From Streptomyces sp. SCL15-4 (GTDB lineage Bacteria > Actinomycetota > Actinomycetes > Streptomycetales > Streptomycetaceae), in contig NZ_JAOBTQ010000001.1 in the NCBI RefSeq assembly GCF_033366695.1, positions 4,650,001-4,714,000 on the forward strand: a DNA stretch of 64,000 nucleotides, written 5' to 3'. Position 1 is the first letter of the stretch. Each line of letters opens with the position of its first letter. Of this stretch, positions 1 through 64,000 are shown piece by piece. Under the pieces are notes generated by a model that did no database searches, had not been told where the DNA came from, and saw nothing but the letters and a program-made list of their open reading frames with translations. The position numbers and the translations under genes are program-made.

Positions 1-420
1 GACGATGACCTCCGCGGCCTTCGCCATCAGGCGCTGCGCGAGCTGGCCCATCTCCAGGATGGTGGCGTGCAGGTCCTGCGGGACCGCGCGCTCCGGGAAG
101 CGCAGGCGGGCCAGCTTCGCCACGTGCTGGGCGAGGTCGCCGGAGCGCTCCAGGTCGGCGGACATCCGCAGCGACGTGACGACTATCCGCAGATCCGTGG
201 CCACCGGCTGCTGCCGGGCCAGCAGGGCTATCGCCCGGGCCTCCAGGTCGTGCTGGAGCTCGTCCACCTTCTTGTCGGCCTCGATCACGCTCTCGGCCAG
301 CTTCAGATCCGCGTCGAGCATGGCGGTCGTGGCGCGCCCGATGGCCGATCCGACCAGCCGGGCCATCTCCACCAGTCCGTCGCCGATCGAGTCCAGTTCC
401 TCGTGGTACGCGTCCCGCAT
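1..420 (-). CDS. phoU: phosphate signalling protein PhoU, partial (3' end outside window)
   Basis: The first 140 codons of a PhoU-family protein are present. It starts at the ATG complementary to 418-420 (MRDAYHEELDSIG) and runs off the left edge; the family is usually about 215-230 residues. The visible part is the first three-helix bundle, with the typical acidic stretches (EADKKVDELQHDLE) and RMSADLERSGDLAQHVAKLAR, which carries the metal-binding E/D pattern of PhoU repeats. PhoU links phosphate transporter state to the PhoR kinase and dampens the Pho response. It diverges from phoR-phoP, and the PHO box at 552-584 lies in its upstream region on its own strand, so activation by PhoP is likely. 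Confidence 0.93.
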   Translation of the reverse strand, partial: MRDAYHEELDSIGDGLVEMARLVGSAIGRATTAMLDADLKLAESVIEADKKVDELQHDLEARAIALLARQQPVATDLRIVVTSLRMSADLERSGDLAQHVAKLARLRFPERAVPQDLHATILEMGQLAQRLMAKAAEVIV

Positions 421-551
421 TGTCGGTTCCCTCTCGTGCGTCGTCGTCCGGGAATGTCGGGGGCCGTCACATCACGCGTGCGCCCCTGGCGAAACCGGCG
501 GTACGTGCCCCACGTTCCACGCTGTGCCCCGTACGCGTCTGTTTCCGCCAT

Positions 552-584
552 CCCGAATGAACCAGTGCTGGCTCCAAGGTGAAC
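552..584 (-). promoter_or_regulatory. PHO box (PhoP direct-repeat units)
   Basis: Read on the minus strand there are three adjacent 11-base units: GTTCACCTTGG, AGCCAGCACTG and GTTCATTCGGG. The outer two fit the Streptomyces PhoP direct-repeat consensus (GTTCAYYYRSG) at 10 and 11 of 11 positions; the central unit is degenerate, as is common. The site sits between the divergent phoU and phoRP genes, where PhoP-controlled promoters are expected from work on model Streptomyces. The match is by eye; binding is inferred. Confidence 0.75.
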
Positions 585-657
585 TCTGGGCGACGAGTGT
601 TCGAGGTCGCACCCGGACGGCTGTGGGCATGTCGTACCCCATGCCTAACCTTGAGAC

Positions 658-1959
658 ATGGACGTGAACGCGGCGGTCGCCGCAGCGGCAGCGATCGCCG
701 GGGTGCTCACCGGCGTCATCGCCATGCTGGCGTTCCGCTGGAGCGAACGCGACCAGAAGCGACCGACCAGGACTTCCTTGCACACCGATCCCGTACTCCC
801 GCCCGGCGTGGACACCGTCTTGTCGGTGCTGCGCTCCTCCGCCGTCGTCCTCGACGAGGCCGACGCCGTCGTCAAGGCCAGCTCCGCCGCCTACGCCCTC
901 GGGCTGGTGCGCGGCGGCACGCTGTCCGTGGAGCCCATGCTCCAGATGGCCCGGGACACGCGCAGGGACGGAGAGATACGCCAGGTCGAACTGGATCTCC
1001 CCCGGCGCGGCACCGGGCGCGGCGAGGCCCTCGCGGTCTCCGCGCGCGTGGCCCCGCTCGGCTCCCGCCTGGTCCTGCTGCTGGTCGAGGACCTGACGGA
1101 AGCCCGCAGAATCGAGGCGGTACGACGCGACTTCGTGGCGAACGTCAGCCATGAGCTGAAGACGCCCGTCGGCGCGCTCTCCCTCCTCTCCGAGGCGGTC
1201 ATGGACGCCTCCGACGACCCCGAGGCCGTACAGCGCTTCGCCGGCCGGATGCAGATCGAGGCGACCCGCCTCACCAACCTGGTCCAGGAGCTGATCGACC
1301 TCTCCCGGGTGCAGAACGACGACCCGCTGGAGGACGCCGAGCCCGTCCGGGTGGACGAGCTGGTCGCCGAGGCCATCGACCGCTGCCGCCACCAGGCGGG
1401 CACCAAGCAGATCACGATGGCCACGAACATCTGGGCGCCCGAAGGGGCCGATCAGGGTGGTGGCGGGCGACGGGAGGGCGGCGCCGCCGACCTGCACGTG
1501 TGGGGCAACCGCGGCCAGCTGGCCGCCGCCCTCGGCAACCTGGTCGAGAACGCCGTCAACTACTCCCCGGCCCGCACCCGCGTCGGCATCGCGGCCCGCC
1601 GGATCTCCGCGCCCGGTGGTGACATGATCGAACTGGCCGTCACCGACCAGGGCATCGGCATCTCCGACAAGGACAAGGAGCGCATCTTCGAGCGCTTCTA
1701 CCGCGTGGACCCGGCCCGCTCCCGCGCCACCGGCGGCACCGGTCTCGGTCTCGCGATCGTCAAGCACGTGGTCGCCTCGCACGGCGGGGAGGTCACGGTC
1801 TGGAGCGCCGAGGGCCAGGGCTCCACCTTCACCCTCAGGCTGCCGGAGGCGGGCGCGGCCCGCGACCGCGCACAGCAGCACCCCGGCCTCGACGACGAGG
1901 CCGGCACCACCGACTCATCCCCGTACGCTTCGCTTCCCGCCCCGGAGGTCCTTCCGTGA
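658..1959 (+). CDS. phoR: PhoR sensor histidine kinase (phosphate two-component system)
   Basis: This is a membrane-bound sensor kinase of 433 residues. One hydrophobic N-terminal segment lies at about residues 4-26. A PAS-like region (about 55-155) follows, then a HisKA domain with FVANVSHELKTP (phospho-acceptor H165) and a HATPase domain with N box NLVENAVNYSP (about 294), DQGIGISD and GGTGLGLAIV. A Gly/Arg-rich insert at about 260-280 separates the HisKA helices from the N box. The C-terminal tail is disordered. The stop codon overlaps the phoP start (GTGA), so the pair is translationally coupled. The ATG is preceded by a TAACCT-like -10 only about nine bases upstream and no Shine-Dalgarno, so the message may be leaderless. 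Confidence 0.95.
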   Translation: MDVNAAVAAAAAIAGVLTGVIAMLAFRWSERDQKRPTRTSLHTDPVLPPGVDTVLSVLRSSAVVLDEADAVVKASSAAYALGLVRGGTLSVEPMLQMARDTRRDGEIRQVELDLPRRGTGRGEALAVSARVAPLGSRLVLLLVEDLTEARRIEAVRRDFVANVSHELKTPVGALSLLSEAVMDASDDPEAVQRFAGRMQIEATRLTNLVQELIDLSRVQNDDPLEDAEPVRVDELVAEAIDRCRHQAGTKQITMATNIWAPEGADQGGGGRREGGAADLHVWGNRGQLAAALGNLVENAVNYSPARTRVGIAARRISAPGGDMIELAVTDQGIGISDKDKERIFERFYRVDPARSRATGGTGLGLAIVKHVVASHGGEVTVWSAEGQGSTFTLRLPEAGAARDRAQQHPGLDDEAGTTDSSPYASLPAPEVLP

Positions 1960-2636
1960 CCCGTGTGCTCGTCGTCGAGGACGAGGAGTCCTTCTCCGAC
2001 GCCCTGTCGTACATGCTCCGCAAGGAGGGCTTCGAGGTCGCCGTCGCGGCGACCGGTCCCGACGGACTGGACGAGTTCGAGCGCAACGGCGCCGATCTGG
2101 TCCTCCTCGACCTGATGCTGCCGGGCCTGCCCGGCACCGAGGTCTGCCGCCAGCTGCGCGGCCGCTCCAACGTTCCCGTGATCATGGTGACCGCGAAGGA
2201 CAGCGAGATCGACAAGGTCGTCGGTCTCGAAATAGGAGCCGACGACTACGTCACCAAGCCGTTCTCCTCCCGTGAGCTGGTCGCCCGCATCCGCGCGGTG
2301 CTGCGCCGGCGCGGCGAGCCGGAGGAGGTCGCCCCGGCCGCGCTGGAGGCGGGTCCGGTCCGCATGGACGTCGACCGCCACGTGGTCACCGTCGCCGGCT
2401 CCAAGGTCGACCTTCCGCTGAAGGAGTTCGACCTGCTGGAGATGCTGCTGCGCAACGCGGGCCGGGTGCTCACGCGCATGCAGCTCATCGACCGGGTCTG
2501 GGGCGCCGACTACGTGGGCGACACCAAGACCCTGGACGTCCACGTCAAGCGCCTGCGCGCCAAGATCGAGCCGGACCCGGGCGCGCCGCGCTACCTGGTG
2601 ACGGTGCGCGGGCTGGGCTACAAGTTCGAGCCGTAG
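1956..2636 (+). CDS. phoP: PhoP response regulator (OmpR/PhoB class)
   Basis: A 226-residue response regulator with an N-terminal receiver domain (VEDEES at residues 7-12, phospho-acceptor D52 in LLDLMLPG, T79, and K101 in DDYVTKPF). A C-terminal winged-helix DNA-binding domain follows (about 128-226, ending RGLGYKFEP). It is the master activator and repressor of phosphate-starvation genes in Streptomyces and represses secondary metabolism and nitrogen genes. The start is the GTG overlapping the phoR stop. A perfect 50-base palindrome ends the transcript 17 bases downstream. The PHO box at 552-584 suggests autoregulation. Confidence 0.96.
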   Translation: MTRVLVVEDEESFSDALSYMLRKEGFEVAVAATGPDGLDEFERNGADLVLLDLMLPGLPGTEVCRQLRGRSNVPVIMVTAKDSEIDKVVGLEIGADDYVTKPFSSRELVARIRAVLRRRGEPEEVAPAALEAGPVRMDVDRHVVTVAGSKVDLPLKEFDLLEMLLRNAGRVLTRMQLIDRVWGADYVGDTKTLDVHVKRLRAKIEPDPGAPRYLVTVRGLGYKFEP

Positions 2637-2653
2637 GCCGCGACCGGTCCGGA

Positions 2654-2703
2654 CGTATGACGAAGGGCGGCACCCCGCGCGGGGTGCCGCCCTTCGTCAT
2701 ACG
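2654..2703. terminator. 50-bp perfect palindrome, bidirectional terminator
   Basis: The sequence from CGTATGACGAAGGGCGG to its exact complement is a perfect 50-base palindrome centred between 2678 and 2679, with 25 bp per arm and no unpaired loop bases required. It lies just after phoP and 85 bases from the end of the convergent lipoprotein gene, so it can terminate both strands. It has no long U tract, as is usual in Streptomyces. Confidence 0.85.
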
Positions 2704-2788
2704 CGGCTGGTACGCGCACACGTCCCGGTACGCCGACGTGCGCACGACGGGCCGCTCGGCCACGGCGAGCCGGCGGCCCTTCGACGCG

Positions 2789-3484
2789 TCAGTGGCCGGC
2801 GGCCGACTGCGAGGCCGAGTCGCCCGGAGTGGCGGCCTCGCCGGAGGCGCTGCCGGACGGGGTCGCCTCGCCGGTCTTGCCGGGCTCGCCGCTGTGCTCC
2901 GGCTTGCCGCTCGCGGAGGCGTGCGCGCCCGGCGCGCCGGACTTCGAGGCCGAGGCGGACGCCGACGCGGACGGGATCTGCGACGGGCCCCACTGGTCGA
3001 AGTAGCTGGTGGCCGGGACCACGAAGGCGCCCAGGCTCACCTTGCCGGTCTTGCTGAAGGTGAAGGTGATCTTCTGGGCGTTGCCGTCCTGGACGGCCTC
3101 GCGGCCGCTCGGCAGCGTGGCGGAGGCGTTGCCCTTGCCGCCGAGGACCAGCGAGCCGCCCGCGGGGACGGTCACGCTCTTGCCCTTGACGGGCTTCAGC
3201 TCGGCGGACGTGCCGCCCGCCAGGGCGACGGACTCCAGGGTCTCGGCGGTGTCGCCGGAGTTGAACAGGGTCGCGGAGATCACCGCGGGACCCGTCGACT
3301 TCAGATCGGGCTGGGTGATGACCAGGGCGTTCTGGATCTTGATGGCGCCGACGCTGGTCGCCGCGTTGTCCGGCTGGATCTCCAGGGTCTGCGAGTCGTT
3401 GCCGGCGCCGCATGCGGCGAGCGAGGCGATCGAGAAGACGATGGCGGAGGCGGCGAGGGCGCCGCGTCGAAGGCTGCTGCTCAC
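2789..3484 (-). CDS. secreted lipoprotein, DUF461-like (copper-chaperone-like fold)
   Basis: This 231-residue protein has a lipoprotein signal peptide: a basic MSSSLRRG start, a hydrophobic core and the lipobox SLAAC with the lipid-attached C25. The middle (about 30-155) reads as a beta-rich Ig-like or PCu(A)C-like domain of the type annotated DUF461 in actinobacteria (NSGDTAETLESVAL, VTVPAGGSLVLGG). The classical PCuAC Met/His copper ligands are not obvious. The C-terminal 70 residues are low-complexity Ser/Ala/Gly/Pro and probably span the cell wall. It is transcribed towards phoP and alone. The outer-surface location is well supported; the substrate is unknown. Confidence 0.8.
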   Translation of the reverse strand: MSSSLRRGALAASAIVFSIASLAACGAGNDSQTLEIQPDNAATSVGAIKIQNALVITQPDLKSTGPAVISATLFNSGDTAETLESVALAGGTSAELKPVKGKSVTVPAGGSLVLGGKGNASATLPSGREAVQDGNAQKITFTFSKTGKVSLGAFVVPATSYFDQWGPSQIPSASASASASKSGAPGAHASASGKPEHSGEPGKTGEATPSGSASGEAATPGDSASQSAAGH

Positions 3485-4100
3485 GGCGGCGGCAACTCCT
3501 TGAACGCGCGGGCGGCTCCTCTTATAAAGCCGCCCTAAGTGTCTGTCAGCGGGCTTAGGTTACCGAGCCGTTCCGATGCCGCCGCACCCGACCCTCCCCC
3601 AAGCCCCGTCCATCCCTCCAGGTGGGGGTACCGCGCCGGGGCACAAGTGACTCCTCGGTCACATTGCGGGACGCTCGTCCGGCATTCGTATTACGCGGTG
3701 GTGCGCGCCTTGCCGCACCCCGCGCGAAATTTCCGTGAAGGAATGTGCGGCGCTCCCGGATATTGATCACGGCGCGCCCGTCCGACTGCCGTTGATCAAT
3801 TCCTGAATCGGCTCACATCCACCGGTGGGCACCGAACGGAGTAGCGGAAGTCGCACGGCTGACGCCGGACAAACCGGGACGTTCCTCCACTTGGAACGCC
3901 CTCCCGAGGCGTGTAACGTACGCGTTTCCCCTTGCCCGGAGAGCCCCTCCCACCTGCGAATACCCGCTTCCCCAGGTCCCTCGCAGCACGTCCCGGTTGC
4001 TGTTGTCAAGCCCCGAGATATGCCCTGACCTGCGAAAACGCCATTCAGAAGACGCCGTATCCGTGTTACCCTGGATAGCCACGGAAGGGGTACCTGTCAC
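3485..4100. other. 616-base region without a credible gene, between divergent lipoprotein and carD
   Basis: No reading frame here shows Streptomyces codon bias or a good ribosome site. The region must carry the divergent promoters of the lipoprotein gene and carD. A TACCCT hexamer at about 4068-4073 is a plausible -10 for carD, whose ATG follows about 27 bases later. An AT-rich inverted repeat ATTGATCACGGC (3762-3773) and GCCGTTGATCAAT (3788-3800) pairs with a single bulge and is the only clear structure. Base composition is lower in GC than the flanks. Confidence 0.6.
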
Positions 4101-4583
4101 ATGACGTTCAAGGTTGGCGACACCGTGGTCTATCCCCATCACGGGGCCGCGCTGATCGAGGCTATCGAAACTCGCCAGATCAAAGGCGTGGACAAGACCT
4201 ACTTGGTGCTGAAGGTCGCCCAGGGTGACCTGACGGTACGTGTGCCAGCGGACAATGCGGAGTTCGTCGGCGTGCGTGATGTGGTCGGTCAGGACGGACT
4301 GGACCGAGTCTTCGAGGTGCTGCGCGCGCCGTACGCCGAGGAGCCCACAAACTGGTCCCGTCGCTACAAGGCAAACCTGGAGAAGCTCGCCTCCGGCGAT
4401 GTCATCAAGGTCGCGGAAGTCGTGCGCGACCTGTGGCGTCGCGAGCGCGAGCGCGGACTCTCCGCCGGTGAGAAGCGCATGCTCGCCAAGGCCCGCCAGA
4501 TCCTGGTGAGCGAGCTGGCGCTCGCGGAGAACACGAACGAAGACAAGGCCGAGGCCCTGCTCGACGAGGTGCTCGCCTCCTGA
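4101..4583 (+). CDS. carD: CarD/CdnL-family RNA polymerase-binding transcription factor
   Basis: A 160-residue protein of the usual CarD length. The N-terminal RNA-polymerase-interacting Tudor-like domain (residues 1-60, [20 protein letters not shown]) contacts the beta subunit. The helical C-terminal domain contains W85 in TNWSRRYK, the residue that in other CarD proteins wedges into the upstream edge of the -10 bubble. CarD stabilises open complexes at rRNA and housekeeping promoters. The ATG is preceded by GGAAGGGG. In actinobacteria carD is typically followed by ispD-ispF, as here, though a long-stem hairpin at 4635 separates them. Confidence 0.95.
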
Positions 4584-4634
4584 CGCGCAGCGGCAGCGAA
4601 CCCTCGCTTCCGGCACGCCCAGCACAGCAGTGAA

Positions 4635-4683
4635 ATGCCGCGGTGCCCGATGACACTGACCCTGTCGCCGGGCACTGCGGCAT
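4635..4683 (+). terminator. hairpin downstream of carD
   Basis: ATGCCGCGGTGCCCG at 4635-4649 pairs with CGGGCACTGCGGCAT at 4669-4683. This gives a 15-bp stem with one G-T pair and a 19-base loop. It lies 52 bases after the carD stop and 180 bases before ispD, so it probably terminates or attenuates read-through into ispDF. Confidence 0.6.
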
Positions 4684-4862
4684 CTTCGTCCCCGCGGGGC
4701 GTGCCTCGGAAAGTCTGTGGACCGACCCCCCGATACTCGGCGTGCCGGGCCCGGGCGGATGGCTCGACCAGGGTCACGGAAAGGGTCCGGTCAAGGCGTC
4801 GCGCCCGGCACTCCTCCAGGCCATACCCACGTAGGTCGAGCACACAAACCTGACAGGAACCG

Positions 4863-5615
4863 ATGTCTGACGAATCGCGCCCCACGCCCGCGCAGCACCC
4901 CGTCGCCGCCGTGATTCCCGCCGCCGGCCGGGGCGTGCGCCTCGGTCCGGGCGCCCCCAAGGCACTGCGCGCGCTGAACGGCACGCCCATGCTCATCCAC
5001 GCGGTCCGCGCCCTCGCCGCGTCCCGCCATGTCTCCCTGGTGGTCGTCGTGGCCCCGCCGGACGGTGCCGCCGAGGTCAAGTCCCTGCTCGACGCGCACG
5101 CGCTGCCCGAGAGGACCGACTTCCTGGTCGTCCCCGGCGGGGAGTCCCGCCAGGAGTCGGTGCGGCTCGGCCTGGAGGCCCTGCCGCCGCGGTACGGCAT
5201 CGTGCTGGTCCACGACGCGGCCCGCCCGCTGGTCCCGGTCGAGACGGTCGACGCGGTCGTGGAGGCCGTCCGCGACGGCGCCCCCGCCGTGGTGCCCGCG
5301 CTGCCGCTGGCCGACACGGTCAAGCAGGTCGAACCCGCGGCCGCGCCCGGCGAGCCGGAACCGGTCGTCGCCACTCCCGAGCGGGCCCGGCTGCGCGCCG
5401 TGCAGACCCCGCAGGGCTTCGACCGGGCGATGCTCGTCCGCGCCCACGAGACCGTCACCGAGAACGTCACCGACGACGCGAGCATGGTCGAGCAACTGGG
5501 ACTGACGGTCGTGGCCGTCCCCGGTCACGAGGAGGCCTTCAAGGTCACCCGCCCGCTGGACCTGGTCCTCGCCGAGGCGGTCCTGGCCCGCAGGAGGCTC
5601 ACCGATGGCTTCTGA
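4863..5615 (+). CDS. ispD: 2-C-methyl-D-erythritol 4-phosphate cytidylyltransferase
   Basis: IspD joins CTP and MEP to give CDP-ME in the non-mevalonate isoprenoid pathway. The protein is 250 residues, normal for the family. It has the nucleotide-binding start [14 protein letters not shown] with the PKAL lysine, the central [12 protein letters not shown], the VHDAARPLV metal-site motif, and the C-terminal [11 protein letters not shown] and KVTRPLDL motifs. The ATG follows an AGGAA ribosome site. The last codons overlap the ispF start by 11 bases, so the two pathway enzymes are co-translated. Confidence 0.96.
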
Positions 5616-6099
5616 GGCACCGCTGCTTCCCCGGGTCGGCATCGGCACCGACATCCACGCCTTCGAGGAGGGCCGCGAACTGTGGTGCGCCGGCCTGAAG
5701 TGGGAGGGCGAGGGACCCGGACTGGCCGGCCACTCCGACGCCGACGTGGTCGCCCACGCGGCCTGCAACGCGCTGTTCTCCGCCGCCGGGCTCGGCGACC
5801 TGGGACAGCACTTCGGCACCGGCCGTCCCGAGTGGTCCGGCGCCTCCGGCACCACGCTGCTCACCGAGGCCGCGCGGATCGTCCGGGCGGCGGGCTTCGC
5901 CATCGGCAACGTCGCCGTGCAGGTGATCGGCCCCCGCCCGAAGATCGGCAAGCGCCGCGACGAGGCCCAGAAGATCCTCTCCGAGGCGGCCGGCGCGCCC
6001 GTGTCGGTCTCCGGCGCCACCACCGACGGCCTCGGCTTCCCCGGCCGTGAGGAAGGGCTGATGGCGGTGGCGACGGCCTTGGTGGTGCGGGTGAACTGA
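5605..6099 (+). CDS. ispF: 2-C-methyl-D-erythritol 2,4-cyclodiphosphate synthase
   Basis: IspF cyclises CDP-ME 2-phosphate to MEcPP with loss of CMP. The 164-residue protein shows the zinc ligands D16 and H18 in GTDIHAF, the third-ligand region GHSDADVV with its histidine, LGDLGQHFG, and the substrate motif [13 protein letters not shown]. The trimeric enzyme acts two steps after IspD in the cytoplasm. The start ATG lies inside the end of ispD. A GAGGGTACCCTC palindrome follows at 6108-6119 before the next gene. Confidence 0.96.
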
Positions 6100-6156
6100 C
6101 GGCGTGCGAGGGTACCCTCACGACCACCAGTGATCCCTGGACTCCGGAGGGTACCC

Positions 6157-6561
6157 ATGTCCGCCGTACTGTCCGACCGCCTGAAGTCCGTGCTCGACGA
6201 CAAGGTGTTCATCGTCGTCGGCACCCTCCAGCCCGACGGCAGCCCGCAGCTGTCCCCGGTCTGGGTGAAGCGCGACGGCGACGACCTGCTCTTCTCCACC
6301 ACCGTCGACCGCCGCAAGTACCTGAACCTCCAGCGCGACCCCCGGGTGACGGCCGTCGTCCTGAACCCCGAGTCCCCGTACGAGTACGCCGAGATCCGCG
6401 GCACCGCCGAGATGACGACGGACGACGGCCCCGAACTCATCAACGAACTCAGCCGCAAGTACACCGGCAAGGACTACAAGGACTTCAACCCCGACTCGGT
6501 CAACGACGCCCAGCGCGTGGTCGTGCGCATCCGGCCGCGGAAGGTCGTAGGAAGGCTGTGA
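6157..6561 (+). CDS. PPOX-class split-barrel F420/FMN-dependent oxidoreductase
   Basis: This small (134-residue) flavin-fold protein of the pyridoxamine-phosphate-oxidase superfamily has the usual order: an N-terminal strand KVFIVVGTLQPDGSPQLSPVW, then DDLLFSTTVDRRKYLNLQRDP, a cofactor-phosphate signature, and RGTAEMT. Actinobacterial members of this length usually bind F420 or FMN and reduce small substrates; the substrate here is unknown. I chose the ATG at 6157 (MSAVLSDRL) because GGAGGG lies six bases upstream; an upstream GTG at 6130 has no ribosome site. A TACCCT hexamer at 6113-6118 may be its own -10. Confidence 0.85.
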   Translation: MSAVLSDRLKSVLDDKVFIVVGTLQPDGSPQLSPVWVKRDGDDLLFSTTVDRRKYLNLQRDPRVTAVVLNPESPYEYAEIRGTAEMTTDDGPELINELSRKYTGKDYKDFNPDSVNDAQRVVVRIRPRKVVGRL

Positions 6562-6619
6562 GGAGGCGTTCCTCCGGGGAAGGCGCATGGCACCGCCATG
6601 CGCCCACTACTCTGGAGTG

Positions 6620-8023
6620 GTGACTATTCGCCTGTACGACACCAGCGCCCGGCAGATCCGTGACTTCACCCCGCTCAAGCCGGGCTGCGTCTCGATCTAC
6701 CTGTGTGGCGCCACCGTGCAGGCGGCCCCTCACATCGGCCACATCCGCTCGGGTCTCAACTTCGACATCATGCGCCGCTGGTTCGCCTACCGCGGCTATG
6801 AGGTGACGTTCATCCGCAACGTCACCGACATCGACGACAAGATCATCGTCAAGAGCCACGAGCAGCACCGGCCCTGGTGGTCGATCGGATACGAGAACGA
6901 GCGCGCGTTCGACGAGGGCTACACCGCCCTCGGCTGCCTGCCGCCGACCTACGAGCCCCGCGCCACCGGCCACATCACCGAGATGGTCGAGATGATGCGG
7001 GGCCTCATCGACCGCGGGCACGCCTACGCGGCCGACGGCAACGTCTACTTCGACGTCCGCTCCTTCTCCCGCTATCTGGAGCTGTCCCGGCAGGAGCTGG
7101 ACAACCTGCTCCAGCCGTCCGGCGAGGGCGAGACCGGCAAGCGGGACCCGCGCGACTTCGCCCTGTGGAAGGCGGTCAAGCCCGGCGAGCCGAGCTGGCC
7201 GACCCCGTGGGGCCCGGGCCGCCCCGGCTGGCACCTGGAGTGCTCGGCCATGGCCCACAAGTACCTGGGCAGCGCCTTCGACATCCACGGCGGCGGCCTC
7301 GACCTGATCTTCCCGCACCACGAGAACGAGATCGCCCAGGCCAAGGCCTACGGCGACGAGTTCGCCCGGTACTGGGTGCACAACGCCTGGGTCACCATGG
7401 CCGGCGACAAGATGTCCAAGTCGCTCGGCAACAGCGTCCTGGTCAGCGAGATGGTCAAGCAGTGGCGCCCGGTCGTGCTGCGCTACTACCTGGGCACGCC
7501 GCACTACCGCTCGATGATCGAGTACAGCGAGGAGTCGCTGCGCGAGGCCGAGTCCGCGTTCGCGCGGATCGAGGGCTTCGTCCAGCGGGTCACCGAGCTG
7601 GCCGGGAAGACCGTCGAGCCGGCCGACGAGGTCCCGCCCGCCTTCGCCGAGGCGATGGACGACGACCTGGGCGTCCCGCAGGCCCTCGCCGTCGTGCACA
7701 CCACGGTCCGGCAGGGCAACAGCGCCCTCGCCGCCGACGACAAGGACGCCGCCGTCGCCCGGCTCGCCGAGGTGCGGGCCATGCTCGGCGTCCTCGGGCT
7801 CGACCCGCTCGACGCGCACTGGGCCGGCGAGGCCGGCGACCGGGGCGAGGACCTGCACGGCGTGGTCGACAGCCTCGTCCGCCTGGTCCTCGACCAGCGC
7901 GAGTCCGCCCGCGCCCGCAAGGACTGGGCCACCGCCGACGCCATCCGCGACCAGCTCAAGGACTCCGGGCTCGTCATCGAGGACAGCCCCCAGGGCCCGC
8001 GCTGGAGCCTCGGCGCGCGCTGA
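6620..8023 (+). CDS. cysS: cysteinyl-tRNA synthetase
   Basis: A class I synthetase charging tRNA-Cys, 467 residues. The zinc ligand C30 lies in IYLCGATVQ, the HIGH motif is intact (PHIGH, about 37-41), and KMSKS is intact at 264-268. The second zinc cluster region has HLECSAM and [10 protein letters not shown]. The helical C-terminal DALR-like tail is normal ([15 protein letters not shown]). I chose the GTG at 6620 ([12 protein letters not shown]) because homologues start there and TCTGGAG precedes it; an ATG at 6587 would add a non-conserved tail. A hairpin terminator follows directly. Confidence 0.96.
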
Positions 8024-8039
8024 CCGGCGACTGATCGAC

Positions 8040-8067
8040 TGTGCCGCCCGGCCCTCCGGGCGGCACA
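8040..8067 (+). terminator. hairpin terminator between cysS and rlmB
   Basis: TGTGCCGCCCGG pairs with CCGGGCGGCACA, a 12-bp perfect stem closed by the tetraloop CCCT. It lies 17 bases after the cysS stop codon. Confidence 0.85.
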
Positions 8068-8112
8068 CTGCATAAGACGTACGTACGAAGCCTCAACGGA
8101 GACGGGTAACTC

Positions 8113-9054
8113 ATGGCCGCGAACAACCGCCGCATGTCCGGCAAGAAGGGCGCGCAGGTCGGCAGCGGCGGCAAGCGACGCCGGGGCCTGGAAGGAAAGG
8201 GCCCGACCCCGCCCGCCGAAATGCGCAAGGGGCACGCCAAGCAGCGCGCCGCCGCGGCCAAGACGCGCCGCGCGCAGGGCCGCACACCGCAGCGCCGGGG
8301 CGGCGGCAGGTCCGCCTCCGAGATGGTGGTGGGCCGCAACCCGGTGGTGGAGGCGCTGCGCGGAGGCGTCCCCGCCTCCACGCTCTACGTCCAGCAGTTC
8401 ATCGACAACGACGAGCGCGTCCGCGAGGCCCTCCAGCTCGCCGCCGAGCGCGGCGGCATCAACCTCATGGAGGCCCCGCGCCCCGAGCTGGACCGCATGA
8501 CCAACGGCCTCAACCACCAGGGCCTGGTCCTCCAGGTCCCGCCGTACGAGTACGCGCACCCGGAGGACCTCCTCGACGCCGCCGCGGAGGAGGGCGAGGA
8601 CCCGCTGGTCGTCGCTCTGGACGGGGTCACCGACCCGCGCAACCTCGGCGCCGTCGTCCGCTCGGTCTCCGCCTTCGGCGGCCACGGCGTGGTCGTCCCC
8701 GAGCGCCGCTCGGCCGGCATGACCGCGGGCGCCTGGAAGACCTCCGCCGGTACGGCCGCCCGCACGCCGGTCGCCCGCGCCACCAACCTCACCCGGACCC
8801 TGGAGGCCTACAAGAAGGCCGGCCTCACGGTGGTCGGCCTGGCGGCGGACGGCGAGGCCGAAATCGGCGAGCTGCAGGCCCTCGCGGGTCCGGTGGTCAT
8901 CGTCGTCGGCAGCGAGGGCAAGGGCCTGTCCCGCCTGGTCGGCGAGACCTGCGACTTCCGGGTGCGCATCCCGATGCCGGGCGGCGCGGAGTCGCTCAAC
9001 GCGGGCGTGGCGGCCGGGATCGTGCTGTACGAGGCCGCGCGCAGGCGGAGCTGA
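8113..9054 (+). CDS. rlmB: 23S rRNA (guanosine-2'-O-)-methyltransferase, SpoU/TrmH family
   Basis: A SPOUT methyltransferase of 313 residues. Residues 1-65 are a Lys/Arg-rich extension common in actinobacterial members. The substrate-binding domain begins at [15 protein letters not shown], and the knotted SAM domain carries the three SpoU motifs: [29 protein letters not shown] and [18 protein letters not shown]. It methylates the ribose of a guanosine in 23S rRNA (G2251 in the E. coli enzyme). Classification is firm; the exact target base is inferred. The ATG follows AACGGAGACGGG. It sits after cysS, as in many actinobacteria. Confidence 0.93.
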
Positions 9055-9203
9055 CCGAGGGCCCGGGCGGGCTGAACACCCGTCCGGTGCCTCCCTCTTG
9101 AGGGCTGATTCGGGTGGCCGCGACGGGGTGGGCACGGCTTTGACGGGGTCCGGACACATCCGGGCGGTCAAAGCAGTGTCCTAACACCACGTCACTCGGT
9201 TAG

Positions 9204-10877
9204 ATGAGTGTGGACACCAGAACACCCCGCACACCCACGGGGGACCGCTCGTCGGGTTTCGACGACGCTCCCGCGCTGAGCATGGTGAAGGTGCCGAGCG
9301 ATCCGGCGCAGGTCATCGTCAATCACGCCAGCTTCCGCGTGCAGCTGGGCGCGACGGCCAAGGGCACCCAGTCCCCCCGGATCACCCGGCATCTGAACGC
9401 CACCGGCCAGGAGACCGCCCGCAGGCCGGTCCTGGGCACGGCGGGCCGGGCGGCCGACGCCACCGGCCGACGCCGCCCGGTCGTCTGGAGCGGCCGGTCC
9501 GCCCCCGACGACACCGGCGCCCACCGGCTCCTGCAGGCCGTGCGGGGCAGCGTCCGCCACGCCGACGAGCCCGAGGCCGGCGCCACCCAGGTCATCCCGC
9601 GCGTGCAGAGCGGCTACGCCGACGGCTACGCCGAACTCGACCAGACCGTGGAGACCCCGGTCGTCGGCCACCAGCGCACGGCCCCCGACGCCACCCGCCT
9701 CCTGCCGCACATGCGCACGGTCACCGGCGCCTACGACCCCCCGTCCCACCCCGACGCCGGCCACGACCCGTACGACGCGTACCCGGCCGGGCCCGACCCG
9801 GACCAGGAGGAAGCCGATCCGCGCCGCACCCGGCGCCAGAGCGACGACCCGGCCCGGCACGCCTACTACCCGGGCCGCCGGATGAACCTGGGCGTGGTCC
9901 TGCTCCCGCTCAGGATCTTCCTGGGCTTCATCTCCATCTACGCCGGCATGGGCAAGCTGTGCGACCCCGTCTACTTCGACGGCGGCGAGCGCGGCTCCAT
10001 GGTGAAGTGGCTCAACACCCTGCACCCGTGGGACGTGGCCGAGCCGCTGCGCCAGTTCGCGCTCCAGCACCCGGTCGGCTCCGGCCTGGTCATCGCCTTC
10101 CTCCAGGTCGTCGTCGGCGTCCTGACCATCCTGGGCTGCTGGCAGCGCGTGGCCGCGGTCGTCGGCGCCCTGCTCTCGGCGGCCCTGATCGTCACCGTCA
10201 GCTGGAAGACGGTCCCGGCCTACGACGCGCCGGACATCATCTACCTGGCCGCCTGGTCCCCGCTGGTCATCGCCGGCGCCCCGGTGTACTCGGTGGACGG
10301 CCGCCTCGCGGGCGGCGCCTGGCGGCGGCTCGGCCCCCGCTCCGACATCTGGGAGCTGCGCGGCTACGTGCTGCGCCGCGGCGCGCTGATCACGGCCGTC
10401 ACCGTCGGCCTGACCCTGCTCATCGGCTCGCTGCTGGGCGGCGCGGTCCGCGACTCCGGCCGCGTGGTCGTCCCCGGCCCCGGCGAGGCCCCCCGCAACC
10501 AGCTGCCCGGCTCCCCGCTCCCGCAGGAGCCCGGCAAGCGCCACAAGAAGGCACCGGCGGCCTCCGCCACGCCCACGGACGGTGCCACGGCCGGCGCGAG
10601 CCCCTCCCAGGCGGCGACCCCGCCCGGCGCCGGCCGCGCCACCACCGGGGCCACCACCGCGGCCCCGACCCAGACCCAGGGCACCACCGGTCAGGTCCCG
10701 CCGCGTCGGTCCGCGCCGACGGGCGGCGTCCCCAGCACCACGGCGGGCCCGACCAGCACGGGCGGTACGACCACCACCGGCGGCACCACGTCGACCGGCG
10801 GCACCTCCACCGGCACCACCTCGGGCGGCTCCACGGCCACCGGACAGCCGGGCCTGGTGGGCGGCCTGCTGGGCTGA
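9204..10877 (+). CDS. DoxX-family membrane protein with long disordered flanks
   Basis: A 557-residue protein with three parts. Residues 1-226 are hydrophilic and disordered, rich in Arg, Asp and Pro. A DoxX-like membrane domain follows (about 227-345; MNLGVVLLPLRIFLGFIS, IAFLQVVVGVLTILGCW, then AALIVTVSW) plus a further membrane segment at about 393-412. Residues 430-557 form a Pro/Ala then Thr/Gly/Ser-rich tail with repeated GGT(T/S)STGG-like units. DoxX proteins are four-helix membrane proteins linked to redox balance and quinone or thiosulfate chemistry in other organisms; the role here is unknown. The terminal extensions make it over three times the normal family length. Confidence 0.82.
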   Translation: MSVDTRTPRTPTGDRSSGFDDAPALSMVKVPSDPAQVIVNHASFRVQLGATAKGTQSPRITRHLNATGQETARRPVLGTAGRAADATGRRRPVVWSGRSAPDDTGAHRLLQAVRGSVRHADEPEAGATQVIPRVQSGYADGYAELDQTVETPVVGHQRTAPDATRLLPHMRTVTGAYDPPSHPDAGHDPYDAYPAGPDPDQEEADPRRTRRQSDDPARHAYYPGRRMNLGVVLLPLRIFLGFISIYAGMGKLCDPVYFDGGERGSMVKWLNTLHPWDVAEPLRQFALQHPVGSGLVIAFLQVVVGVLTILGCWQRVAAVVGALLSAALIVTVSWKTVPAYDAPDIIYLAAWSPLVIAGAPVYSVDGRLAGGAWRRLGPRSDIWELRGYVLRRGALITAVTVGLTLLIGSLLGGAVRDSGRVVVPGPGEAPRNQLPGSPLPQEPGKRHKKAPAASATPTDGATAGASPSQAATPPGAGRATTGATTAAPTQTQGTTGQVPPRRSAPTGGVPSTTAGPTSTGGTTTTGGTTSTGGTSTGTTSGGSTATGQPGLVGGLLG

Positions 10878-10906
10878 CGGCACGGAAGGCGCGAAAGGCG
10901 CGAAAG

Positions 10907-10933
10907 GGCCCCGTACCTCTGCGGTACGGGGCC
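10907..10933. terminator. hairpin terminator between convergent genes
   Basis: GGCCCCGTACC (10907-10917) pairs with GGTACGGGGCC (10923-10933) around the loop TCTGC. It lies between the DoxX gene and the convergent nucleotidyltransferase and can serve both strands. Confidence 0.85.
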
Positions 10934-10949
10934 TCTTCGGCGTACGGGG

Positions 10950-11681
10950 TCAGCGGCTCAGGGCCGCCAGTTCCTTGGCCGCCTCGGTCAGGTCCTTCGC
11001 CGTGTCGATGGCCCGCCAGTACGCTCCCTGCGGGATGGGGAACCCGGCCAGCTTGTTCTCCCGGGCCAGCCGGGGGAACGTCGTCCGCTCGTGGTCTCCC
11101 CGCTCGGGCAGCAGCGTGGCGAACCCGGGCGAGAACACGTACACACCGGCGTTGATCTCGAACGTGGACGGCGGGGCCTCGATGAAGTCGGTGATGTGCC
11201 CGAACCCGTCGGTCTGCACCGCGCCCCAGGGCAGGCGCGGCCGGGCCAGCGCGAGGGTCGCGACGGCGTCGCGCTCGGTGTGGAAGTCGGCCATGTCCCG
11301 CAGGGAGAACCGCGTCCAGATGTCACCGTTGGTGGCGTACCAGGGGCGGTCGGGATGGGGCAGCCGCTTGGCGGCATAGCGCAGGCCGCCGCCGCGGCCG
11401 AGGGGCTCGTTCTCCACGACGGTGGTGACGGAGACGGGCAGATCGGCCGAGTCCAGCCAGTTCTGCAGGACATCGGCGAGGTGGCCGCAGGAGACCACCA
11501 CGTCCGTCACACCCTCCTCGGCGAGCCAGGTGAGCTGGTGGCCGATGATCGGCGTGCCCGTGCCGGGGATCTCGACCATCGGCTTGGGCCGGTCGTCGGT
11601 GTACGGACGCAGCCGCGAGCCCTGGCCACCGGCCAGGACCACGGCTTGAGTGGGGCGCGACGCGGCGCTCGGATGGGTCAT
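10950..11681 (-). CDS. sugar-phosphate nucleotidyltransferase
   Basis: A 243-residue NTP_transferase-fold enzyme. The nucleotide loop VVLAGGQGSRLRPYTDDRPKP is canonical, with the KPM lysine that binds the sugar phosphate, and YATNGDIWTRF supplies the metal-binding Asp. ENEPLGRGGGLRYAA is the family product loop. It most resembles glucose-1-phosphate or mannose-1-phosphate nucleotidyltransferases that make NDP-sugars for glycan assembly. The NTP and sugar cannot be read from sequence. It stands alone, converging on the DoxX gene. Confidence 0.88.
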   Translation of the reverse strand: MTHPSAASRPTQAVVLAGGQGSRLRPYTDDRPKPMVEIPGTGTPIIGHQLTWLAEEGVTDVVVSCGHLADVLQNWLDSADLPVSVTTVVENEPLGRGGGLRYAAKRLPHPDRPWYATNGDIWTRFSLRDMADFHTERDAVATLALARPRLPWGAVQTDGFGHITDFIEAPPSTFEINAGVYVFSPGFATLLPERGDHERTTFPRLARENKLAGFPIPQGAYWRAIDTAKDLTEAAKELAALSR

Positions 11682-11865
11682 GACGGCACTGTACGTGGCG
11701 CCTCACCGCGCCCGGGCAGCGGCAACACCCTGCGCGGCCCGGCCGCGGCGGGCGGCGGTGAGGAGGCCGTCTGGTCTTGGCACGGCGGGTGGCGGTGAGA
11801 GGGGTCGCGTGCCCGCCGTGGTGGGGTGGGGTGGTCGTGCGGGTGGCCGCCGCCGGTCGTCCGTG

Positions 11866-12327
11866 TCAGCCGTGGGCGGCCAGGACGCCCGAGGCGAAGG
11901 CCGTGTCGCACACGGGCCGGGCGTAGGACTGGGCGCGCGGGGCGCCGTAGATGCGCACCGCGGCCGTGCCGAGGGCGCGGGCGATGGAGGAGCAGTGCCG
12001 GGCGAGCGCGGGGCGTCCGTTGACGGCCCGCTGGAGGTGGGTGAGCACCGCGCCCGGGTCCTTGTGCTGGAGTTCGCTCATCAGTCGCTCGCGGAGCACG
12101 TCCTGCGGTGCGCGGGCGGCCGTCCGGGCGGGAACCGTCGCCGACGTCACGTCGGAGGCGGCCAGCACCGAGCCGGCGGGGCTCCCCGTCCAGCTGACCC
12201 GGGTGACCGCGAGGGTCCCGGAGAGCACCATGACGACGGGCAGGACGAGGGCGAGAGTGCGGCCGATCCGGCGGGCAGGGCCGCCCCGGTGGCCGCGTCG
12301 CGTCTGTGGGGTGGTGGAGTGCTTCAC
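11866..12327 (-). CDS. small exported protein, conserved Streptomyces type, function unknown
   Basis: About 153 residues. The basic N-terminus and hydrophobic stretch TLALVLPVVMVLSGTLAV form a signal anchor or signal peptide. The rest is a helical soluble domain with two cysteines (RHCSSIARAL and PVCDTAFASG) about 30 residues apart that could form a disulfide outside the membrane. I place the start at the GTG at 12327 because a TACCCT -10-like hexamer lies seven bases upstream, as in leaderless transcripts; an ATG ten codons earlier is the alternative. The family is not one I recognise. Confidence 0.65.
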   Translation of the reverse strand: MKHSTTPQTRRGHRGGPARRIGRTLALVLPVVMVLSGTLAVTRVSWTGSPAGSVLAASDVTSATVPARTAARAPQDVLRERLMSELQHKDPGAVLTHLQRAVNGRPALARHCSSIARALGTAAVRIYGAPRAQSYARPVCDTAFASGVLAAHG

Positions 12328-12433
12328 GCGTGTGAGGGTAGCGCCCGGTAACGACATGAGGACAATGTGTCACCCCTTTGGGTGATGAGAACGTACGGAT
12401 TTCCGAGTAACGGGTTGACGAAGCAGCCCACGG

Positions 12434-12468
12434 GAAGGGCCCCGCACGCCGAGCGTGCGGGGCCCTTC
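12434..12468 (-). terminator. hairpin terminator downstream of msiK
   Basis: GAAGGGCCCCGCACGC pairs with GCGTGCGGGGCCCTTC over 16 bp with a CGA loop. It lies 17 bases past the msiK stop. Confidence 0.88.
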
Positions 12469-12484
12469 GGGTGCGGTGGGGCCG

Positions 12485-13621
<1,137 letters not shown>

Positions 13622-13826
13622 GGTGAAGGGCCCCCTTCTACCGGCAGGAACGTGCCGGACGATCCGTTGTAGGAAGGTGGTTGGCGTAGTCCACCGAGGT
13701 GAACTGGACCGAGACGCTACCTGGCGATCACCTGCCTGTCAGTACTTCGGCCCCGGTGAACTTCGCGGAAATTTTCGACAGGCCGCCCCCCGGACCTGGG
13801 TACACTGCACGAGCACCCCGGTGCGC

Positions 13827-13900
13827 GCCTCCTTAGCTCAGCTGGTCAGAGCGCCGCTCTTGTAAAGCGAAGGTCGTCGGTTCGAATCCGACAGGGGGCT
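13827..13900 (+). tRNA. tRNA-Thr (anticodon TGT)
   Basis: A 74-base cloverleaf. Acceptor GCCTCCT pairs with AGGGGGC (one T-G pair), the D arm has AGCTCAGCTGGTCAGAGC, and the anticodon loop CTTGTAA carries TGT at positions 34-36. The T arm is GTCGGTTCGAATCCGAC and the discriminator is T. CCA is not encoded. It lies between the divergent msiK promoter region and the convergent antibiotic-kinase-like gene and has its own terminator. Confidence 0.95.
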
Positions 13901-13905
13901 CCGGC

Positions 13906-13938
13906 AAGCCCGGGTGGGACCCGCTCCCACCTGGGCTT
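13906..13938. terminator. terminator of tRNA-Thr, shared with convergent kinase gene
   Basis: AAGCCCGGGTGGGA (13906-13919) pairs with TCCCACCTGGGCTT (13925-13938), 14 bp with one G-T pair and a five-base loop, ending in a short T run on the plus strand. The stop codon of the convergent gene lies three bases downstream. Confidence 0.85.
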
Positions 13939-13940
13939 TC

Positions 13941-14816
13941 TCATGTCAGCAGGCGGGCGATCTCCAGTTGGCGGGGCTCGATGGGGCGGCCGTCCTCCAC
14001 GTCCCACAGGGCGTTCTGCAGCAGCCGGCCGAAGGTCCAGGCGCGGGCCCGGGCCCGGTCCAGGCCGAGGACGTCGGTCATCGCGTCGAAGCGCCAGCGG
14101 ACCTCGGCCGCCTCGAACCGGTTGTCCAGGGCGGGCCACAGTTCGAAGCCGGGGTCGCCGGCCAGCGGCTTGGGGTCGATGGCGAGCCAGTCGGCGCGCT
14201 CGGCGGCCAGCACGTTCTCGTCGTGCAGGTCCCAGTGCAGCAGCCGGTCGCCGGGTTCGGCGGCGACCTCGCGGACGGCGGCGGCGCAGTCGGCGACGAT
14301 CCGGCGGGCCTCGGGATCGGGGATGCGGGCCAGTGCCCGGGGGGTGCGCTCCAGCATGGACGCGGTGATGTCGCCGAGCCGGCGCAGTCCGGGCGGGGCC
14401 GGGAAGGAGGTCAGATGGGCCAGCAGCCGGGCGATGACCAGGACCGCCTGGCGGGTGTCGGCGAGGTGGGCCAGCATCCGGGTCTCGTCCAGGCGCTCCA
14501 GGAGCATGGTGCCGGTGGCCGGGTCGTGGTCGAGGAGCCGTACGGCCCCGTCGCCGTCCCAGGCGCGCAGCGCGACCGGCTCGCCCTCGCTCTCGTGGTC
14601 GGGCAGCTGGAGCTTGAGGACCGCGCGGAGGCCGTCGGCGCGGACCACCGGCAGCACCAGGGCGCTGACGCCGTGCATGGACGGCCCGTCGAGCCGTAGC
14701 TCCCAGCGGTCCAGGAAACCGGCCGCGAGGTCCGGCAGCGCGGTGATGAACGCCTTGCCCGTCGCGCCGTTGTACATCTCCTGTGCCTCGGCGAGCTTCG
14801 CGGGAATGTCGATCAC
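13941..14816 (-). CDS. aminoglycoside/hydroxyurea-type antibiotic kinase (APH(6)/Hur family)
   Basis: About 291 residues of the APH fold. It has the catalytic loop LLHWDLHDENVL with the Asp base and Asn, followed by LAIDPKPLAGDPGFELWP, a signature of the streptomycin 6-kinase/hydroxyurea kinase group. Such enzymes inactivate small hydroxylated antibiotics by phosphorylation, but chromosomal Streptomyces copies often have no known substrate. I take the GTG at 14816 (VIDIPAKLAEAQEMYNG); an ATG at 14852 would overlap the divergent gene by two bases. There is little room for a promoter (34 bases) between the divergent starts. Confidence 0.82.
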   Translation of the reverse strand: MIDIPAKLAEAQEMYNGATGKAFITALPDLAAGFLDRWELRLDGPSMHGVSALVLPVVRADGLRAVLKLQLPDHESEGEPVALRAWDGDGAVRLLDHDPATGTMLLERLDETRMLAHLADTRQAVLVIARLLAHLTSFPAPPGLRRLGDITASMLERTPRALARIPDPEARRIVADCAAAVREVAAEPGDRLLHWDLHDENVLAAERADWLAIDPKPLAGDPGFELWPALDNRFEAAEVRWRFDAMTDVLGLDRARARAWTFGRLLQNALWDVEDGRPIEPRQLEIARLLT

Positions 14817-14850
14817 CGGTCGGACGATACCGGCGTGCGTGAATCGGCTC

Positions 14851-15504
14851 ATGCGAATCAACCGGGTCCCGGGCCGGGCGTGGGCGTACGTCCGCGCCGC
14901 TCCCGGCACCCATGTGTGGCTGGGGATCCTGTTCGTCACGACGGTGGTGCTGCACTCCATGCCGTCCGGGTTCGAGGAGAACTTCCTGCGGCACCGGTCG
15001 ACGAACCTGCACGAGCTGTCGCGCAGCCCGGTGCGGGTGCTGGTGGCGAGCGCGATGTGGATCGAGAGCGGGCACTGGCTGCCGTACGCCTTCCTGTACA
15101 CGGTGTTCCACGCGCCGGCCGAGCGCTGGCTGGGCACGGCCCGCTGGCTCGCGGTGTGCGCGCTCGCCCACGTGGGGGCGTCGCTGGCGAGCGAGGCCCT
15201 GCTGCTGGCGGCGATCCGCACGGGCCGGGCCCCGCTCACGGCCGTCGACACCCTGGACATCGGGGTGAGTTACGCGCTGGCCGGGGTGATGGCGGTGCTC
15301 GGCTACCGGCTCGCGGTGCCCTGGCGGTACGGGTATCTCGCGGCGGTGCTCGCCGTGTTCGCGCTGCCGCTGGCCGCCGGGCCGACCTTCACCGACGTCG
15401 GCCACCTCCTCGCGGCGCTGCTCGGTCTCGCCTGCTATCCGCTGGTCGGAGGGCGGGGAAAAGCACGGAATCCGAAGGAGACACCGGCCGGGGCCAGGGG
15501 TTAA
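14851..15504 (+). CDS. rhomboid-like intramembrane protein
   Basis: A 217-residue, mostly hydrophobic protein with about six predicted membrane spans. The layout resembles rhomboid-like proteins: an N-terminal span (HVWLGILFVTTVVLHSM), a loop with LPYAFLYTVFHAPAERWLG, then TLDIGVSYALAGVMAVLGY and FTDVGHLLAALLG. GVSY may stand for the rhomboid GxSx serine motif and the later GH for its histidine partner, so a protease is possible but unproven. No ribosome site is obvious before the ATG. It is followed after 10 bases by the FAD oxidoreductase gene. Confidence 0.7.
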   Translation: MRINRVPGRAWAYVRAAPGTHVWLGILFVTTVVLHSMPSGFEENFLRHRSTNLHELSRSPVRVLVASAMWIESGHWLPYAFLYTVFHAPAERWLGTARWLAVCALAHVGASLASEALLLAAIRTGRAPLTAVDTLDIGVSYALAGVMAVLGYRLAVPWRYGYLAAVLAVFALPLAAGPTFTDVGHLLAALLGLACYPLVGGRGKARNPKETPAGARG

Positions 15505-15514
15505 CGTCCCGGCC

Positions 15515-16921
15515 ATGAACAGCTCGGCAAGCAACGCCGTCAACGGCGGCGTCTCGTTCTGGTACGCGGACGACGGTCTTCCGGCGGTGCGCGAGCCGCT
15601 GACCGGGGACGCGTCCGCCGACGTCGTCATCGTCGGCGGCGGGTACACCGGCCTGTGGACGGCGTACTACCTGAAGAAGGCGGCGCCGTTCCTGCGGATC
15701 ACCGTGCTGGAGCAGAAGTTCTGCGGCTACGGCGCCTCCGGCCGCAACGGCGGCTGGCTGTACAACGGGATCGCGGGCCGCGACCGGTACGCCCGGCTGC
15801 ACGGCCACGAGGCCGCCGTACGGCTCCAGAAGGCGATGAACGACACGGTCGCCGAGGTGGTCGCGGTGGCCCGCGCGGAGGGCGTCGACGCCGACATCCA
15901 TCAAGGCGGTGTCCTCGAAGTGGCGACCACTCCGGCGCAGTTGGCCCGGCTGAGGGCGTTCCACGCGCAGGAGCTGTCCTACGGCGAGACGGACCGGGAG
16001 CTGTACGGCGCCCGGCAGACGGCCGAGCGGGTCCGGGTCGCGGACGCCGTCGGCTCCACCTGGACCCCGCACGGCGCCCGGCTGCACCCGGTGAAGCTGG
16101 TCAAGGGACTGGCGGCGGTCGTGGCGGCGCTCGGGGTGACCATCCACGAGTCGACGCCGGTGACGGAGATCCGCCCCAAGCACGCGGTCACCCCCTACGG
16201 CACGGTCCGCGCGCCCTATGTCCTGCGCTGCACCGAGGGCTTCACCGCGGCCCTCAAGGGCCAGCGGCGGACCTGGCTGCCGATGAACTCCTCGATGATC
16301 GCGACCGAGCCGCTGACCGCGGAGCAGTGGGCGGCGATCGGCTGGACGGGCCGGGAGACCCTCGGCGACATGGCGCACGCCTACATGTACGCCCAGCGCA
16401 CGGCCGACGGCCGGATCGCGCTCGGCGGGCGCGGGGTGCCGTACCGCTTCGGCTCGCGCACCGACAACGACGGCCGCACGCAGGAGGCGGCCGTCGCGGC
16501 GCTGCGCGAGATCCTGACCCGCTTCTTCCCGGCCCTGGCGGGCGTGCGGATCGAGCACGCCTGGTCGGGGGTGCTCGGCGTGCCGCGCGACTGGTGCGCC
16601 ACCGTCTCGCTGGACCGCTCCACCGGGCTCGGCTGGGCGGGCGGCTACGTCGGCTCCGGCGTCGCCACCGCCAACCTGGCCGCCCGCACCCTGCGCGACC
16701 TGGTCCGGCAGGACTCCGGCCAGGGCGGGCGGACCGAGCTGACGGAGCTGCCCTGGGTGGGCCACCGGGTCCGCAAGTGGGAGCCGGAACCCTTCCGCTG
16801 GCTGGGCGTGCGGGGCATGTACGCCACCTACCGCGCCGCCGACCGGCGCGAACGCAGGTACCCGGACATCCGGTCCTCGCGGCTGGCCCGGCTGGCGGAC
16901 CGGGTGGCGGGCCGCCACTGA
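15515..16921 (+). CDS. FAD-dependent amine/amino-acid oxidoreductase (DAO superfamily)
   Basis: A 468-residue flavoprotein. The dinucleotide-binding motif VVIVGGGYTGLWTAYYLKK starts at about residue 35 and GYGASGRNGGWLYNG is the typical flavin-contacting segment of DadA/PuuB-like enzymes. The C-terminal FAD signature is VLGVPRDWCATVSLDRSTG followed by GYVGSGVATANLAARTL. The closest functional group by motif is the gamma-glutamylputrescine oxidase/glycine-oxidase-like branch, which oxidises C-N bonds to imines with hydrogen peroxide release. The exact substrate cannot be told. It converges on the phytoene-desaturase-like gene 17 bases away. Confidence 0.85.
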   Translation: MNSSASNAVNGGVSFWYADDGLPAVREPLTGDASADVVIVGGGYTGLWTAYYLKKAAPFLRITVLEQKFCGYGASGRNGGWLYNGIAGRDRYARLHGHEAAVRLQKAMNDTVAEVVAVARAEGVDADIHQGGVLEVATTPAQLARLRAFHAQELSYGETDRELYGARQTAERVRVADAVGSTWTPHGARLHPVKLVKGLAAVVAALGVTIHESTPVTEIRPKHAVTPYGTVRAPYVLRCTEGFTAALKGQRRTWLPMNSSMIATEPLTAEQWAAIGWTGRETLGDMAHAYMYAQRTADGRIALGGRGVPYRFGSRTDNDGRTQEAAVAALREILTRFFPALAGVRIEHAWSGVLGVPRDWCATVSLDRSTGLGWAGGYVGSGVATANLAARTLRDLVRQDSGQGGRTELTELPWVGHRVRKWEPEPFRWLGVRGMYATYRAADRRERRYPDIRSSRLARLADRVAGRH

Positions 16922-16938
16922 CCGGGCCCGGTCCGGCC

Positions 16939-18099
16939 TCACGCGTGCTTCAGGCCGGCGGCGGGCCGGCCCAGGATCAACGACACGGCGGTGACGGCAC
17001 TGTTGAAGGACACCTCCGCGAGCACGCCCGGCGCCGCCACCTGGTCGCCCACCAGGTACACGCCGTCACCGCGGTCCACGGCCGGCCGGTCCCGCCAGGT
17101 GCGGCCCGGCAGATCCACGGCCCCCGTACGGCCGTCCGCCACGGCCTCCCGCCGCCAGGTCACCCGCTCCCGCCAGCCCCGGAACCCCAGGTCGAGCAGG
17201 GCCTCGGCACGGGCTCTCCCCTCGGCCCGGCGCCGTCCGGGCCCGATCGGGAACTGCCCCTGGATCAGCTGCTCCCCGGCCGGGGCGAGGGACGGGTCCT
17301 GCGCGGTGAACCGCTCGATCCAGCCCGGCGCGTCGAGGTCGGAGACCGCGAAGGCGTCCCCGCGCCGGGTGCGTACGGCGAGGTCGACGAGGACGGTACG
17401 GCTGCCCGGCCAGGTCAGCGAGTCGTCCCCGAGCAGCCGCCGGGCGGCGGGCAGGGCCGTGGCGACGACGACCTGGGCGTTCTCGGGCAGGGCGTCCACC
17501 CGGGCCCCCGTCTCGATCCGCACGCCCAGGTTCCAGGCCCGCGCGGCCATCCGCTCGACGACCGCGCCCCAGCCGCCGCGCGGGTAGTGCGCCTCCGGCG
17601 GCAGCTTGGCGGCCCGGCGCAGCCGCTCCTGCACGAAGGCGGCGGACAGGCCGCCCGGGTCGTGGTGGAAGAGGGCGACGGCGGCGTAGTGGGCCGCCGC
17701 GCGGGCGCCCTCCTCGCCGGCGATCCCGGTGGCCCAGCTCAGGAAGTCGGTGTCGACCGGGGCCGGGCCGAGGCGTGGCCGCAGCAGTTTGAGCATGCCG
17801 AAGGGCGGGGTGCGGCGCAGCGCGCCGTGGTGGCGCAGCCGCAGCCGGGCGGCCTCCAGCGGCGGCAGGGCGGCGAGCGGGCCGAGCAGGTCCCGCTGCC
17901 GCAGCCAGGTCCAGTGCGGGCCGCCGGAGTAGACCGCGTGCGGCCCCTCGTTGGTCCGGTACGGCCCCGGCGCCGTCCGGGCCCGCCCGCCCAGGGTGCG
18001 GTGGGCCTCGTACACGGTGACCTTGGCCCCGGCCTCGGCGGCGGTGATCGCGGCGGTGAGCCCGGCGAAGCCGCCGCCGATGACGGTGATGTGACGCAT
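16939..18099 (-). CDS. NAD(P)/FAD-dependent oxidoreductase, phytoene-desaturase-like
   Basis: A 386-residue flavoprotein with an N-terminal FAD motif (HITVIGGGFAGLTAAITAAEAG) and YEAHRTLGGRARTAPG, the GGR motif of the phytoene desaturase/monoamine oxidase clan. It ends with a typical FAD-closing segment (GVYLVGDQVAAPGVLAEVSFNSAV). It lacks a neighbouring carotenoid cluster, so a carotenoid role is not supported. The ATG at 18099 is preceded by AGGAGA; a TTG one codon earlier is not needed. Confidence 0.82.
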   Translation of the reverse strand: MRHITVIGGGFAGLTAAITAAEAGAKVTVYEAHRTLGGRARTAPGPYRTNEGPHAVYSGGPHWTWLRQRDLLGPLAALPPLEAARLRLRHHGALRRTPPFGMLKLLRPRLGPAPVDTDFLSWATGIAGEEGARAAAHYAAVALFHHDPGGLSAAFVQERLRRAAKLPPEAHYPRGGWGAVVERMAARAWNLGVRIETGARVDALPENAQVVVATALPAARRLLGDDSLTWPGSRTVLVDLAVRTRRGDAFAVSDLDAPGWIERFTAQDPSLAPAGEQLIQGQFPIGPGRRRAEGRARAEALLDLGFRGWRERVTWRREAVADGRTGAVDLPGRTWRDRPAVDRGDGVYLVGDQVAAPGVLAEVSFNSAVTAVSLILGRPAAGLKHA

Positions 18100-18221
18100 C
18101 AAGTCTCCTGGGATCGGTCCGTCTCCTTGACCGGTACGACGGCCGGGGGCCCGCCGGATGTGACATCGCGGCGTTCGCGCAGCTCAGGCCGATTGTCGGT
18201 GGCGGGGTGCAGCATGGGGGC

Positions 18222-18914
18222 ATGGTGAGGCGAACGACGGGGAGCAGGGCCGGGACCGGGGCGGCGGTGCGGGGCGCGCGGCGGCCGGAGCTGCGGCTGC
18301 CGGCACTGGACGCCTGGGACGGCGGCACACTGGAGCCGGACGGTGACTACGACGGGCTGGAGTTCCGGGAGCTGGACCTGACCGGCCAGGACGCGCGGGG
18401 CGCGCGGTTCATGGACTGCGCGCTGACGGGCTGTGCGCTGGACGGGACGGCGCTGGGCAGAGCCCGGGTACTGGACTCGGTCCTCACCGGCCCGCGCGGG
18501 GTCGGCACCGGGCTCGCGGAGGCCACGTTCCGCGATGTCGAGTTGGTCGACGCCCGGCTGGGCGGCATCCAGATGCACGGGGCGGTGCTGGAGCGGGTCG
18601 TGGTCCGGGGCGGCAAGATCGACTTCCTGAACCTGCGCGAGGCCCGCCTGAAGGACGTCGTCTTCGAGTCCTGTGTGCTGGTCGAGCCGGACTTCGCGGG
18701 AGCGCGGCTGGAGCGGGTGGAGTTCGTCGACTGCGCGCTGAGAGGGGCCGACTTCGGCGGCGCGACGCTGGCGGACGTCGATCTGCGCGGGGCCGCGCCG
18801 CTGGAGATCGCCCGGGGCCTGGACCGGCTGTCCGGCGCGGTGATCGGCACCGGGCAACTGCTGGACCTGGCCCCGGTGCTGGCGGCGGAGCTGGGCATCC
18901 GGGTGCTGGACTGA
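18222..18914 (+). CDS. pentapeptide-repeat protein
   Basis: About 230 residues. From about residue 45 to 195 the chain shows the five-residue A(D/N)LXX periodicity of a right-handed quadrilateral beta helix: LEFRELDLTGQDARGARFMDCALTG-type runs, then VVFESCVL, ADFGGATLADVDLRGAAPLE. Pentapeptide proteins can mimic DNA and protect gyrase from quinolones, but many have unknown targets. The first 35 residues are basic and probably disordered. The ATG at 18222 is preceded by GCATGGGGG. It stands between divergent and convergent neighbours. Confidence 0.8.
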   Translation: MVRRTTGSRAGTGAAVRGARRPELRLPALDAWDGGTLEPDGDYDGLEFRELDLTGQDARGARFMDCALTGCALDGTALGRARVLDSVLTGPRGVGTGLAEATFRDVELVDARLGGIQMHGAVLERVVVRGGKIDFLNLREARLKDVVFESCVLVEPDFAGARLERVEFVDCALRGADFGGATLADVDLRGAAPLEIARGLDRLSGAVIGTGQLLDLAPVLAAELGIRVLD

Positions 18915-18937
18915 GGGGCGGCGGCCGGGGCCGGGCC

Positions 18938-20329
18938 TCAGGCGTGGGCGGGCTTGCCGTCGCCGTACAGCCAGTCCTTCCAGATCGTGCGGAAGTCCTT
19001 GCCCGGGGCCTTCCTCTCCACGTAACGGACGAAGTCGGCGGTGTCGGCGGTGCCGTGCCGGTGGGCGGCGGCCCAGCCCTGGACGATGTCGTAGAAGGTG
19101 TCGTCGCCGACCGTCCGGCGGATCTTGTGCAGGACCATCGCGCCGCGCTGGTAGACGGGGCTGTCGGAGATGTGCGCCGCGCCCGACGGCCTGGCCGGCG
19201 GGAAGGCCCAGATGTCGTCGGGGCCCTCCTCGTACAGGCTGGTGAAGGTCTCCTGCGCGGTGGGTCCGCCGTTGTCCTCGTCGTAGAGCCACTCCGCGTA
19301 GGTCGCGAAGCCCTCGTTCAGCCACATGTCCCGCCAGGACGCGGGGCCGACCGAGTCGCCGTACCACTGGTGGACGAGTTCGTGCACCAGGGTGGAGACG
19401 TCGGGCGGGCCGGGGAAGAAGGGGCGGGTCTGGGTCTCCAGGGCGTAGCCGGCGTCGCGCGGGCGGTCCACGATGGCGCCGGCGGAGGAGAAGGGATACG
19501 GCCCGAAGTTGTACTCCGCCCAGTCGAGGATCTCCGGGATCTTCGCGAGCACCTCGGCGCTGGCCTCGGCCTGGCCGGGGTCGACGGCGGTGATGACCGG
19601 CAGGCCGTGCGGGCCGGTGGTGCGGGTGACGTCGAAGTGGCCGATGGCCACGGTGGCGAGATAGCTCGCCATGGGCTGGGCCGTCCGCCAGCGGTAGGTG
19701 GTCCGGCCGTCCCTCGTGTCCTCGTTCGTCTGCTCGCCGACCGAGACGGCCTGGAGGCCCTCGGGGACGGTGACCGATATGTCGTAGGTCGCCTTGTCGG
19801 AGGGGTGGTGGTTGCCGGGGTACCAGGTCATGGAGCCGACGGGTTCGCCGAGGGCGAGGGCGCCGTCGGCGGTGGGCAGCCAGCCCTCTTTCGAGCCGTC
19901 GGGGTCGGTGAGGGTGCGCGGGGTGCCCGAGTAGCGGACGGTCGTGCGGAAGGTCTCGCCCTTGCCGAGGCCGGCGCGCGGGCGGACGGTGAGTTCCTGT
20001 CCGGAGCGGCTCCAGCGGGCCTTCTCGCCCTCCACGCGGACGGAGTCGACGCGCAGTCCGGACAGGTCGAGGTGGAACGCGGACAGGTCGCGGGTGGCGC
20101 GGGCGGTGATCACCGCGGTGCCGGTGAGCCTGCGGCCGGCCGGGGTGTAGTCCAGGGCGAGGCGGTAGTGCCCGATGTCGTAGCCGCCGTTGCCGGCCTT
20201 CGGGAAGTACGGGTCGCCCGCGCCGGAGCCGCCCGGGGCGCCCCGGGCGCCGCTGTCGCACGCGGTACCGGTGACGGCGAGGACGAGCAGGGCGGCGACG
20301 GCCGGGACAAGGCGTACCGATCTGGACAT
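18938..20329 (-). CDS. M1-family zinc aminopeptidase, lipoprotein
   Basis: A 463-residue gluzincin. The N-terminus is a lipoprotein signal (MSRSVRLVPAVAALLVLAV, lipobox TGTAC with C24), so the enzyme is anchored outside the membrane. The N-terminal beta domain (about 40-230) leads to ALETQTRPFF and the active site VHELVHQWYG with the downstream NEGFATY glutamate (HExxH-18-E). The usual GAMEN exopeptidase loop is replaced by the LETQTRP motif common in bacterial M1-like enzymes. The long C-terminal helical domain of classical PepN is absent. The ATG at 20329 was chosen because it starts the signal peptide. Confidence 0.9.
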   Translation of the reverse strand: MSRSVRLVPAVAALLVLAVTGTACDSGARGAPGGSGAGDPYFPKAGNGGYDIGHYRLALDYTPAGRRLTGTAVITARATRDLSAFHLDLSGLRVDSVRVEGEKARWSRSGQELTVRPRAGLGKGETFRTTVRYSGTPRTLTDPDGSKEGWLPTADGALALGEPVGSMTWYPGNHHPSDKATYDISVTVPEGLQAVSVGEQTNEDTRDGRTTYRWRTAQPMASYLATVAIGHFDVTRTTGPHGLPVITAVDPGQAEASAEVLAKIPEILDWAEYNFGPYPFSSAGAIVDRPRDAGYALETQTRPFFPGPPDVSTLVHELVHQWYGDSVGPASWRDMWLNEGFATYAEWLYDEDNGGPTAQETFTSLYEEGPDDIWAFPPARPSGAAHISDSPVYQRGAMVLHKIRRTVGDDTFYDIVQGWAAAHRHGTADTADFVRYVERKAPGKDFRTIWKDWLYGDGKPAHA

Positions 20330-20420
20330 GTCAGTGATCTTAGGCGTGCGGCACGCGCCGCGGGCGGTTCCGGGCGGTCCGCCGCAGGTGCCGGGCGGGC
20401 CGGCGTGACACCATCTCCCC

Positions 20421-20921
20421 GTGCTCGACATCGGCTATGCCCTCTCCAACCGGTTCCCGGATCCCCCGCAGACCGACTACCGGCGCGCGGACGCGCACGC
20501 GCTGCGGCACGACCTGTTCTGCGGGGACGTCTATCTCGCGGACACCGAGACCGACCGGGAACTGTCCACAGCCTGGGGATGGGTGCCGGTGCTGGACTTC
20601 GCGTGGGCGCTGTGCGACATCGTCGAGCAACTGGACCGCGACCCGATGGGCTCCCGGGCCGCCCGGCCGCAGCGGGCGGAGCTGGACTTCACCGAGTCCA
20701 CCGACCGGATGCTGTTCGAGCGCCGCTTCGGCTGGGTCGACATCAGCTCCGACTGGACGCCGGCCGAGGAGTCCCCGCTCTCCTTCCCACACGCCGAACT
20801 GCGCCGGGAGGCCCGGGACTTCCTGCACGACCTGCTGGCCGACCTCACCGACCTGCACGAGGACCTGGCGGAGAACCCGGCGATCTGGACCCTCCAGGCC
20901 CGCTTCCCCCGGCTGCCGTAG
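20421..20921 (+). CDS. conserved hypothetical protein, 166 residues
   Basis: A soluble acidic protein starting at the GTG at 20421 (MLDIGYALSNRFPDPP), with a WGWVPVLDFAWALCDIVEQL segment, a central beta-like stretch (TESTDRMLFERRFGWVDIS) and a C-terminal helix rich in Leu/Asp/His (LHDLLADLTDLHEDLA). No signal or membrane segment is present. I do not recognise the family; such proteins occur scattered in Streptomyces chromosomes. It converges on the DUF397 genes across a hairpin. Confidence 0.7.
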   Translation: MLDIGYALSNRFPDPPQTDYRRADAHALRHDLFCGDVYLADTETDRELSTAWGWVPVLDFAWALCDIVEQLDRDPMGSRAARPQRAELDFTESTDRMLFERRFGWVDISSDWTPAEESPLSFPHAELRREARDFLHDLLADLTDLHEDLAENPAIWTLQARFPRLP

Positions 20922-20925
20922 AACA

Positions 20926-20955
20926 CCCCCTCCGGTTCACGGCGGACGGAGGGGG
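20926..20955. terminator. hairpin between convergent genes
   Basis: CCCCCTCCG (20926-20934) pairs with CGGAGGGGG (20947-20955) around a 12-base loop. It can end both the gene at 20421-20921 and the DUF397 operon coming from the right. Confidence 0.75.
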
Positions 20956-20964
20956 CTCAGGCTC

Positions 20965-21165
20965 TCAGACGCGCTGGTCGGCGGCGTACTCGATGAACGA
21001 GGACCAGGTGCCGGTGGTGAAGTTCAGCACGGGGCCGTCGGTGTTCTTGGAGTCGCGGACGGGGACCATGTCGTGGGTGGCGGCGAGGTTGGTGGCGACC
21101 TCGATGCAGTTGCCGCCGTTGTTGCTGTAGGAGGACTTGAACCAGCGGGGGGACTCGGTCGTCAC
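20965..21165 (-). CDS. DUF397 protein, copy A
   Basis: A 66-residue DUF397 protein (VTTESPRWFKSSYSNNGGNCIEVATN, then MVPVRDSKNTDGPVLNFTTGTWSSFI). The W-KSSYS, GGNCIEVA and VRDSK motifs define the family. DUF397 proteins are almost always encoded beside an XRE regulator with a DUF5753 domain, as here, in WhiJ-like pairs tied to development or reported as toxin-antitoxin-like. The GTG start is preceded by AAAGGGCA. It is nearly identical to the upstream copy B. Confidence 0.9.
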   Translation of the reverse strand: MTTESPRWFKSSYSNNGGNCIEVATNLAATHDMVPVRDSKNTDGPVLNFTTGTWSSFIEYAADQRV

Positions 21166-21208
21166 GGGGTGCCCTTTCCGAAAGGAGGAGGCGGTCGCGA
21201 GCGAGGTC

Positions 21209-21409
21209 TCAGATGCTCTGGTCGGCGGCGTACTCGATGAACGAGGACCAGGTGCCGGTGGTGAAGTTGAGTACGGCGCCGTCGGTGTTCTTGGAGTCGC
21301 GGACGGGGACCATGTCGTGGGTGGCGGCGAGGTTGGTGGCGACCTCGATGCAGTTGCCGCCGTTGTCGCTGTAGGAGGACTTGGACCAGCGGGGGGACTC
21401 GGTCGTCAC
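21209..21409 (-). CDS. DUF397 protein, copy B
   Basis: A 66-residue DUF397 protein differing from copy A at only a handful of residues (for example W-S-K instead of W-F-K after SPR, DNGG for NNGG, and the C-terminal SI instead of RV). I chose the GTG at 21409 because copy A uses the same start and AAAGGGCA ribosome site. An ATG at 21424 overlaps the XRE stop codon (ATGA) and would add MKGHP, so translational coupling to the regulator is also possible. It is the first small gene after its XRE partner. Confidence 0.88.
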   Translation of the reverse strand: MTTESPRWSKSSYSDNGGNCIEVATNLAATHDMVPVRDSKNTDGAVLNFTTGTWSSFIEYAADQSI

Positions 21410-21420
21410 GGGGTGCCCTT

Positions 21421-22242
21421 TCATGCCTCTTTGATCACGGCCACCGATGCAGCCTGGGGCAGAGCATCGGCCTGCAACTGATGGTAGCCCGCCAACAGGG
21501 GCAGCACGGCTGCCGTTTCGCGCTCCAGGTGGCCTCGCATCTGGGATTCCGCGTACGCGATCACGGACAGGTCCGGCATTGTCAGTAAGTTCAGGGGCAG
21601 GTTGAACGGTCGACGCTCTCCCATGTCGAAGGGAGCGATCTGGAGCACGGTGTTCGGCAGGTCGGCGAACTGCATCAACCGGTCGAGCTGGGCCCTCATG
21701 ACCTTCGGTCCGCCGACCTGTCTGCGGATGCAGCTCTCATCCATCACCACCAGCATCATGGGGAGGCGGGGATGCTCCAGGGCCGTCTGCCGTTCCGCCA
21801 GGAACGAGACTCGTTCCTCGGCCTGTTCGGGGGTGATGACGCCTCGTCGCACGGCACTGTCCGCCAGGACACGCGCGTACTCCGGTGTCTGGAGCAGGCC
21901 GGGGATGATCCCGATCTCGTACAGCCGGATTTCTGCCGCCCTGCCCTCGCACTTGACGTACTCGGGAAAGCCTTCCAGCAGGTTGCCGTGCCGGATTTCC
22001 CGGTACTCGCGCTCGAACGAGTCCGCGCTGCCCGTGAGGCCGAATGCTCTGTCCGTGCTACGCGAAAAGCGAAGGGTCGGAGGTTTCCGACCAGTTTCCA
22101 CGGCCGAAATATGCACACTGGAATATTCCGTCAGGGTGGCCAGGTCTTCCTGGGTCCAGCCGCGGGCTTCCCGCAGGCTGCGCAGACGTGCTCCGTACGC
22201 CGCTTGTGGCGACGCGTCGGGGTTCAACTCCTTGCGGTTCAA
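21421..22242 (-). CDS. XRE-family regulator with DUF5753 domain (WhiJ-like)
   Basis: About 273 residues. The N-terminal helix-turn-helix is clear (YGARLRSLREARGWTQEDLATLTEYSSVHISAVETGRKPPT). The remaining 190 residues are the DUF5753 effector domain (IRLYEIGIIPGLLQTPEYARVL, LPNTVLQIAPFDMGERRPFN). Regulators of this type are encoded with DUF397 partners in many copies per Streptomyces genome. The start is uncertain: a TTG at 22242 (LNRKELNPDASPQAAYG) fits the family and follows GTGAAGGG; an ATG at 22305 gives 21 more residues but lacks a ribosome site. The divergent orphan cassette begins 108 bases away. Confidence 0.88.
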   Translation of the reverse strand: MNRKELNPDASPQAAYGARLRSLREARGWTQEDLATLTEYSSVHISAVETGRKPPTLRFSRSTDRAFGLTGSADSFEREYREIRHGNLLEGFPEYVKCEGRAAEIRLYEIGIIPGLLQTPEYARVLADSAVRRGVITPEQAEERVSFLAERQTALEHPRLPMMLVVMDESCIRRQVGGPKVMRAQLDRLMQFADLPNTVLQIAPFDMGERRPFNLPLNLLTMPDLSVIAYAESQMRGHLERETAAVLPLLAGYHQLQADALPQAASVAVIKEA

Positions 22243-22349
22243 CGGCCCTTCACCGACCTTTCGTTCTCTTCCAACACGTTGAACGGTTCCCTGACGTGGT
22301 CCCATGCTGAACCTGTCCGGTAGTCGCAGCGCTACGGAGAGGAACAAAC

Positions 22350-22685
22350 GTGCCCGAAAGACTGAACGAACCGGTTGTGGTTGACGGCGAGAAGGGCCCG
22401 GAGAAGCCCGGCGACGAACACATCCCCAGGCTGGGAATCCGGCAGACACTCGAGGTCGGCGAGATCACCTTCGCCCTGGACGCGGTGCTGGCGGAGGCCG
22501 GCATCAGGCTTCCGCAGTTCCACACCCGCCTGGCCCCCGCCGAGAACCGCCGCTGGGTGGTCCGGCTCGGCGACTGCAACGTGGTCCAGGCCGGCGGCCT
22601 CCTCGACCTCCTCAAGGACGGGCTGACCCTCCGCGAGCGGCACCCGGAGGAGGCGATCAATGGAACATCCGCCAAGGACGGTTAG
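22350..22685 (+). CDS. small acidic protein of unknown function, cassette gene 1
   Basis: A 111-residue protein starting at the GTG at 22350 behind GGAGAGGAAC. After an acidic, Pro/Gly/Lys tail (first 30 residues) there is a compact alpha/beta-looking region: TLEVGEITFALDAVLAEAGI, WVVRLGDCNVVQAGGLLDLL. The single cysteine is in GDCNVV. No membrane segment. I do not recognise the family. The gene is divergent from the XRE regulator and overlaps the next gene by 26 bases. Confidence 0.65.
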   Translation: MPERLNEPVVVDGEKGPEKPGDEHIPRLGIRQTLEVGEITFALDAVLAEAGIRLPQFHTRLAPAENRRWVVRLGDCNVVQAGGLLDLLKDGLTLRERHPEEAINGTSAKDG

Positions 22686-22854
22686 GGCACGGGCGCACCT
22701 CGAGGCGGCCATCATGCGGGCCGGCGCCATCGTGGACGTGCTGATCGACCCCGCGGGCGGCTTCCTGGCCGTCCGGTGCATCGGCATCGAGGCGGCCGAA
22801 GAGCTGGCGCTCGCCATCGAGGCCGGCGTGCAGGCAAGGGTGGTCAGAGGATGA
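22660..22854 (+). CDS. very small protein of unknown function, cassette gene 2
   Basis: A 64-residue protein (MEHPPRTVRARAHLEAAIMRAG, VDVLIDPAGGFLAVRCIG, EAAEELALAIEAGVQ) with a basic N-terminus and a helix-strand-helix feel. It begins with ATG at 22660 behind GGAGGAGG, inside the end of gene 1, and ends overlapping gene 3 by ATGA. The tight packing argues it is real. The family is not recognised. Confidence 0.62.
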   Translation: MEHPPRTVRARAHLEAAIMRAGAIVDVLIDPAGGFLAVRCIGIEAAEELALAIEAGVQARVVRG

Positions 22855-23240
22855 CCTACCGCTGCACCAGCACGTGCGAAATCAGGGATCACACCTTCCG
22901 ATGGGCTCAGCGACTGCCCTGCGCCGACCACGGTGAAGTCGACTGGGCGTTCCTGGACGACCTCCGGTGTGTGCTGGGTGAAGAAGCGCACGAGTTCCAT
23001 GCCACGTGGCTGCGCAGCGGTTCGGAACTCGAGAGGGATGTGTACCTGTGCTGGCTCGACGACCCGGAAACGCAGTGGGTCATCGATGCCGAGGTCTGCC
23101 TGAAGAGCGACACGCCCATGGGAACGTCCTGCACGATCTACAAGGGCCATCCCGGAACGTGCGAGTGGGATCAGGCGGACCTCGAAGCGCCGGCGCGATC
23201 GGCGGGCGAGTTCCCCGACGACGGTCTCGTCCGCCCATGA
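22851..23240 (+). CDS. Cys/His-containing protein of unknown function, cassette gene 3
   Basis: A 129-residue acidic protein with seven cysteines: TYRCTSTCEIRDH at the start, LPCADHGEVDW, DDLRCVLG, YLCWLDD, EVCLKS and TSCTIYKGHPGTCEWD near the end. The C-(x)-GHPGTC pattern resembles small actinobacterial zinc-ribbon proteins, so metal binding is plausible. The ATG at 22851 overlaps the stop of gene 2 (ATGA) and follows AGAGG. A long terminator follows immediately. No family is recognised. Confidence 0.68.
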   Translation: MTYRCTSTCEIRDHTFRWAQRLPCADHGEVDWAFLDDLRCVLGEEAHEFHATWLRSGSELERDVYLCWLDDPETQWVIDAEVCLKSDTPMGTSCTIYKGHPGTCEWDQADLEAPARSAGEFPDDGLVRP

Positions 23241-23242
23241 CA

Positions 23243-23275
23243 GAAGACCCCCCAAGGGAAAGTTGGGGGGTCTTC
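23243..23275 (+). terminator. strong terminator after the orphan cassette
   Basis: GAAGACCCCCCAA (23243-23255) pairs with TTGGGGGGTCTTC (23263-23275), a perfect 13-bp stem with a seven-base loop. It starts three bases after the stop of cassette gene 3. Confidence 0.9.
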
Positions 23276-23286
23276 GGGTGTCTCAG

Positions 23287-23327
23287 CAGGTCAAGGGCCT
23301 ACTGTCACAGGTCGAAGCCTACTGTCA
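23287..23327. repeat. tandem imperfect 21/20-base direct repeat at the terD 3' end
   Basis: Two abutting copies read CAGGTCAAGGGCCTACTGTCA and CAGGTCGAAGCCTACTGTCA. The second copy contains the complement of the terD stop codon, so the coding end of terD has been duplicated into the intergenic region. Confidence 0.8.
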
Positions 23328-23900
23328 GACGTTGACGCCGAAGTCCTGGGCGATGCCCACCAGGCCCGAGGCGTAGCCCTGGCCGACCGCGCGGAACTTC
23401 CACTCCGCGCCGTTGCGGTACAGCTCGCCGAAGACCATGGCCGTCTCGGTGGCCGCGTCCTCGGACAGGTCGTAGCGCGCGATCTCGGCGCCGCCGGCCT
23501 GGTTGACGATGCGGATGTAGGCGTTGCGGACCTGGCCGAAGTTCTGGCCGCGGTTCTCGGCGTCGTAGATGGACACCGGGAAGACGATCTTGTCGATGTC
23601 GGCCGGGAGCGCGGCCAGGTCGACGTTGATCGCCTCGTCGTCGCCCGAGCCCTCGCCCGTGCGGTTGTCACCCGTGTGGACGATGGAGTTGTCCGGGGTC
23701 TGCTTGTTGTTGAAGAACACGAAGTGGGCGTCGGAGTAGACCTTGCCCTGGGTGTTCACCGCGATGGCGGAGGCGTCCAGGTCGAAGTCCGTGCCGGTGG
23801 TGGTGCGGACGTCCCAGCCGAGGCCCACGGTGACGGCGGTCAGGCCCGGAGCCTCCTTGGTGAGCGAGACGTTGCCACCCTTGGACAGGCTTACAGCCAT
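23325..23900 (-). CDS. terD: TerD-family stress/tellurite resistance protein
   Basis: A 191-residue TerD-domain protein starting at ATG 23900 ([19 protein letters not shown]) with GGAAGGG nine bases upstream. Family motifs include [37 protein letters not shown] and FPVSIYDAE; the two acidic clusters bind calcium in characterised TerD proteins. TerD proteins in Streptomyces affect calcium-linked development and stress. It stands alone between the orphan cassette and arfB. The direct repeat at its 3' end is unusual. Confidence 0.92.
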
Positions 23901-24081
23901 GTTGGGAGTCCCTTCCTTGGATACCCGTGCATATGTGTGCACATCTGTGCCGATGAAGCTATGCCGACGAAGCTACCGTCACCCGGGACAACGACGCGGG
24001 GTGTCCCCTCGGTTCCGGATGGCTTTACCTTTTTTACCGAGCCGGAAATCCAGGTGACGTGCGCCCCGCCGGACCGGGAAC

Positions 24082-24519
24082 ATGGAGGGCATGTCCGGGC
24101 CCTATCTCATCCGCGGCTCGGTCTCGCTTCCCGAGGCCGAGCTGACGTGGCGTTTCTCCAGGTCGTCCGGGCCCGGCGGACAGCACGTCAACACCAGCGA
24201 CTCGCAGGTGGAGCTGCGCTTCGACCTCGCGCGCACCGAGGCGCTGCCTCCGGTGTGGAAGGAGCGGGCGCTCGACCGGCTGGCCGGCCGCCTCGTGGAC
24301 GGCGTGGTGACCGTACGGGCCTCCGAGCACCGCTCGCAGTGGCGCAACCGGGAGACCGCCGCCGTACGCCTCGCCGCGCTCCTCGCGGAGGCCACCGCGC
24401 CTCCGCCGAAGCCCCGCAGGCCGACGCGCATCCCGCGCGGGATCAACGAGCGCCGGCTGCGGGAGAAGAAGCAGCGCTCGGAGACGAAGCGGGGCCGCTC
24501 CAGCCGCGACTGGGGATAG
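24082..24519 (+). CDS. arfB: ArfB/ICT1-type peptidyl-tRNA hydrolase (ribosome rescue)
   Basis: A 145-residue protein with the class I release-factor GGQ motif (SSGPGGQHVNTSDS, residues 28-41) but no codon-recognition domain, and a very basic C-terminal tail (INERRLREKKQRSETKRGRSSRDWG). This is the ArfB (YaeJ) layout: the tail enters the empty mRNA channel of a stalled ribosome and GGQ hydrolyses the peptidyl-tRNA. The alternative start is the ATG at 24091 (MSGPYLIRG). It is separated from the sigma factor by 88 bases. Confidence 0.9.
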   Translation: MEGMSGPYLIRGSVSLPEAELTWRFSRSSGPGGQHVNTSDSQVELRFDLARTEALPPVWKERALDRLAGRLVDGVVTVRASEHRSQWRNRETAAVRLAALLAEATAPPPKPRRPTRIPRGINERRLREKKQRSETKRGRSSRDWG

Positions 24520-24607
24520 CGGCGGGCCCGCCGTCACATCCGTGGCCGCTCCGTCGTCAAGGTGGTGGCAGGCACCGAGGACGACGACGGAAGAGGCCGG
24601 ACCCGCG

Positions 24608-25444
24608 ATGACCGACAACGACTTTCTCGCCGAGCGGTTCGAGGCGCACCGCGGGCACCTGCGGGCCGTCGCCTACCGGATGCTCGGCTCCGCCGAGGCC
24701 GAGGACGCCGTCCAGGAGGCGTGGGTCCGGCTGAGCCGGTCCGACACGCGTGAGGTGGACAATCTCGGGGCCTGGCTGACGACCGTGGTCGGCCGGGTCT
24801 GCCTGGACCTGCTGCGTTCGCGCCGCACCCGGGGCGAGGAGCCGCTGGACACCTGGCAGCCGGCACCGTCCGCCGAGCGGGACCCCGCGGACAGCGCCCT
24901 GCTCGCCGACTCCGTGGGGCTCGCCCTGCTGGTCGTCCTGGACACCCTCTCGCCGGCCGAGCGGCTGGCGTTCGTGCTGCACGACATGTTCGGCGTGCCC
25001 TTCGACGAGATCGCCGGCATCCTCGGGCGCACGCCGGCCTCGGCGCGGCAGCTCGCCAGCCGGGCCCGGCGCCGGGTGCGGGGCGTCGAGGCGCCGGAGG
25101 CCGACCTCGCCCGGCAGCGGCGGGTGGTGGACGCCTTCCTGGCCGCCGCGCGGGACGGCGACTTCGACGGGCTGCTCGCGGTGCTCGACCCGGACGTGGT
25201 GGCCCGCACGGAGTCCGGCGTGAACAGCGGCGCGGCCGGGGTCGCCGCGGGCGCGGCGAGCTTCGCCCACCTGGCGCGGGTGGCGCGCCCGGCGCTGGTC
25301 GACGGCGCGACCGGTCTGGCCGTGTTCGCCGGCGGCCGCCCGGAACGGGTCCTGGCCTTCGCCTTCGCCGCCGACCGCATCACACGGATCGACATCATCA
25401 CCGACCCGGCCCGCCTGGCGGAGCTGACGGTGGAGGAGGTCTAG
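24608..25444 (+). CDS. ECF sigma factor with C-terminal SnoaL-like domain (SigJ/ECF41-like)
   Basis: A 278-residue sigma factor. Region 2 (AHRGHLRAVAYRMLGSAEAEDAVQEAWVRL) and region 4 (LDTLSPAERLAFVLHDMFGVPFDEIAGILGRTPASARQLASRARRR) are typical of SigJ/ECF41 proteins. Residues 170-278 form a SnoaL/NTF2-like fold (VVDAFLAAARDGDFDGLLAVLDPDVV) that in ECF41 modulates activity in place of a separate anti-sigma. The ATG at 24608 (MTDNDFLAERF) was chosen over an upstream ATG that only adds a non-conserved tail. No carboxymuconolactone decarboxylase, epimerase or oxidoreductase partner of the usual ECF41 type is adjacent. Confidence 0.9.
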   Translation: MTDNDFLAERFEAHRGHLRAVAYRMLGSAEAEDAVQEAWVRLSRSDTREVDNLGAWLTTVVGRVCLDLLRSRRTRGEEPLDTWQPAPSAERDPADSALLADSVGLALLVVLDTLSPAERLAFVLHDMFGVPFDEIAGILGRTPASARQLASRARRRVRGVEAPEADLARQRRVVDAFLAAARDGDFDGLLAVLDPDVVARTESGVNSGAAGVAAGAASFAHLARVARPALVDGATGLAVFAGGRPERVLAFAFAADRITRIDIITDPARLAELTVEEV

Positions 25445-25453
25445 GGCCTCCGC

Positions 25454-25912
25454 TCAGAGGTCCAGTACGCCGACCACCTGGTCGCCGGAGGTCTCGCCGG
25501 TCGTGCGGAAGCCGAGGCGGGCGTAGAAGTCGCCGGGGCCGTGCGGGCCGGGGTGCCAGCTCGCGTACAGGCGGGTGCCGCCGCGGCGGCGGATCTCGGC
25601 GGCCACCGCGTCCACGGCGAACCGGCCGTAGCCCCGGCCCTGTTCGCCGGCCGCGATGTTCAGCCGCCACAGCCCGGAGCGGTACAGGCTGCCGTCACCG
25701 TGCCAGTCGATGCCGAAGAAGGCCATCAGGAAGCCGACCGCACGGCCGTCGTCGACGATCAGCCGGGGCCAGGCCACGCCGTCCGGGTGGACGTACGCCT
25801 CGGCGAGGGACCGCACCACCGGCGCGACGGCGTGTTCCTGGTCGGGGCGGACGCGAAGGGCGACGGCGGTCTCGAAGTTCCGCGGGGTCACTTCTTCCAG
25901 TCGGAATGCCAT
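25454..25912 (-). CDS. GNAT-family N-acetyltransferase
   Basis: A 152-residue GNAT domain protein. The acetyl-CoA pyrophosphate loop is GEQGRGYGRFAVDAV, preceded by the central strand LWRLNIAAG, and followed by LYASWHPGPHGPGDFYARLGFRTTGE. Substrate unknown; the closest general types acetylate amines or antibiotics such as spermidine-like polyamines. It converges on the ECF gene with nine bases between stops, and 50 bases separate it from the flavin reductase gene on the same strand. Confidence 0.85.
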   Translation of the reverse strand: MAFRLEEVTPRNFETAVALRVRPDQEHAVAPVVRSLAEAYVHPDGVAWPRLIVDDGRAVGFLMAFFGIDWHGDGSLYRSGLWRLNIAAGEQGRGYGRFAVDAVAAEIRRRGGTRLYASWHPGPHGPGDFYARLGFRTTGETSGDQVVGVLDL

Positions 25913-25962
25913 CGGCGCACCCTAGGCGCTCCCGCCCCGCCGCGGCCACGGATTTTCCCGGC

Positions 25963-26535
25963 TCAGCCCAGCTGCCGGTACCGGCCCCGGAAGTACAGCA
26001 GCGGGCCTCCCTCCGCGCTGGGTACGCGCGCGGTGAGGACGCGGCCGACGACCAGTGTGTGGTCCCCGGCGCTCACCCGCTGCTCGGTACGGCACTCCAG
26101 CGTGGCCAGCGCGCCCCCGACCAGCGGGGCGCCGGTGACCTCGCCGCGGACGTAGGGGATGTCCTCGAAGAGCAGCCGGTCGCTGATGCGGCCCTTCATG
26201 GCGAACCGGCCGGCGATGTGCCGCTGGCTCTCGGAGAGGACCGACACCGCCCACAGCGGCTGTTCGGCGAGCAGGTCGTCCATGCGGGCACCCTCGCGCA
26301 GGCTGACCAGTACCAGCGGCGGGTCGAGGGAGACCGACAGGAACGCGGTGGCGGTCATGCCGGCGTCCTCCGCGGCCGGCGCCTCGGGGTCGTCCGGGTC
26401 CAGCAGCGGTTCCTGCGCGGTGACCAGGACCACGCCCGCGGCCAGCCGGGACATCGCGGCCCGGAACTCGTCGTCGCTCACCCCCTCAGCATGCCCGGAA
26501 GCCAGGGGGGTGGTGGGGGAGGGAGTCTTCAGCAC
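25963..26535 (-). CDS. flavin reductase family protein (FMN-binding split barrel)
   Basis: A 190-residue protein of the flavin reductase (HpaC/RutF-like) family. FRAAMSRLAAGVVLVTAQ begins the split barrel, TATAFLSVSLDPPLVLVSL is the FMN signature, and FEDIPYVRGEVTGAPLVGGALATLECR is the typical latter half. It supplies reduced FMN to a two-component monooxygenase, which is not in this window. An acidic insert (DPDDPEAPAAEDAG, about residues 46-59) lengthens the first loop. The start is the GTG at 26535. Confidence 0.85.
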   Translation of the reverse strand: MLKTPSPTTPLASGHAEGVSDDEFRAAMSRLAAGVVLVTAQEPLLDPDDPEAPAAEDAGMTATAFLSVSLDPPLVLVSLREGARMDDLLAEQPLWAVSVLSESQRHIAGRFAMKGRISDRLLFEDIPYVRGEVTGAPLVGGALATLECRTEQRVSAGDHTLVVGRVLTARVPSAEGGPLLYFRGRYRQLG

Positions 26536-26714
26536 GCCGGAAACGCTAGTCTTCGCCCGGCGCGGCCGGCATCGGGCCCCGGCCCGAGCCGGGTCCTAGG
26601 TCGCGAGGACCAGCGGGGCGTTGGCCGTGCCTCTCCTGTGCAAGGAGGCGCACCGTGTGCCTTCGGGAATCACACGGGGCAAACGCAGAAACTCCACTCA
26701 ATTGTTCATGTTTC

Positions 26715-26734
26715 CTTGTGACTTGAGTCACAAG
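26715..26734. promoter_or_regulatory. Crp-like palindrome upstream of cdgB
   Basis: CTTGTGACT and AGTCACAAG are complementary nine-base arms around a two-base centre (TG). The core TGTGA-N6-TCACA equals the classical CRP consensus and also fits the GTG-N6-GNCAC motif known for Streptomyces Crp. Binding is inferred. Confidence 0.65.
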
Positions 26735-26747
26735 AGGCAGGAATTGT

Positions 26748-26760
26748 TGACCCTGTGTAC
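26748..26760 (+). promoter_or_regulatory. BldD-like box upstream of cdgB
   Basis: TGACCCTGTGTAC matches the BldD operator pattern TNACNCWGNGTNA at all fixed positions except the last. CdgB is a known BldD target in model Streptomyces, which supports the assignment. Confidence 0.65.
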
Positions 26761-26904
26761 CGAGTGGGCAGCGCGCTGTGATTCAGTGGCGGGGAAGCCG
26801 CACGCACAACGCGAACAGCACCACGAAGAGCCACCGCTGACAACGCGGGAGTAGCGCCGAAGGCAACCCTTGATTCGCTGCGAGGTCTCGGGGGGAGGGC
26901 GAGC

Positions 26905-28560
26905 ATGGAGACCGAGTCGGAGCCGTATGTCCGTCTTGCGTCCCTGCGACAGCTGCACCAGGTCATGGCCGACATGAACACGGCACGCAGCCTGGCGGAC
27001 ACACTGCAGACCGTCGCCGACGGCGCCGTCACCGCTCTCGGCTACGAGATGGCGGCCGTCAACCTGGTCCGCCCCGACGGCGACCTCGTCGTAGCCGCCT
27101 TCTCCGGCAACTCCGCCGCCGAGGCCCTGATCACCGGCCGGACCGGCTCCCGCGAGTCCTGGGAGCGCCGGCTCGCCATGGGCGAACGCTGGGGCGACCT
27201 GATCTTCATACCGCACACCGAGGGCTGGGTCCTGGACGACGACGACGTCCCCCAGTGGTTCACCGACGGGCCCGAGCCGCGCTTCGAGGACGAGTGGCAC
27301 CCCGCCGACCGGCTCTTCGCGCCCATGTACACCCCCGGCGCGCAGGGCGGCTCCTCCGGCGAACTGCTCGGCGTCATATCCGTCGACCGGCCGCGCAACG
27401 GCCGCCGCCCGGGCGCCTGGGGCCGCGAGGCCCTCCAGATGTACGCCTTCCAGGCCGCCATCGCGATCAGCAACGCCCGCCTGCGCTCCAACATGCAGCG
27501 CGCCCTGGTGCGCCTGGAGCGCGAGCAGCAGGCCCTGCGTGCCAGCGAGGAATCCTTCCGTCAGGCGTTCGAGTACGCCCCCTCCGGGATGGCCATCGCC
27601 GAGATGGGCGGCGACCAGCACGGCCGCATCCTGCGCACCAACGACGCCCTGTGCCGGCTGCTGGGCCGTCCCGCCTCCGCGATGCGCCGCTACTCCTTCG
27701 CCGACCTCGTCCACCCCGAGGACATCGGCACCCTGCTGCGCACCTCCGCGGAGGGCGGGCGCGCCGAACTCCGGCTGGGCCGCCGCGACGGCACCTATGT
27801 CTGGGTGTCGCTGCGCAACAGCGTGGTCGCGGACGCCGCCGACGGCCCCCGCTTCCTGCTCACGCACGTGGAGGACATAGAGGAGCGCAAGCGGCGCGAA
27901 CTCCAGCTCGCGCACCGCGCCTCCCACGACTCGCTGACCGGTCTGCCCAACTCCGCCGAGCTGCGCTCGCGCCTGGCGGCCCGGCTGTGCCGGCGCCCCT
28001 CCCACGCCGGTGCCCTGGAGTCCCTGGACGCGGCCTACGGCCACCCGGCCCACGACATCCCGGCCGGCCACGGCTTCGACTTCGCACCGGGCACGGAGGC
28101 GTACGACGCCTACGACCACCATGTGCACACCATCGCCCCCGAGGACGGCCGCGACGACGGCACCAAGGGCCTCGCCGTCCTCTTCTGCGACCTCGACGGC
28201 TTCAAGTCGATCAACGACCGGTTCGGGCACAACGCGGGCGACGCGGTCCTCATCGAGGTGGCCCGGCGGCTGAGCAACGGCGTCCGGGACGGGGACACGG
28301 TGGCCCGGCTCGGCGGCGACGAGTTCGTGATCCTCGCCGACGGCCTCGGCCGGGCCGACGCCCAAGACCTCGCCGTACGGCTGCGCAACGAGATCATCCA
28401 GCCGATCCGGGCCGAGGGCCGGTCCGTCCGGGTGGGCGCGAGCTTCGGCATCGGGTGGGCGCACTGCGGCATGACGGCGGACGAGGTGCTGAAGTCCGCT
28501 GACGAGCGGATGTACGTAGAGAAACGATCTCGTCCCAAACAGCATCGCCGCGCGGGCTGA
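26905..28560 (+). CDS. cdgB: GAF-PAS-GGDEF diguanylate cyclase CdgB
   Basis: A 551-residue soluble cyclase making c-di-GMP from two GTP. Order: N-terminal helix and GAF domain (about 10-195, TVADGAVTALGYEMAAVNLV), PAS/PAC (about 210-330, FRQAFEYAPSGMAIAEM; VEDIEERKRREL), then a GGDEF domain split by an insert rich in His/Asp/Tyr (about 370-415). The catalytic GGDEF (470-474) and the product-inhibition site RDGD (461-464, five residues before it) are intact, so an active, feedback-inhibited enzyme is expected. Domain order and length match Streptomyces CdgB, which acts through BldD on development. GGGGGGAGGG precedes the ATG. Confidence 0.94.
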   Translation: METESEPYVRLASLRQLHQVMADMNTARSLADTLQTVADGAVTALGYEMAAVNLVRPDGDLVVAAFSGNSAAEALITGRTGSRESWERRLAMGERWGDLIFIPHTEGWVLDDDDVPQWFTDGPEPRFEDEWHPADRLFAPMYTPGAQGGSSGELLGVISVDRPRNGRRPGAWGREALQMYAFQAAIAISNARLRSNMQRALVRLEREQQALRASEESFRQAFEYAPSGMAIAEMGGDQHGRILRTNDALCRLLGRPASAMRRYSFADLVHPEDIGTLLRTSAEGGRAELRLGRRDGTYVWVSLRNSVVADAADGPRFLLTHVEDIEERKRRELQLAHRASHDSLTGLPNSAELRSRLAARLCRRPSHAGALESLDAAYGHPAHDIPAGHGFDFAPGTEAYDAYDHHVHTIAPEDGRDDGTKGLAVLFCDLDGFKSINDRFGHNAGDAVLIEVARRLSNGVRDGDTVARLGGDEFVILADGLGRADAQDLAVRLRNEIIQPIRAEGRSVRVGASFGIGWAHCGMTADEVLKSADERMYVEKRSRPKQHRRAG

Positions 28561-28677
28561 GCCGCAGGTCAGCGGGCTGACGCGATCCAGGTCACCCGTT
28601 CGGGGGACGGAGAGCGGGTAGGCTCGCCATTCCAACCCGTACCCCATCCGCCCGCACCTGTTGAGGAGTACCAAGGG

Positions 28678-29625
28678 ATGACGCCCGGCGACAACGGCGC
28701 GAGCACGCCCGAGGACGACGACCCGTTCGGCTACCTGTACGCAGACGGCCAGGCCCGGGGAGCCCAGCCGCCGTCCGGTGGTTACGGCTACCCGAACTCG
28801 GTCAGCAGGGTGCGCACGGTCGGCGAGCGCCAGTACGGTCAGCAGCCGGGGTCCTACGGCCAGCCGCCGCAGGGCACGTACGGCCAGGGCGTCCCGCAGC
28901 AGGGGGCCTACGGCCAGCCGAACGCCCACTACCAGGCCCCGGAGACGCTGCCCGGCGGCGCGCCCCCGGCCGGCCGCCGTTCCGCCCCGCCCGCGCCCGG
29001 CCGCCGCGGCCCGAACACCAAGGGCCTGCTGATCGGCGCGATAGCCGTGGTCGCCGCGGTCGTCATCGGCATCAGCGTCGCGATGTTCAACGACACCGAC
29101 GACGACAAGTCCGGCGACCAGGCCACCCCGGCCCCGACCCAGTCCCAGAGCCAGTCCCCGAGCCCGTCGGGCAGCAGCTCGCCCACGGCCGGAGAGCTGC
29201 CGAAGACCGACGCGAGCGCCCTCCAGCTGGCGGGCGGCGCGGCGAAGGTGTCGGACGTGCAGGGGGCGCAGGCCGCCGGCGGGATCTACGTGGGCGGCCT
29301 GAACACGGCGGGCGCCTCGGTGACCTGGACGGTCGACAACATCCCCGAGGACGGCGCGTACACCGTCTTCACGCGGTACAGCGTGACCGGTGAGGACCAG
29401 TCGATGACGGTGTCCGTCAACGGCAAGGAGTTCGGCAGCAAGATCCGGTTCAAGAACTGGCGGAGCGCGGCCGACGGCGACTTCGCCAAGGGCTGGACGA
29501 GTTCCTACGTGTGGCCCAGCCTGAGCAAGGGCCGCAACACCATCTCGGTCTCCTGCCAGCCCGGCGACAAGTGCAACGTCCTGCTGGACCAGATGTGGAT
29601 CAAGAAGGGCCGGGTCACCCGCTAG
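28678..29625 (+). CDS. membrane-anchored protein with extracellular CBM35-like domain
   Basis: A 315-residue protein. Residues 1-110 are cytoplasmic and disordered with repeated YGQ units (QYGQQPG, TYGQGVPQQGAYGQP). One membrane span follows at about 117-138 (GLLIGAIAVVAAVVIGISVAM), then a Ser/Pro/Gln linker, then a C-terminal beta-sandwich of about 135 residues resembling carbohydrate-binding module 35 (GGIYVGGLNTAGASVTWTV, YTVFTRYSV, CNVLLDQMWIKKG). It probably binds wall or extracellular glycan. It follows cdgB by 117 bases. Its stop codon lies inside a shared terminator palindrome. Confidence 0.82.
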   Translation: MTPGDNGASTPEDDDPFGYLYADGQARGAQPPSGGYGYPNSVSRVRTVGERQYGQQPGSYGQPPQGTYGQGVPQQGAYGQPNAHYQAPETLPGGAPPAGRRSAPPAPGRRGPNTKGLLIGAIAVVAAVVIGISVAMFNDTDDDKSGDQATPAPTQSQSQSPSPSGSSSPTAGELPKTDASALQLAGGAAKVSDVQGAQAAGGIYVGGLNTAGASVTWTVDNIPEDGAYTVFTRYSVTGEDQSMTVSVNGKEFGSKIRFKNWRSAADGDFAKGWTSSYVWPSLSKGRNTISVSCQPGDKCNVLLDQMWIKKGRVTR

Positions 29626-29651
29626 GTGTGCTGTCCGGACAGCACACCTAG
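29622..29651. terminator. 30-bp perfect palindrome supplying both stop codons
   Basis: CTAGGTGTGCTGTCC and its exact complement form a loop-free 30-base palindrome. Its left CTAG carries the TAG stop of the CBM35-like gene (29623-29625) and its right CTAG the TAG stop of the convergent kinase gene (29650-29648). Confidence 0.9.
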
Positions 29652-30580
29652 GCCGCGCCGGCCACTCCCGTGATGCGGACCCGGCCGAGGAGTTCCGCGT
29701 ACACGGCCCGGTCGAACTCGCCGGCCGCCGGGGCCCGTACCGTCGCCGCCGACAGGGCGGTCGCGCGGATCAGGCGGTCCGGCCACGGGATGCCTTCCGC
29801 CAGACCGGAGAGCAGGCCGGCCACCGCCGAGTCGCCGGCGCCGGTCGGATTGCCGGGGACGCGGGCCGGCGGGGCGGCGCGCCAGTGGCCCTCGGGGGTG
29901 ACGGCGAGCAGGCCCTCCGCGCCGAGGGAGGCGACCACCGCGTGCGCGCCCCTGCGGCGGGCGTCCTGGGTGGCGCGCAACGGCTCGTGGGAGCCGGTGA
30001 GTTCGGCCAGTTCCTCGGCGTTCGGCTTGATGACGTCCGGCCGGGCGGCGACCCCGCGGCGCAGCGGCTCGCCGCTGGTGTCCAGCAGCACCGGCACGCC
30101 CGCGGACCGGGCCGCGCGGACCAGGCCCGCGTACGCGCCCACCGGCACCCCCGGCGGCAGGCTGCCGCACAGCGCCACGGCCGAGGCATCCGGCAGCAGC
30201 TCCTGGTACCGGCGGAGGAAGCCCGCCCACTCGGCCGGGGTGATCTGCGGGCCCGGCTCGTTCAGCTGGGTGGTGTCGCCGGTCAGCTCGTCCACCACCG
30301 CGACGGTGCGCCGGCTCGCCCCGGAGACCGCCACCAGCGCGTCCGCCGGGCCGCCGGGCACCTCGGCCAGCATCGACCGCAGGGCCTCGCCGGTGCCGCC
30401 GCCCGCGAAGCCGGTGACCGTGACCTCGTGGCCGAGGGCGGCCAGCACCCGGGCGACGTTCACGCCCTTGCCGCCCGGGCGTTCGGTGACCTCCGAGACG
30501 CGGTGCGAGGCGTGCGGCCGCAGCGACCGCACGCGGTAGGTGATGTCGAGAGCGGTGTTCAGCGTGACCGTGAGGATCAC
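29648..30580 (-). CDS. 1-phosphofructokinase-family sugar kinase (PfkB/LacC type)
   Basis: A 310-residue ribokinase-fold kinase. The N-terminal motif MILTVTLNTALDITYRV and GGKGVNVARVLAALG are the 1-phosphofructokinase/tagatose-6-phosphate kinase signature. The anion hole and catalytic base are in NPTGAGDSAVAGLLSGLA. It phosphorylates a hexose phosphate, probably fructose-1-phosphate or tagatose-6-phosphate. No fructose PTS gene is adjacent. It lies just downstream of nagA on the same strand, which suggests aminosugar or galactosaminide-derived tagatose-6-phosphate, but that is inference. Confidence 0.85.
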   Translation of the reverse strand: MILTVTLNTALDITYRVRSLRPHASHRVSEVTERPGGKGVNVARVLAALGHEVTVTGFAGGGTGEALRSMLAEVPGGPADALVAVSGASRRTVAVVDELTGDTTQLNEPGPQITPAEWAGFLRRYQELLPDASAVALCGSLPPGVPVGAYAGLVRAARSAGVPVLLDTSGEPLRRGVAARPDVIKPNAEELAELTGSHEPLRATQDARRRGAHAVVASLGAEGLLAVTPEGHWRAAPPARVPGNPTGAGDSAVAGLLSGLAEGIPWPDRLIRATALSAATVRAPAAGEFDRAVYAELLGRVRITGVAGAA

Positions 30581-30702
30581 CCGGGCCGACCTCCCTCGAA
30601 GTCCGTGCGGTGTCTGCGGTTTCCGGGGCCTCGATCATGCCAAAGAGACGGCCACCGGCCCAGTGCGCGGGCAGGTCGTCGTCTCCTCGACAGGGTTACG
30701 GA

Positions 30703-31917
30703 TCAGGGCAGTTGGGGCGCTACCACCCATTCGCCCCGCCGCATCACGCCCTTCAGCCGGAAGTCCGCGTCCAGCAGCACCAGGTCGGCGTCCTTGCCGG
30801 GCTCCAGCGAGCCGACCCGGTCGTCCAGGCCCAGCAGGCGCGCCGGGTTGGCCGACAGCGCGGCCACCACGTCCTCGACCGGCAGCCCGTCGACGGTCAC
30901 CGCCCGCCGGAACGCCCGGTCCAGGGTGAGCGTGGAGCCCGCGATCGAGCCGCCCTCCACCAGCCGGGCCACGCCGTCGCTGACCTCGACCTCCAGCGGG
31001 CCGAGCAGATAGCGGCCGTCGCCGCTGCCGGCCGCGTCCATGGCGTCGGTGATGAACGCGACCCGGTCCGCGCCGGCGTGCCGGAACGCCAGTTCCAGCG
31101 CGGCCGGGTGCAGATGGACGCCGTCGTTGATCAGCTCGACGGTGACCCGCTCGTCCTCCAGCAGCGCGGCGATCGGGCCGGGCGCGCGGTGGTTCAGCGC
31201 GGGCATGGCGTTGAAGAGGTGGGTGGCGACCGTGGCGCCCGCGTCGATGGCCTCGGCCGTCTGCTCGTAGCTCGCGTCCGTGTGCCCGATCGCCGCGATC
31301 ACGCCGTGCTCGGCGAGCAGCCGTACGGAGTCGATGCCGCCGGGCAGTTCGGTGGCGAGGGTGACCATCTTCGCGTGGCCGCGCCCGGCGTCGATCAGCT
31401 TGCGGACCTCGGCCGGGTCCGGGTCGCGCAGCAGCGCCTCGGAGTGCGCGCCCTTGCGGCACGGCGAGATGAACGGGCCCTCGAAGTGGATGCCCGCGAT
31501 CTCGCCCTGCTCGGCCAGCTCGCCGAGCAGGGCGGCCTGGCGGACCAGCAGGTCCATCTCCTCGGTGACGGTGGAGGCGACGAGCGTGGTGGTGCCGTGC
31601 AGCCGGTGGGCGTGCACGGCCGTCAGGACGTCCTCGGCCGTGCCGGCGAAGGAGGCACCGCCGCCGCCGTGGTTGTGCAGGTCCACGAAGCCGGGGACCA
31701 GCCAGTGGCCGGTGACGTCGACGACCTCGGCGCCGGCCGGCGCGGTGGCGGCGATGCGGGTGCCGTCGACCGCCAGCCGGCCGTTCTCCACGGTCCCGGT
31801 GGGCAGCACCACGCGCGCGCCGGTGAGCACCTGTGGCGTCGTCGTGGCGGAGCGCGCAGTTCCCCGCGTCCCTCTCGGGGCGCCGTCCGGGGCCGGAGTT
31901 TCCCGCTCGGTTGCCAT
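30703..31917 (-). CDS. nagA: N-acetylglucosamine-6-phosphate deacetylase
   Basis: A 404-residue amidohydrolase producing glucosamine-6-phosphate, the allosteric signal of DasR in Streptomyces. Features: DLHNHGGGGASF metal/substrate region, HFEGPFISPCRKGAH, IGHTDASYEQ, THLFNAMPALNHR, and the catalytic Asp in VAFITDAMDAAGSGDG. An N-terminal extension of about 35 residues precedes the first strand (VLTGARVVLPTGTVENGRL), so an internal start is possible. The start ATG overlaps the nagK stop by one base. The dre-like sites at 32892-32925 are the likely control point. Confidence 0.93.
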   Translation of the reverse strand: MATERETPAPDGAPRGTRGTARSATTTPQVLTGARVVLPTGTVENGRLAVDGTRIAATAPAGAEVVDVTGHWLVPGFVDLHNHGGGGASFAGTAEDVLTAVHAHRLHGTTTLVASTVTEEMDLLVRQAALLGELAEQGEIAGIHFEGPFISPCRKGAHSEALLRDPDPAEVRKLIDAGRGHAKMVTLATELPGGIDSVRLLAEHGVIAAIGHTDASYEQTAEAIDAGATVATHLFNAMPALNHRAPGPIAALLEDERVTVELINDGVHLHPAALELAFRHAGADRVAFITDAMDAAGSGDGRYLLGPLEVEVSDGVARLVEGGSIAGSTLTLDRAFRRAVTVDGLPVEDVVAALSANPARLLGLDDRVGSLEPGKDADLVLLDADFRLKGVMRRGEWVVAPQLP

Positions 31918-32864
31918 CAGGTGCTTACCTCCGGAGTCGTAGGAGTGGTCGTCAGCAGGTCGCGGGCCAGCAGCCCCGCGCCCAGGCAGCCGGCGCTGTC
32001 GCCGAGGGCGGCGGGGACGAGGGCGGGCGCCTTCTGGAAGGTGATCCGTCGCCGGACGGCGTCCCGCAGCGGTCGGAACAACACTTCCCCCGCCTCGGCG
32101 AGCCCGCCACCGATGATCAGCGTGCGCGGGTCCAGCAGGGTGACGGCGGTGAGCAGGCCGTCGGCGAGCGCGTCCACCGCCTCCTGCCAGACCCGGACGG
32201 CGTTCGGGTCACCGGACGCGACGGCCCGGGCGCAGTCCGCCGCGTCCGCGTCCGGGTTGCCGCAGGCCGCGGCCCAGGCCGCGCTGACGGCGGCGGCGGA
32301 GGCGTACCGCTCCAGACAGCCGCGCTGTCCGCAGGGGCAGTCGGTGCCGCAGGGCCGTACGACGATGTGGCCGATCTCGCCCGCGAAGCCGTGCGCGCCG
32401 GACTCCACCCGCCCGCCGATGCCGATCGCGCCGGCGATCCCGGTGCCCAGCGCCAGGAACAGGAACCGGTCCGTGCCGCGGCCCGCGCCGATGCGGCCCT
32501 CGGCGAGACCGCCGGTGCGCACGTCGTGGCCGAGGGCGACGGGCATGGCGAGCCGGTCGGCGAGCAGCGAGCGCAAGGGGACGTCCCGCCAGCCGAGGTT
32601 GGCGGAGTAGACGGCGGTGCCGTCGGCTTCGTCGACGATGCCGGGGACGGCGATGCCGGCCGCGCCGGCGGGCTCGCCGTACTGCTCGGCGCCGTGCGCG
32701 CGCAGGTCGGCGGCGAAGTCGAGGATGCCCGCCACGACGGCCTCCGGGCCGCGGTCGCGGCCGGTGGAGCGGCGGTCGCGGTGCAGCAGCGTGCCGTCGG
32801 CGCCGACGAGGGCCGCCTTCATCCCGGTACCGCCCACGTCCAGGGCGATGACATGTCTCACCAC
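31917..32864 (-). CDS. nagK: ROK-family N-acetylglucosamine kinase
   Basis: A 315-residue ROK kinase (ALDVGGTGMKAALVG phosphate motif; catalytic ALGHDVRTGGLAEG; ALGTGIAGAIGIGG; zinc cluster CGTDCPCGQRGCLERYASA). The pairing with nagA supports GlcNAc phosphorylation rather than glucose phosphorylation; in model Streptomyces this nagKA pair lets cells use and sense GlcNAc. The GTG at 32864 (or the adjacent GTG at 32861) starts the gene. Two DasR-like operators lie 28-61 bases upstream and are shared with the divergent sugar-binding lipoprotein. Confidence 0.9.
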   Translation of the reverse strand: MVRHVIALDVGGTGMKAALVGADGTLLHRDRRSTGRDRGPEAVVAGILDFAADLRAHGAEQYGEPAGAAGIAVPGIVDEADGTAVYSANLGWRDVPLRSLLADRLAMPVALGHDVRTGGLAEGRIGAGRGTDRFLFLALGTGIAGAIGIGGRVESGAHGFAGEIGHIVVRPCGTDCPCGQRGCLERYASAAAVSAAWAAACGNPDADAADCARAVASGDPNAVRVWQEAVDALADGLLTAVTLLDPRTLIIGGGLAEAGEVLFRPLRDAVRRRITFQKAPALVPAALGDSAGCLGAGLLARDLLTTTPTTPEVST

Positions 32865-32891
32865 CCGCCTAGTGTGACCCTCCCACCCGCG

Positions 32892-32907
32892 AGAGGTCTA
32901 GTCCACT
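32892..32907. promoter_or_regulatory. DasR-responsive element (dre) 1
   Basis: AGAGGTCTAGTCCACT matches the dre consensus ACTGGTCTAGACCACT at 13 of 16 positions. It lies between divergent nagK and the sugar-binding lipoprotein gene, where DasR control by glucosamine-6-phosphate is expected. Confidence 0.8.
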
Positions 32908-32909
32908 CA

Positions 32910-32925
32910 CGTGGTGTAGACCTTA
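32910..32925. promoter_or_regulatory. DasR-responsive element (dre) 2, weaker
   Basis: CGTGGTGTAGACCTTA matches the dre consensus at about 10-11 of 16 positions, with the TGG-TAGACC core kept. It is two bases from dre 1; together the GGTCTAGTCCAC and GTGGTGTAGACC halves form a larger imperfect inverted repeat. Confidence 0.55.
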
Positions 32926-32966
32926 TGTGTCCATATGTTGAACGGTCAGACGGCAGGGTTGGGGCT

Positions 32967-34256
32967 TTGAGGGTGCGTCGGGGTACGGCAGGAACGATCG
33001 CGGTGGTGTCCGCACTGGGCATGACGGCGGTTCTCGGCGGCTGCGGGAGCACGGGCTCCTCGGAGGTCACGCTCAGACTCGTCGCCGCCGACTACGGCGA
33101 CTCCGCTGGGCACAGCTCCAAGAAGTACTGGGACGGCCTGGTCAAGGACTACGAGGCGAAGCACCCCGACGTGCAGGTCGAGGTCAGCGTCTACTCCTGG
33201 AACGACGTCGACCGCAAGGTCAAGGAGATGGTCGACGCCGGGCACGCCCCCGACCTCGCCCAGATCGGCGCCTACGCCGACTACGCAGCCGCCGGCAAGC
33301 TCTACCCGGCCTCGGAGCTGCTCTCCATCCGCACCCAGGCCAACTTCCTCTCCCAGCTCTCCGACGCCGGCCAGTGGAAGTACACGCAGTACGGCATCCC
33401 GTTCGCCGCCTCCACCCGCGTGCTCTTCTACAACAAGACCCTGTTCGCCAAGGCCGGCATCACCCCGCCCGGCACCTGGGCCGAGCTGGCCGCCGACGCC
33501 GCGGCGCTGGAGAGCAAGGGCGTGAAGTACCCCTTCGCACTGCCGCTCGGCCCGGAGGAGGCCCAGGCCGAGACCATGCAGTGGCTGCTCGCCGGCGGCA
33601 ACGGCGGCAGCGGCTACACCGACGACATCGGCACCTACACGATCGACTCCGCCACCAACGTCTCCACCTTCACCTGGCTCAAGGACGAGCTGGTCGACAA
33701 GGGGCTCACCGGCCCCGTCGCCCCCGGCAGGCTCAACCGCGCCGACGCCTTCGCCGCCTTCGCCGACGGCAAGGTCGGCATGCTCAACGGCCACCCGACG
33801 CTGATCCAGCAGGCCGCCAAGAAGGGTGTGAAGTTCGGCACCGTGCCGATGCCGGGCCGCACCGGCAAGGCCAGGGCCTCCATGGGCGTCGCCGACTGGA
33901 TGATGGCCTTCAAGCAGAACGGGCACCGCGACCAGATCGGCGACTTCCTCGACTTCGTCTACTCCGACAAGAACGTCCTGGACTTCTCCCGCACCTACGG
34001 CCTGCTGCCCGTCACCAGCTCCGCGTCCAACGCCATGAGCGCCTCGGACCGGCCCGGCGACAAGGTCCTGCGGCCCTTCCTGGAAGAGCTGCCCAGCACC
34101 GAGCTGTACCCGGTCGGCAAGACCTCCTGGGCGGCGGTCAGCGCGGCCGTGAAGCAGAACATCGGCCAGGCCGTCGCGCCGAACGGCAGCCCCTCCGGCG
34201 TGCTGACCCGGCTCCAGTCGACGGCCACGGCGGCCGACAGCAGCACCGCGAACTGA
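32967..34256 (+). CDS. extracellular sugar-binding lipoprotein of an ABC importer, orphan
   Basis: About 429 residues. It has a lipoprotein signal (VRRGTAGTIAVVSALGMTAV then lipobox VLGGC with C26 from the TTG start) and a CUT1-type solute-binding fold: LRLVAADYG, YWDGLVKDYEAKHPDVQVEV, APDLAQIGAYADYAAAG, IPFAASTRVLFYNKTLFAKAG. The TTG at 32967 has AGGG eight bases upstream; a GTG at 32973 is an alternative, and an ATG at 32925 would start inside the operator. No permease genes follow; MsiK (12485-13621) could energise it with permeases elsewhere. The dre sites point to amino-sugar oligomers as cargo. Confidence 0.87.
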   Translation: MRVRRGTAGTIAVVSALGMTAVLGGCGSTGSSEVTLRLVAADYGDSAGHSSKKYWDGLVKDYEAKHPDVQVEVSVYSWNDVDRKVKEMVDAGHAPDLAQIGAYADYAAAGKLYPASELLSIRTQANFLSQLSDAGQWKYTQYGIPFAASTRVLFYNKTLFAKAGITPPGTWAELAADAAALESKGVKYPFALPLGPEEAQAETMQWLLAGGNGGSGYTDDIGTYTIDSATNVSTFTWLKDELVDKGLTGPVAPGRLNRADAFAAFADGKVGMLNGHPTLIQQAAKKGVKFGTVPMPGRTGKARASMGVADWMMAFKQNGHRDQIGDFLDFVYSDKNVLDFSRTYGLLPVTSSASNAMSASDRPGDKVLRPFLEELPSTELYPVGKTSWAAVSAAVKQNIGQAVAPNGSPSGVLTRLQSTATAADSSTAN

Positions 34257-34291
34257 GCGCGCCGCCCCGGCCGGCCGCTACCGTGGCCGGC

Positions 34292-34516
34292 ATGGAACTG
34301 GGCAGCCGCGAACGAGCCATCCTGGCGCTGGAGCGCCGGGCCTTTGCCGGGCCCGGCGCGAAGGAGCGCGCCATCCGCGAGGAACTGGACCTGTCCCCGG
34401 TCCGCTACTACCAGCTCCTCAACGCCCTCTTGGACGACGAGCGCGCCCTCGCCCACGACCCGGTCACGGTCAACCGCCTGCGCCGCGTCCGGCAGGCGCG
34501 CCGCGCGGAGCGCTGA
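34292..34516 (+). CDS. DUF3263-like small DNA-binding protein
   Basis: A 74-residue basic protein (MELGSRERAILALERRAF, GAKERAIREELDLSPVRYYQLLNALLDDERAL, then VNRLRRVRQARRAER). The central helices read as a helix-turn-helix (LDLSPVRYYQLLNALL), as in actinobacterial DUF3263 proteins. Role unknown, probably regulatory. It starts at ATG 34292, 35 bases after the binding-protein gene, and precedes otsB. Confidence 0.8.
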   Translation: MELGSRERAILALERRAFAGPGAKERAIREELDLSPVRYYQLLNALLDDERALAHDPVTVNRLRRVRQARRAER

Positions 34517-34569
34517 CCTCCTGCTCCGGCCGAGGCGTGAGCCCGGCCCGCGCCGGATACTGTCCCGGT

Positions 34570-35403
34570 ATGGACCCTCTGCCCCTTCCGCAGACCCGGA
34601 CCGGCCGTGACGGACTCGCCGCGCTGCTCGCGCGGCCGCGCACCGCGCTGATCGGCCTGGACTTCGACGGCACCCTGGCCCCCATCGTCGCCGACCCCGA
34701 GCAGGCCCGCGCCCACCCCGACGCCGTGCCCGCGCTGGCCGCCCTCGCGCCCGGGATCGCCTCCGTGGCCGTGATCACCGGCCGGCCGCCCGAGGTCGCC
34801 GTCCGCTACGGCGGCTTCGCCGGCGTCCCCGGCCTGGAACACCTCACCGTCCTCGGCCACTACGGCGCCGAACGCTGGGACGCGGCCACCGGCACCGTCA
34901 CCGCGCCGCCGCCGCATCCCGGCGTGGCCGCCGCCCGCGCCGAACTGCCCGGCCTGCTGGAGCGGGCCGGCGCCGGCGACGGCGTCCGGATCGAGGAGAA
35001 GGGCCGGGCGCTCGCGGTGCACACCCGCCGCGCCGCCGACCCGCAGGCCGCCTTCGACTCCCTGCGCGCCCCTCTCGCCGACCTCGCCGGCCGCCACGGA
35101 CTGATCGTCGAACCCGGCCGCATGGTGCTGGAGCTGCGCCCGCCCGGCATGGACAAGGGCGTGGCCCTCCTGGACCACGCCCGTGCCGTCGGCGCCGGCT
35201 GCGTCGTCTACGCCGGCGACGACCTCGGCGACCTGCCCGCCTTCACCGCGGTCGACAAGCTCCGCGCCGACGGCGTCCCCGGCCTGCTGATCTGCAGCGG
35301 CAGCACGGAGGTCACCGAACTGGCGGAACGCGCCGACCTGGTCGTGGACGGCCCCGAAGGAGTCGTCGCACTGCTGCGGAGCCTCGCCGCTCAGCTCGGC
35401 TGA
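34570..35403 (+). CDS. otsB: trehalose-6-phosphate phosphatase
   Basis: A 277-residue HAD phosphatase releasing trehalose from trehalose-6-phosphate. Catalytic nucleophile D31 and acid D33 lie in GLDFDGTLAPIV; motif II is AVITGRP, the lysine is in GMDKGVAL, and the metal Asp pair is in YAGDDLGDLPAF. The cap domain (about 95-195) is of the T6PP type. The ATG at 34570 was chosen because it directly precedes the conserved start. The last 13 bases overlap the convergent otsA end, so the trehalose pair is arranged tail to tail. Confidence 0.92.
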   Translation: MDPLPLPQTRTGRDGLAALLARPRTALIGLDFDGTLAPIVADPEQARAHPDAVPALAALAPGIASVAVITGRPPEVAVRYGGFAGVPGLEHLTVLGHYGAERWDAATGTVTAPPPHPGVAAARAELPGLLERAGAGDGVRIEEKGRALAVHTRRAADPQAAFDSLRAPLADLAGRHGLIVEPGRMVLELRPPGMDKGVALLDHARAVGAGCVVYAGDDLGDLPAFTAVDKLRADGVPGLLICSGSTEVTELAERADLVVDGPEGVVALLRSLAAQLG

Positions 35404-36827
35404 GCGGTCAGGGCCTGAAGCTGGTCCAGGAACCAGCGGGCGGGCGGCAGCGCGGTCGCGGCGGCGGACAGCCGCTTGGACCGGGCCGCCCGCTCCTCCG
35501 CCGGCAGGGACAGCGCCTCGTGCAGCGCCCGCGCCGTGCCCGTGATGTCGTACGGGTTCACCGTGAACGCGTCCTCGCCCAGCTCCTCGTGCGCCCCGGC
35601 CTCCCGGGACAGCACCAGCGCGCAGCCCTCGTCCGAGACGACCGGGACCTCCTTGGCGACCAGGTTCATGCCGTCCCGGATGGGATTCACCAGCGCCACG
35701 TCGGCCATCCGGTAGGCGGCCAGGGAGCGCGCGAAGTCGTCCTTCACGTGCAGCACCACCGGCGTCCAGCCCGCCGTGCCGTACCGCTCGTTGATCCGGT
35801 CCGCCACCCGCCGCACCTCGGCGGTGTAGTCGCGGTACACGGCGAGGTCCTGGCGGGAGGGGTAGGCGAACGCCACGTGGACGACCTTCTCCCGCCACTC
35901 CGGGTGATCGGTCAGCAGTTCCTCGTACGCCAGCAGCCCGCGCACGATGTTCTTGGACAGCTCGGTGCGGTCCACCCGGACGATCGTCCTGCGGCCCGGG
36001 CCGACCTCCTCGCGCAGCGCCGCCATCCGTTCGGCCACGTCCTCACGGTGCGCCCGCTCACGCAGGAAGTCCGCGTCCGCGCCCAGCCCGTGCACCCCGA
36101 TCAGCGTGCCGGAGGGGATGCCGGGCCCCAGCACCTGACGGCAGCAGGCCGTGAAGGCGTCCGCCCAGCGCCGGGTCAGGAACCCGGCCCGGTCCGCGCC
36201 CAGGATGCCGCCGAGCAGCTCGGCCGCGATGTCGTCGGGCAGCAGCCGGAAGTAGTCCGGCGGGGCCCACGGGGTGTGCGAGAAGTGGCCGATGCGCAGG
36301 TCGGGCCGGAGCCGGCGGAGCATCCGGGGGGCCAGCGCCAGGTGGTAGTCCTGGATCAGCACCGCCGCGCCCTCGGCCGCCTCCTCGGCCAGCGCCTCGG
36401 CGAACGCCCGGTTGTACGCCTGGTACGACGCCCACTGCCGGCGGAACTCCGCGTCGAACACCGGCTCCAGCGGGGTCTGGTACAGCAGGTGGTGGACGAA
36501 CCAGAGGACCGAGTTGGCGATGCCGTTGTACGCCTCGGCGTGCACGGACGCGTCGATGTCGAGCATCCGGACCCGCTGACCGCCGGTGTCCGCGGCCGGC
36601 AGCAGCCCGCCGTCCGCGCGCCGCACGGCCGCCCGGTCGCCGTCGCCCAGCGCGGCGCACACCCACACCGAGCCCGCGTCCGAGCCGATGGCGGACAGCC
36701 CCGAGACCAGCCCGCCGCCGCCCCGCCGGGCGTCGAGCGAGCCGTCCTCGCGGAGCTGATAGGAGACCGGGCCGCGGTTCGAGGCGACCAGTACCCGAGC
36801 TTGTTCGGCAGTGCGCGTGGAAGCCAT
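35391..36827 (-). CDS. otsA: alpha,alpha-trehalose-phosphate synthase (GT20)
   Basis: A 478-residue GT-B glycosyltransferase making trehalose-6-phosphate from an NDP-glucose and glucose-6-phosphate. Visible are VLVASNRGPVSYQL with the Arg/Asn/Gly loop, VLIQDYHLALAPRML, IGHFSHTPWAPPDYFRLLP, FLTRRWADAF, RVDRTELSKNIVRGLLAYE and the C-terminal donor site NPIRDGMNLVAKE. The start ATG at 36827 follows TTGAGGCG; an upstream TTG is unlikely. It lies 74 bases from gpgS on the same strand. Confidence 0.93.
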   Translation of the reverse strand: MASTRTAEQARVLVASNRGPVSYQLREDGSLDARRGGGGLVSGLSAIGSDAGSVWVCAALGDGDRAAVRRADGGLLPAADTGGQRVRMLDIDASVHAEAYNGIANSVLWFVHHLLYQTPLEPVFDAEFRRQWASYQAYNRAFAEALAEEAAEGAAVLIQDYHLALAPRMLRRLRPDLRIGHFSHTPWAPPDYFRLLPDDIAAELLGGILGADRAGFLTRRWADAFTACCRQVLGPGIPSGTLIGVHGLGADADFLRERAHREDVAERMAALREEVGPGRRTIVRVDRTELSKNIVRGLLAYEELLTDHPEWREKVVHVAFAYPSRQDLAVYRDYTAEVRRVADRINERYGTAGWTPVVLHVKDDFARSLAAYRMADVALVNPIRDGMNLVAKEVPVVSDEGCALVLSREAGAHEELGEDAFTVNPYDITGTARALHEALSLPAEERAARSKRLSAAATALPPARWFLDQLQALTAQPS

Positions 36828-36901
36828 ACGCCTCAACCTAGCCCGGCCCGTAAACCCTCAAACGTGCGATCCACCTGCGAAGTCGGTCGTATACGGACCG
36901 T

Positions 36902-37846
36902 TCACGCCACCTTCCGGTCGGCGTACTCCGCGATCTCCACCATGGGCGGGCGCTCCTCGGTGTCCACCGAGTAGGTCCGCGGCTCGAAGCCGTCCTCGCC
37001 CCGCTCGAACTGGGTCAGCGCGGGCCGCACCAGATGGCCCCGGGCCAGCCGGAGCTGGGCCGTGCGGTAGATCGCGGCGGCCATCCGGCCGAGGGCCTGG
37101 CCGTCCTGGTGGCGGTGCTTGCGCACGCCGACGTCGACCTGGGCCAGCGCGTCCAGGCCGGCCAGGTGCAGCGCGTCCACCAGCATGCCCAGCTCCACGC
37201 CGTAACCCACCGGGAACGGCAGCTGCTCCAGCAGCGAGCGGCGGGCCGCGTACTCGCCGCCGAGCGGCTGCACGAAACCGGCCAGCTGCGGCCAGTGCAT
37301 GTTCAACAGCGGCCGGGCCATCAGCTCGGTGACCCGGCCGCCCTGACCGGCCGACCCGGCGAGCGGCCGGTCGTACATCGCCTTGACCAGGTCCACCTCC
37401 GGGTCGGTGAGCAGCGGCCCGACGATCCCGAGGACGAAGTCGGAGGAGAACTCCTTGAGGTCGGCGTCGACGAAGCAGACGATGTCCCCGCCGGTCACCA
37501 GCAGCGAGCGCCACAGCACCTCGCCCTTGCCGGGGACGGCCGGGAGCCGGGGCAGGATCTCGTCACGGTGCACGACCCGGGCGCCGGCCCGCGCGGCGAC
37601 CTCGGAGGTGCGGTCGGTGGAGCCGGAGTCGACGACCACGATCTCGTCGACGAGCGGAATCTGCTCCACGAGGTCGTGGCGGATGACGGCGACGATGTCG
37701 CCGACCGTCTCCTCCTCGTTGAGGGCGGGCAGCACGACGCTGATCGTCTGGCCCGTGCGCTGCTTGGCGGCCAGCACCCGGTGCGGCGGGCGGTCGGCCA
37801 CGGACCAGGAGCGGCGGCTCAGCCAGCGCTCGACTTCTTCCAGCAC
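36902..37846 (-). CDS. gpgS: glucosyl-3-phosphoglycerate synthase-like GT81 glycosyltransferase
   Basis: About 314 residues of a GT-A retaining transferase: ISVVLPALNEEETVGDIVAV, EIVVVDSGSTDRT, IVCFVDADLKEF with the metal-binding DAD, and the acceptor region QPLGGEYAARRSLLEQLPFPVGYGVE, HRHQDGQALGRMAAAIYRTA. These match GpgS, which glucosylates 3-phosphoglycerate, the first step of glucosylglycerate (an osmolyte and methylglucose lipopolysaccharide primer). The GTG at 37846 has GAGGAG upstream; an ATG at 37894 is an alternative. Its placement after otsAB suggests a compatible-solute block. The phosphatase partner is not here. Confidence 0.85.
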   Translation of the reverse strand: MLEEVERWLSRRSWSVADRPPHRVLAAKQRTGQTISVVLPALNEEETVGDIVAVIRHDLVEQIPLVDEIVVVDSGSTDRTSEVAARAGARVVHRDEILPRLPAVPGKGEVLWRSLLVTGGDIVCFVDADLKEFSSDFVLGIVGPLLTDPEVDLVKAMYDRPLAGSAGQGGRVTELMARPLLNMHWPQLAGFVQPLGGEYAARRSLLEQLPFPVGYGVELGMLVDALHLAGLDALAQVDVGVRKHRHQDGQALGRMAAAIYRTAQLRLARGHLVRPALTQFERGEDGFEPRTYSVDTEERPPMVEIAEYADRKVA

Positions 37847-38005
37847 GGTCGGCGGCTCCTCACTGTCACGACCACACGTCACCGTGTGATGCATCTCGCG
37901 GTTCGGACGACTATCTCAACTGTCCTGGCCTTCGGTTACAGTCTTGAACAACGCCGATGACCATCGCATGTCGGGGGGTCAAGCGGCGTTGACAACCACA
38001 TACAG

Positions 38006-38147
38006 CTCATCCAGAGGGGCAGAGGGACACGGCCCGATGAAGCCCCGGCAACCCTCCAGCCGATTCTCGTCTTCTTCCGAGCGAGGCTCCCGGCTAGGGA
38101 AGGTGCCAAATCCGTCTCACGGCGAGATGCGTCGTGAGGAAGATGAG
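38006..38147 (+). promoter_or_regulatory. SAM-I (S-box) riboswitch
   Basis: The P1 stem pairs CTCATC (38006-38011) with GATGAG (38142-38147). Between them are the conserved S-box blocks: AGAGGGGCAGAGGGAC, GGCCCGATGAAGCCCCGGCAACC and GGGAAGGTGCCAAATCC. This is the SAM-binding core. Downstream, GTGAGG (38134-38139) can pair with CCTCAC (38162-38167) directly before the start codon, so control may be translational. Confidence 0.92.
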
Positions 38148-38167
38148 GAGAAAGGGCCTCGCCTCAC

Positions 38168-39451
38168 ATGGCTGTGCAGACAGTTGCCACCCCCAGCGAC
38201 TCCACCGTGGACCTCGGTCCCGCCTCGGCCCTCAGCTGTCGCGAGTGCGGCCACCGGGTGCCGCTCGGACCGGTCTTCGCCTGCGAGGAGTGCTTCGGCC
38301 CGCTGGAGATCGCTTACGACTTCTCCGCCTACGACACCGAGGAACTGCGCCGGCGCATCGAGGCCGGCCCCGCCAGCATCTGGCGCTACGCCCCGCTCCT
38401 GCCGGTCCCGGCCGACGTCGCGGAGAAGCCCAATCTCAACCCCGGCTGGACCAAGCTGGTCAAGGCCGACAACCTCGCCGGCGAACTGGGCGTGACCGGC
38501 GGCCTGTACGTCAAGGACGACTCCGGCAACCCGACCCACTCCTTCAAGGACCGGGTCGTCGCCCAGGCCCTGGAGGCCGCCCGCGCCTTCGGCTTCACCA
38601 CGCTGTCCTGCTCCTCCACCGGCAACCTCGCCGGCGCCGTCGGCGCCGCCGCCGCCCGGGCCGGCCTGCGCTCCTGCGTGTTCATCCCGCACGACCTGGA
38701 ACAGGGCAAGATCGTCATGGCCGCGGTCTACGGCGGCGAACTCGTCGGCATCGAGGGCAACTACGACGACGTGAACCGCTTCTGCTCCGAGCTGATCGGC
38801 GACTCGGCCGGCGAGGGCTGGGGCTTCGTCAACGTCAACCTGCGGCCGTACTACGCCGAGGGCTCCAAGACCCTGGCGTACGAGATCTGCGAGCAGCTCG
38901 GCTGGCGGCTGCCCGACCAGATCGTCGTCCCGATCGCCTCCGGCTCCCAGCTCACGAAGATCGACAAGGGACTCCAGGAGCTGATCAGGCTGGGTCTGGT
39001 CGAGGACCGGCCGTACAAGATCTTCGGTGCCCAGGCCGAGGGCTGCTCCCCGGTCTCCACCGCCTTCAAGGCCGGCCACGACGTCGTCCGGCCGCAGAAG
39101 CCGGACACCATCGCCAAGTCCCTGGCGATCGGCAACCCGGCCGACGGCCCGTACGTGCTGGACGTGGCCCGCCGCACCGGCGGTGCCGTGGAGGACGTCA
39201 CGGACGAGGAGATCGTCGACGCCATCCGGCTGCTGGCCCGCACCGAGGGCATCTTCGCGGAGACGGCGGGCGGGGTGACCGTCGGCGTGACCCGCAAGCT
39301 GCTCGAGGCGGGGCTGCTGGACCCGGCGAAGACCACGGTCGTCCTCAACACCGGTGACGGCCTGAAGACCCTGGACGCGGTGGCCGGGACCGGCCTGACC
39401 GCCACCATCCGCCCGACCCTGGACTCCTTCCGAGAGGCTGGCCTCGCATGA
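38168..39451 (+). CDS. thrC: threonine synthase family PLP enzyme, probably an O-phosphohomoserine-dependent homocysteine synthase
   Basis: A 427-residue fold-type II PLP enzyme. An N-terminal zinc ribbon carries C24, C27, C39 and C42 (LSCRECGHRV, ACEECFG). The PLP lysine is K127 in THSFKDRVV, the phosphate loop is SSTGNLAGAVGAAAARAG, and VPIASGSQLTKIDKG lies further on. By homology it accepts O-phosphohomoserine. Three context points argue against plain threonine synthesis. A SAM riboswitch precedes it, a ThiS/MoaD sulfur carrier overlaps its stop (ATGA), and model Streptomyces carry the housekeeping thrC elsewhere beside hom and thrB. I infer it may place sulfur from the carrier onto the four-carbon skeleton to give homocysteine. 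Confidence 0.85.
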   Translation: MAVQTVATPSDSTVDLGPASALSCRECGHRVPLGPVFACEECFGPLEIAYDFSAYDTEELRRRIEAGPASIWRYAPLLPVPADVAEKPNLNPGWTKLVKADNLAGELGVTGGLYVKDDSGNPTHSFKDRVVAQALEAARAFGFTTLSCSSTGNLAGAVGAAAARAGLRSCVFIPHDLEQGKIVMAAVYGGELVGIEGNYDDVNRFCSELIGDSAGEGWGFVNVNLRPYYAEGSKTLAYEICEQLGWRLPDQIVVPIASGSQLTKIDKGLQELIRLGLVEDRPYKIFGAQAEGCSPVSTAFKAGHDVVRPQKPDTIAKSLAIGNPADGPYVLDVARRTGGAVEDVTDEEIVDAIRLLARTEGIFAETAGGVTVGVTRKLLEAGLLDPAKTTVVLNTGDGLKTLDAVAGTGLTATIRPTLDSFREAGLA

Positions 39452-39723
39452 GCGTGACCGTTCGCATCCCCACCATCCTGCGCACCTACACCGGCGGCCG
39501 GGCCGAGGTCCCGGCCGAGGGCGCCACGCTCGGCGAGGTCATCGCGGACCTGGAGAAGAACCACACCGGGATCGCCGCCCGCGTCCTGGACGACCAGGGC
39601 AAGCTGCGCCGGTTCGTCAACGTGTACGTCAACGACGACGACGTGCGCTTCGAGCAGGGCCTGGAGACGGCGACCCCCGATGGCGCCGGCGTGTCGATCA
39701 TTCCCGCGGTCGCCGGCGGCTGA
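39448..39723 (+). CDS. ThiS/MoaD-family sulfur carrier protein
   Basis: A 91-residue ubiquitin-fold protein (TVRIPTILRTYTGGRAEVPAEG, LGEVIADLEKNH, VNVYVNDDDVRF) ending in the di-glycine AVAGG, the C-terminal tail that is adenylated and turned into a thiocarboxylate. Similar carriers feed sulfur to CysM-like and thiamine or molybdopterin enzymes. No thi, moa, cysM or mec gene is adjacent; the coupled partner is the threonine-synthase-like gene (ATGA overlap), so that enzyme is the likely recipient. The activating ThiF/MoeB-type enzyme must be elsewhere. Confidence 0.9.
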   Translation: MSVTVRIPTILRTYTGGRAEVPAEGATLGEVIADLEKNHTGIAARVLDDQGKLRRFVNVYVNDDDVRFEQGLETATPDGAGVSIIPAVAGG

Positions 39724-39763
39724 TCCTTTCCGACGGCGCGGCCGGTCACCGACCGTCCACTCG

Positions 39764-39798
39764 ATTGCCCCCTCCGTAAGAGAAACGGAGGGGGCAAT
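39764..39798 (+). terminator. terminator closing the riboswitch-thrC-carrier unit
   Basis: ATTGCCCCCTCCGT (39764-39777) pairs exactly with ACGGAGGGGGCAAT (39785-39798) around a seven-base loop, followed by TTC. It lies 40 bases after the carrier stop codon. Confidence 0.9.
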
Positions 39799-40154
39799 TC
39801 TGCGTGATTGAACGCGGTAGAGTTGGGGAACACGGTCGCGGCCCGATGGTCGCGAGCCCTGGATTCATGCCGCGCGCCCGATAAGAAGTAGCCAAGTTGT
39901 GCGGGTTCTGCGCGGCTTTTGTGGCTTTTATGGGGCCCGACTTGCCCTGGAGTCGGGTGAATTCTCGCCATATTCCGGACCCCGCACGTCCAGAATTCTC
40001 GTCCGATTGACCTGTTGCAGACGGCAGTTGGACAGATACATTCAGCCGCGGTCGACGCGTTCCGGCGCACGCCCCCGACCAGTTGGGGGGTGAGGTCTGA
40101 CCCGGGTCCGCGAAGTGTGGATCTGTGCAAGGGCCAGTAATAGGGGAGTTAGGC
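39799..40154 (+). other. 356-base low-GC leader region upstream of the cold-shock gene
   Basis: No credible coding frame. The stretch is clearly poorer in GC than its surroundings, especially 39890-40040. TTGACC near 40009 with GACAGAT about 18 bases later is a possible promoter, which would leave a leader of about 110 bases before the cold-shock gene. Long structured leaders are common in cold-shock mRNAs; I could not identify a named RNA element. Confidence 0.55.
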
Positions 40155-40358
40155 ATGGCTCAGGGCACCGTCAAGTGGTTCAACGCGGAGAAGGGGTACG
40201 GCTTCATCGCGGTCGACGGTGGTGCGGACGTCTTCGTCCACTACAGCGCGATTCAGATGGACGGCTACCGCACCCTGGAAGAGGGCCAGCGGGTCGAGTT
40301 CGAGATCTCGCAGGGCCAGAAGGGTCCGCAGGCCGACATGGTTCGCGTCACCGCCTGA
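40155..40358 (+). CDS. cold-shock domain protein (CspA family)
   Basis: A 67-residue single cold-shock domain protein ([50 protein letters not shown]). RNP1 (KGYGFI) and RNP2 (VFVHY) are intact, so it binds single-stranded RNA or DNA and likely prevents mRNA secondary structure. The ATG at 40155 has GGGGAGTTAGG upstream. A 14-bp terminator follows immediately. Confidence 0.95.
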
Positions 40359-40370
40359 ATGTTTTCGCGT

Positions 40371-40406
40371 GAAGGGCCCGCACCTCACAGAGGGTGCGGG
40401 CCCTTC
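40371..40406 (+). terminator. terminator after the cold-shock gene
   Basis: GAAGGGCCCGCACC (40371-40384) pairs with GGTGCGGGCCCTTC (40393-40406), 14 bp with an eight-base loop. Confidence 0.9.
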
Positions 40407-40478
40407 GCCGTGCCCCCGGCCGCGCCCCGGTTCCGGTGTTCGCGGGCGGCTGACGGGCGCCGTCCACCCGGCCGGGCG

Positions 40479-40505
40479 CTTGCACTCGACCATGCCGAGT
40501 GCTAA
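40479..40505. promoter_or_regulatory. CIRCE element 1 (HrcA operator)
   Basis: CTTGCACTC-N9-GAGTGCTAA matches the CIRCE consensus TTAGCACTC-N9-GAGTGCTAA at 7 of 9 and 9 of 9 positions with the exact nine-base spacer. It lies about 165 bases upstream of groEL2. Confidence 0.88.
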
Positions 40506-40513
40506 TCATTGCG

Positions 40514-40540
40514 TTAGCACTCTGAAGGTGAGAGTGACAG
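40514..40540. promoter_or_regulatory. CIRCE-like element 2
   Basis: TTAGCACTC-N9-GAGTGACAG matches CIRCE at 9 of 9 and 6 of 9 positions with the exact spacer. The perfect half of this element and the perfect half of element 1 also form a 9-bp inverted repeat with an eight-base spacer. Confidence 0.7.
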
Positions 40541-40559
40541 CGAAGGACCGGGTCGGTGA

Positions 40560-42290
<1,731 letters not shown>

Positions 42291-42322
42291 TCGACCCGAG
42301 GGTTGATCACCTGTCCCACCAC

Positions 42323-42365
42323 CGAGGGCGGTACCCCCGGCTTCTGGCCGGGGGTACCGCCCTCG
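42323..42365. terminator. 19-bp-stem terminator downstream of groEL2
   Basis: CGAGGGCGGTACCCCCGGC (42323-42341) pairs exactly with its complement at 42347-42365 around TTCTG. It lies between groEL2 and the convergent exopolysaccharide operon, 20 bases before the deacetylase stop, so it may serve both. Confidence 0.92.
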
Positions 42366-42385
42366 GGCGTTGCCGCGGGACGTGT

Positions 42386-43933
42386 TCAGGGGGCGATGCG
42401 GAGGGCCGTGAAGCGGGGCCAGGCCGCCGTCCCGGCCGTCTCGTCGCGGACCGCCAGGGACACGCCGCCGCTGGTGCGGGCCGGGTCGGGGTGCTCCGTG
42501 GCCCGGGCCACCACCGCGTGGCCGCCGTCCACGGTGACGCGGACCCCGCCGGGGGAGACCTCCAGGGTCAGCCGGTGCCGTGCCGCCGGGGTGAGCTTGC
42601 CGGTCGTGACGCGTGCGGTGCCGCCGGCCGGGCGTTCGGTCACCCGCAGACCCGCCTCCGAGACGGTGACCGAGACGGGGTGCAGGCTGCCGTGGCCGAC
42701 CTCGATCGACGCGCTGGTCCCGGTGCCGCTCAGCCGGCCGACGGTGGCGGTCACCCGGTAGGTGTTCCAGTCCGCCGTGCCCAGGGGCAGGTGGACGGCC
42801 GACACGTACGTGCCCTGAGCCGCCCCCGTGCCGGTCAGCGCCGTGAGGCCGGTGCCGGAGGGGCTGCCCGGGAACTGCCACTGCTCGGGGTTGCGCAGCG
42901 GCTCGGGAATCTCGGCGGGCGAGCGGCAGATCCGCTCGTTCAGCCGCTCCACGAAGGCGTCCGTGGACATCGTCCGCAGCACCTCCAGGCGTTCCACCCG
43001 GCGCGCGGCGGCCGCGCGGGGCCCGGCCGGCAGGGGGCGCGAGGAGACGTTGGTCAGCGAGGCGGTGAAGCGTTCCCGCAGCAGCCGTTCCAGCACGGAG
43101 GTGTTCCGGGCGGCGAGGTTGGTCGGCCCGGCCGTCTCGGAGAACGGGTAGGCGAACAGCCGGGGCGCCGGCAGGTGGTGGCCGGAGAACGCCCGCAGCG
43201 ACTCGTCCAGGTCGCCGCGCACCCGGAGCCGGTATTCGTTCTCCGTCTCCAGCCGCTTCTCCTTCGGCAGCCAGAGCCGGTTGGAGAGCACCGACCCCTG
43301 GTGCCCGGCGGCGTCGACGGCCGCCCGCTCGTGGCTGAGGTGCGTGTGGTCCTGGAAGTCCCAGCGCCCGGATGACTTCATCCGGTCGATCTCGGCCCAG
43401 GACAGGTAGTAGGGGCGGTGGGTGCCGACGGCTCCGGTGATCAGGAAGGACGCCGCGTGCATCCTGTGCCTGGCGAGGACCTGGTCGGCGTGCGCCCACA
43501 GGCCCCGGGTGCCGTCGTCGAAGGTGAGGTAGACGGTGCGCGGCGCCGGTGACGCGCCCGTGGTCAGGTAGCGGGTGAACTCCTCGGTGGTCAGGGAGCG
43601 GTAGCCCGCCGCCGCCAGCGCGGCCAGCTGGGCGTCCAGTTGCCGCGGGGTGAGGGTGTAGTCGTTGGTCGGATCCGGGTTGATGTCGTGGTAGGCGAGC
43701 ACGACGGGTGCGCCGGCGCGGGCCTTGACGATCCCTCCGCCCGCCCCGTCCGTCTCGACGACGGGTGGCTCGGACTGGGGGGACACCGCGCGCCGGGCGC
43801 CGTCGTAGCTCCACGCGCCGACGAACGGTGTCGCCACCACGACGGCGGCGAGGGCGCTCAGGGTGCCGCGTACCGCGTGGCGGCGCAGCCGGCGGCCGGG
43901 CCCGGTCGTACGGGGCCCGCCGTCCCGGGTCAC
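42386..43933 (-). CDS. PgaB/IcaB-like polysaccharide deacetylase with C-terminal beta domain
   Basis: A 515-residue exported CE4-type enzyme. A signal anchor lies at about 20-40 (GTLSALAAVVVATPFVG). The deacetylase domain has VVLAYHDINPDPTNDYTLTP, the metal/catalytic TFDDG at about 135-139 and DFQDHTHLSHE at about 195-205, the order seen in PgaB/IcaB (poly-N-acetylglucosamine deacetylases). The last 150 residues form a beta-sandwich-like domain (YVSAVHLPLGTADWNTYRVTATV) that may hold glycan. The GTG at 43933 overlaps the stop of the 52-residue membrane gene (GTGA), and GGAGG lies seven bases upstream. It is the last gene of the operon. Confidence 0.87.
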   Translation of the reverse strand: MTRDGGPRTTGPGRRLRRHAVRGTLSALAAVVVATPFVGAWSYDGARRAVSPQSEPPVVETDGAGGGIVKARAGAPVVLAYHDINPDPTNDYTLTPRQLDAQLAALAAAGYRSLTTEEFTRYLTTGASPAPRTVYLTFDDGTRGLWAHADQVLARHRMHAASFLITGAVGTHRPYYLSWAEIDRMKSSGRWDFQDHTHLSHERAAVDAAGHQGSVLSNRLWLPKEKRLETENEYRLRVRGDLDESLRAFSGHHLPAPRLFAYPFSETAGPTNLAARNTSVLERLLRERFTASLTNVSSRPLPAGPRAAAARRVERLEVLRTMSTDAFVERLNERICRSPAEIPEPLRNPEQWQFPGSPSGTGLTALTGTGAAQGTYVSAVHLPLGTADWNTYRVTATVGRLSGTGTSASIEVGHGSLHPVSVTVSEAGLRVTERPAGGTARVTTGKLTPAARHRLTLEVSPGGVRVTVDGGHAVVARATEHPDPARTSGGVSLAVRDETAGTAAWPRFTALRIAP

Positions 43934-44088
43934 GGAGAGCCTCCGCGGGTGAGGACGACGTAGTAGAGGGCGAGCACGGCGGCGGCGGAGAGTACGGCGC
44001 CGGTCAGCCGGAAGACGTAGCCGATTCCTCTGCGGACCCGGCCTCGCCGGGATGGGTGCGGCGTCGACGGTGTGGCGGTCATGCTCAT
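43930..44088 (-). CDS. 52-residue single-span membrane protein between synthase and deacetylase
   Basis: This small gene reads MSMTATPSTPHPSRRG, then a basic stretch, then one membrane span (VFRLTGAVLSAAAVLALYYV) and a short tail VLTRGGSP. Its ATG at 44088 overlaps the synthase stop (ATGA) and its stop overlaps the deacetylase start (GTGA), so all three are translationally coupled. In PgaABCD/IcaADBC systems a small membrane protein (PgaD or IcaD) sits with the synthase and is needed for activity. This one has a single span rather than two, so the analogy is inference. An alternative start is the ATG at 44082. Confidence 0.75.
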   Translation of the reverse strand: MSMTATPSTPHPSRRGRVRRGIGYVFRLTGAVLSAAAVLALYYVVLTRGGSP

Positions 44089-45560
44089 GCGGGAGTCCTC
44101 GTCCAGATTCCACGGCGGAGGGTGAGAGCGGCGTACGGCAGCAGCCAGGCCAGGACACAGCAGGAGAGCAGGCTCATCAGGGGCCGGTAGCGCCAGCGCC
44201 GGTCACCCGGGTTGTCGCACCGGAACGCAAGGCCCCAGATGCTGCCCTTGAGCAGCATCCCGGCCACGTAGAGCGCGGTGAGCCCGGCCGCCCAGTGCAG
44301 CGGGGCCCACACCAGGTGCAGGAAGACCAGGGCGGGTGCGGCCAGCACCCACAGGGCGTGGCCGTAGTACAGCAGGGCCGGGACCGGGCCCCGGCGCCAC
44401 ATGAAGCCGCCGGTGAAGAACAGGTTGCGGATGAAGCTCTTCTTCCAGCGGACCTGCTGGTGGAGGAAGGGGCGCCAGTGCGCGGGCACGTTGGTCCACA
44501 CCCGGGCGGACTTGGTGTAGCCCACGAGCCAGCGCCGCTCGGGGTGGTCCTGCCCGGTGACGAACGGCGAGTCGGCGTGCCGTTGTTTGAGGGCGCGCCC
44601 GCGCCAGGCCTGGCCCAGCACGTACCCGGTCAGCTGCCGGTCGGTGGCGAACCGGAACGGGACGCCCGCGAACCGGTCCTCCGCCCAGGCGGGCAGGTAG
44701 TTGTAGACGGCCTCGCGGCGGAAAGCGGCGAGCGGCCCGGAGACGCAGCTGACCGCCCCGTACGCCGCCTCGGCCGCCTTGGCGATCCGGAACTGGCCCT
44801 CGTACCAGACGTCCTGGACGCGGGTCAGCGGGCTGCCGTGCGGGTTGAGGGCGCGGCAGTGTCCGCTGAGGGCGCCGAGGTCCGGGTGGCGGACCATGGC
44901 CGTCACGCAGTGCCGGATCGCGTCCGGGGCCAGCACGCAGTCGGAGTCGGTGAACACGAGGATGTCGCCGTCGGCCAGCGCGCAGGCCCGCACCAGGGCC
45001 GCCTTCTTGCCGATGTTGCGGTCGAGCCGGATGACGGTGATGCCGAGTTCGTCCGCGAGGCGGTCGAGGACCGCGCCGGTGCCGTCCCGGGAGCCGTCGT
45101 CGACGACCACGATCCGGAGGTCGGGATAGTCGGAGGCGGCCATGGAGCGCACGCACGCCTCGACGTTGCCGACCTCGTCCTTGACCGCGAGGAGAAAGCT
45201 GACCCGGGGGCGTCGCGGCAACCGCGGGAACGTCTCGTGGCCCGGTGCCCGGCGGCGCAGGGTGCGCACCGCCGGGTCGTCGTACTGGGTGTAGGCGAGG
45301 TAGAGCAGGCCGGCGGTGCCGGTCAGCACGGCCAGGCCGTAGCAGGTGATCAGGCTCGGCTCGTACGGCAGCCGGACCGAGCGCCGGGCGATCAGCAGCA
45401 GGACCGGCACCAGCGCGAGCAGCCCGAGCAGGCGCACGAGGGCGGCCCGCTCCCGCGGGGCCATCCTCTCCAGGGCCCCGCCCAGGCGGGCTCGCAGCCG
45501 GTGCAAGGGGGAACCGGCCGCGGCGGACGCCGTGGGCAGGGGGTCGAGTACGGCGCTCAC
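44085..45560 (-). CDS. HAS/NodC/PgaC-like processive family 2 glycosyltransferase
   Basis: A 491-residue membrane synthase. Two N-terminal spans (about 35-58 and 65-88) precede the GT-A domain: VSFLLAVKDEVGNVEACV, IVVVDDGSRDGT, VFTDSDCV (metal DSD, about 205), SGPLAAFRREAVYNYLP, FRFATDRQLT (about 305) and QQVRWKKS (about 368). The last two are the acceptor and processivity motifs (D/E-R-x-LT, QxxRW) of hyaluronan, chitin and PNAG synthases. Three or four C-terminal spans form the channel. The GTG start at 45560 overlaps the dehydrogenase stop. It probably polymerises and exports a UDP-HexNAc-based glycan. Confidence 0.88.
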   Translation of the reverse strand: MSAVLDPLPTASAAAGSPLHRLRARLGGALERMAPRERAALVRLLGLLALVPVLLLIARRSVRLPYEPSLITCYGLAVLTGTAGLLYLAYTQYDDPAVRTLRRRAPGHETFPRLPRRPRVSFLLAVKDEVGNVEACVRSMAASDYPDLRIVVVDDGSRDGTGAVLDRLADELGITVIRLDRNIGKKAALVRACALADGDILVFTDSDCVLAPDAIRHCVTAMVRHPDLGALSGHCRALNPHGSPLTRVQDVWYEGQFRIAKAAEAAYGAVSCVSGPLAAFRREAVYNYLPAWAEDRFAGVPFRFATDRQLTGYVLGQAWRGRALKQRHADSPFVTGQDHPERRWLVGYTKSARVWTNVPAHWRPFLHQQVRWKKSFIRNLFFTGGFMWRRGPVPALLYYGHALWVLAAPALVFLHLVWAPLHWAAGLTALYVAGMLLKGSIWGLAFRCDNPGDRRWRYRPLMSLLSCCVLAWLLPYAALTLRRGIWTRTPA

Positions 45561-46930
45561 CGGACCGCGGCGGGGGTGGCGGGGCGGATGCGGTGCCGGG
45601 TGTCCAGCACCCGCGGGACCGCGTCCAGCCAGCGGAGATCGGTGTCGGGGTGCACGGTGTGCACGATCACCAGGTCCCATGCCTCCTCGTGCGGGTCCGT
45701 CACGGACCGCAGCTCCCGGCCGTCCACGGTCAGGCTCGGCACGTGGCCGTCGCTGTAGTGGGCGTCGGCGCCGCGTTCGGCGAGCAGCCCGAGCAGCCGG
45801 AGCGCGGGGCTCTCGCGGACGTCGGACACACCCGGCTTGTAGGCGGCCCCGAGGACCAGGACGCGGGCGCCGTCGAGCGGGCGGCCGTCGGCGCGCAGCC
45901 GGTCGGCGGCCTGTCCGGCGATGTGCGCGGGGCGCTCGCGCAGGGCGGTCATGGCGCAGCTCAGCACCGGGGCGGCCGGTCCGCCGGGCGGCAGCTGGTG
46001 CAGCAGGTAGTACGGGTCGCAGGGGATGCAGTGGCCGCCGGCCCCGGGGCCCGGGTAGAACGGCATGAAGCCGTACGGCTTGGTGGCGGCGGCGTCGATG
46101 ACCTCGACCGGCGCGAGGCCGAGGTGCGCACAGGCCTCCGACAGCTCGTTGGCGAGGGCGATGTTCACCGCGCGGAAGATGTTCTCCCAGAGCTTGGCCA
46201 TCTCGGCGGTCTCCGGGTCGGGCACTTCGTGGATGCGCGAGGCGGCGGCCCGCAGCACCAGGGCGGCGGCCCGCGCGCCGACCGGTCCGGCGCCGCCGAC
46301 GATCCGCGGGGTGGTCGGAGGGGTGTGGCGTTCGTTGCCCGGGTCGATGCGCTCGGGGGAGAAGGCGACGAGGACGTCCTGCTCGGCCGTCAGACCGCGC
46401 TCGGCGAGCGGGGTCAGCAGCAGTTCCCGGGTGGTGCCGACGTGGCTGGTGGAGGTCAGCACGATCAGCTGGCCCGGTACGGCCCGCTGGACCACGGCGG
46501 CGCAGGCGGCGCGCAGGGCGCGCAGGTCGGGCCGCTGGTCCTCGGTGACCGGGGTGGGGACGCAGATGATGACGGCGTCCGCGCGGGGAAGGACGTCGAC
46601 GTCCGTGGTGAGCGGGAAGTCGCCGGTGTTCTGGGTGCAGGCCAGGGCGGCGTGCTGGGCCGGGAGGAGGTCGACGTCACCGCTGCGGATGTCGGCCAGC
46701 CGCTGTGCGCTGATGTCGACGCCGAGGACGGTGGCGCCGGAGTCCAGCAGGCCGAGGGCGGTGGGCAGGCCGACGTAGCCGAGGCCGACGACCGCGACGG
46801 TCAGTCCCCGCAGAGGGGCGGGATCCGTTTCGCCGGCCGCGTCGAGGCGGTCGGTCCAGCGCGTGACCCCGGGCCCGGCGACGGGCGCCCAGGTCACTCC
46901 GCTGCTCGTGTTGGGTTGCGTGATAGTCAC
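45557..46930 (-). CDS. UDP-HexNAc-type nucleotide sugar 6-dehydrogenase
   Basis: A 457-residue UDP-sugar dehydrogenase oxidising C6 twice with NAD+. The Rossmann motif is TVAVVGLGYVGLPTALGLLDSG. The catalytic cysteine (about residue 300) is in GPGAGGHCIPCDPYYL. GGHCIP is the form found in UDP-GlcNAc/UDP-ManNAc dehydrogenases (WecC, WbpA, VipA types); UDP-glucose dehydrogenases usually have GGSCFPKD. So the product is more likely an N-acetylhexosaminuronic acid than UDP-glucuronate. First gene of the four-gene operon, with ACGGAGTG before its ATG; it overlaps the synthase start by GTGA. Confidence 0.88.
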   Translation of the reverse strand: MTITQPNTSSGVTWAPVAGPGVTRWTDRLDAAGETDPAPLRGLTVAVVGLGYVGLPTALGLLDSGATVLGVDISAQRLADIRSGDVDLLPAQHAALACTQNTGDFPLTTDVDVLPRADAVIICVPTPVTEDQRPDLRALRAACAAVVQRAVPGQLIVLTSTSHVGTTRELLLTPLAERGLTAEQDVLVAFSPERIDPGNERHTPPTTPRIVGGAGPVGARAAALVLRAAASRIHEVPDPETAEMAKLWENIFRAVNIALANELSEACAHLGLAPVEVIDAAATKPYGFMPFYPGPGAGGHCIPCDPYYLLHQLPPGGPAAPVLSCAMTALRERPAHIAGQAADRLRADGRPLDGARVLVLGAAYKPGVSDVRESPALRLLGLLAERGADAHYSDGHVPSLTVDGRELRSVTDPHEEAWDLVIVHTVHPDTDLRWLDAVPRVLDTRHRIRPATPAAVR

Positions 46931-47145
46931 TCCGTGTTATTTAAGGCTCGCGGCTCGGTCTCCAGGGCGGCGCGACAGGGGAGGCGGGGCAATTCACCCG
47001 GGTGGGGGTGGCGTGTGGCCGGGCTCACAGGGGCGTGCGGGCCGGGCGGGGAATGGGGCGCCGGGGTGCAGGCATTACTTAAGGTGCTGCAACAATGCGC
47101 ACGCACATACCAGCCGGTAAGCCCGTCCACCCGCTAGGAGCCCCC

Positions 47146-48273
47146 ATGACCGCAACCACGCCCGCCCTCTCCCGCGCGGCCCGCGTCCTGTCCCGCCCCG
47201 TCCGGCTGAACGGCCTCACCGTCCCCAACCGGATCGTGATGGCGCCGATGACCCGGATGTTCTCCCCGGGCGGCGTCCCCGGCGAGGACGTGCGCTCGTA
47301 CTACGCCCGCCGCGCCGCCGCCGGCGTCGGCCTCATCGTCACCGAGGGCACCTACGTGGGCCACGAGTCGGCCGGCGAGAGCGACCGCGTCCCGCGGTTC
47401 CACGGCGAGGAGCAGCTGGCGGGCTGGGCGAAGGTCGCCGAGGACGTGCACGCGGCCGGCGGCACCATCGTCCCGCAGCTGTGGCACATCGGCATGGTCC
47501 GCAAGCAGGGCCAGCGGCCCTACCCGGACGCCCCGGCCATCGGCCCCTCCGGCCTGGCCGCCGCGGACGCCGAGCCCACCGGTACGGCGATGACGCAGAA
47601 GGACATCGACGACGTCGTCGGCGCCTTCGCCCGGGCCGCGGCCGACGCCGAGCGCACAGGCTTCGACGGCGTGGAGATCCACGGCGCCCACGGCTACCTG
47701 CTGGACCAGTTCCTGTGGGCCGGCACCAACCGCCGCACCGACGCCTACGGCGGCGACCCGGTGGCCCGCACCCGGTTCGCGGCGGAAATAGTCGCCGCGG
47801 TCCGCGCGGCGGTCTCGCCCGGGTTCCCGGTCATCTTCCGCTACTCGCAGTGGAAGCAGCAGGACTACACCGCCCGCCTCGCCGAGACCCCCGGCGAGCT
47901 GGAGGCCGTCCTCACCCCGCTCGCCGAGGCCGGCGTCGACGTCTTCCACGCCTCCACCCGCCGCTACTGGCAGCCCGAGTTCGACGGCTCCGACCTGAAC
48001 CTGGCCGGCTGGACCAAGAAGATCACCGGCAAGCAGGTCATCACCGTCGGCTCGGTCGGCCTCGACGGCGACTTCATCAACGCCTTCCAGGGCGAGGGCT
48101 CCCCGGTCAAGAGCATCGACAACCTCCTGGACCGGCTGGAGGCCGACGAGTTCGACCTGGTGGCCGTCGGCCGCGCGCTGCTCCAGGACCCCGAGTGGGC
48201 GGCCAAGGTCCTCGCCGACCGCTTCGACGAGCTGAAGCCGTACGACGCCTCGGCGGCCAAGACCCTGAGCTGA
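47146..48273 (+). CDS. NADH:flavin oxidoreductase, old yellow enzyme family
   Basis: A 375-residue FMN TIM barrel: LSRPVRLNGLTVPNRIVMAPMTRM at the start, IVPQLWHIGMVRKQG, the GVEIHGAHGYLLDQFLW motif with the substrate His, TNRRTDAYGG and the C-terminal FMN phosphate site (VITVGSVG, DLVAVGRALLQDPEW). It reduces activated C=C bonds of enals, quinones or nitro compounds with NAD(P)H. The ATG at 47146 follows TAGGAG. The 215-base divergent region shared with the exopolysaccharide operon is relatively AT-rich (TTATTTAAGG, ATTACTTAAGG). Confidence 0.93.
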   Translation: MTATTPALSRAARVLSRPVRLNGLTVPNRIVMAPMTRMFSPGGVPGEDVRSYYARRAAAGVGLIVTEGTYVGHESAGESDRVPRFHGEEQLAGWAKVAEDVHAAGGTIVPQLWHIGMVRKQGQRPYPDAPAIGPSGLAAADAEPTGTAMTQKDIDDVVGAFARAAADAERTGFDGVEIHGAHGYLLDQFLWAGTNRRTDAYGGDPVARTRFAAEIVAAVRAAVSPGFPVIFRYSQWKQQDYTARLAETPGELEAVLTPLAEAGVDVFHASTRRYWQPEFDGSDLNLAGWTKKITGKQVITVGSVGLDGDFINAFQGEGSPVKSIDNLLDRLEADEFDLVAVGRALLQDPEWAAKVLADRFDELKPYDASAAKTLS

Positions 48274-48280
48274 GGCACCG

Positions 48281-48853
48281 CTACAGATTGCCCAGCGGCT
48301 CGATGTCGACCCGCATCGGCGTGCCCCACACCCGCAGCACCTCGTAGTCGGTGAACTCGTGGACGAGCCGGTACGCCATGGCGGGCCGGGAGCCGCGCCG
48401 CTGGGCCGCGAGATAGGCCTCCGCCTCGTGCCGGTCCCGGCGGGGCGTCCCGCAGAGCTGCCACTCCTGGCCGTTCCACAGCTCCGGCAGCCATCGCTGC
48501 TGGGGCTGCGGGCGCTCCCCGCGCACGCCGTACCGGGAAGGCGCGGTGGGAGCGGGTTCCGCCGGGTGGTGGCGGCCGCCCTGGTACTCCGAGCGGCGGG
48601 CGGCCCGGCGCCGGGTCTCGCACAGCAGGCACAGATCCGGCGCGCTCTCGTCCACGGGACCCTGCGGGTGCTCCGGGCAGCGGGTGGCGGGCGCGCCCGT
48701 GGCAACGCTGTCCTCCAGCAGGTCCAGGGCGCGCCGCAGATCGTCCTTGATCTCGTGCAGCCGGGCGTCCGGTGTGTCGGCGGTCAGGGCCTCGCCGTGC
48801 TCCCCGAGCAGCCGGAGAGCCCGTCCGAGGGCGGTGAGCTGGGCGTGGTTCAT
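48281..48853 (-). CDS. conserved hypothetical protein with Cys/His cluster
   Basis: A 190-residue soluble protein. The N-terminal 50 residues are helical (LTALGRALRLLGEHGEAL, LHEIKDDLRRALDLLED). A possible zinc cluster follows (RCPEHPQGPVDE, DLCLLCETRRR), then a basic linker, then a compact C-terminal domain (WNGQEWQLCGTPRRDRHEAEAYL, YEVLRVWGTPMRVD). It starts at ATG 48853 behind GGAGGAGG and is convergent with the OYE gene. I do not recognise a family. Confidence 0.75.
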   Translation of the reverse strand: MNHAQLTALGRALRLLGEHGEALTADTPDARLHEIKDDLRRALDLLEDSVATGAPATRCPEHPQGPVDESAPDLCLLCETRRRAARRSEYQGGRHHPAEPAPTAPSRYGVRGERPQPQQRWLPELWNGQEWQLCGTPRRDRHEAEAYLAAQRRGSRPAMAYRLVHEFTDYEVLRVWGTPMRVDIEPLGNL

Positions 48854-48941
48854 ATCGGTCGGTCGCCTCCTCCCCTCCATGGTGCCCCGGCCCGTCCGGC
48901 ACCGTCGCCCGGTCCGGCGGCGCGTGGTGGAGTGGGGAGCC

Positions 48942-49628
48942 ATGACGACGCCCCGTACGGCCCGCCTCCTCGCCGCCCTGCACCGCTTCCACGCGGCCCA
49001 CCCCTGGGACCACAACGCCCACTACCATCCCTGGCTGCTACGGCAGTTGCCGCGCCGCTTCGGCACCGCGCTGGACGTCGGCTGCGGCAGCGGAGAGCTG
49101 GCGCGGCTGCTCGCCGGGCGCGCCCGGGAGGTGCACGCCCTCGACTCCGACACCGAAATCCTGGCCCGCGCCCGGGAATCGACGCCCGCCACCGCGCCCG
49201 TCGTCTACCGCCTCGCCGACGCCCGCCGCCAACTGCCCGACGGGCCCTACGACGTGATCACCTGCGTCGCCGCGCTGCACCACCTCCCGCTCGCCGAGAC
49301 CCTCACCCGCCTGAAGGACCGGCTCGCGCCCGGCGGGGCGCTGGTCGTCGTCGGCTGCGCGCGGGCGTCCGGCCCCCTGGACCACGCGCTCGGCCTGGCG
49401 GCCGTACCGCTCAACCTGCTCATGGGCTGGGCGAAGAACCGCGGCCGTCCGTCCCCGCGGCGGCCCGCCTCCATGACGGCCCCCACCCGGCCCCCGCGAG
49501 AGACCTACGCCGACATCTCCCGCACGGCCCGCCGCGTCCTGCCCGGCACCCGGCCACGCCGCCGCCTGTTCTGGCGCTACACCCTGGTGTGGCGAGCCCC
49601 GGCGACGGGAGCGCGGCGCAGTGGGTGA
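48942..49628 (+). CDS. class I SAM-dependent methyltransferase
   Basis: A 228-residue methyltransferase with motif I TALDVGCGSGELARLL, an acidic end of strand 2 (HALDSDTEIL), and YDVITCVAALHHLPL, the UbiE/Methyltransf_11-like motif. The C-terminal part (LAVPLNLLMGWAKNRG and a basic tail) is shared by Streptomyces small-molecule methyltransferases. Substrate unknown. It diverges from the 190-residue hypothetical gene; GGGGAG precedes the ATG. Confidence 0.88.
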   Translation: MTTPRTARLLAALHRFHAAHPWDHNAHYHPWLLRQLPRRFGTALDVGCGSGELARLLAGRAREVHALDSDTEILARARESTPATAPVVYRLADARRQLPDGPYDVITCVAALHHLPLAETLTRLKDRLAPGGALVVVGCARASGPLDHALGLAAVPLNLLMGWAKNRGRPSPRRPASMTAPTRPPRETYADISRTARRVLPGTRPRRRLFWRYTLVWRAPATGARRSG

Positions 49629-49672
49629 CCGGTGGCCGGGGGGGGCGGAGGGGGCGGTGTCCTGGGCGGGTG

Positions 49673-50596
49673 TCAGTTCGGGGCGCGGGTCAGGGCGGCC
49701 CGCAGGTGACCGCCCGATTCCTCCAGCAGGCGGGCGGCGGTGGGGCCGTCGACTCCGGCCAGCAGGGCCAGGATCGCGTGCTTCACCTCGCCGCCGGTCT
49801 CCGTGAGGGCCTGGTCGATCTCGGCGTCGCCCGCGCCCGTGGCCAGGGCGACGATCCGGTGCGAGCGGGCCCGGAGCTTGGCGTTGGAGGCGCGCACGTC
49901 GACCATCAGGTTCCCGTACGTCTTGCCGAGCCGGATCATCGTGATCGTCGACAGCATGTTCAGCACCAGCTTCTGCGCCGTGCCCGCCTTCAGCCGGGTG
50001 GAGCCGGTGATCAGCTCCGGACCCACGACCACCTCGATACGGTGCTCGGCGGCGGCACCGAGCGCGCTGTGCTCGTTGCAGGCCAGGCCGACGGTCAGCG
50101 CGCCGGCCGCGCGGGCGTGCTCCACGGCGCCGATGGCGTACGGGGTGCGGCCGGAGGCGGAGACGCCGACCACGCTGTCCTCCGGGGTGATCTTCAGCGC
50201 GTCCAGGTCGCGGCGGGCCAGCTCCTCGGAGTCCTCCGCGCCCTCCACTGAGGTGACCATCGCCGCGGGGCCGCCCGCGATCAGCCCCACCACCTGGTCC
50301 GGGTCGGTGTTGAAGGTGGGCGGGCACTCGGAGGCGTCCAGCACCCCCAGCCGACCGGCGGTGCCGGCCCCGGCGTAGACGAGCCGGCCGCCGCGGGCCA
50401 TGCGCTCGGCCACGGCGTCGACGGCGGCGGCGATCCGCGGCAACTGCCCCGCCACGGCGCCGGGCACGCCCGCGTCCTCGCCGTTCATCAGCCGGGCGAT
50501 CTCCAGGGTGGGCAACTGGTCGATGCCGGCCAGCTCGGGCCGGAAGGCCTCGGTGGTCAGGGAGGCCAGCTGGCTGCGCAGGTCGTGAGAGGTCAT
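49673..50596 (-). CDS. murQ: N-acetylmuramic acid 6-phosphate etherase
   Basis: A 307-residue SIS-domain lyase converting MurNAc-6-phosphate to GlcNAc-6-phosphate and lactate, feeding recycled peptidoglycan sugar into NagA. Hallmarks: VYAGAGTAGRLGVLDASECPPTF, the catalytic glutamate region SVEGAEDSEELARRDL, VVGVSASGRTPYAIGAVEHAR and GSTRLKAGTAQKLVLNMLST. It lies 46 bases downstream of rpiR on the same strand, the usual MurR-MurQ arrangement. Its product is the NagA substrate, linking this locus to nagKA in the same window. Confidence 0.94.
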   Translation of the reverse strand: MTSHDLRSQLASLTTEAFRPELAGIDQLPTLEIARLMNGEDAGVPGAVAGQLPRIAAAVDAVAERMARGGRLVYAGAGTAGRLGVLDASECPPTFNTDPDQVVGLIAGGPAAMVTSVEGAEDSEELARRDLDALKITPEDSVVGVSASGRTPYAIGAVEHARAAGALTVGLACNEHSALGAAAEHRIEVVVGPELITGSTRLKAGTAQKLVLNMLSTITMIRLGKTYGNLMVDVRASNAKLRARSHRIVALATGAGDAEIDQALTETGGEVKHAILALLAGVDGPTAARLLEESGGHLRAALTRAPN

Positions 50597-50642
50597 GAGG
50601 GGGGTGGCTCTCTCCGGTAGGGGGACGTGCTGTCCCTACGGT

Positions 50643-51548
50643 TTATCGCGAGGCGCTGCGGTGCCGGTGCGCCAGCGCCTCGTAGGACGCGGCCAGGGCC
50701 GGCGCCGCCGTCTCGTACGCCCGCTGCGCCACCCCGACGAACAGACAGTCCACCACCAGCAACTGGCTGGTCCGGGAGGACATCGCGGCGGGCCTGAGCT
50801 CCGTCTCCCGTGAGGTCGACGTGGTCAGCACGAGGTCGGCGTACTGGGTGACCGGCGAGTCCGGCCGTCCGGTGACGGCCACCGTCGTCGCCCCGTGCTC
50901 GAAGGCGACCCGCAGCGGCTCGATGACGTCCCCCGTCGACCCGGAGTGCGTGATCGCGATCGCCACATCACCCGAACGGAGCTGCACGGCGTTGGTCACC
51001 GCCAGGTGCGGGTCGCTGTGCGCGTGGGCTATGAGACCTATGCGCAGCAGCTTCTGGGTGAGGTCCTGGGCGACCAGCCCGGACGCCCCCACGCCGTACA
51101 CATCCGTGCGCCGGGCCGCGACCAGCGCGGTGACGGCCGCGCCGAGCTGCCCGGTGTCGAGCCCGGCGGCCGTGTCGGCGAGGGTCTGCTGCTCCTCGTA
51201 GGCCAGCTTGGCCACGACGTCGTCCAGGGAGTCGTCCACCGCGATGTCCGTGGTGATCGCGGGCGCGCGGCCGGACTGCTGCTGGGCGGCGAGTCCGGCG
51301 AGCGCGAGCCGCAGGTCCCGGTAGCCGGGGTAGCCCAGCAGCCGGGCGGTGCGCACGACGGTGGCCTCGCTGGTGCCGGTCAGTTCGGCGAGGCCGGTGA
51401 CCGTCAGGGCGGCGCAGCCGGCCGGGTCGTTCGCGACGGCCTCGGCGACCCGCTGCATGGACCGGGTCATGGAGGGGGCGAGCGTGCGCACCTTCGCGGC
51501 GAGCGAGCCGCCCGGACTGCCGAAAATTTCCTTCACGTCCTGGGTCAC
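50643..51548 (-). CDS. MurR/RpiR-family transcriptional regulator
   Basis: A 301-residue regulator with an N-terminal RpiR helix-turn-helix (TRSMQRVAEAVANDPAGCAALTVTGLAELTGTSEATVVRTARLLGYPGYRDLRLAL) and a C-terminal SIS sugar-phosphate domain (VYGVGASGLVAQDLTQKLLR; AIAITHSGSTGDVIEPLRVA; AVTGRPDSPVTQYADLVLTT). The partner gene murQ suggests MurNAc-6-phosphate or a related sugar phosphate as effector. The GTG start at 51548 lies inside the spacer of a large inverted repeat (51520-51568), the probable operator for autoregulation. Confidence 0.9.
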   Translation of the reverse strand: MTQDVKEIFGSPGGSLAAKVRTLAPSMTRSMQRVAEAVANDPAGCAALTVTGLAELTGTSEATVVRTARLLGYPGYRDLRLALAGLAAQQQSGRAPAITTDIAVDDSLDDVVAKLAYEEQQTLADTAAGLDTGQLGAAVTALVAARRTDVYGVGASGLVAQDLTQKLLRIGLIAHAHSDPHLAVTNAVQLRSGDVAIAITHSGSTGDVIEPLRVAFEHGATTVAVTGRPDSPVTQYADLVLTTSTSRETELRPAAMSSRTSQLLVVDCLFVGVAQRAYETAAPALAASYEALAHRHRSASR

Positions 51549-51568
51549 GTAGTGAAAGATATTTTCGG
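51520..51568. promoter_or_regulatory. inverted-repeat operator across the rpiR start
   Basis: CCGAAAATTTCCTTCAC (51520-51536) and GTGAAAGATATTTTCGG (51552-51568) are complementary at 15 of 17 positions with a 15-base spacer. Each arm contains its own GAAA...TTTC motif, the type reported for RpiR regulators. Arm centres are 32 bases apart, about three helical turns. The rpiR start codon lies in the spacer. Confidence 0.75.
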
Positions 51569-51605
51569 TTCGGTGTCCCGGTCAAGAGTGCGCACAATGG
51601 GGTGC

Positions 51606-51989
51606 ATGGACCCCATCAGCCCTCTGGAACAGGCGTTGCACGCGGCCCGCGCCCTGGTACTCGCGGACCTGGTCGCGCGCGATGTCGCGGAGGCGGACGT
51701 GGTGTCCCTGGTCGAGGAGTCCATCGCCCAGCGGCGCTGGTGGGTCGAGCAGTGGCCGGACGGCGCCGCCTTCGTCGCCGGACTGGTCGCCCAGGACGTG
51801 CAGGACGCGCTGCTGGAGCGGTACGGCCGCTGGCCGCTGTGCCCGGTGTGCGGCTCCGGCGACCCGCACGCGCTGGACGTGGAACCGGAACTGGGCCCCG
51901 ACCCGCACTGGGTGTGCCACAAGGCGGGCGTGAGGGTCGCGTCGGTGGGCTCGCTCGGCACGGCCGCCGGCGGAACGGTCTCGTCGTGA
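51606..51989 (+). CDS. conserved hypothetical protein with possible zinc site
   Basis: A 127-residue protein. The N-terminal half is helical and acidic (LEQALHAARALVLADLVARDVAEADVVSLVEESI), and the second half has CPVCGSGDPHAL and HWVCHKAGVRV, a likely zinc ribbon. It starts at ATG 51606 with ribosome-site-like AATGGGG overlapping. The stop overlaps the next gene (GTGA). No family recognised. Confidence 0.72.
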   Translation: MDPISPLEQALHAARALVLADLVARDVAEADVVSLVEESIAQRRWWVEQWPDGAAFVAGLVAQDVQDALLERYGRWPLCPVCGSGDPHALDVEPELGPDPHWVCHKAGVRVASVGSLGTAAGGTVSS

Positions 51990-52261
51990 CCCTCTACGTC
52001 GACCCGCCCGACTGGCCCGGCCACGGCCGCATGTGGTCGCACCTGGTCAGCGACGTGTCGTACGACGAACTGCACGCCTTCGCCGCCCGGTTGAGCCTGC
52101 CGCGGCGGGCCTTCGACGGCGATCACTACGACCTCCCGGCGAACCGGTACGCGGACGCGGTGGCCGCCGGCGCGGTGGAGGTCGGCAGCCGGGACGTGGT
52201 CCGGCTGCTGCGGGAGTCGGGCCTGCGCCGCCCCAAGGGACTGCGGCCGCGCCGCGGTTAG
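51986..52261 (+). CDS. DUF4031 domain protein
   Basis: A 91-residue protein (VTLYVDPPDWPGHGRMWSHLVSDVSYDELHAFA, FDGDHYDLPANRYADAVAAGAVEV, VRLLRESGLRRP). YVDPPxWPGHGRMWSHLVSD and the DHYD motif define DUF4031, a small family of unknown function found across bacteria. The GTG start overlaps the stop of the preceding gene, so the two are co-translated. It converges on the GNAT fusion gene. Confidence 0.85.
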   Translation: MTLYVDPPDWPGHGRMWSHLVSDVSYDELHAFAARLSLPRRAFDGDHYDLPANRYADAVAAGAVEVGSRDVVRLLRESGLRRPKGLRPRRG

Positions 52262-52279
52262 GCGCCGGAGCCGCACCGT

Positions 52280-53383
52280 TCAGGCGCGGCGCAGATACAG
52301 TCCGAGCCCGGTCCCCATGTCGTGTTCGTCGCGGGCCGTCCGTTCCTCCTCCACGGTCGCCGGGGTGAAGCCGGCGCGCTCCGCGACGTGCCGGGAGGCG
52401 GTGTTGCCGTGCTCGATGGTCAGCAGCGCGAGGTCGACGTCCTCGCGGGCCAGCGCCCACTCGGTCAGCGCGCGCAGCGCCTCCGTCGCGTAGCCCTGGC
52501 CGCGGGCCTCCTCGACGAGGTCGTAGCCGATCTCCACCCGGCCCTCCTCGTCCGGGGCGCCGTGGAAGCCGATACCGCCGAGCGCGCGGCCGTCCTCGTG
52601 CCGGACGAGGACGAAGACCCCGAACTCCGGGCGGTGCACGCCCGCTTCGTACGCCTTCACCAGATAGCCGGCGGCCTCCCGGGTGCCCGCGTACGGCTCG
52701 CCGCCGAGCCAGTCGAAGCCGCCGTCGCCGCCGAGGCGCAGATCGTGGGCGGCGGCCGGGCGGAGACCGGTCAGGGTGATCCGCTCGGCGGGGATGACCA
52801 GATTGTTGCGCCAGCGCCACTCGGTGACCGGGGCGCGGCCGGACAGCTCGCCGCGGCCGGTGGCCCACAGCAGGGTCGGCCAGGGCGCGGTGCCCGGCTG
52901 GACGTGCGGGAACAGCCAGGTCAGGACGGACTCGGCGAGGTCCGCGGGAGGCTCGTAGGGCAGGCCGAGGCCCTGGGTCATGTCATGGGTGTGCAGCAGT
53001 GTCTCGGCGATGCCCATGGCCGCGAAGCCCTCGCGGTCGGCGCTGCCGAACGGATAGGAGTGGTAGGCGCGCGCCCCGGGCGGAGCGGTGCGCACGACCG
53101 CCGCCAGCAGGCCGCCGGTCGCCTCGATGATCTGGAGCAGGTCCGCGTTGCCGGTGCCCTCGTCGGGCTTCAGCTCGTAGGGGACGTAGGCGTCCTGGGC
53201 GCGGGCGGCCAGGTTGGAGGCGTAGGCGACGAGGTCGTCGGCGAGGTGTACGGCGGTGGTGTGGCAGTCCCACTCCAGCCGCCCGGCCGTGACGGCCGTC
53301 CAGTCGCGGTCCACCGCCGGGCGCAGGGCCGCGAGGCAGCCCGCGACGGCCTCGGTCACGTCATCGCCGTTTATCGTTCGCAT
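52280..53383 (-). CDS. fusion of a mycothiol maleylpyruvate-isomerase-like domain and a GNAT acetyltransferase
   Basis: A 367-residue two-domain protein. Residues 1-200 resemble DinB/maleylpyruvate isomerase-type four-helix bundles (LEWDCHTTAVHLADDLVAYASNLAARA; AETLLHTHDMTQGL), with histidines placed as in the metal site of mycothiol-dependent isomerases. Residues 205-367 form a GNAT domain (VLVRHEDGRALGGIGFH; GYDLVEEARGQGYATEALRALTEWA; NTASRHVAERAGFTPA). The fusion suggests thiol- or amine-linked acylation chemistry, but the substrate is unknown. It starts with ATG 53383. Confidence 0.82.
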   Translation of the reverse strand: MRTINGDDVTEAVAGCLAALRPAVDRDWTAVTAGRLEWDCHTTAVHLADDLVAYASNLAARAQDAYVPYELKPDEGTGNADLLQIIEATGGLLAAVVRTAPPGARAYHSYPFGSADREGFAAMGIAETLLHTHDMTQGLGLPYEPPADLAESVLTWLFPHVQPGTAPWPTLLWATGRGELSGRAPVTEWRWRNNLVIPAERITLTGLRPAAAHDLRLGGDGGFDWLGGEPYAGTREAAGYLVKAYEAGVHRPEFGVFVLVRHEDGRALGGIGFHGAPDEEGRVEIGYDLVEEARGQGYATEALRALTEWALAREDVDLALLTIEHGNTASRHVAERAGFTPATVEEERTARDEHDMGTGLGLYLRRA

Positions 53384-53409
53384 GGCCGCACCCTAGGCGG
53401 CCGTTCCGC

Positions 53410-54063
53410 TCAGGTCGACAGCATTTCCAGCTCGGCGGCGAGGTTGTGGCGGGCGGCCGCCTCCCAGTGGTCACGGCCGTACGGGGTGCTGAACAGCGCC
53501 GGCAGGGCGAGGAGTTGGCGCAGGACCGCCGAACGTCCGGTGCGGAAGGCGTCGTTCGGGACGAAGTGGTACTCCTCGCGGATCCGGGCGGTGTAGGCGG
53601 AGTACGCCGACGGGGGCGCGGCCAGGATCGCGAGGTCGGCGTCGCACAGCACCTGGCCGTCGCGGTCGTCGCCGGCCGGATCGTGGCCGACGGTGAGCCG
53701 GACCAGGCGGGCCACCTCGGCGGTCTTCGGCTCCGGCAGGCCGGCCTCCGGCAGGGCGCGCTCGGCCAGCCGCGCGGACCGCTCCTCGTTCTCGGACCGC
53801 TCGGGGAGGTAGACGGCGTCGTGGAACCAGGCGGCGAGCCGGACCACGTCCGGATCGGCGGCGTAGCCCTCCAGGACGTCGACGTGGTCGAGTACGGCGG
53901 TGAGGTGCGCCACGGTGTGGTAGCGGCGCTGCGGCTCCTGCCAGCGGGCCAGCAGGTTGTCGGCGTACGGGGCGGGGTCGGGGCCGCCGCCGGGGGCGCG
54001 GGCTGCCTTGAGGGCGCGGGCGAAGCGGAGACGCAGGGCGTCGAGGTCGGCCATGACTCCCAT
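53410..54063 (-). CDS. HD-domain phosphohydrolase-like protein
   Basis: A 217-residue predicted metal-dependent HD protein. H and HD ligands lie in RRYHTVAHLTAVLDHVD and LAAWFHDAVYLPERSENEERSA, with the final Asp in LCDADLAIL. It matches the group described as HD superfamily phosphohydrolases acting on nucleotides or related phosphates. An alternative start is the ATG at 54054 (MADLDALRL). It lies 27 bases before the GNAT fusion on the same strand and may be co-transcribed with it. Confidence 0.82.
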   Translation of the reverse strand: MGVMADLDALRLRFARALKAARAPGGGPDPAPYADNLLARWQEPQRRYHTVAHLTAVLDHVDVLEGYAADPDVVRLAAWFHDAVYLPERSENEERSARLAERALPEAGLPEPKTAEVARLVRLTVGHDPAGDDRDGQVLCDADLAILAAPPSAYSAYTARIREEYHFVPNDAFRTGRSAVLRQLLALPALFSTPYGRDHWEAAARHNLAAELEMLST

Positions 54064-54134
54064 TGTTCCGCGCCGGGCCCCGCGGGTACGCCCCGGTTCT
54101 TACGGCTGGCGCTCGGGGACCGGCATACTCTTCA

Positions 54135-54150
54135 ATTGGACTAGACCTGT
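54135..54150. promoter_or_regulatory. dre-like site upstream of cutC
   Basis: ATTGGACTAGACCTGT keeps the dre core and matches ACTGGTCTAGACCACT at 12 of 16 positions. It lies 34 bases upstream of the cutC start, overlapping the likely promoter region, so DasR control is possible. Confidence 0.55.
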
Positions 54151-54183
54151 AGTCGCCCGACGAATGCCGATGAATGGGGTGCC

Positions 54184-54882
54184 ATGAGCAAGCGTGCAGT
54201 CCTGGAGGTGATCGCCCTCGACGTCGAGGACGCCGTCGCCGCCCAGGCCGGAGGCGCGGACCGGCTGGAGCTGGTCACCGAGATGGCGGCCGACGGGCTC
54301 ACCCCCGCGCCCGCCACCGTCGCCGCGATCCGCGCCGCCGTCGACATCGACCTGCGCGTGATGCTCCGCGCCGCGGACGGGTTCGCGGCCGGGGACGTGG
54401 AGCGGCTGACCGGCCTGGCCGGCGAGCTGCGGGAGGCCGGCGCGGACCAGTTCGTGCTCGGTTTCCTCACCGAGGACGGCGGCGCCGACCTGGCCGCCGT
54501 GGAACGGGTCGTGGACGCGCTCGACGGCTGCCCGTGGACCTTCCACCGGGCGATCGACCGGGCCGCCGACCGCGACGCCCTGCGCAGGCAGCTCGCCGGC
54601 CTGCCCGGCCTGGACACCTACCTCACCGCGGGCGCCGCCTCCGGCGTGGACGACGGCCTGCCCACCCTGCTCGCCGAGGCCGCGCGTAGCGGCGGCCCCG
54701 GCTACGAACAGCAGATCATGGTCGGCGGCGGCCTGCGCCTGGACCACGTGTCCCGGCTCCGCGAGGGCGGGATCGAGGCGTTCCACATCGGCGGCGCGGC
54801 CCGCCCGGCCGGCTGGCGGGGACCGGTCTCGGCGGACGTGGTCGCCCGCTGGCGCACCGCGCTGGACGCGGACGCCGGCTAG
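54184..54882 (+). CDS. cutC: CutC-family protein (copper homeostasis/amidase-like TIM barrel)
   Basis: A 232-residue CutC protein: VLEVIALDVEDAVAAQAGGADRLELVTEMAADGLTPA, IDLRVMLRA, FVLGFLTEDGGAD, FHRAIDRAADRDALRRQL and IMVGGGLRLDHVSRL. It has been linked to copper handling, but structures show a TIM barrel and the true reaction is uncertain. The dre-like site upstream would tie it to aminosugar control. Its TAG stop and the TAG stop of the convergent gene share the single CTAG at 54879-54882. Confidence 0.9.
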   Translation: MSKRAVLEVIALDVEDAVAAQAGGADRLELVTEMAADGLTPAPATVAAIRAAVDIDLRVMLRAADGFAAGDVERLTGLAGELREAGADQFVLGFLTEDGGADLAAVERVVDALDGCPWTFHRAIDRAADRDALRRQLAGLPGLDTYLTAGAASGVDDGLPTLLAEAARSGGPGYEQQIMVGGGLRLDHVSRLREGGIEAFHIGGAARPAGWRGPVSADVVARWRTALDADAG

Positions 54883-55595
54883 TTCCGCACCGGGTGCAGG
54901 CACAGCGGCGTCACGCCGTCCGCGCTGTACTGGAGGTGGGCGTAGTAGTCGCCGTCCGCGCAGTACCCGTTGTGCTGGTCGGTGATCAGGTACTGGGCGT
55001 CCGGGGAGTCACAGGGCACGTTCCTGAGGTCCTGGTGGGGCCACTCCCGGTCGTTGTGCGCGCACGCCCCGACCGACAGCGGCTCGGTGTTCCTCCGGGG
55101 CTGGAAGCGCACCCCGGACGGCTCCTCCGAGCCGCCGGCCGCGATCAGGACCGGCACGGCGACCGCCAGCGCGGCCAGGACGGCGAGCGGGAGCAGCCCG
55201 GCCGGCCGCCGCAGCAGCGGGCGGCCCGGGTCCAGCGGCGGGCGCCAGACGGCCGTGACCGGCGCCGGCAGCCGCCGGATCCGGGCCAGCGCACCGAGGT
55301 TGAGCAGCAGGACGACCGGCGTGACGACCAGCGACAGCACCCCCCACCAGCCGCGCACCAGGGTGTCCCGCTGCGTCTGCCGGAACACGGCCAGCGCGCA
55401 CGGACGGCACAGCGTCCCGCGCCGCCGCGTGAACCGCATCACCACCACCATGCCCTGGTGCCCGCGCACCGTCACCGGCGCGGCGGGCAGCGCCCCGCAC
55501 ACCTCGCATCCCGGCCCGGAGACGGGCGGGTACGGCGCGCCGGGCTGCGGGTACGGGTGGGCGGGATACGGCGGGTGCGGATACGGCGTGCTCAA
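54879..55595 (-). CDS. membrane protein with N-terminal zinc-ribbon-like domain
   Basis: A 238-residue protein. After a Pro/Tyr/His-rich start (YPHPPYPAHPYPQPG) comes a CxxC...CxxC ribbon (GCEVCGALPAAPVTVRG; GTLCRPCALAVFRQTQRDTL), then membrane spans (WWGVLSLVVTPVVLLLNLGALA; LLPLAVLAALAVAVPVLIAAGG) and an exposed C-terminal domain with paired cysteines (GACAHNDREW, VPCDSPDA, HNGYCADGDYYAHL, PLCLHPV). This layout is common for Streptomyces small membrane proteins that look like LppA/septum-linked or sensing proteins, but the function is unknown. Confidence 0.78.
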   Translation of the reverse strand: MSTPYPHPPYPAHPYPQPGAPYPPVSGPGCEVCGALPAAPVTVRGHQGMVVVMRFTRRRGTLCRPCALAVFRQTQRDTLVRGWWGVLSLVVTPVVLLLNLGALARIRRLPAPVTAVWRPPLDPGRPLLRRPAGLLPLAVLAALAVAVPVLIAAGGSEEPSGVRFQPRRNTEPLSVGACAHNDREWPHQDLRNVPCDSPDAQYLITDQHNGYCADGDYYAHLQYSADGVTPLCLHPVRN

Positions 55596-55637
55596 CGGGG
55601 GCCTCTCCAGGGGGACATGCCGGAACGGCTCAGCACC

Positions 55638-57692
55638 CTACTCGGCGAGCTGCGCGGGCAGCGGCGCCGCGTGGGTCACGATCAGGCCCGACACCGCCCG
55701 GGTCAGCGCCACGTACAGCCGCCGCAGGCCGGTGCGTTCGTCCGGCTCGCCGTCCACCACGGCCTGCGGCTCGTCCAGGACCACGTAGTCGTACTCCAGA
55801 CCCTTGGCGAGCGAGGCCGGGACGAGGGTCAGCCGGGTCTCACGGGTGGTCTCCTCACCGGGCGCCAGGCAGGAGATCCCGGCCGCCTCCAGGGCCTCGG
55901 CCAGTACCGAGATCCGGGCGTCGGCGGCGATCAGGCCCGTCGAGCCCTCGTTGCGCAGCAACCGCGCGCAGGCGTCGACCACATCGTCCGCCCCGGTGAC
56001 CGCACGGACCTCGAAGAACCCGGGGTTCTCGCGGACCGAGGCGACCGGGGCGAGGCCGGGCGCGATGTGCGGCAGCAGCCGGGAGGCGTACGCGATGACG
56101 TCCGTCGGCACGCGGAAACCGGCCGTCAGCTCCTCCACCGCCCCTTCCGGCTTGCCGAGGTGCTCCAGCGCCTCCGTCCAGCCGCGGGTCGCCCAGGGAG
56201 TCGTGCCCTGCGCCAGGTCGCCCAGCACGGTGGCGCTGCCGGTGGTGCAGCGGCGGCCCACGGCCCGGTACTGCATCGGGGACAGGTCCTGCGCCTCGTC
56301 CAGCACGACGTGGCCCAGCGAGTGGGTGCGCCGGATCAGGTCGGCCGCCTCGTCGATCAGCACGGCGTCCGCCGCCGACCACTTGGCCGACCTCACGCTC
56401 CGCGCCGGCCTCGCCCACAGGATCGTCTTCTGCTCGTCCTCGTCCAGGATCCCGGCGGCGTGCTCGGCGAGGAACTCCGCGTCCGACAGCAGCCGCAGCA
56501 CCAGTTTCGCCGGGTCCACGGCCGGCCAGATCGCCTTCACCGCCGCCTTCACCGCGCTGTTGCGGGCCACCGCGTCCTGCACCCGGTCGTCCGGGGCCTC
56601 CCCGGCCTGCTCCATCCGCACCAGCACCGCGTGCGCGATCCGCTGCGGCAGCGCCTCCCGGGCCGCGCCGTAGCGGATGTCCCGGGCCAGCAACTCGCCG
56701 ACGATCTCCTGCAGTTCGTACGCCGGCACCCGCCAGCGCCGCGAGCCGCGCACGACCACCACCGGCTCGGTCGGCGACGTCACGTGCGCGTACAGGGCCC
56801 GTCGCAGCACCTCGGCCATCCGGGCGTCGCCCTTGACGATCGCGGCGGCGGCCTCGTCCGCGGCGCCCACCTCCACATGCGCGACCAGGTCGTCCACCGT
56901 GGCCTGCCGCACGGACAGCTCGCCGAGCGCGGGCAGCACCTGCTCGATGTAGTGCAGGAAGGACCGGTTCGGCCCGATGACCAGGGTGCCGGTGCGGGCC
57001 AGCCGCTCCCGGTGGGCGTACAGCAGATACGCCACCCGGTGCAGGCCGACGGCCGTCTTCCCGGTGCCCGGGCCGCCCTGCACACAGACCGTGCCGGACA
57101 GCCCGGACCGGACGATCTCGTCCTGCTCCGGCTGGATGGTGGCGACGATGTCCCGCATCGGGCCCACGCGCGGCCGCTCGATCTCCCGCTGGAGCAGCTT
57201 GCTGGTGGTGGCGGCCTCCGCCGGGTCGGACAGGTGCTCGTCCTCGTACGCGGTCAGCTCGCCGCCGGTGTAGCCGAAGCGCCGGCGCAGGCCGATGTCC
57301 ATGGGGTTCTTCTTGGACGCCCGGTAGAACGGCTGCGACACCGGGGCGCGCCAGTCGATGACCATGGGGTCGCCGTCGGCGTCGTGCACATGCCGCCGCC
57401 CGATGTAGAACCGCTCGCCCCGCGCCCCCTCCGCCTGCTCGGCGCCCGGCGCGCGCAGGTAGTCCAGGCGCCCGAAGAACAGCGGGGTGTCGCTGAGGTC
57501 GGCCAGCGCCTTGATGCGGTCGTCGATCTGGCGGGCGAGGACCTCGGCGTTGACCCAGTTCGCGGTGACGTCGCGGATGTCGAGCGCCTCCACGTCCTCG
57601 CGCATGGCGCGCAGGGCGGTACGGGACGCGGCGAGGTGGGCGCGCTCGCGGGCCAGCGGGTCGTCGTGCGGGTCGTGGGCGGGCGTGGACAA
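55638..57692 (-). CDS. helD: HelD-type UvrD-like helicase / RNA polymerase-associated ATPase
   Basis: A 684-residue superfamily I ATPase. The coiled-coil N-terminus (about 10-75; LARERAHLAASRTALRAMREDVEAL) is the secondary-channel arm of HelD-type proteins. The middle has MVIDWRAPVSQPFYRA, the Walker A QGGPGTGKTAVGLHRV near residue 210, HVVLDEAQDLSPMQYRAV, GTTPWATRG and VPTDVIAYASRLLP; the C-terminus has the UvrD closing motif (RRLYVALTRAVSGLIVTH). HelD removes stalled RNA polymerase and, in actinobacteria, HelR variants counter rifamycins. I see no rifamycin-associated palindrome upstream, so a resistance role is not supported here. Confidence 0.88.
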   Translation of the reverse strand: MSTPAHDPHDDPLARERAHLAASRTALRAMREDVEALDIRDVTANWVNAEVLARQIDDRIKALADLSDTPLFFGRLDYLRAPGAEQAEGARGERFYIGRRHVHDADGDPMVIDWRAPVSQPFYRASKKNPMDIGLRRRFGYTGGELTAYEDEHLSDPAEAATTSKLLQREIERPRVGPMRDIVATIQPEQDEIVRSGLSGTVCVQGGPGTGKTAVGLHRVAYLLYAHRERLARTGTLVIGPNRSFLHYIEQVLPALGELSVRQATVDDLVAHVEVGAADEAAAAIVKGDARMAEVLRRALYAHVTSPTEPVVVVRGSRRWRVPAYELQEIVGELLARDIRYGAAREALPQRIAHAVLVRMEQAGEAPDDRVQDAVARNSAVKAAVKAIWPAVDPAKLVLRLLSDAEFLAEHAAGILDEDEQKTILWARPARSVRSAKWSAADAVLIDEAADLIRRTHSLGHVVLDEAQDLSPMQYRAVGRRCTTGSATVLGDLAQGTTPWATRGWTEALEHLGKPEGAVEELTAGFRVPTDVIAYASRLLPHIAPGLAPVASVRENPGFFEVRAVTGADDVVDACARLLRNEGSTGLIAADARISVLAEALEAAGISCLAPGEETTRETRLTLVPASLAKGLEYDYVVLDEPQAVVDGEPDERTGLRRLYVALTRAVSGLIVTHAAPLPAQLAE

Positions 57693-57925
57693 GGGGGTGC
57701 CTCCGGTGGGCCTGCTGCGTGGGCGTGGCTACGACGATGCCGTCCGGTTTCCGGCCGGACGACGGCTCTCCGAGAGGGAGGCGGGCAAGGGCGGAGATTT
57801 TAGGGGAGGGGCAGGGGCGGAGGCCAATGGTTTTCCGTCCTCCACCCGGAGGTGGACGCGTGGCGTTCCGGGATTGGCTCCGCGGAGCGATGCGGACGAC
57901 GGGGCCGGAGTTCCACCATGGAGAC

Positions 57926-58108
57926 ATGAGCGCAGCAGTCATCCACCCGGCCCCCGCCCGGCCCCCGTCGGGCGCCACGGCCCTCGACGGCATCCACCGT
58001 CACCCGCTGGGCAACGCCCTCCGCGCGGTGAAGGTGTTCCTGGAGACGGCCTTCAGCGTCGTCCTCCTCGGTGAGTACGGCGAGGAGGCGAGCATAAGCC
58101 GCAAATAG
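57926..58108 (+). CDS. 60-residue conserved Streptomyces small protein
   Basis: The reading MSAAVIHPAPARPPSGATALDG then HRHPLGNALRAVKVFLETAFSVVLLGEYGEEASISRK is a short protein with an amphipathic or weakly hydrophobic helix (LRAVKVFLETAFSVVLL). It starts at ATG 57926 behind ATGGAGAC and lies 18 bases before the GT87-like gene. Function unknown; the helix could attach it to a membrane or a partner. I rate it real on ribosome site, codon use and spacing. Confidence 0.6.
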   Translation: MSAAVIHPAPARPPSGATALDGIHRHPLGNALRAVKVFLETAFSVVLLGEYGEEASISRK

Positions 58109-58126
58109 CAACATAGGGTCGCGTCC

Positions 58127-59302
58127 GTGTGCAAACGGACGGTGATGCCCCGCCTGCCCCTCCCACCTGCCCTGCTCCTCCTCGCCCTCTCCCTCGCCTC
58201 GTTCGCCACGCTGTGCGCCCTGCGCGGCGCACCCATGGCCGACCTCCTCGTCTACCGCGCGGAGGGCGCGGCCGTGGCCCACGGCGCCGACCTGTACGGC
58301 TTCACCGTCACCGAGTGGCGGCTCCCCGCGACCTACCCGCCCTTCGCGGCGATCCTGTTCGTCCCGGCGGCCTGGCTGTCCGTACCCGTCCTGAAGGCGG
58401 CGTTCCTCGCGGGCAACGTGCTCCTGCTCGCGGCCCTCGTCGTCCTGTCCGCCCGCCTGGCCCGGCGCACCCCGGCCCCGCCCCTGGTCTGCGCCGCCAC
58501 CGCCCTCGCCCTCTGGCTCGAACCGGTCTTCCAGACGCTGCTGTTCGGCCAGGTGAACCTGGCTGTCGCCTGCCTGACCCTGTGGGACCTGACCCGGCCC
58601 CCGGGCGCCCGGTGGGCGGGAGCGGCCCTCGGGATCGCGGCCGGGATCAAGCTCACCCCGGCCGTTTTCCTGGCCTGGCTGCTCTTGCGCGGCCGGGTCC
58701 GGGAGGCCGCGACGGCTCTCGCGGCCTTCGCAGGGACGGTCGCGCTCGGCGCCGTCCTGCTGCCCTCGGCGACCGTCTCCTTCTGGGGCCGGCAGCTGTG
58801 GCAGACCGGCCGGATCGGCAAGGCGTGGATCGTGGACAACCAGTCCCTCCAGGGACTGATCGCGCGGCTGCTCGGCGATCCCGCGCCCGGTCCCGGCTGG
58901 GTGCTGCCGGCGGCGGTCACCGGCGCCGCGGGCCTGTGGCTGGCGGCCCGCGCCCGCCACGACCGGCACGGCATCCTGCTCACCGGGTTCACGGCCCTGC
59001 TGGTCTGCCCGATCAGCTGGTCCCACCACTGGGTGTGGTGCGTGCCGCTGCTCGCGGTGCTGCTCGGCGACGGCCACCGCCGGGCGGCGGCCGTCACCGC
59101 GGCGGTCTTCACCGCCCGCACCCTGTGGCTCGTCCCGCACGCGGGCGACCGGGACCTGCACCTGCCGTGGTGGCAGCAGCCGGCGGCGTCGCCGTACCCG
59201 CTGCTGGCACTCGTCCTGCTGGCGTGGGCGGCGGCAGCGCGCCGCCGCCCACGTCAGGCCGCGCCCTCCGCCAGGATCTCGTCGGCGTCCACGATCCGGT
59301 AG
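58127..59302 (+). CDS. GT87/DUF2029-like polyprenyl-linked glycosyltransferase
   Basis: A 391-residue integral membrane protein with about ten predicted spans. The first extracytoplasmic loop has DLLVYRAEGAAVAHGADLYG, the GT-C acidic motif region of GT87 (mannosyl- or arabinofuranosyltransferase-like) enzymes, followed by YPPFAAILFVPAAWLS, LLFGQVNLAVACLTLWDL, GIAAGIKLTPAVFLAWLL and NQSLQGLIARLLG. It probably moves a sugar from a lipid carrier onto wall glycans. The start is either the GTG at 58127 (TAGGGT -10 seven bases upstream, possibly leaderless) or the ATG at 58145. Its 3' end overlaps the convergent XPB gene by 49 bases. Confidence 0.82.
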   Translation: MCKRTVMPRLPLPPALLLLALSLASFATLCALRGAPMADLLVYRAEGAAVAHGADLYGFTVTEWRLPATYPPFAAILFVPAAWLSVPVLKAAFLAGNVLLLAALVVLSARLARRTPAPPLVCAATALALWLEPVFQTLLFGQVNLAVACLTLWDLTRPPGARWAGAALGIAAGIKLTPAVFLAWLLLRGRVREAATALAAFAGTVALGAVLLPSATVSFWGRQLWQTGRIGKAWIVDNQSLQGLIARLLGDPAPGPGWVLPAAVTGAAGLWLAARARHDRHGILLTGFTALLVCPISWSHHWVWCVPLLAVLLGDGHRRAAAVTAAVFTARTLWLVPHAGDRDLHLPWWQQPAASPYPLLALVLLAWAAAARRRPRQAAPSARISSASTIR

Positions 59303-60903
59303 GCGTAGCCCTGCTCTGCCAGGAACCGCTGCCGGTGCGCGGCGAAGTCCTGGTCGATGGTGTCGCGGGCGACCACCGAGTAGAAGTGCGCCTGGTGGCC
59401 GTCGGCCTTGGGACGCAGCACCCGGCCGAGCCGCTGGGCCTCCTCCTGCCGGGAGCCGAAGGTCCCGGACACCTGGATGGCGACCGTGGCCTCCGGCAGG
59501 TCGATGGAGAAGTTCGCGACCTTCGACACCACCAGCACGCTGATCTCGCCCTGACGGAAGGCGTCGAAGAGCTTCTCCCGCTGGGCGTTGGAGGTCTCCC
59601 CCTTGATGACAGGAGCGTTCAGATGCTCACCCAGCTCGTCCAGCTGGTCGATGTACTGGCCGATGACCAGGATCTGCTGGCCCGCGAACCGGCGGACGAT
59701 CGCCTCGGTGACCTTCCGCTTGGTCGCGGTGGTCGCGCAGAAGCGGTACTTCTCCTCCGCCTCGGCCGTCGCGTACGCCAGCCGCTCGGAGTCCGTCAGG
59801 TTCACCCGGACCTCGACACAGTCGGCGGGGGCGATGTAGCCCTGCGCCTCGATCTCCTTCCACGGCGCGTCGAACCGCTTGGGCCCGATGAGCGAGAACA
59901 CGTCCGACTCCCGGCCGTCCTCGCGCACCAGGGTGGCCGTCAGCCCCAGCCGGCGGCGCGCCTGGAGGTCGGCGGTGAACTTGAAGACCGGCGCGGGCAG
60001 CAGATGCACCTCGTCGTAGAGGATCAGCCCCCAGTCCCGGGAGTCGAACAGCTCCAGGTGCGGATAGACGCCCTTCCGCCTGGTCGTCAGCACCTGGTAG
60101 GTGGCGATGGTGACCGGCCGGATCTCCTTCTTGGTGCCGCTGTACTCGCCGATCTCCTCCTCGGTCAGCGACGTCCGCTTCACCAGCTCGTGCTTCCACT
60201 GCCGGGCGGAGACGGTGTTGGTGACGAGGATCAGCGTGGTCGACTTCGCCTGCGCCATCGCGCCGGCGCCGACCAGTGTCTTACCGGCGCCGCAGGGCAG
60301 CACGACGACGCCGCTGCCGCCGTGCCAGAAGTTCTCCACGGCCTGCTTCTGGTAGGGGCGCAGCGCCCAGCCGTCCTCCAGCAGCTCGATCGGGTGCGCC
60401 TCGCCGTCCACGTACCCGGCGAGGTCCTCGGCCGGCCAGCCCAGCTTCAGCAGCATCTGCTTGATCTGGCCCCGCTCCGAGGGGTGCACGGCGACCGTGT
60501 CCGGGTCGATCCGGGTGCCGACCAGCGGGGCGACCCGCTTGGACTTCAGCACCTCCTCCAGCACCGGCCGGTCGGTGGTGGTCAGGACGAGTCCGTGCGC
60601 GGGGTGCTTGCTGAGGGTGAGCCGGCCGTAGCGGTCCATCGTCTCGGCGATGTCGACGAGCAGCGCGTGCGGCACCGGGTAGCGGCTGTACTGCACCAGG
60701 GCGTCCACGACCTGCTCGGCGTCGTGCCCGGCGGCGCGCGCGTTCCACAGGCCGAGCGGGGTGACCCGGTAGGTGTGGATGTGCTCGGGCGCCCGCTCCA
60801 GCTCGGCGAAGGGCGCGATGGCCCGCCGGCAGTCGTCGGCCCGCTCGTGGTCGACTTCCAGCAGCAGGGTCTTGTCGGACTGGACGATCAGTGGACCATT
60901 CAC
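59254..60903 (-). CDS. XPB/Ssl2-type DNA repair helicase
   Basis: A 549-residue superfamily 2 helicase. An N-terminal damage-recognition-like domain (about 10-160; TLLLEVDHERADDCRRAI) precedes WALRPYQKQAVENFW, the Walker A CGAGKTLVGAGAMA near 205-212, the DEVH box LILYDEVHLLPAP, LGLTATLVREDGRESDV (the RED motif of XPB), VIGQYIDQLDELGEHLN and motif VI QEEAQRLGRVLRPKADG. Actinobacterial XPB works in DNA repair or in nuclease partnership; eukaryotic XPB is in TFIIH. The GTG start at 60903 (VNGPLIVQSDKT) begins the conserved region. Confidence 0.94.
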   Translation of the reverse strand: MNGPLIVQSDKTLLLEVDHERADDCRRAIAPFAELERAPEHIHTYRVTPLGLWNARAAGHDAEQVVDALVQYSRYPVPHALLVDIAETMDRYGRLTLSKHPAHGLVLTTTDRPVLEEVLKSKRVAPLVGTRIDPDTVAVHPSERGQIKQMLLKLGWPAEDLAGYVDGEAHPIELLEDGWALRPYQKQAVENFWHGGSGVVVLPCGAGKTLVGAGAMAQAKSTTLILVTNTVSARQWKHELVKRTSLTEEEIGEYSGTKKEIRPVTIATYQVLTTRRKGVYPHLELFDSRDWGLILYDEVHLLPAPVFKFTADLQARRRLGLTATLVREDGRESDVFSLIGPKRFDAPWKEIEAQGYIAPADCVEVRVNLTDSERLAYATAEAEEKYRFCATTATKRKVTEAIVRRFAGQQILVIGQYIDQLDELGEHLNAPVIKGETSNAQREKLFDAFRQGEISVLVVSKVANFSIDLPEATVAIQVSGTFGSRQEEAQRLGRVLRPKADGHQAHFYSVVARDTIDQDFAAHRQRFLAEQGYAYRIVDADEILAEGAA

Positions 60904-61042
60904 GCGCGGCACACCCTTTCCACAACGGCCAAACGTCCAGTGTGCCTCATCGAGCGGTTTGTCCGGAGGGCCCGCGGCCGTGCAACCCCGCCCCGGGTCC
61001 GCGGGTCTACACCCGCGACGGGGATCGAGGGGAGGGCGCGGG

Positions 61043-61582
61043 ATGACGGCGGTCAGATGGGCAACCGGCGCGGGGGCCGTGGTGGTGCTGGTGGGCACCG
61101 GCTTCTGGGCCATGCGGCCGGGACAGGCCGACAGCCGGCTGTGGGAGGAGATCCGGCCGGTGATCGAGGCCCGCCTCGCGGCGGAGCAGCGGGGCACCGG
61201 GTACGGCGAGGAGGTGCCCGCGCTGGACGCGCACTGGTTCTGCCGGGCCGAGCCGGTCGGCGTGGAGCGGCACGGGGACGAGGTGCGGGCGGGCGTCGAC
61301 ACGCTGTGCGTCGAGTACGGGCTGCGCGACGGCCGGCTGGTGGCGTGCGGCGGCGGGCACGTCCCGCGGGTCCTGCGGCTGGCCCGGGCCGCCGACGGCC
61401 GCTACCGCGTGGTCTCCCACGAGCAGGCACCCGACGGCGCGGGCAACGCGAGCTGGACCACGTCCCGCTTCGGCCGCCTCGGCACCGCCGCCCTGCGCGA
61501 CGAGATGTCGTCCGCTCCTCTGGAGAACGCGGCCCGCGCCCGCTACGGCCTGCGCAAGGACGCGCCGGTCGGGGACTGCTGA
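61043..61582 (+). CDS. exported hypothetical protein
   Basis: A 179-residue protein with an N-terminal hydrophobic anchor (AVRWATGAGAVVVLVGTGFWAM), then a soluble outside domain with two pairs of cysteines (HWFCRAEPV, DTLCVEYG; LVACGGGHVP; final GDC). GGGGAGG precedes the ATG. It sits between the two XPB-related genes but on the opposite strand. No family recognised; probably a small secreted or membrane-anchored protein. Confidence 0.75.
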   Translation: MTAVRWATGAGAVVVLVGTGFWAMRPGQADSRLWEEIRPVIEARLAAEQRGTGYGEEVPALDAHWFCRAEPVGVERHGDEVRAGVDTLCVEYGLRDGRLVACGGGHVPRVLRLARAADGRYRVVSHEQAPDGAGNASWTTSRFGRLGTAALRDEMSSAPLENAARARYGLRKDAPVGDC

Positions 61583-61618
61583 GGTGGCGGGCCGGGCGCG
61601 TCGTCGGTGGGGTCCGGG

Positions 61619-64000
61619 TCAGTCGTCCGCCAGCTCCGCGACGCCCGTGATCCGGTGCAGGGGGTAGGTGCGGATCTCGTCCGCCGTGTGGTCGTAGGCC
61701 GTGACGAAGCCGCCTTCCACGCGGACCGGGGAGATGACGCGCTGGCTGGCGGCGCCCTCGGCGTTCACGTAGCCGATCCACAGCGAGTCGCCGGTGAGGA
61801 CGGCGGCCTGCATGGTGGCCAGGGTCTCGGCCGAGGAGGTGCGGGGCAGCTCGCCGCCCGCCAGCGGCTCGCCGACGGGCTTGCGCGGTGTCGTGGCGGC
61901 CAGGTCACCGGCCCGGATCGCGCGGATCGCCGCCGTGAGCAGCGTGGCGTCGGGCGGCGGCGGACCGTCCGGTACCGGCTCGGGCGCGGTGCGCGGCGGG
62001 GTGCGGTGGGCGTGGGCCCGGGTGATCAGCACATCGCCCTCGGCGGACTCGGCGGCGGGCGCGTACCCCATCGCGCGCAGCCCCTCCAGCAGCGTCGCCG
62101 GGTCGGTCTGCGCCGCCAGCACGGTCGGCGCGAGGCGGCGCAGGCGCAGGGCGGCGGCGCGCTTGTCGACGAGGATCTCGTTCAGCAGGGCGTCGTCGTC
62201 GCAGCGGACGTACGCCGAGGCCGCGCCGACCCGCAGGTGGCCGTGCCTGCGGGCCACGTCGTCGATGAGGTAGGCGAGCGGCTGGGGGACCGGGGTGCGG
62301 GAGTGCTCGGCGAGGAAGGCGTGCAGGTCGGCGGCGGCCCGGCCGGCGTCCAGGGCCCGGCGGACGGATGCCGGGGTGAACCGGTACACGGTCGCGCCGC
62401 CCTTGGACTCCACGTCCGCGAGCACGCCCAGCATGTCCGCGAGCGGGCGCCGCAGCGGGCCGGGGGCGACCGCCGTCAGGTCGGCCTGGAGCAGTACGTG
62501 GTCCAGGGGCTCGGGCAGCAGCGGCGCGAGCAGCCGCGCGGCGGCGGCTCCCGCGACGGCCTGCTCGGGCCCGGAGAGCGGCACGAGCCGGTCGGTGGCG
62601 ACGCGGTGGCGGTGCACGGGGAGCTTGTCCCCGGGGCCGTCGGAGGCGGAGTGACCGGATACGGCGGCACCGGACGCGGTCGCGCCGGACTGCGGTGCGT
62701 CACCGGAGTGCGCCGCGGTGCCGGGCCGCCCGGCACCGGTCGTACCGGCCCCGGTCCCGGCAGCGTCGCTCTCCACGCCCCCGGCCCGCGACCCGGCCGC
62801 ATCCGCTCCCGGCTCCCCACCGGCCGGGGAGCCCCTCCCCGGTGCCCCGGTCGTCGCCGTGCCGGAGTCTCCTGGCGCGGGTGCCCCGAGCAGCGCGCGG
62901 CCGTGGGCCGACAGGGCGCCCCGGCCGGTCAGGCCCAGCAGTTCGGTCTCCGACAGCGTCCAGCGGGCCAGCCGGGACCGCAGGTCCTCCTCGCCGTCCC
63001 GCTGGGCGCCCCGCAGCGGGCGCTCCCAGCGCAGCCGGGCCAGCACCGACCCGGCGTCCGGGGCCGCGCCCGGACCCAGCCCGGCCAGCAGGGACAGCAC
63101 CCGGTGCCGTACCTCGGGCGCGGCGGACCGGTCGAGCCCCGGGCCGAGCGCCGACAGCGTCCGGTCCTTGGCGTCCCGGCCGCCGACCAGCCCCGGCGTC
63201 CGGGTGGCGGCCAGCCACGCCTGGGCGAGCCGGACCCAGCGCTCGGCCGGCGGCTGCTCCAGCCACTCGTCGTAGGCGGGGGTGGCGGCGTACCGCTCGT
63301 CGGCCTCGCCGTCGGAGGCGATCAGTCCGGCCGCGTACGCCAGTTCCACCCAGAAGGCGGCGACCGGTTCGGAGACGTCCAGGGCCACGGCCGTCCGCTT
63401 CAGGTCACGGACGCTCAGCCCGCCCGCCCGCAGCACGGCCGGGCCGCCCTCGTCCCAGTCCTTCAGCAGCTCTTCCACGGTGGCCAGCGCGGTGTACGCC
63501 TGTCCGGCCGCGGTGGCGTCCACCACCTGCGGGGCGTGCGTGGCGGCCGGCACCACGGCGGGCGGCAGCGGCTCGGGGGACCGGTGCGCGCGGCCCTGCC
63601 GCAGATGCAGCGCGACCTCGCGCGGGAGCACGACCGTGCCGGGTGCGGTGGGCAGCAGCAGGCCCCGGTCCAGCAGCCAGCGCAAGTGCGCCGCGGGTTC
63701 CGCCGTGACCTGCCCGTACGGCGGCCCCCACACCAGCCGGGCCAGCACCTCGCGGGCGGCCTCCGGGGCCTGGCCGAGCAGCCTGGCCAGCTTCTTGCGA
63801 TGGGTGAACAGCGCGGTCAGCGCGGTCACGGCGGACACCGAGTCGTGCGTGGACGGCAGCCCGGCCGTCGTCACGATCTCCTGGATCCGTCCCGGCGACA
63901 TGCCGGAGGTGGCCTCCCGCACGGTCGGCCCGAGCCCGGTCGGCGACGGGTGCTGCGGCGAGGGCGCCAGCACCTCGCGGGCGGTGCGCACCAGCCGCAG
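61619..64000 (-). CDS. XPB/Ssl2-like helicase-associated domain protein, partial (5' end outside window)
   Basis: About 793 C-terminal residues are in the window; the reading frame is open to the right edge (LRLVRTAREVLAPSP), so the start lies beyond 64000. The C-terminus carries the helicase-associated domain seen in actinobacterial XPB partners (AVLTGDSLWIGYVNAEGAASQRVISPVRVEGG, YDHTADEIRTYPLHRITGVAEL), a WYL-like or helicase C-terminal fold. The middle has an Ala/Gly/Ser/Thr-rich insert (about 375-450 of the visible part) with repeated SG and GA runs. It is separated from XPB only by the small exported gene. It has no Walker A motif in the visible part, so it is probably non-catalytic. Confidence 0.8.
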   Translation of the reverse strand: MRLVRTAREVLAPSPQHPSPTGLGPTVREATSGMSPGRIQEIVTTAGLPSTHDSVSAVTALTALFTHRKKLARLLGQAPEAAREVLARLVWGPPYGQVTAEPAAHLRWLLDRGLLLPTAPGTVVLPREVALHLRQGRAHRSPEPLPPAVVPAATHAPQVVDATAAGQAYTALATVEELLKDWDEGGPAVLRAGGLSVRDLKRTAVALDVSEPVAAFWVELAYAAGLIASDGEADERYAATPAYDEWLEQPPAERWVRLAQAWLAATRTPGLVGGRDAKDRTLSALGPGLDRSAAPEVRHRVLSLLAGLGPGAAPDAGSVLARLRWERPLRGAQRDGEEDLRSRLARWTLSETELLGLTGRGALSAHGRALLGAPAPGDSGTATTGAPGRGSPAGGEPGADAAGSRAGGVESDAAGTGAGTTGAGRPGTAAHSGDAPQSGATASGAAVSGHSASDGPGDKLPVHRHRVATDRLVPLSGPEQAVAGAAAARLLAPLLPEPLDHVLLQADLTAVAPGPLRRPLADMLGVLADVESKGGATVYRFTPASVRRALDAGRAAADLHAFLAEHSRTPVPQPLAYLIDDVARRHGHLRVGAASAYVRCDDDALLNEILVDKRAAALRLRRLAPTVLAAQTDPATLLEGLRAMGYAPAAESAEGDVLITRAHAHRTPPRTAPEPVPDGPPPPDATLLTAAIRAIRAGDLAATTPRKPVGEPLAGGELPRTSSAETLATMQAAVLTGDSLWIGYVNAEGAASQRVISPVRVEGGFVTAYDHTADEIRTYPLHRITGVAELADD

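Follow-up and report, generated by a model that had tools for sequence, protein, structure and literature searches.

A metM-metO unit under a SAM-I riboswitch in Streptomyces sp. SCL15-4, with a predicted role in homocysteine synthesis

The 64,000-nucleotide stretch of Streptomyces sp. SCL15-4 DNA that was analysed (the window; source genome size 8.4 Mb) contains a SAM-I riboswitch, a gene encoding a PLP enzyme of the threonine synthase family and a gene encoding a sulfur carrier. Together they are very probably a metM-metO unit, in which MetO-fed synthesis of homocysteine from O-phosphohomoserine would be governed by the riboswitch. Because its anatomy agrees with MetM/MetO as far as that system is described in print, the locus is filed as MetM/MetO, a system that is already known and was published in 2024. 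The earlier note on this DNA had proposed a protein-thiocarboxylate route to homocysteine, and in doing so re-derived the published system from sequence alone; a second thrC, a MoeZ protein and S. albulus MetM, as described in PMC12172450, all argue for the proposed route. MetM/MetO would explain methionine synthesis in many Streptomyces, which would draw on a diverted threonine intermediate and on protein-bound sulfur.

The riboswitch, the enzyme and the carrier

The features located in the window are collected in Table 1. The SAM-I riboswitch, the threonine-synthase-family PLP enzyme and the Gly-Gly sulfur carrier coupled by ATGA, all of which the earlier note had read from the letters, were each recovered by family models.

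Table 1. Coordinates of features in the window
Feature	Position	Strand	Evidence
msiK leader RNA	13626-13685	-	RF01747, 60.4 bits
tRNA gene	13827-13900	+	
SAM-I riboswitch aptamer	38004-38149	+	Rfam RF00162, 78.3 bits, full model 1-108
metM, PLP-dependent homocysteine synthase (predicted) of the threonine-synthase family	38168-39451	+	PF00291, TIGR00260
metO, ThiS/MoaD-type sulfur carrier ending ...IIPAVAGG	39448-39723	+	PF02597, 5.6e-17
Strong hairpin after metO	39763-39799	+	15-bp stem, -29.1 kcal/mol

The RF00162 score compares with a gathering score of 44.4 (E 1e-16, whole window), and this aptamer is the sole SAM riboswitch match in its own genome. Simple folding of the leader RNA failed to give the aptamer structure, and the fold was hardly more stable than those of shuffled sequences (z -1.16, 25 of 200 shuffles equally stable), so the riboswitch assignment rests on Rfam. 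The 3' end of the aptamer overlaps an SD-like AGGAGAAAGG at 38146-38155, which is followed by 12 bases and then the ATG of metM, and this overlap makes riboswitch control at the level of translation plausible. A sigma-70 promoter scan found no match.

The metM frame encodes a protein of 427 aa with a PALP domain (PF00291, 4.7e-69). MetM passes the thrC model TIGR00260 (276.2 bits, cut-off 167.1), and the curated models searched still name it a threonine synthase; the ThrC encoded elsewhere in the genome passes the same model (324.9 bits), so the model cannot separate the two. The best families of MetM are threonine synthases and not the CysK/CysM group. metM is not a thrC encoded with hom and thrB outside SAM control, and neither hom nor thrB was found among the metM neighbours examined (34537-42290).

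MetM shares the PALP family with threonine synthase ThrC (PDB 2zsj, 6cgq, 1uim and 2d1f) but differs from it in an extra N-terminal CxxC pair and in altered loop residues. Its identity to the ThrC of the same genome is 36%; the N-terminal CxxC...CxxC motif is absent from that ThrC, whereas the SFKDR motif is common to MetM, 2zsj, 6cgq and the genome's ThrC. Among 35 MetO-linked enzymes, 40 positions are at least 97% conserved and different in the genome's ThrC. These MetM-type positions include the STGNT of ThrC, which reads STGNL in the window's MetM, and three positions within the five-residue GNAGN loop of ThrC, which reads ASGSQ in the window's MetM. The STGNT and GNAGN loops presumably bind the phosphate groups of PLP and of the substrate.

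The metO gene follows metM so closely that its ATG overlaps the metM TGA, and its product of 91 aa has the C-terminus AVAGG, that is, it ends at Gly-Gly. MetO is 58% identical to CysO of the same genome. The terminator that the earlier note had placed at the end of the unit was borne out in part: a strong hairpin is present after metO (z = -5.19; none of 200 shuffles as stable), but it has no T-run, which leaves it a likely terminator only. A pattern scan for terminators of the T-run type found nothing after metO, having missed the hairpin because of this lack, and the hairpin is probably an intrinsic terminator without a U-tract.

Just upstream of the unit, the stretch 34537-37894 encodes a trehalose-phosphatase, a glycosyltransferase of family 20 (trehalose-phosphate synthase type) and a glucosyl-3-phosphoglycerate synthase. 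Downstream are a frame for a small cold-shock-like protein (40125-40358, by sequence only) and groEL (40668-42290).

Host genome, proposed route and known systems

The earlier note had expected a separate hom-thrC-thrB cluster and would have given up its reading if metM were the only thrC. The second thrC was found away from metM, as the middle gene of a hom-thrC-thrB cluster (C1:2.957-2.961 Mb). The ThiF/MoeB-type activator that the note had suggested looking for is also encoded elsewhere in the genome, as a MoeZ with a ThiF domain and a rhodanese domain (NF005902, 753 bits, cut-off 647).

Four carriers of the ThiS family are encoded in the genome: MetO, CysO, one that precedes a ThiG-like frame (judged from the sequence of that frame, not by family search) and one more. 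The genome also has metX and metY adjacent to each other, and it encodes PF01053 members with the NCBIfam names cystathionine gamma-synthase and gamma-lyase. Since metX-metY is present, this species probably has at least one more route to homocysteine besides MetM/MetO, and an essential role of MetM/MetO is not implied.

In the proposed route, Hom and ThrB would make O-phosphohomoserine, and MoeZ, which we infer to be the activator of MetO here, would adenylate and thiocarboxylate the Gly-Gly end of the carrier. MetM would bind O-phosphohomoserine on its PLP, eliminate the phosphate and add the sulfur of the MetO thiocarboxylate at the gamma position to give homocysteine, these details of the catalytic step being likewise what we infer. 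Homocysteine would then be methylated to methionine, and SAM, with which the branch ends, would bind the leader RNA and turn metM-metO off.

Several of these elements have been described before. In the 2024 report, metO is said to lie directly downstream of metM in S. albulus as the defining pair, thiocarboxylated MetO reportedly acts as the sulfur donor in vitro, and the system is said to be widely conserved in Streptomyces. S. albulus MetM, described as a novel homocysteine synthase, makes homocysteine from O-phosphohomoserine (Hasebe et al. 2024, Appl Environ Microbiol 90:e01247-24, as described in PMC12172450). According to the same description, a SAM riboswitch lies upstream of S. albulus metM, a metO carrier gene is present, and MetM averts methionine auxotrophy in that species (PMC12172450). 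Compared by description, the S. albulus system has the same ThrC-like enzyme, upstream SAM riboswitch and metO gene as the window, and no difference was found as judged from the published description alone. A relative in M. aeruginosa, 51.6% identical to S. albulus MetM, is described as making threonine and also deaminating it and as not fully MetM-functional in cells, and a carrier gene similar to S. albulus metO adjoins the M. aeruginosa thrC (PMC12172450).

In the literature collection searched, no report dated up to 2023 was found that links a SAM riboswitch with Streptomyces, methionine and threonine synthase. SCO4293 is presumably the S. coelicolor counterpart of metM. This gene, which encodes a putative threonine synthase, is listed among the genes with an ArgR-bound upstream region (PMC3293853).

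The CysO/CysM/Mec system, encoded in this genome at C1:5.2616-5.2636 Mb and thus separate from metM-metO, likewise consists of a PALP-family PLP enzyme beside a ThiS-like carrier. Unlike MetM, CysM is a member of the cysteine synthase family; a JAMM protease gene lies alongside, and CysO ends in GGMR whereas the window's MetO ends in GG. A further relative is the methionine route of Wolinella succinogenes, which reportedly has the components HcyS, HcyD and HcyF and is said to use O-acetylhomoserine and an enzyme of the MetY family, in place of O-phosphohomoserine and an enzyme of the ThrC family. The Wolinella carrier is reportedly synthesised with a C-terminal Ala that is removed by HcyD. This earlier path to methionine runs via a protein thiocarboxylate (Krishnamoorthy and Begley 2011, cited in PMC5764234), as is proposed for MetM/MetO.

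Distribution in Streptomyces and the wider phylum

Conservation within the genus was assessed in 61 drawn Streptomyces genomes (the genus draw), the window's own included. MetM was found in all 61 (in one case as a fragment at a contig end), with identities of 82-96%. The SAM riboswitch was found in 60 of the 61, one per genome; the genome without it is 79% complete, and the first base of a contig already belongs to its MetM, which places the leader outside that contig. The riboswitch precedes the MetM match by 15-106 nt in 60/60 and by 15-19 nt in 42; some MetM matches start slightly inside the protein. MetO is downstream of MetM in 59 of the 60 loci of the other Streptomyces genomes, the neighbourhood being measured from the profile match, and at the single locus without MetO just 76 bases of contig remain. 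Among the best 80 of 569 relatives, the nearest named ones are Streptomyces, with enzyme identity up to 96%, and MetO is downstream in 80/80 of these named loci, which are the closest relatives only and, being partly the same as the genus draw, not independent of it. That riboswitch, MetM and MetO are kept together across the genus draw argues that the arrangement is not due to chance.

The acylation enzymes are distributed differently. With the MetX of the window's genome as query (E <= 1e-60), a search by which a distant MetX could be missed, MetX was found in 17/61 Streptomyces genomes, and 15 of the 17 matches have at least 72% identity, the own genome included. MetA was found in one of the 61. 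Neither MetX at this threshold nor MetA was found in 43 of the 61 genomes, all of which have MetM, so MetM/MetO would explain the methionine supply of those 43. The counts for MetM versus MetX and MetA are as expected if MetM/MetO is general and acylation occasional.

A second draw of 119 genomes covered the wider phylum, where a MetM-like protein (E <= 1e-60) was found in 47, 44 of them outside Streptomyces. With linkage defined as MetO within 500 bp of MetM and a riboswitch within about 270 bp upstream, 17 of these 44 have both MetO and riboswitch, 12 MetO only, four the riboswitch only and 11 neither; MetO is thus near MetM in 29/44 and the riboswitch upstream in 21/44. The 15 without a neighbouring MetO include two with less than 500 bp of contig downstream. 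Both belong to the four riboswitch-only loci (L242-L245, no MetO within 500 bp): the contigs of L243 and L245 end within this distance, with 88 bp left in G087 and 470 bp in G073. The SAM riboswitch itself occurs in 57 of these 119 phylum genomes and just upstream of MetM in 24 of those 57; being widespread beyond MetM loci, it is not specific to MetM.

Nine of the 11 loci with neither MetO nor riboswitch belong to one actinobacterial family, f12 (L122, L124, L126, L129, L131, L135, L138, L231 and L232). The f12 enzymes retain 37 of the 40 MetM-type residues without a linked carrier. At L126, the next upstream frame resembles dihydroxy-acid dehydratase as judged by sequence. In the tree, the MetM-like proteins, with the exception of the G093 protein, were grouped apart from the genome's ThrC (support 97/92), where ThrC and CysM form long branches whose placement is unsure. 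The G093 match (35% identity) falls beside ThrC in the tree and probably does not represent a MetM; the count of 44 includes it.

These distributions bear on two other readings of the locus. It is very improbable that MetM uses O-acetylhomoserine/free sulfide in vivo and that MetO serves another thiolation (tRNA, Moco or thiosugar): such a reading could draw on the MetX and the four ThiS-family carriers of this genome and on the four of 44 phylum relatives with a riboswitch and no adjacent MetO (G087 and G073 among them, near a contig end), but MetX occurs in just 17/61 Streptomyces against 61/61 for MetM, and MetO is adjacent in 59/60. We give just as little credence to an ordinary second threonine synthase that a SAM riboswitch precedes by chance and whose downstream carrier is unrelated to it. 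MetM does pass TIGR00260 (276 vs 167 bits), and threonine synthase activity is described for the cyanobacterial relative (PMC12172450); however, hom-thrC-thrB is present elsewhere in the genome and riboswitch, metM and metO follow one another in this order throughout the genus draw, and on these two grounds a second ordinary threonine synthase was rejected. The 40 MetO-linked conserved positions that differ from the genome's ThrC and the MetM activity described for S. albulus (PMC12172450) likewise speak for a MetO-fed homocysteine synthase. A misidentified CysM/CysO was rejected because CysM/CysO is a separate locus.

The C-terminal end of MetO

Not every MetO ends as the window's does. At 60 Streptomyces loci (L171-L230), the MetO ends are Gly-Gly in 36/59, Gly-Gly-Cys in 22/59 and Gly-Gly-Ala in 1/59. 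The codons are GGC TGC TGA in 20 of the 22 Cys forms and GGC TGA in 35 of the 36 Gly-Gly forms, so that the two forms mostly differ by a single CTG unit next to the stop, present in the Cys form and absent from the Gly-Gly form. The Cys tail is scattered on the MetM tree, which requires 16 changes where shuffled tails require 18.2 on average (79 of 500 shuffles needed no more than 16), and at least five tail changes are forced by well-supported branches of this quick tree.

In HcyS-Ala and QbsE, the residue past the glycine end is trimmed before adenylation. With a residue after Gly-Gly, adenylation of the glycine should await such trimming, and by this analogy a tailed MetO should need proteolysis. 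Perhaps a resident JAMM protease trims MetO, as for CysO, in which case the tail would be nearly neutral. A Prok-JAB (Mec-type) protein was found in 60 of the 61 Streptomyces genomes, the sole genome without one (G050) being a GGC genome that is 82% complete; the position of the Prok-JAB gene beside CysO was observed in the window's genome. We tentatively suggest, as an idea about which we have more doubt than confidence, that MetO with one extra residue, as in 23 of the 59 and thus over a third of Streptomyces, is a pro-carrier that a protease, most likely the Mec-type JAMM enzyme, trims before thiocarboxylation, gating the cysteine and methionine carriers together. Gaining or losing one CTG unit would in most cases turn this pro-carrier form on or off. 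If this were true, one protease would link the cysteine and methionine pathways.

Among the literature matches listed (titles and abstract starts), no report of a C-terminal tail on MetO was found, which is weak evidence of absence. A single-codon MetO tail in other species is a small extra to a published system and of modest interest. Outside Streptomyces, the MetO relatives at L117, L130, L137, L239, L240 and L241 have 2-14 residues after Gly-Gly, and these longer tails likewise point to proteolytic trimming.
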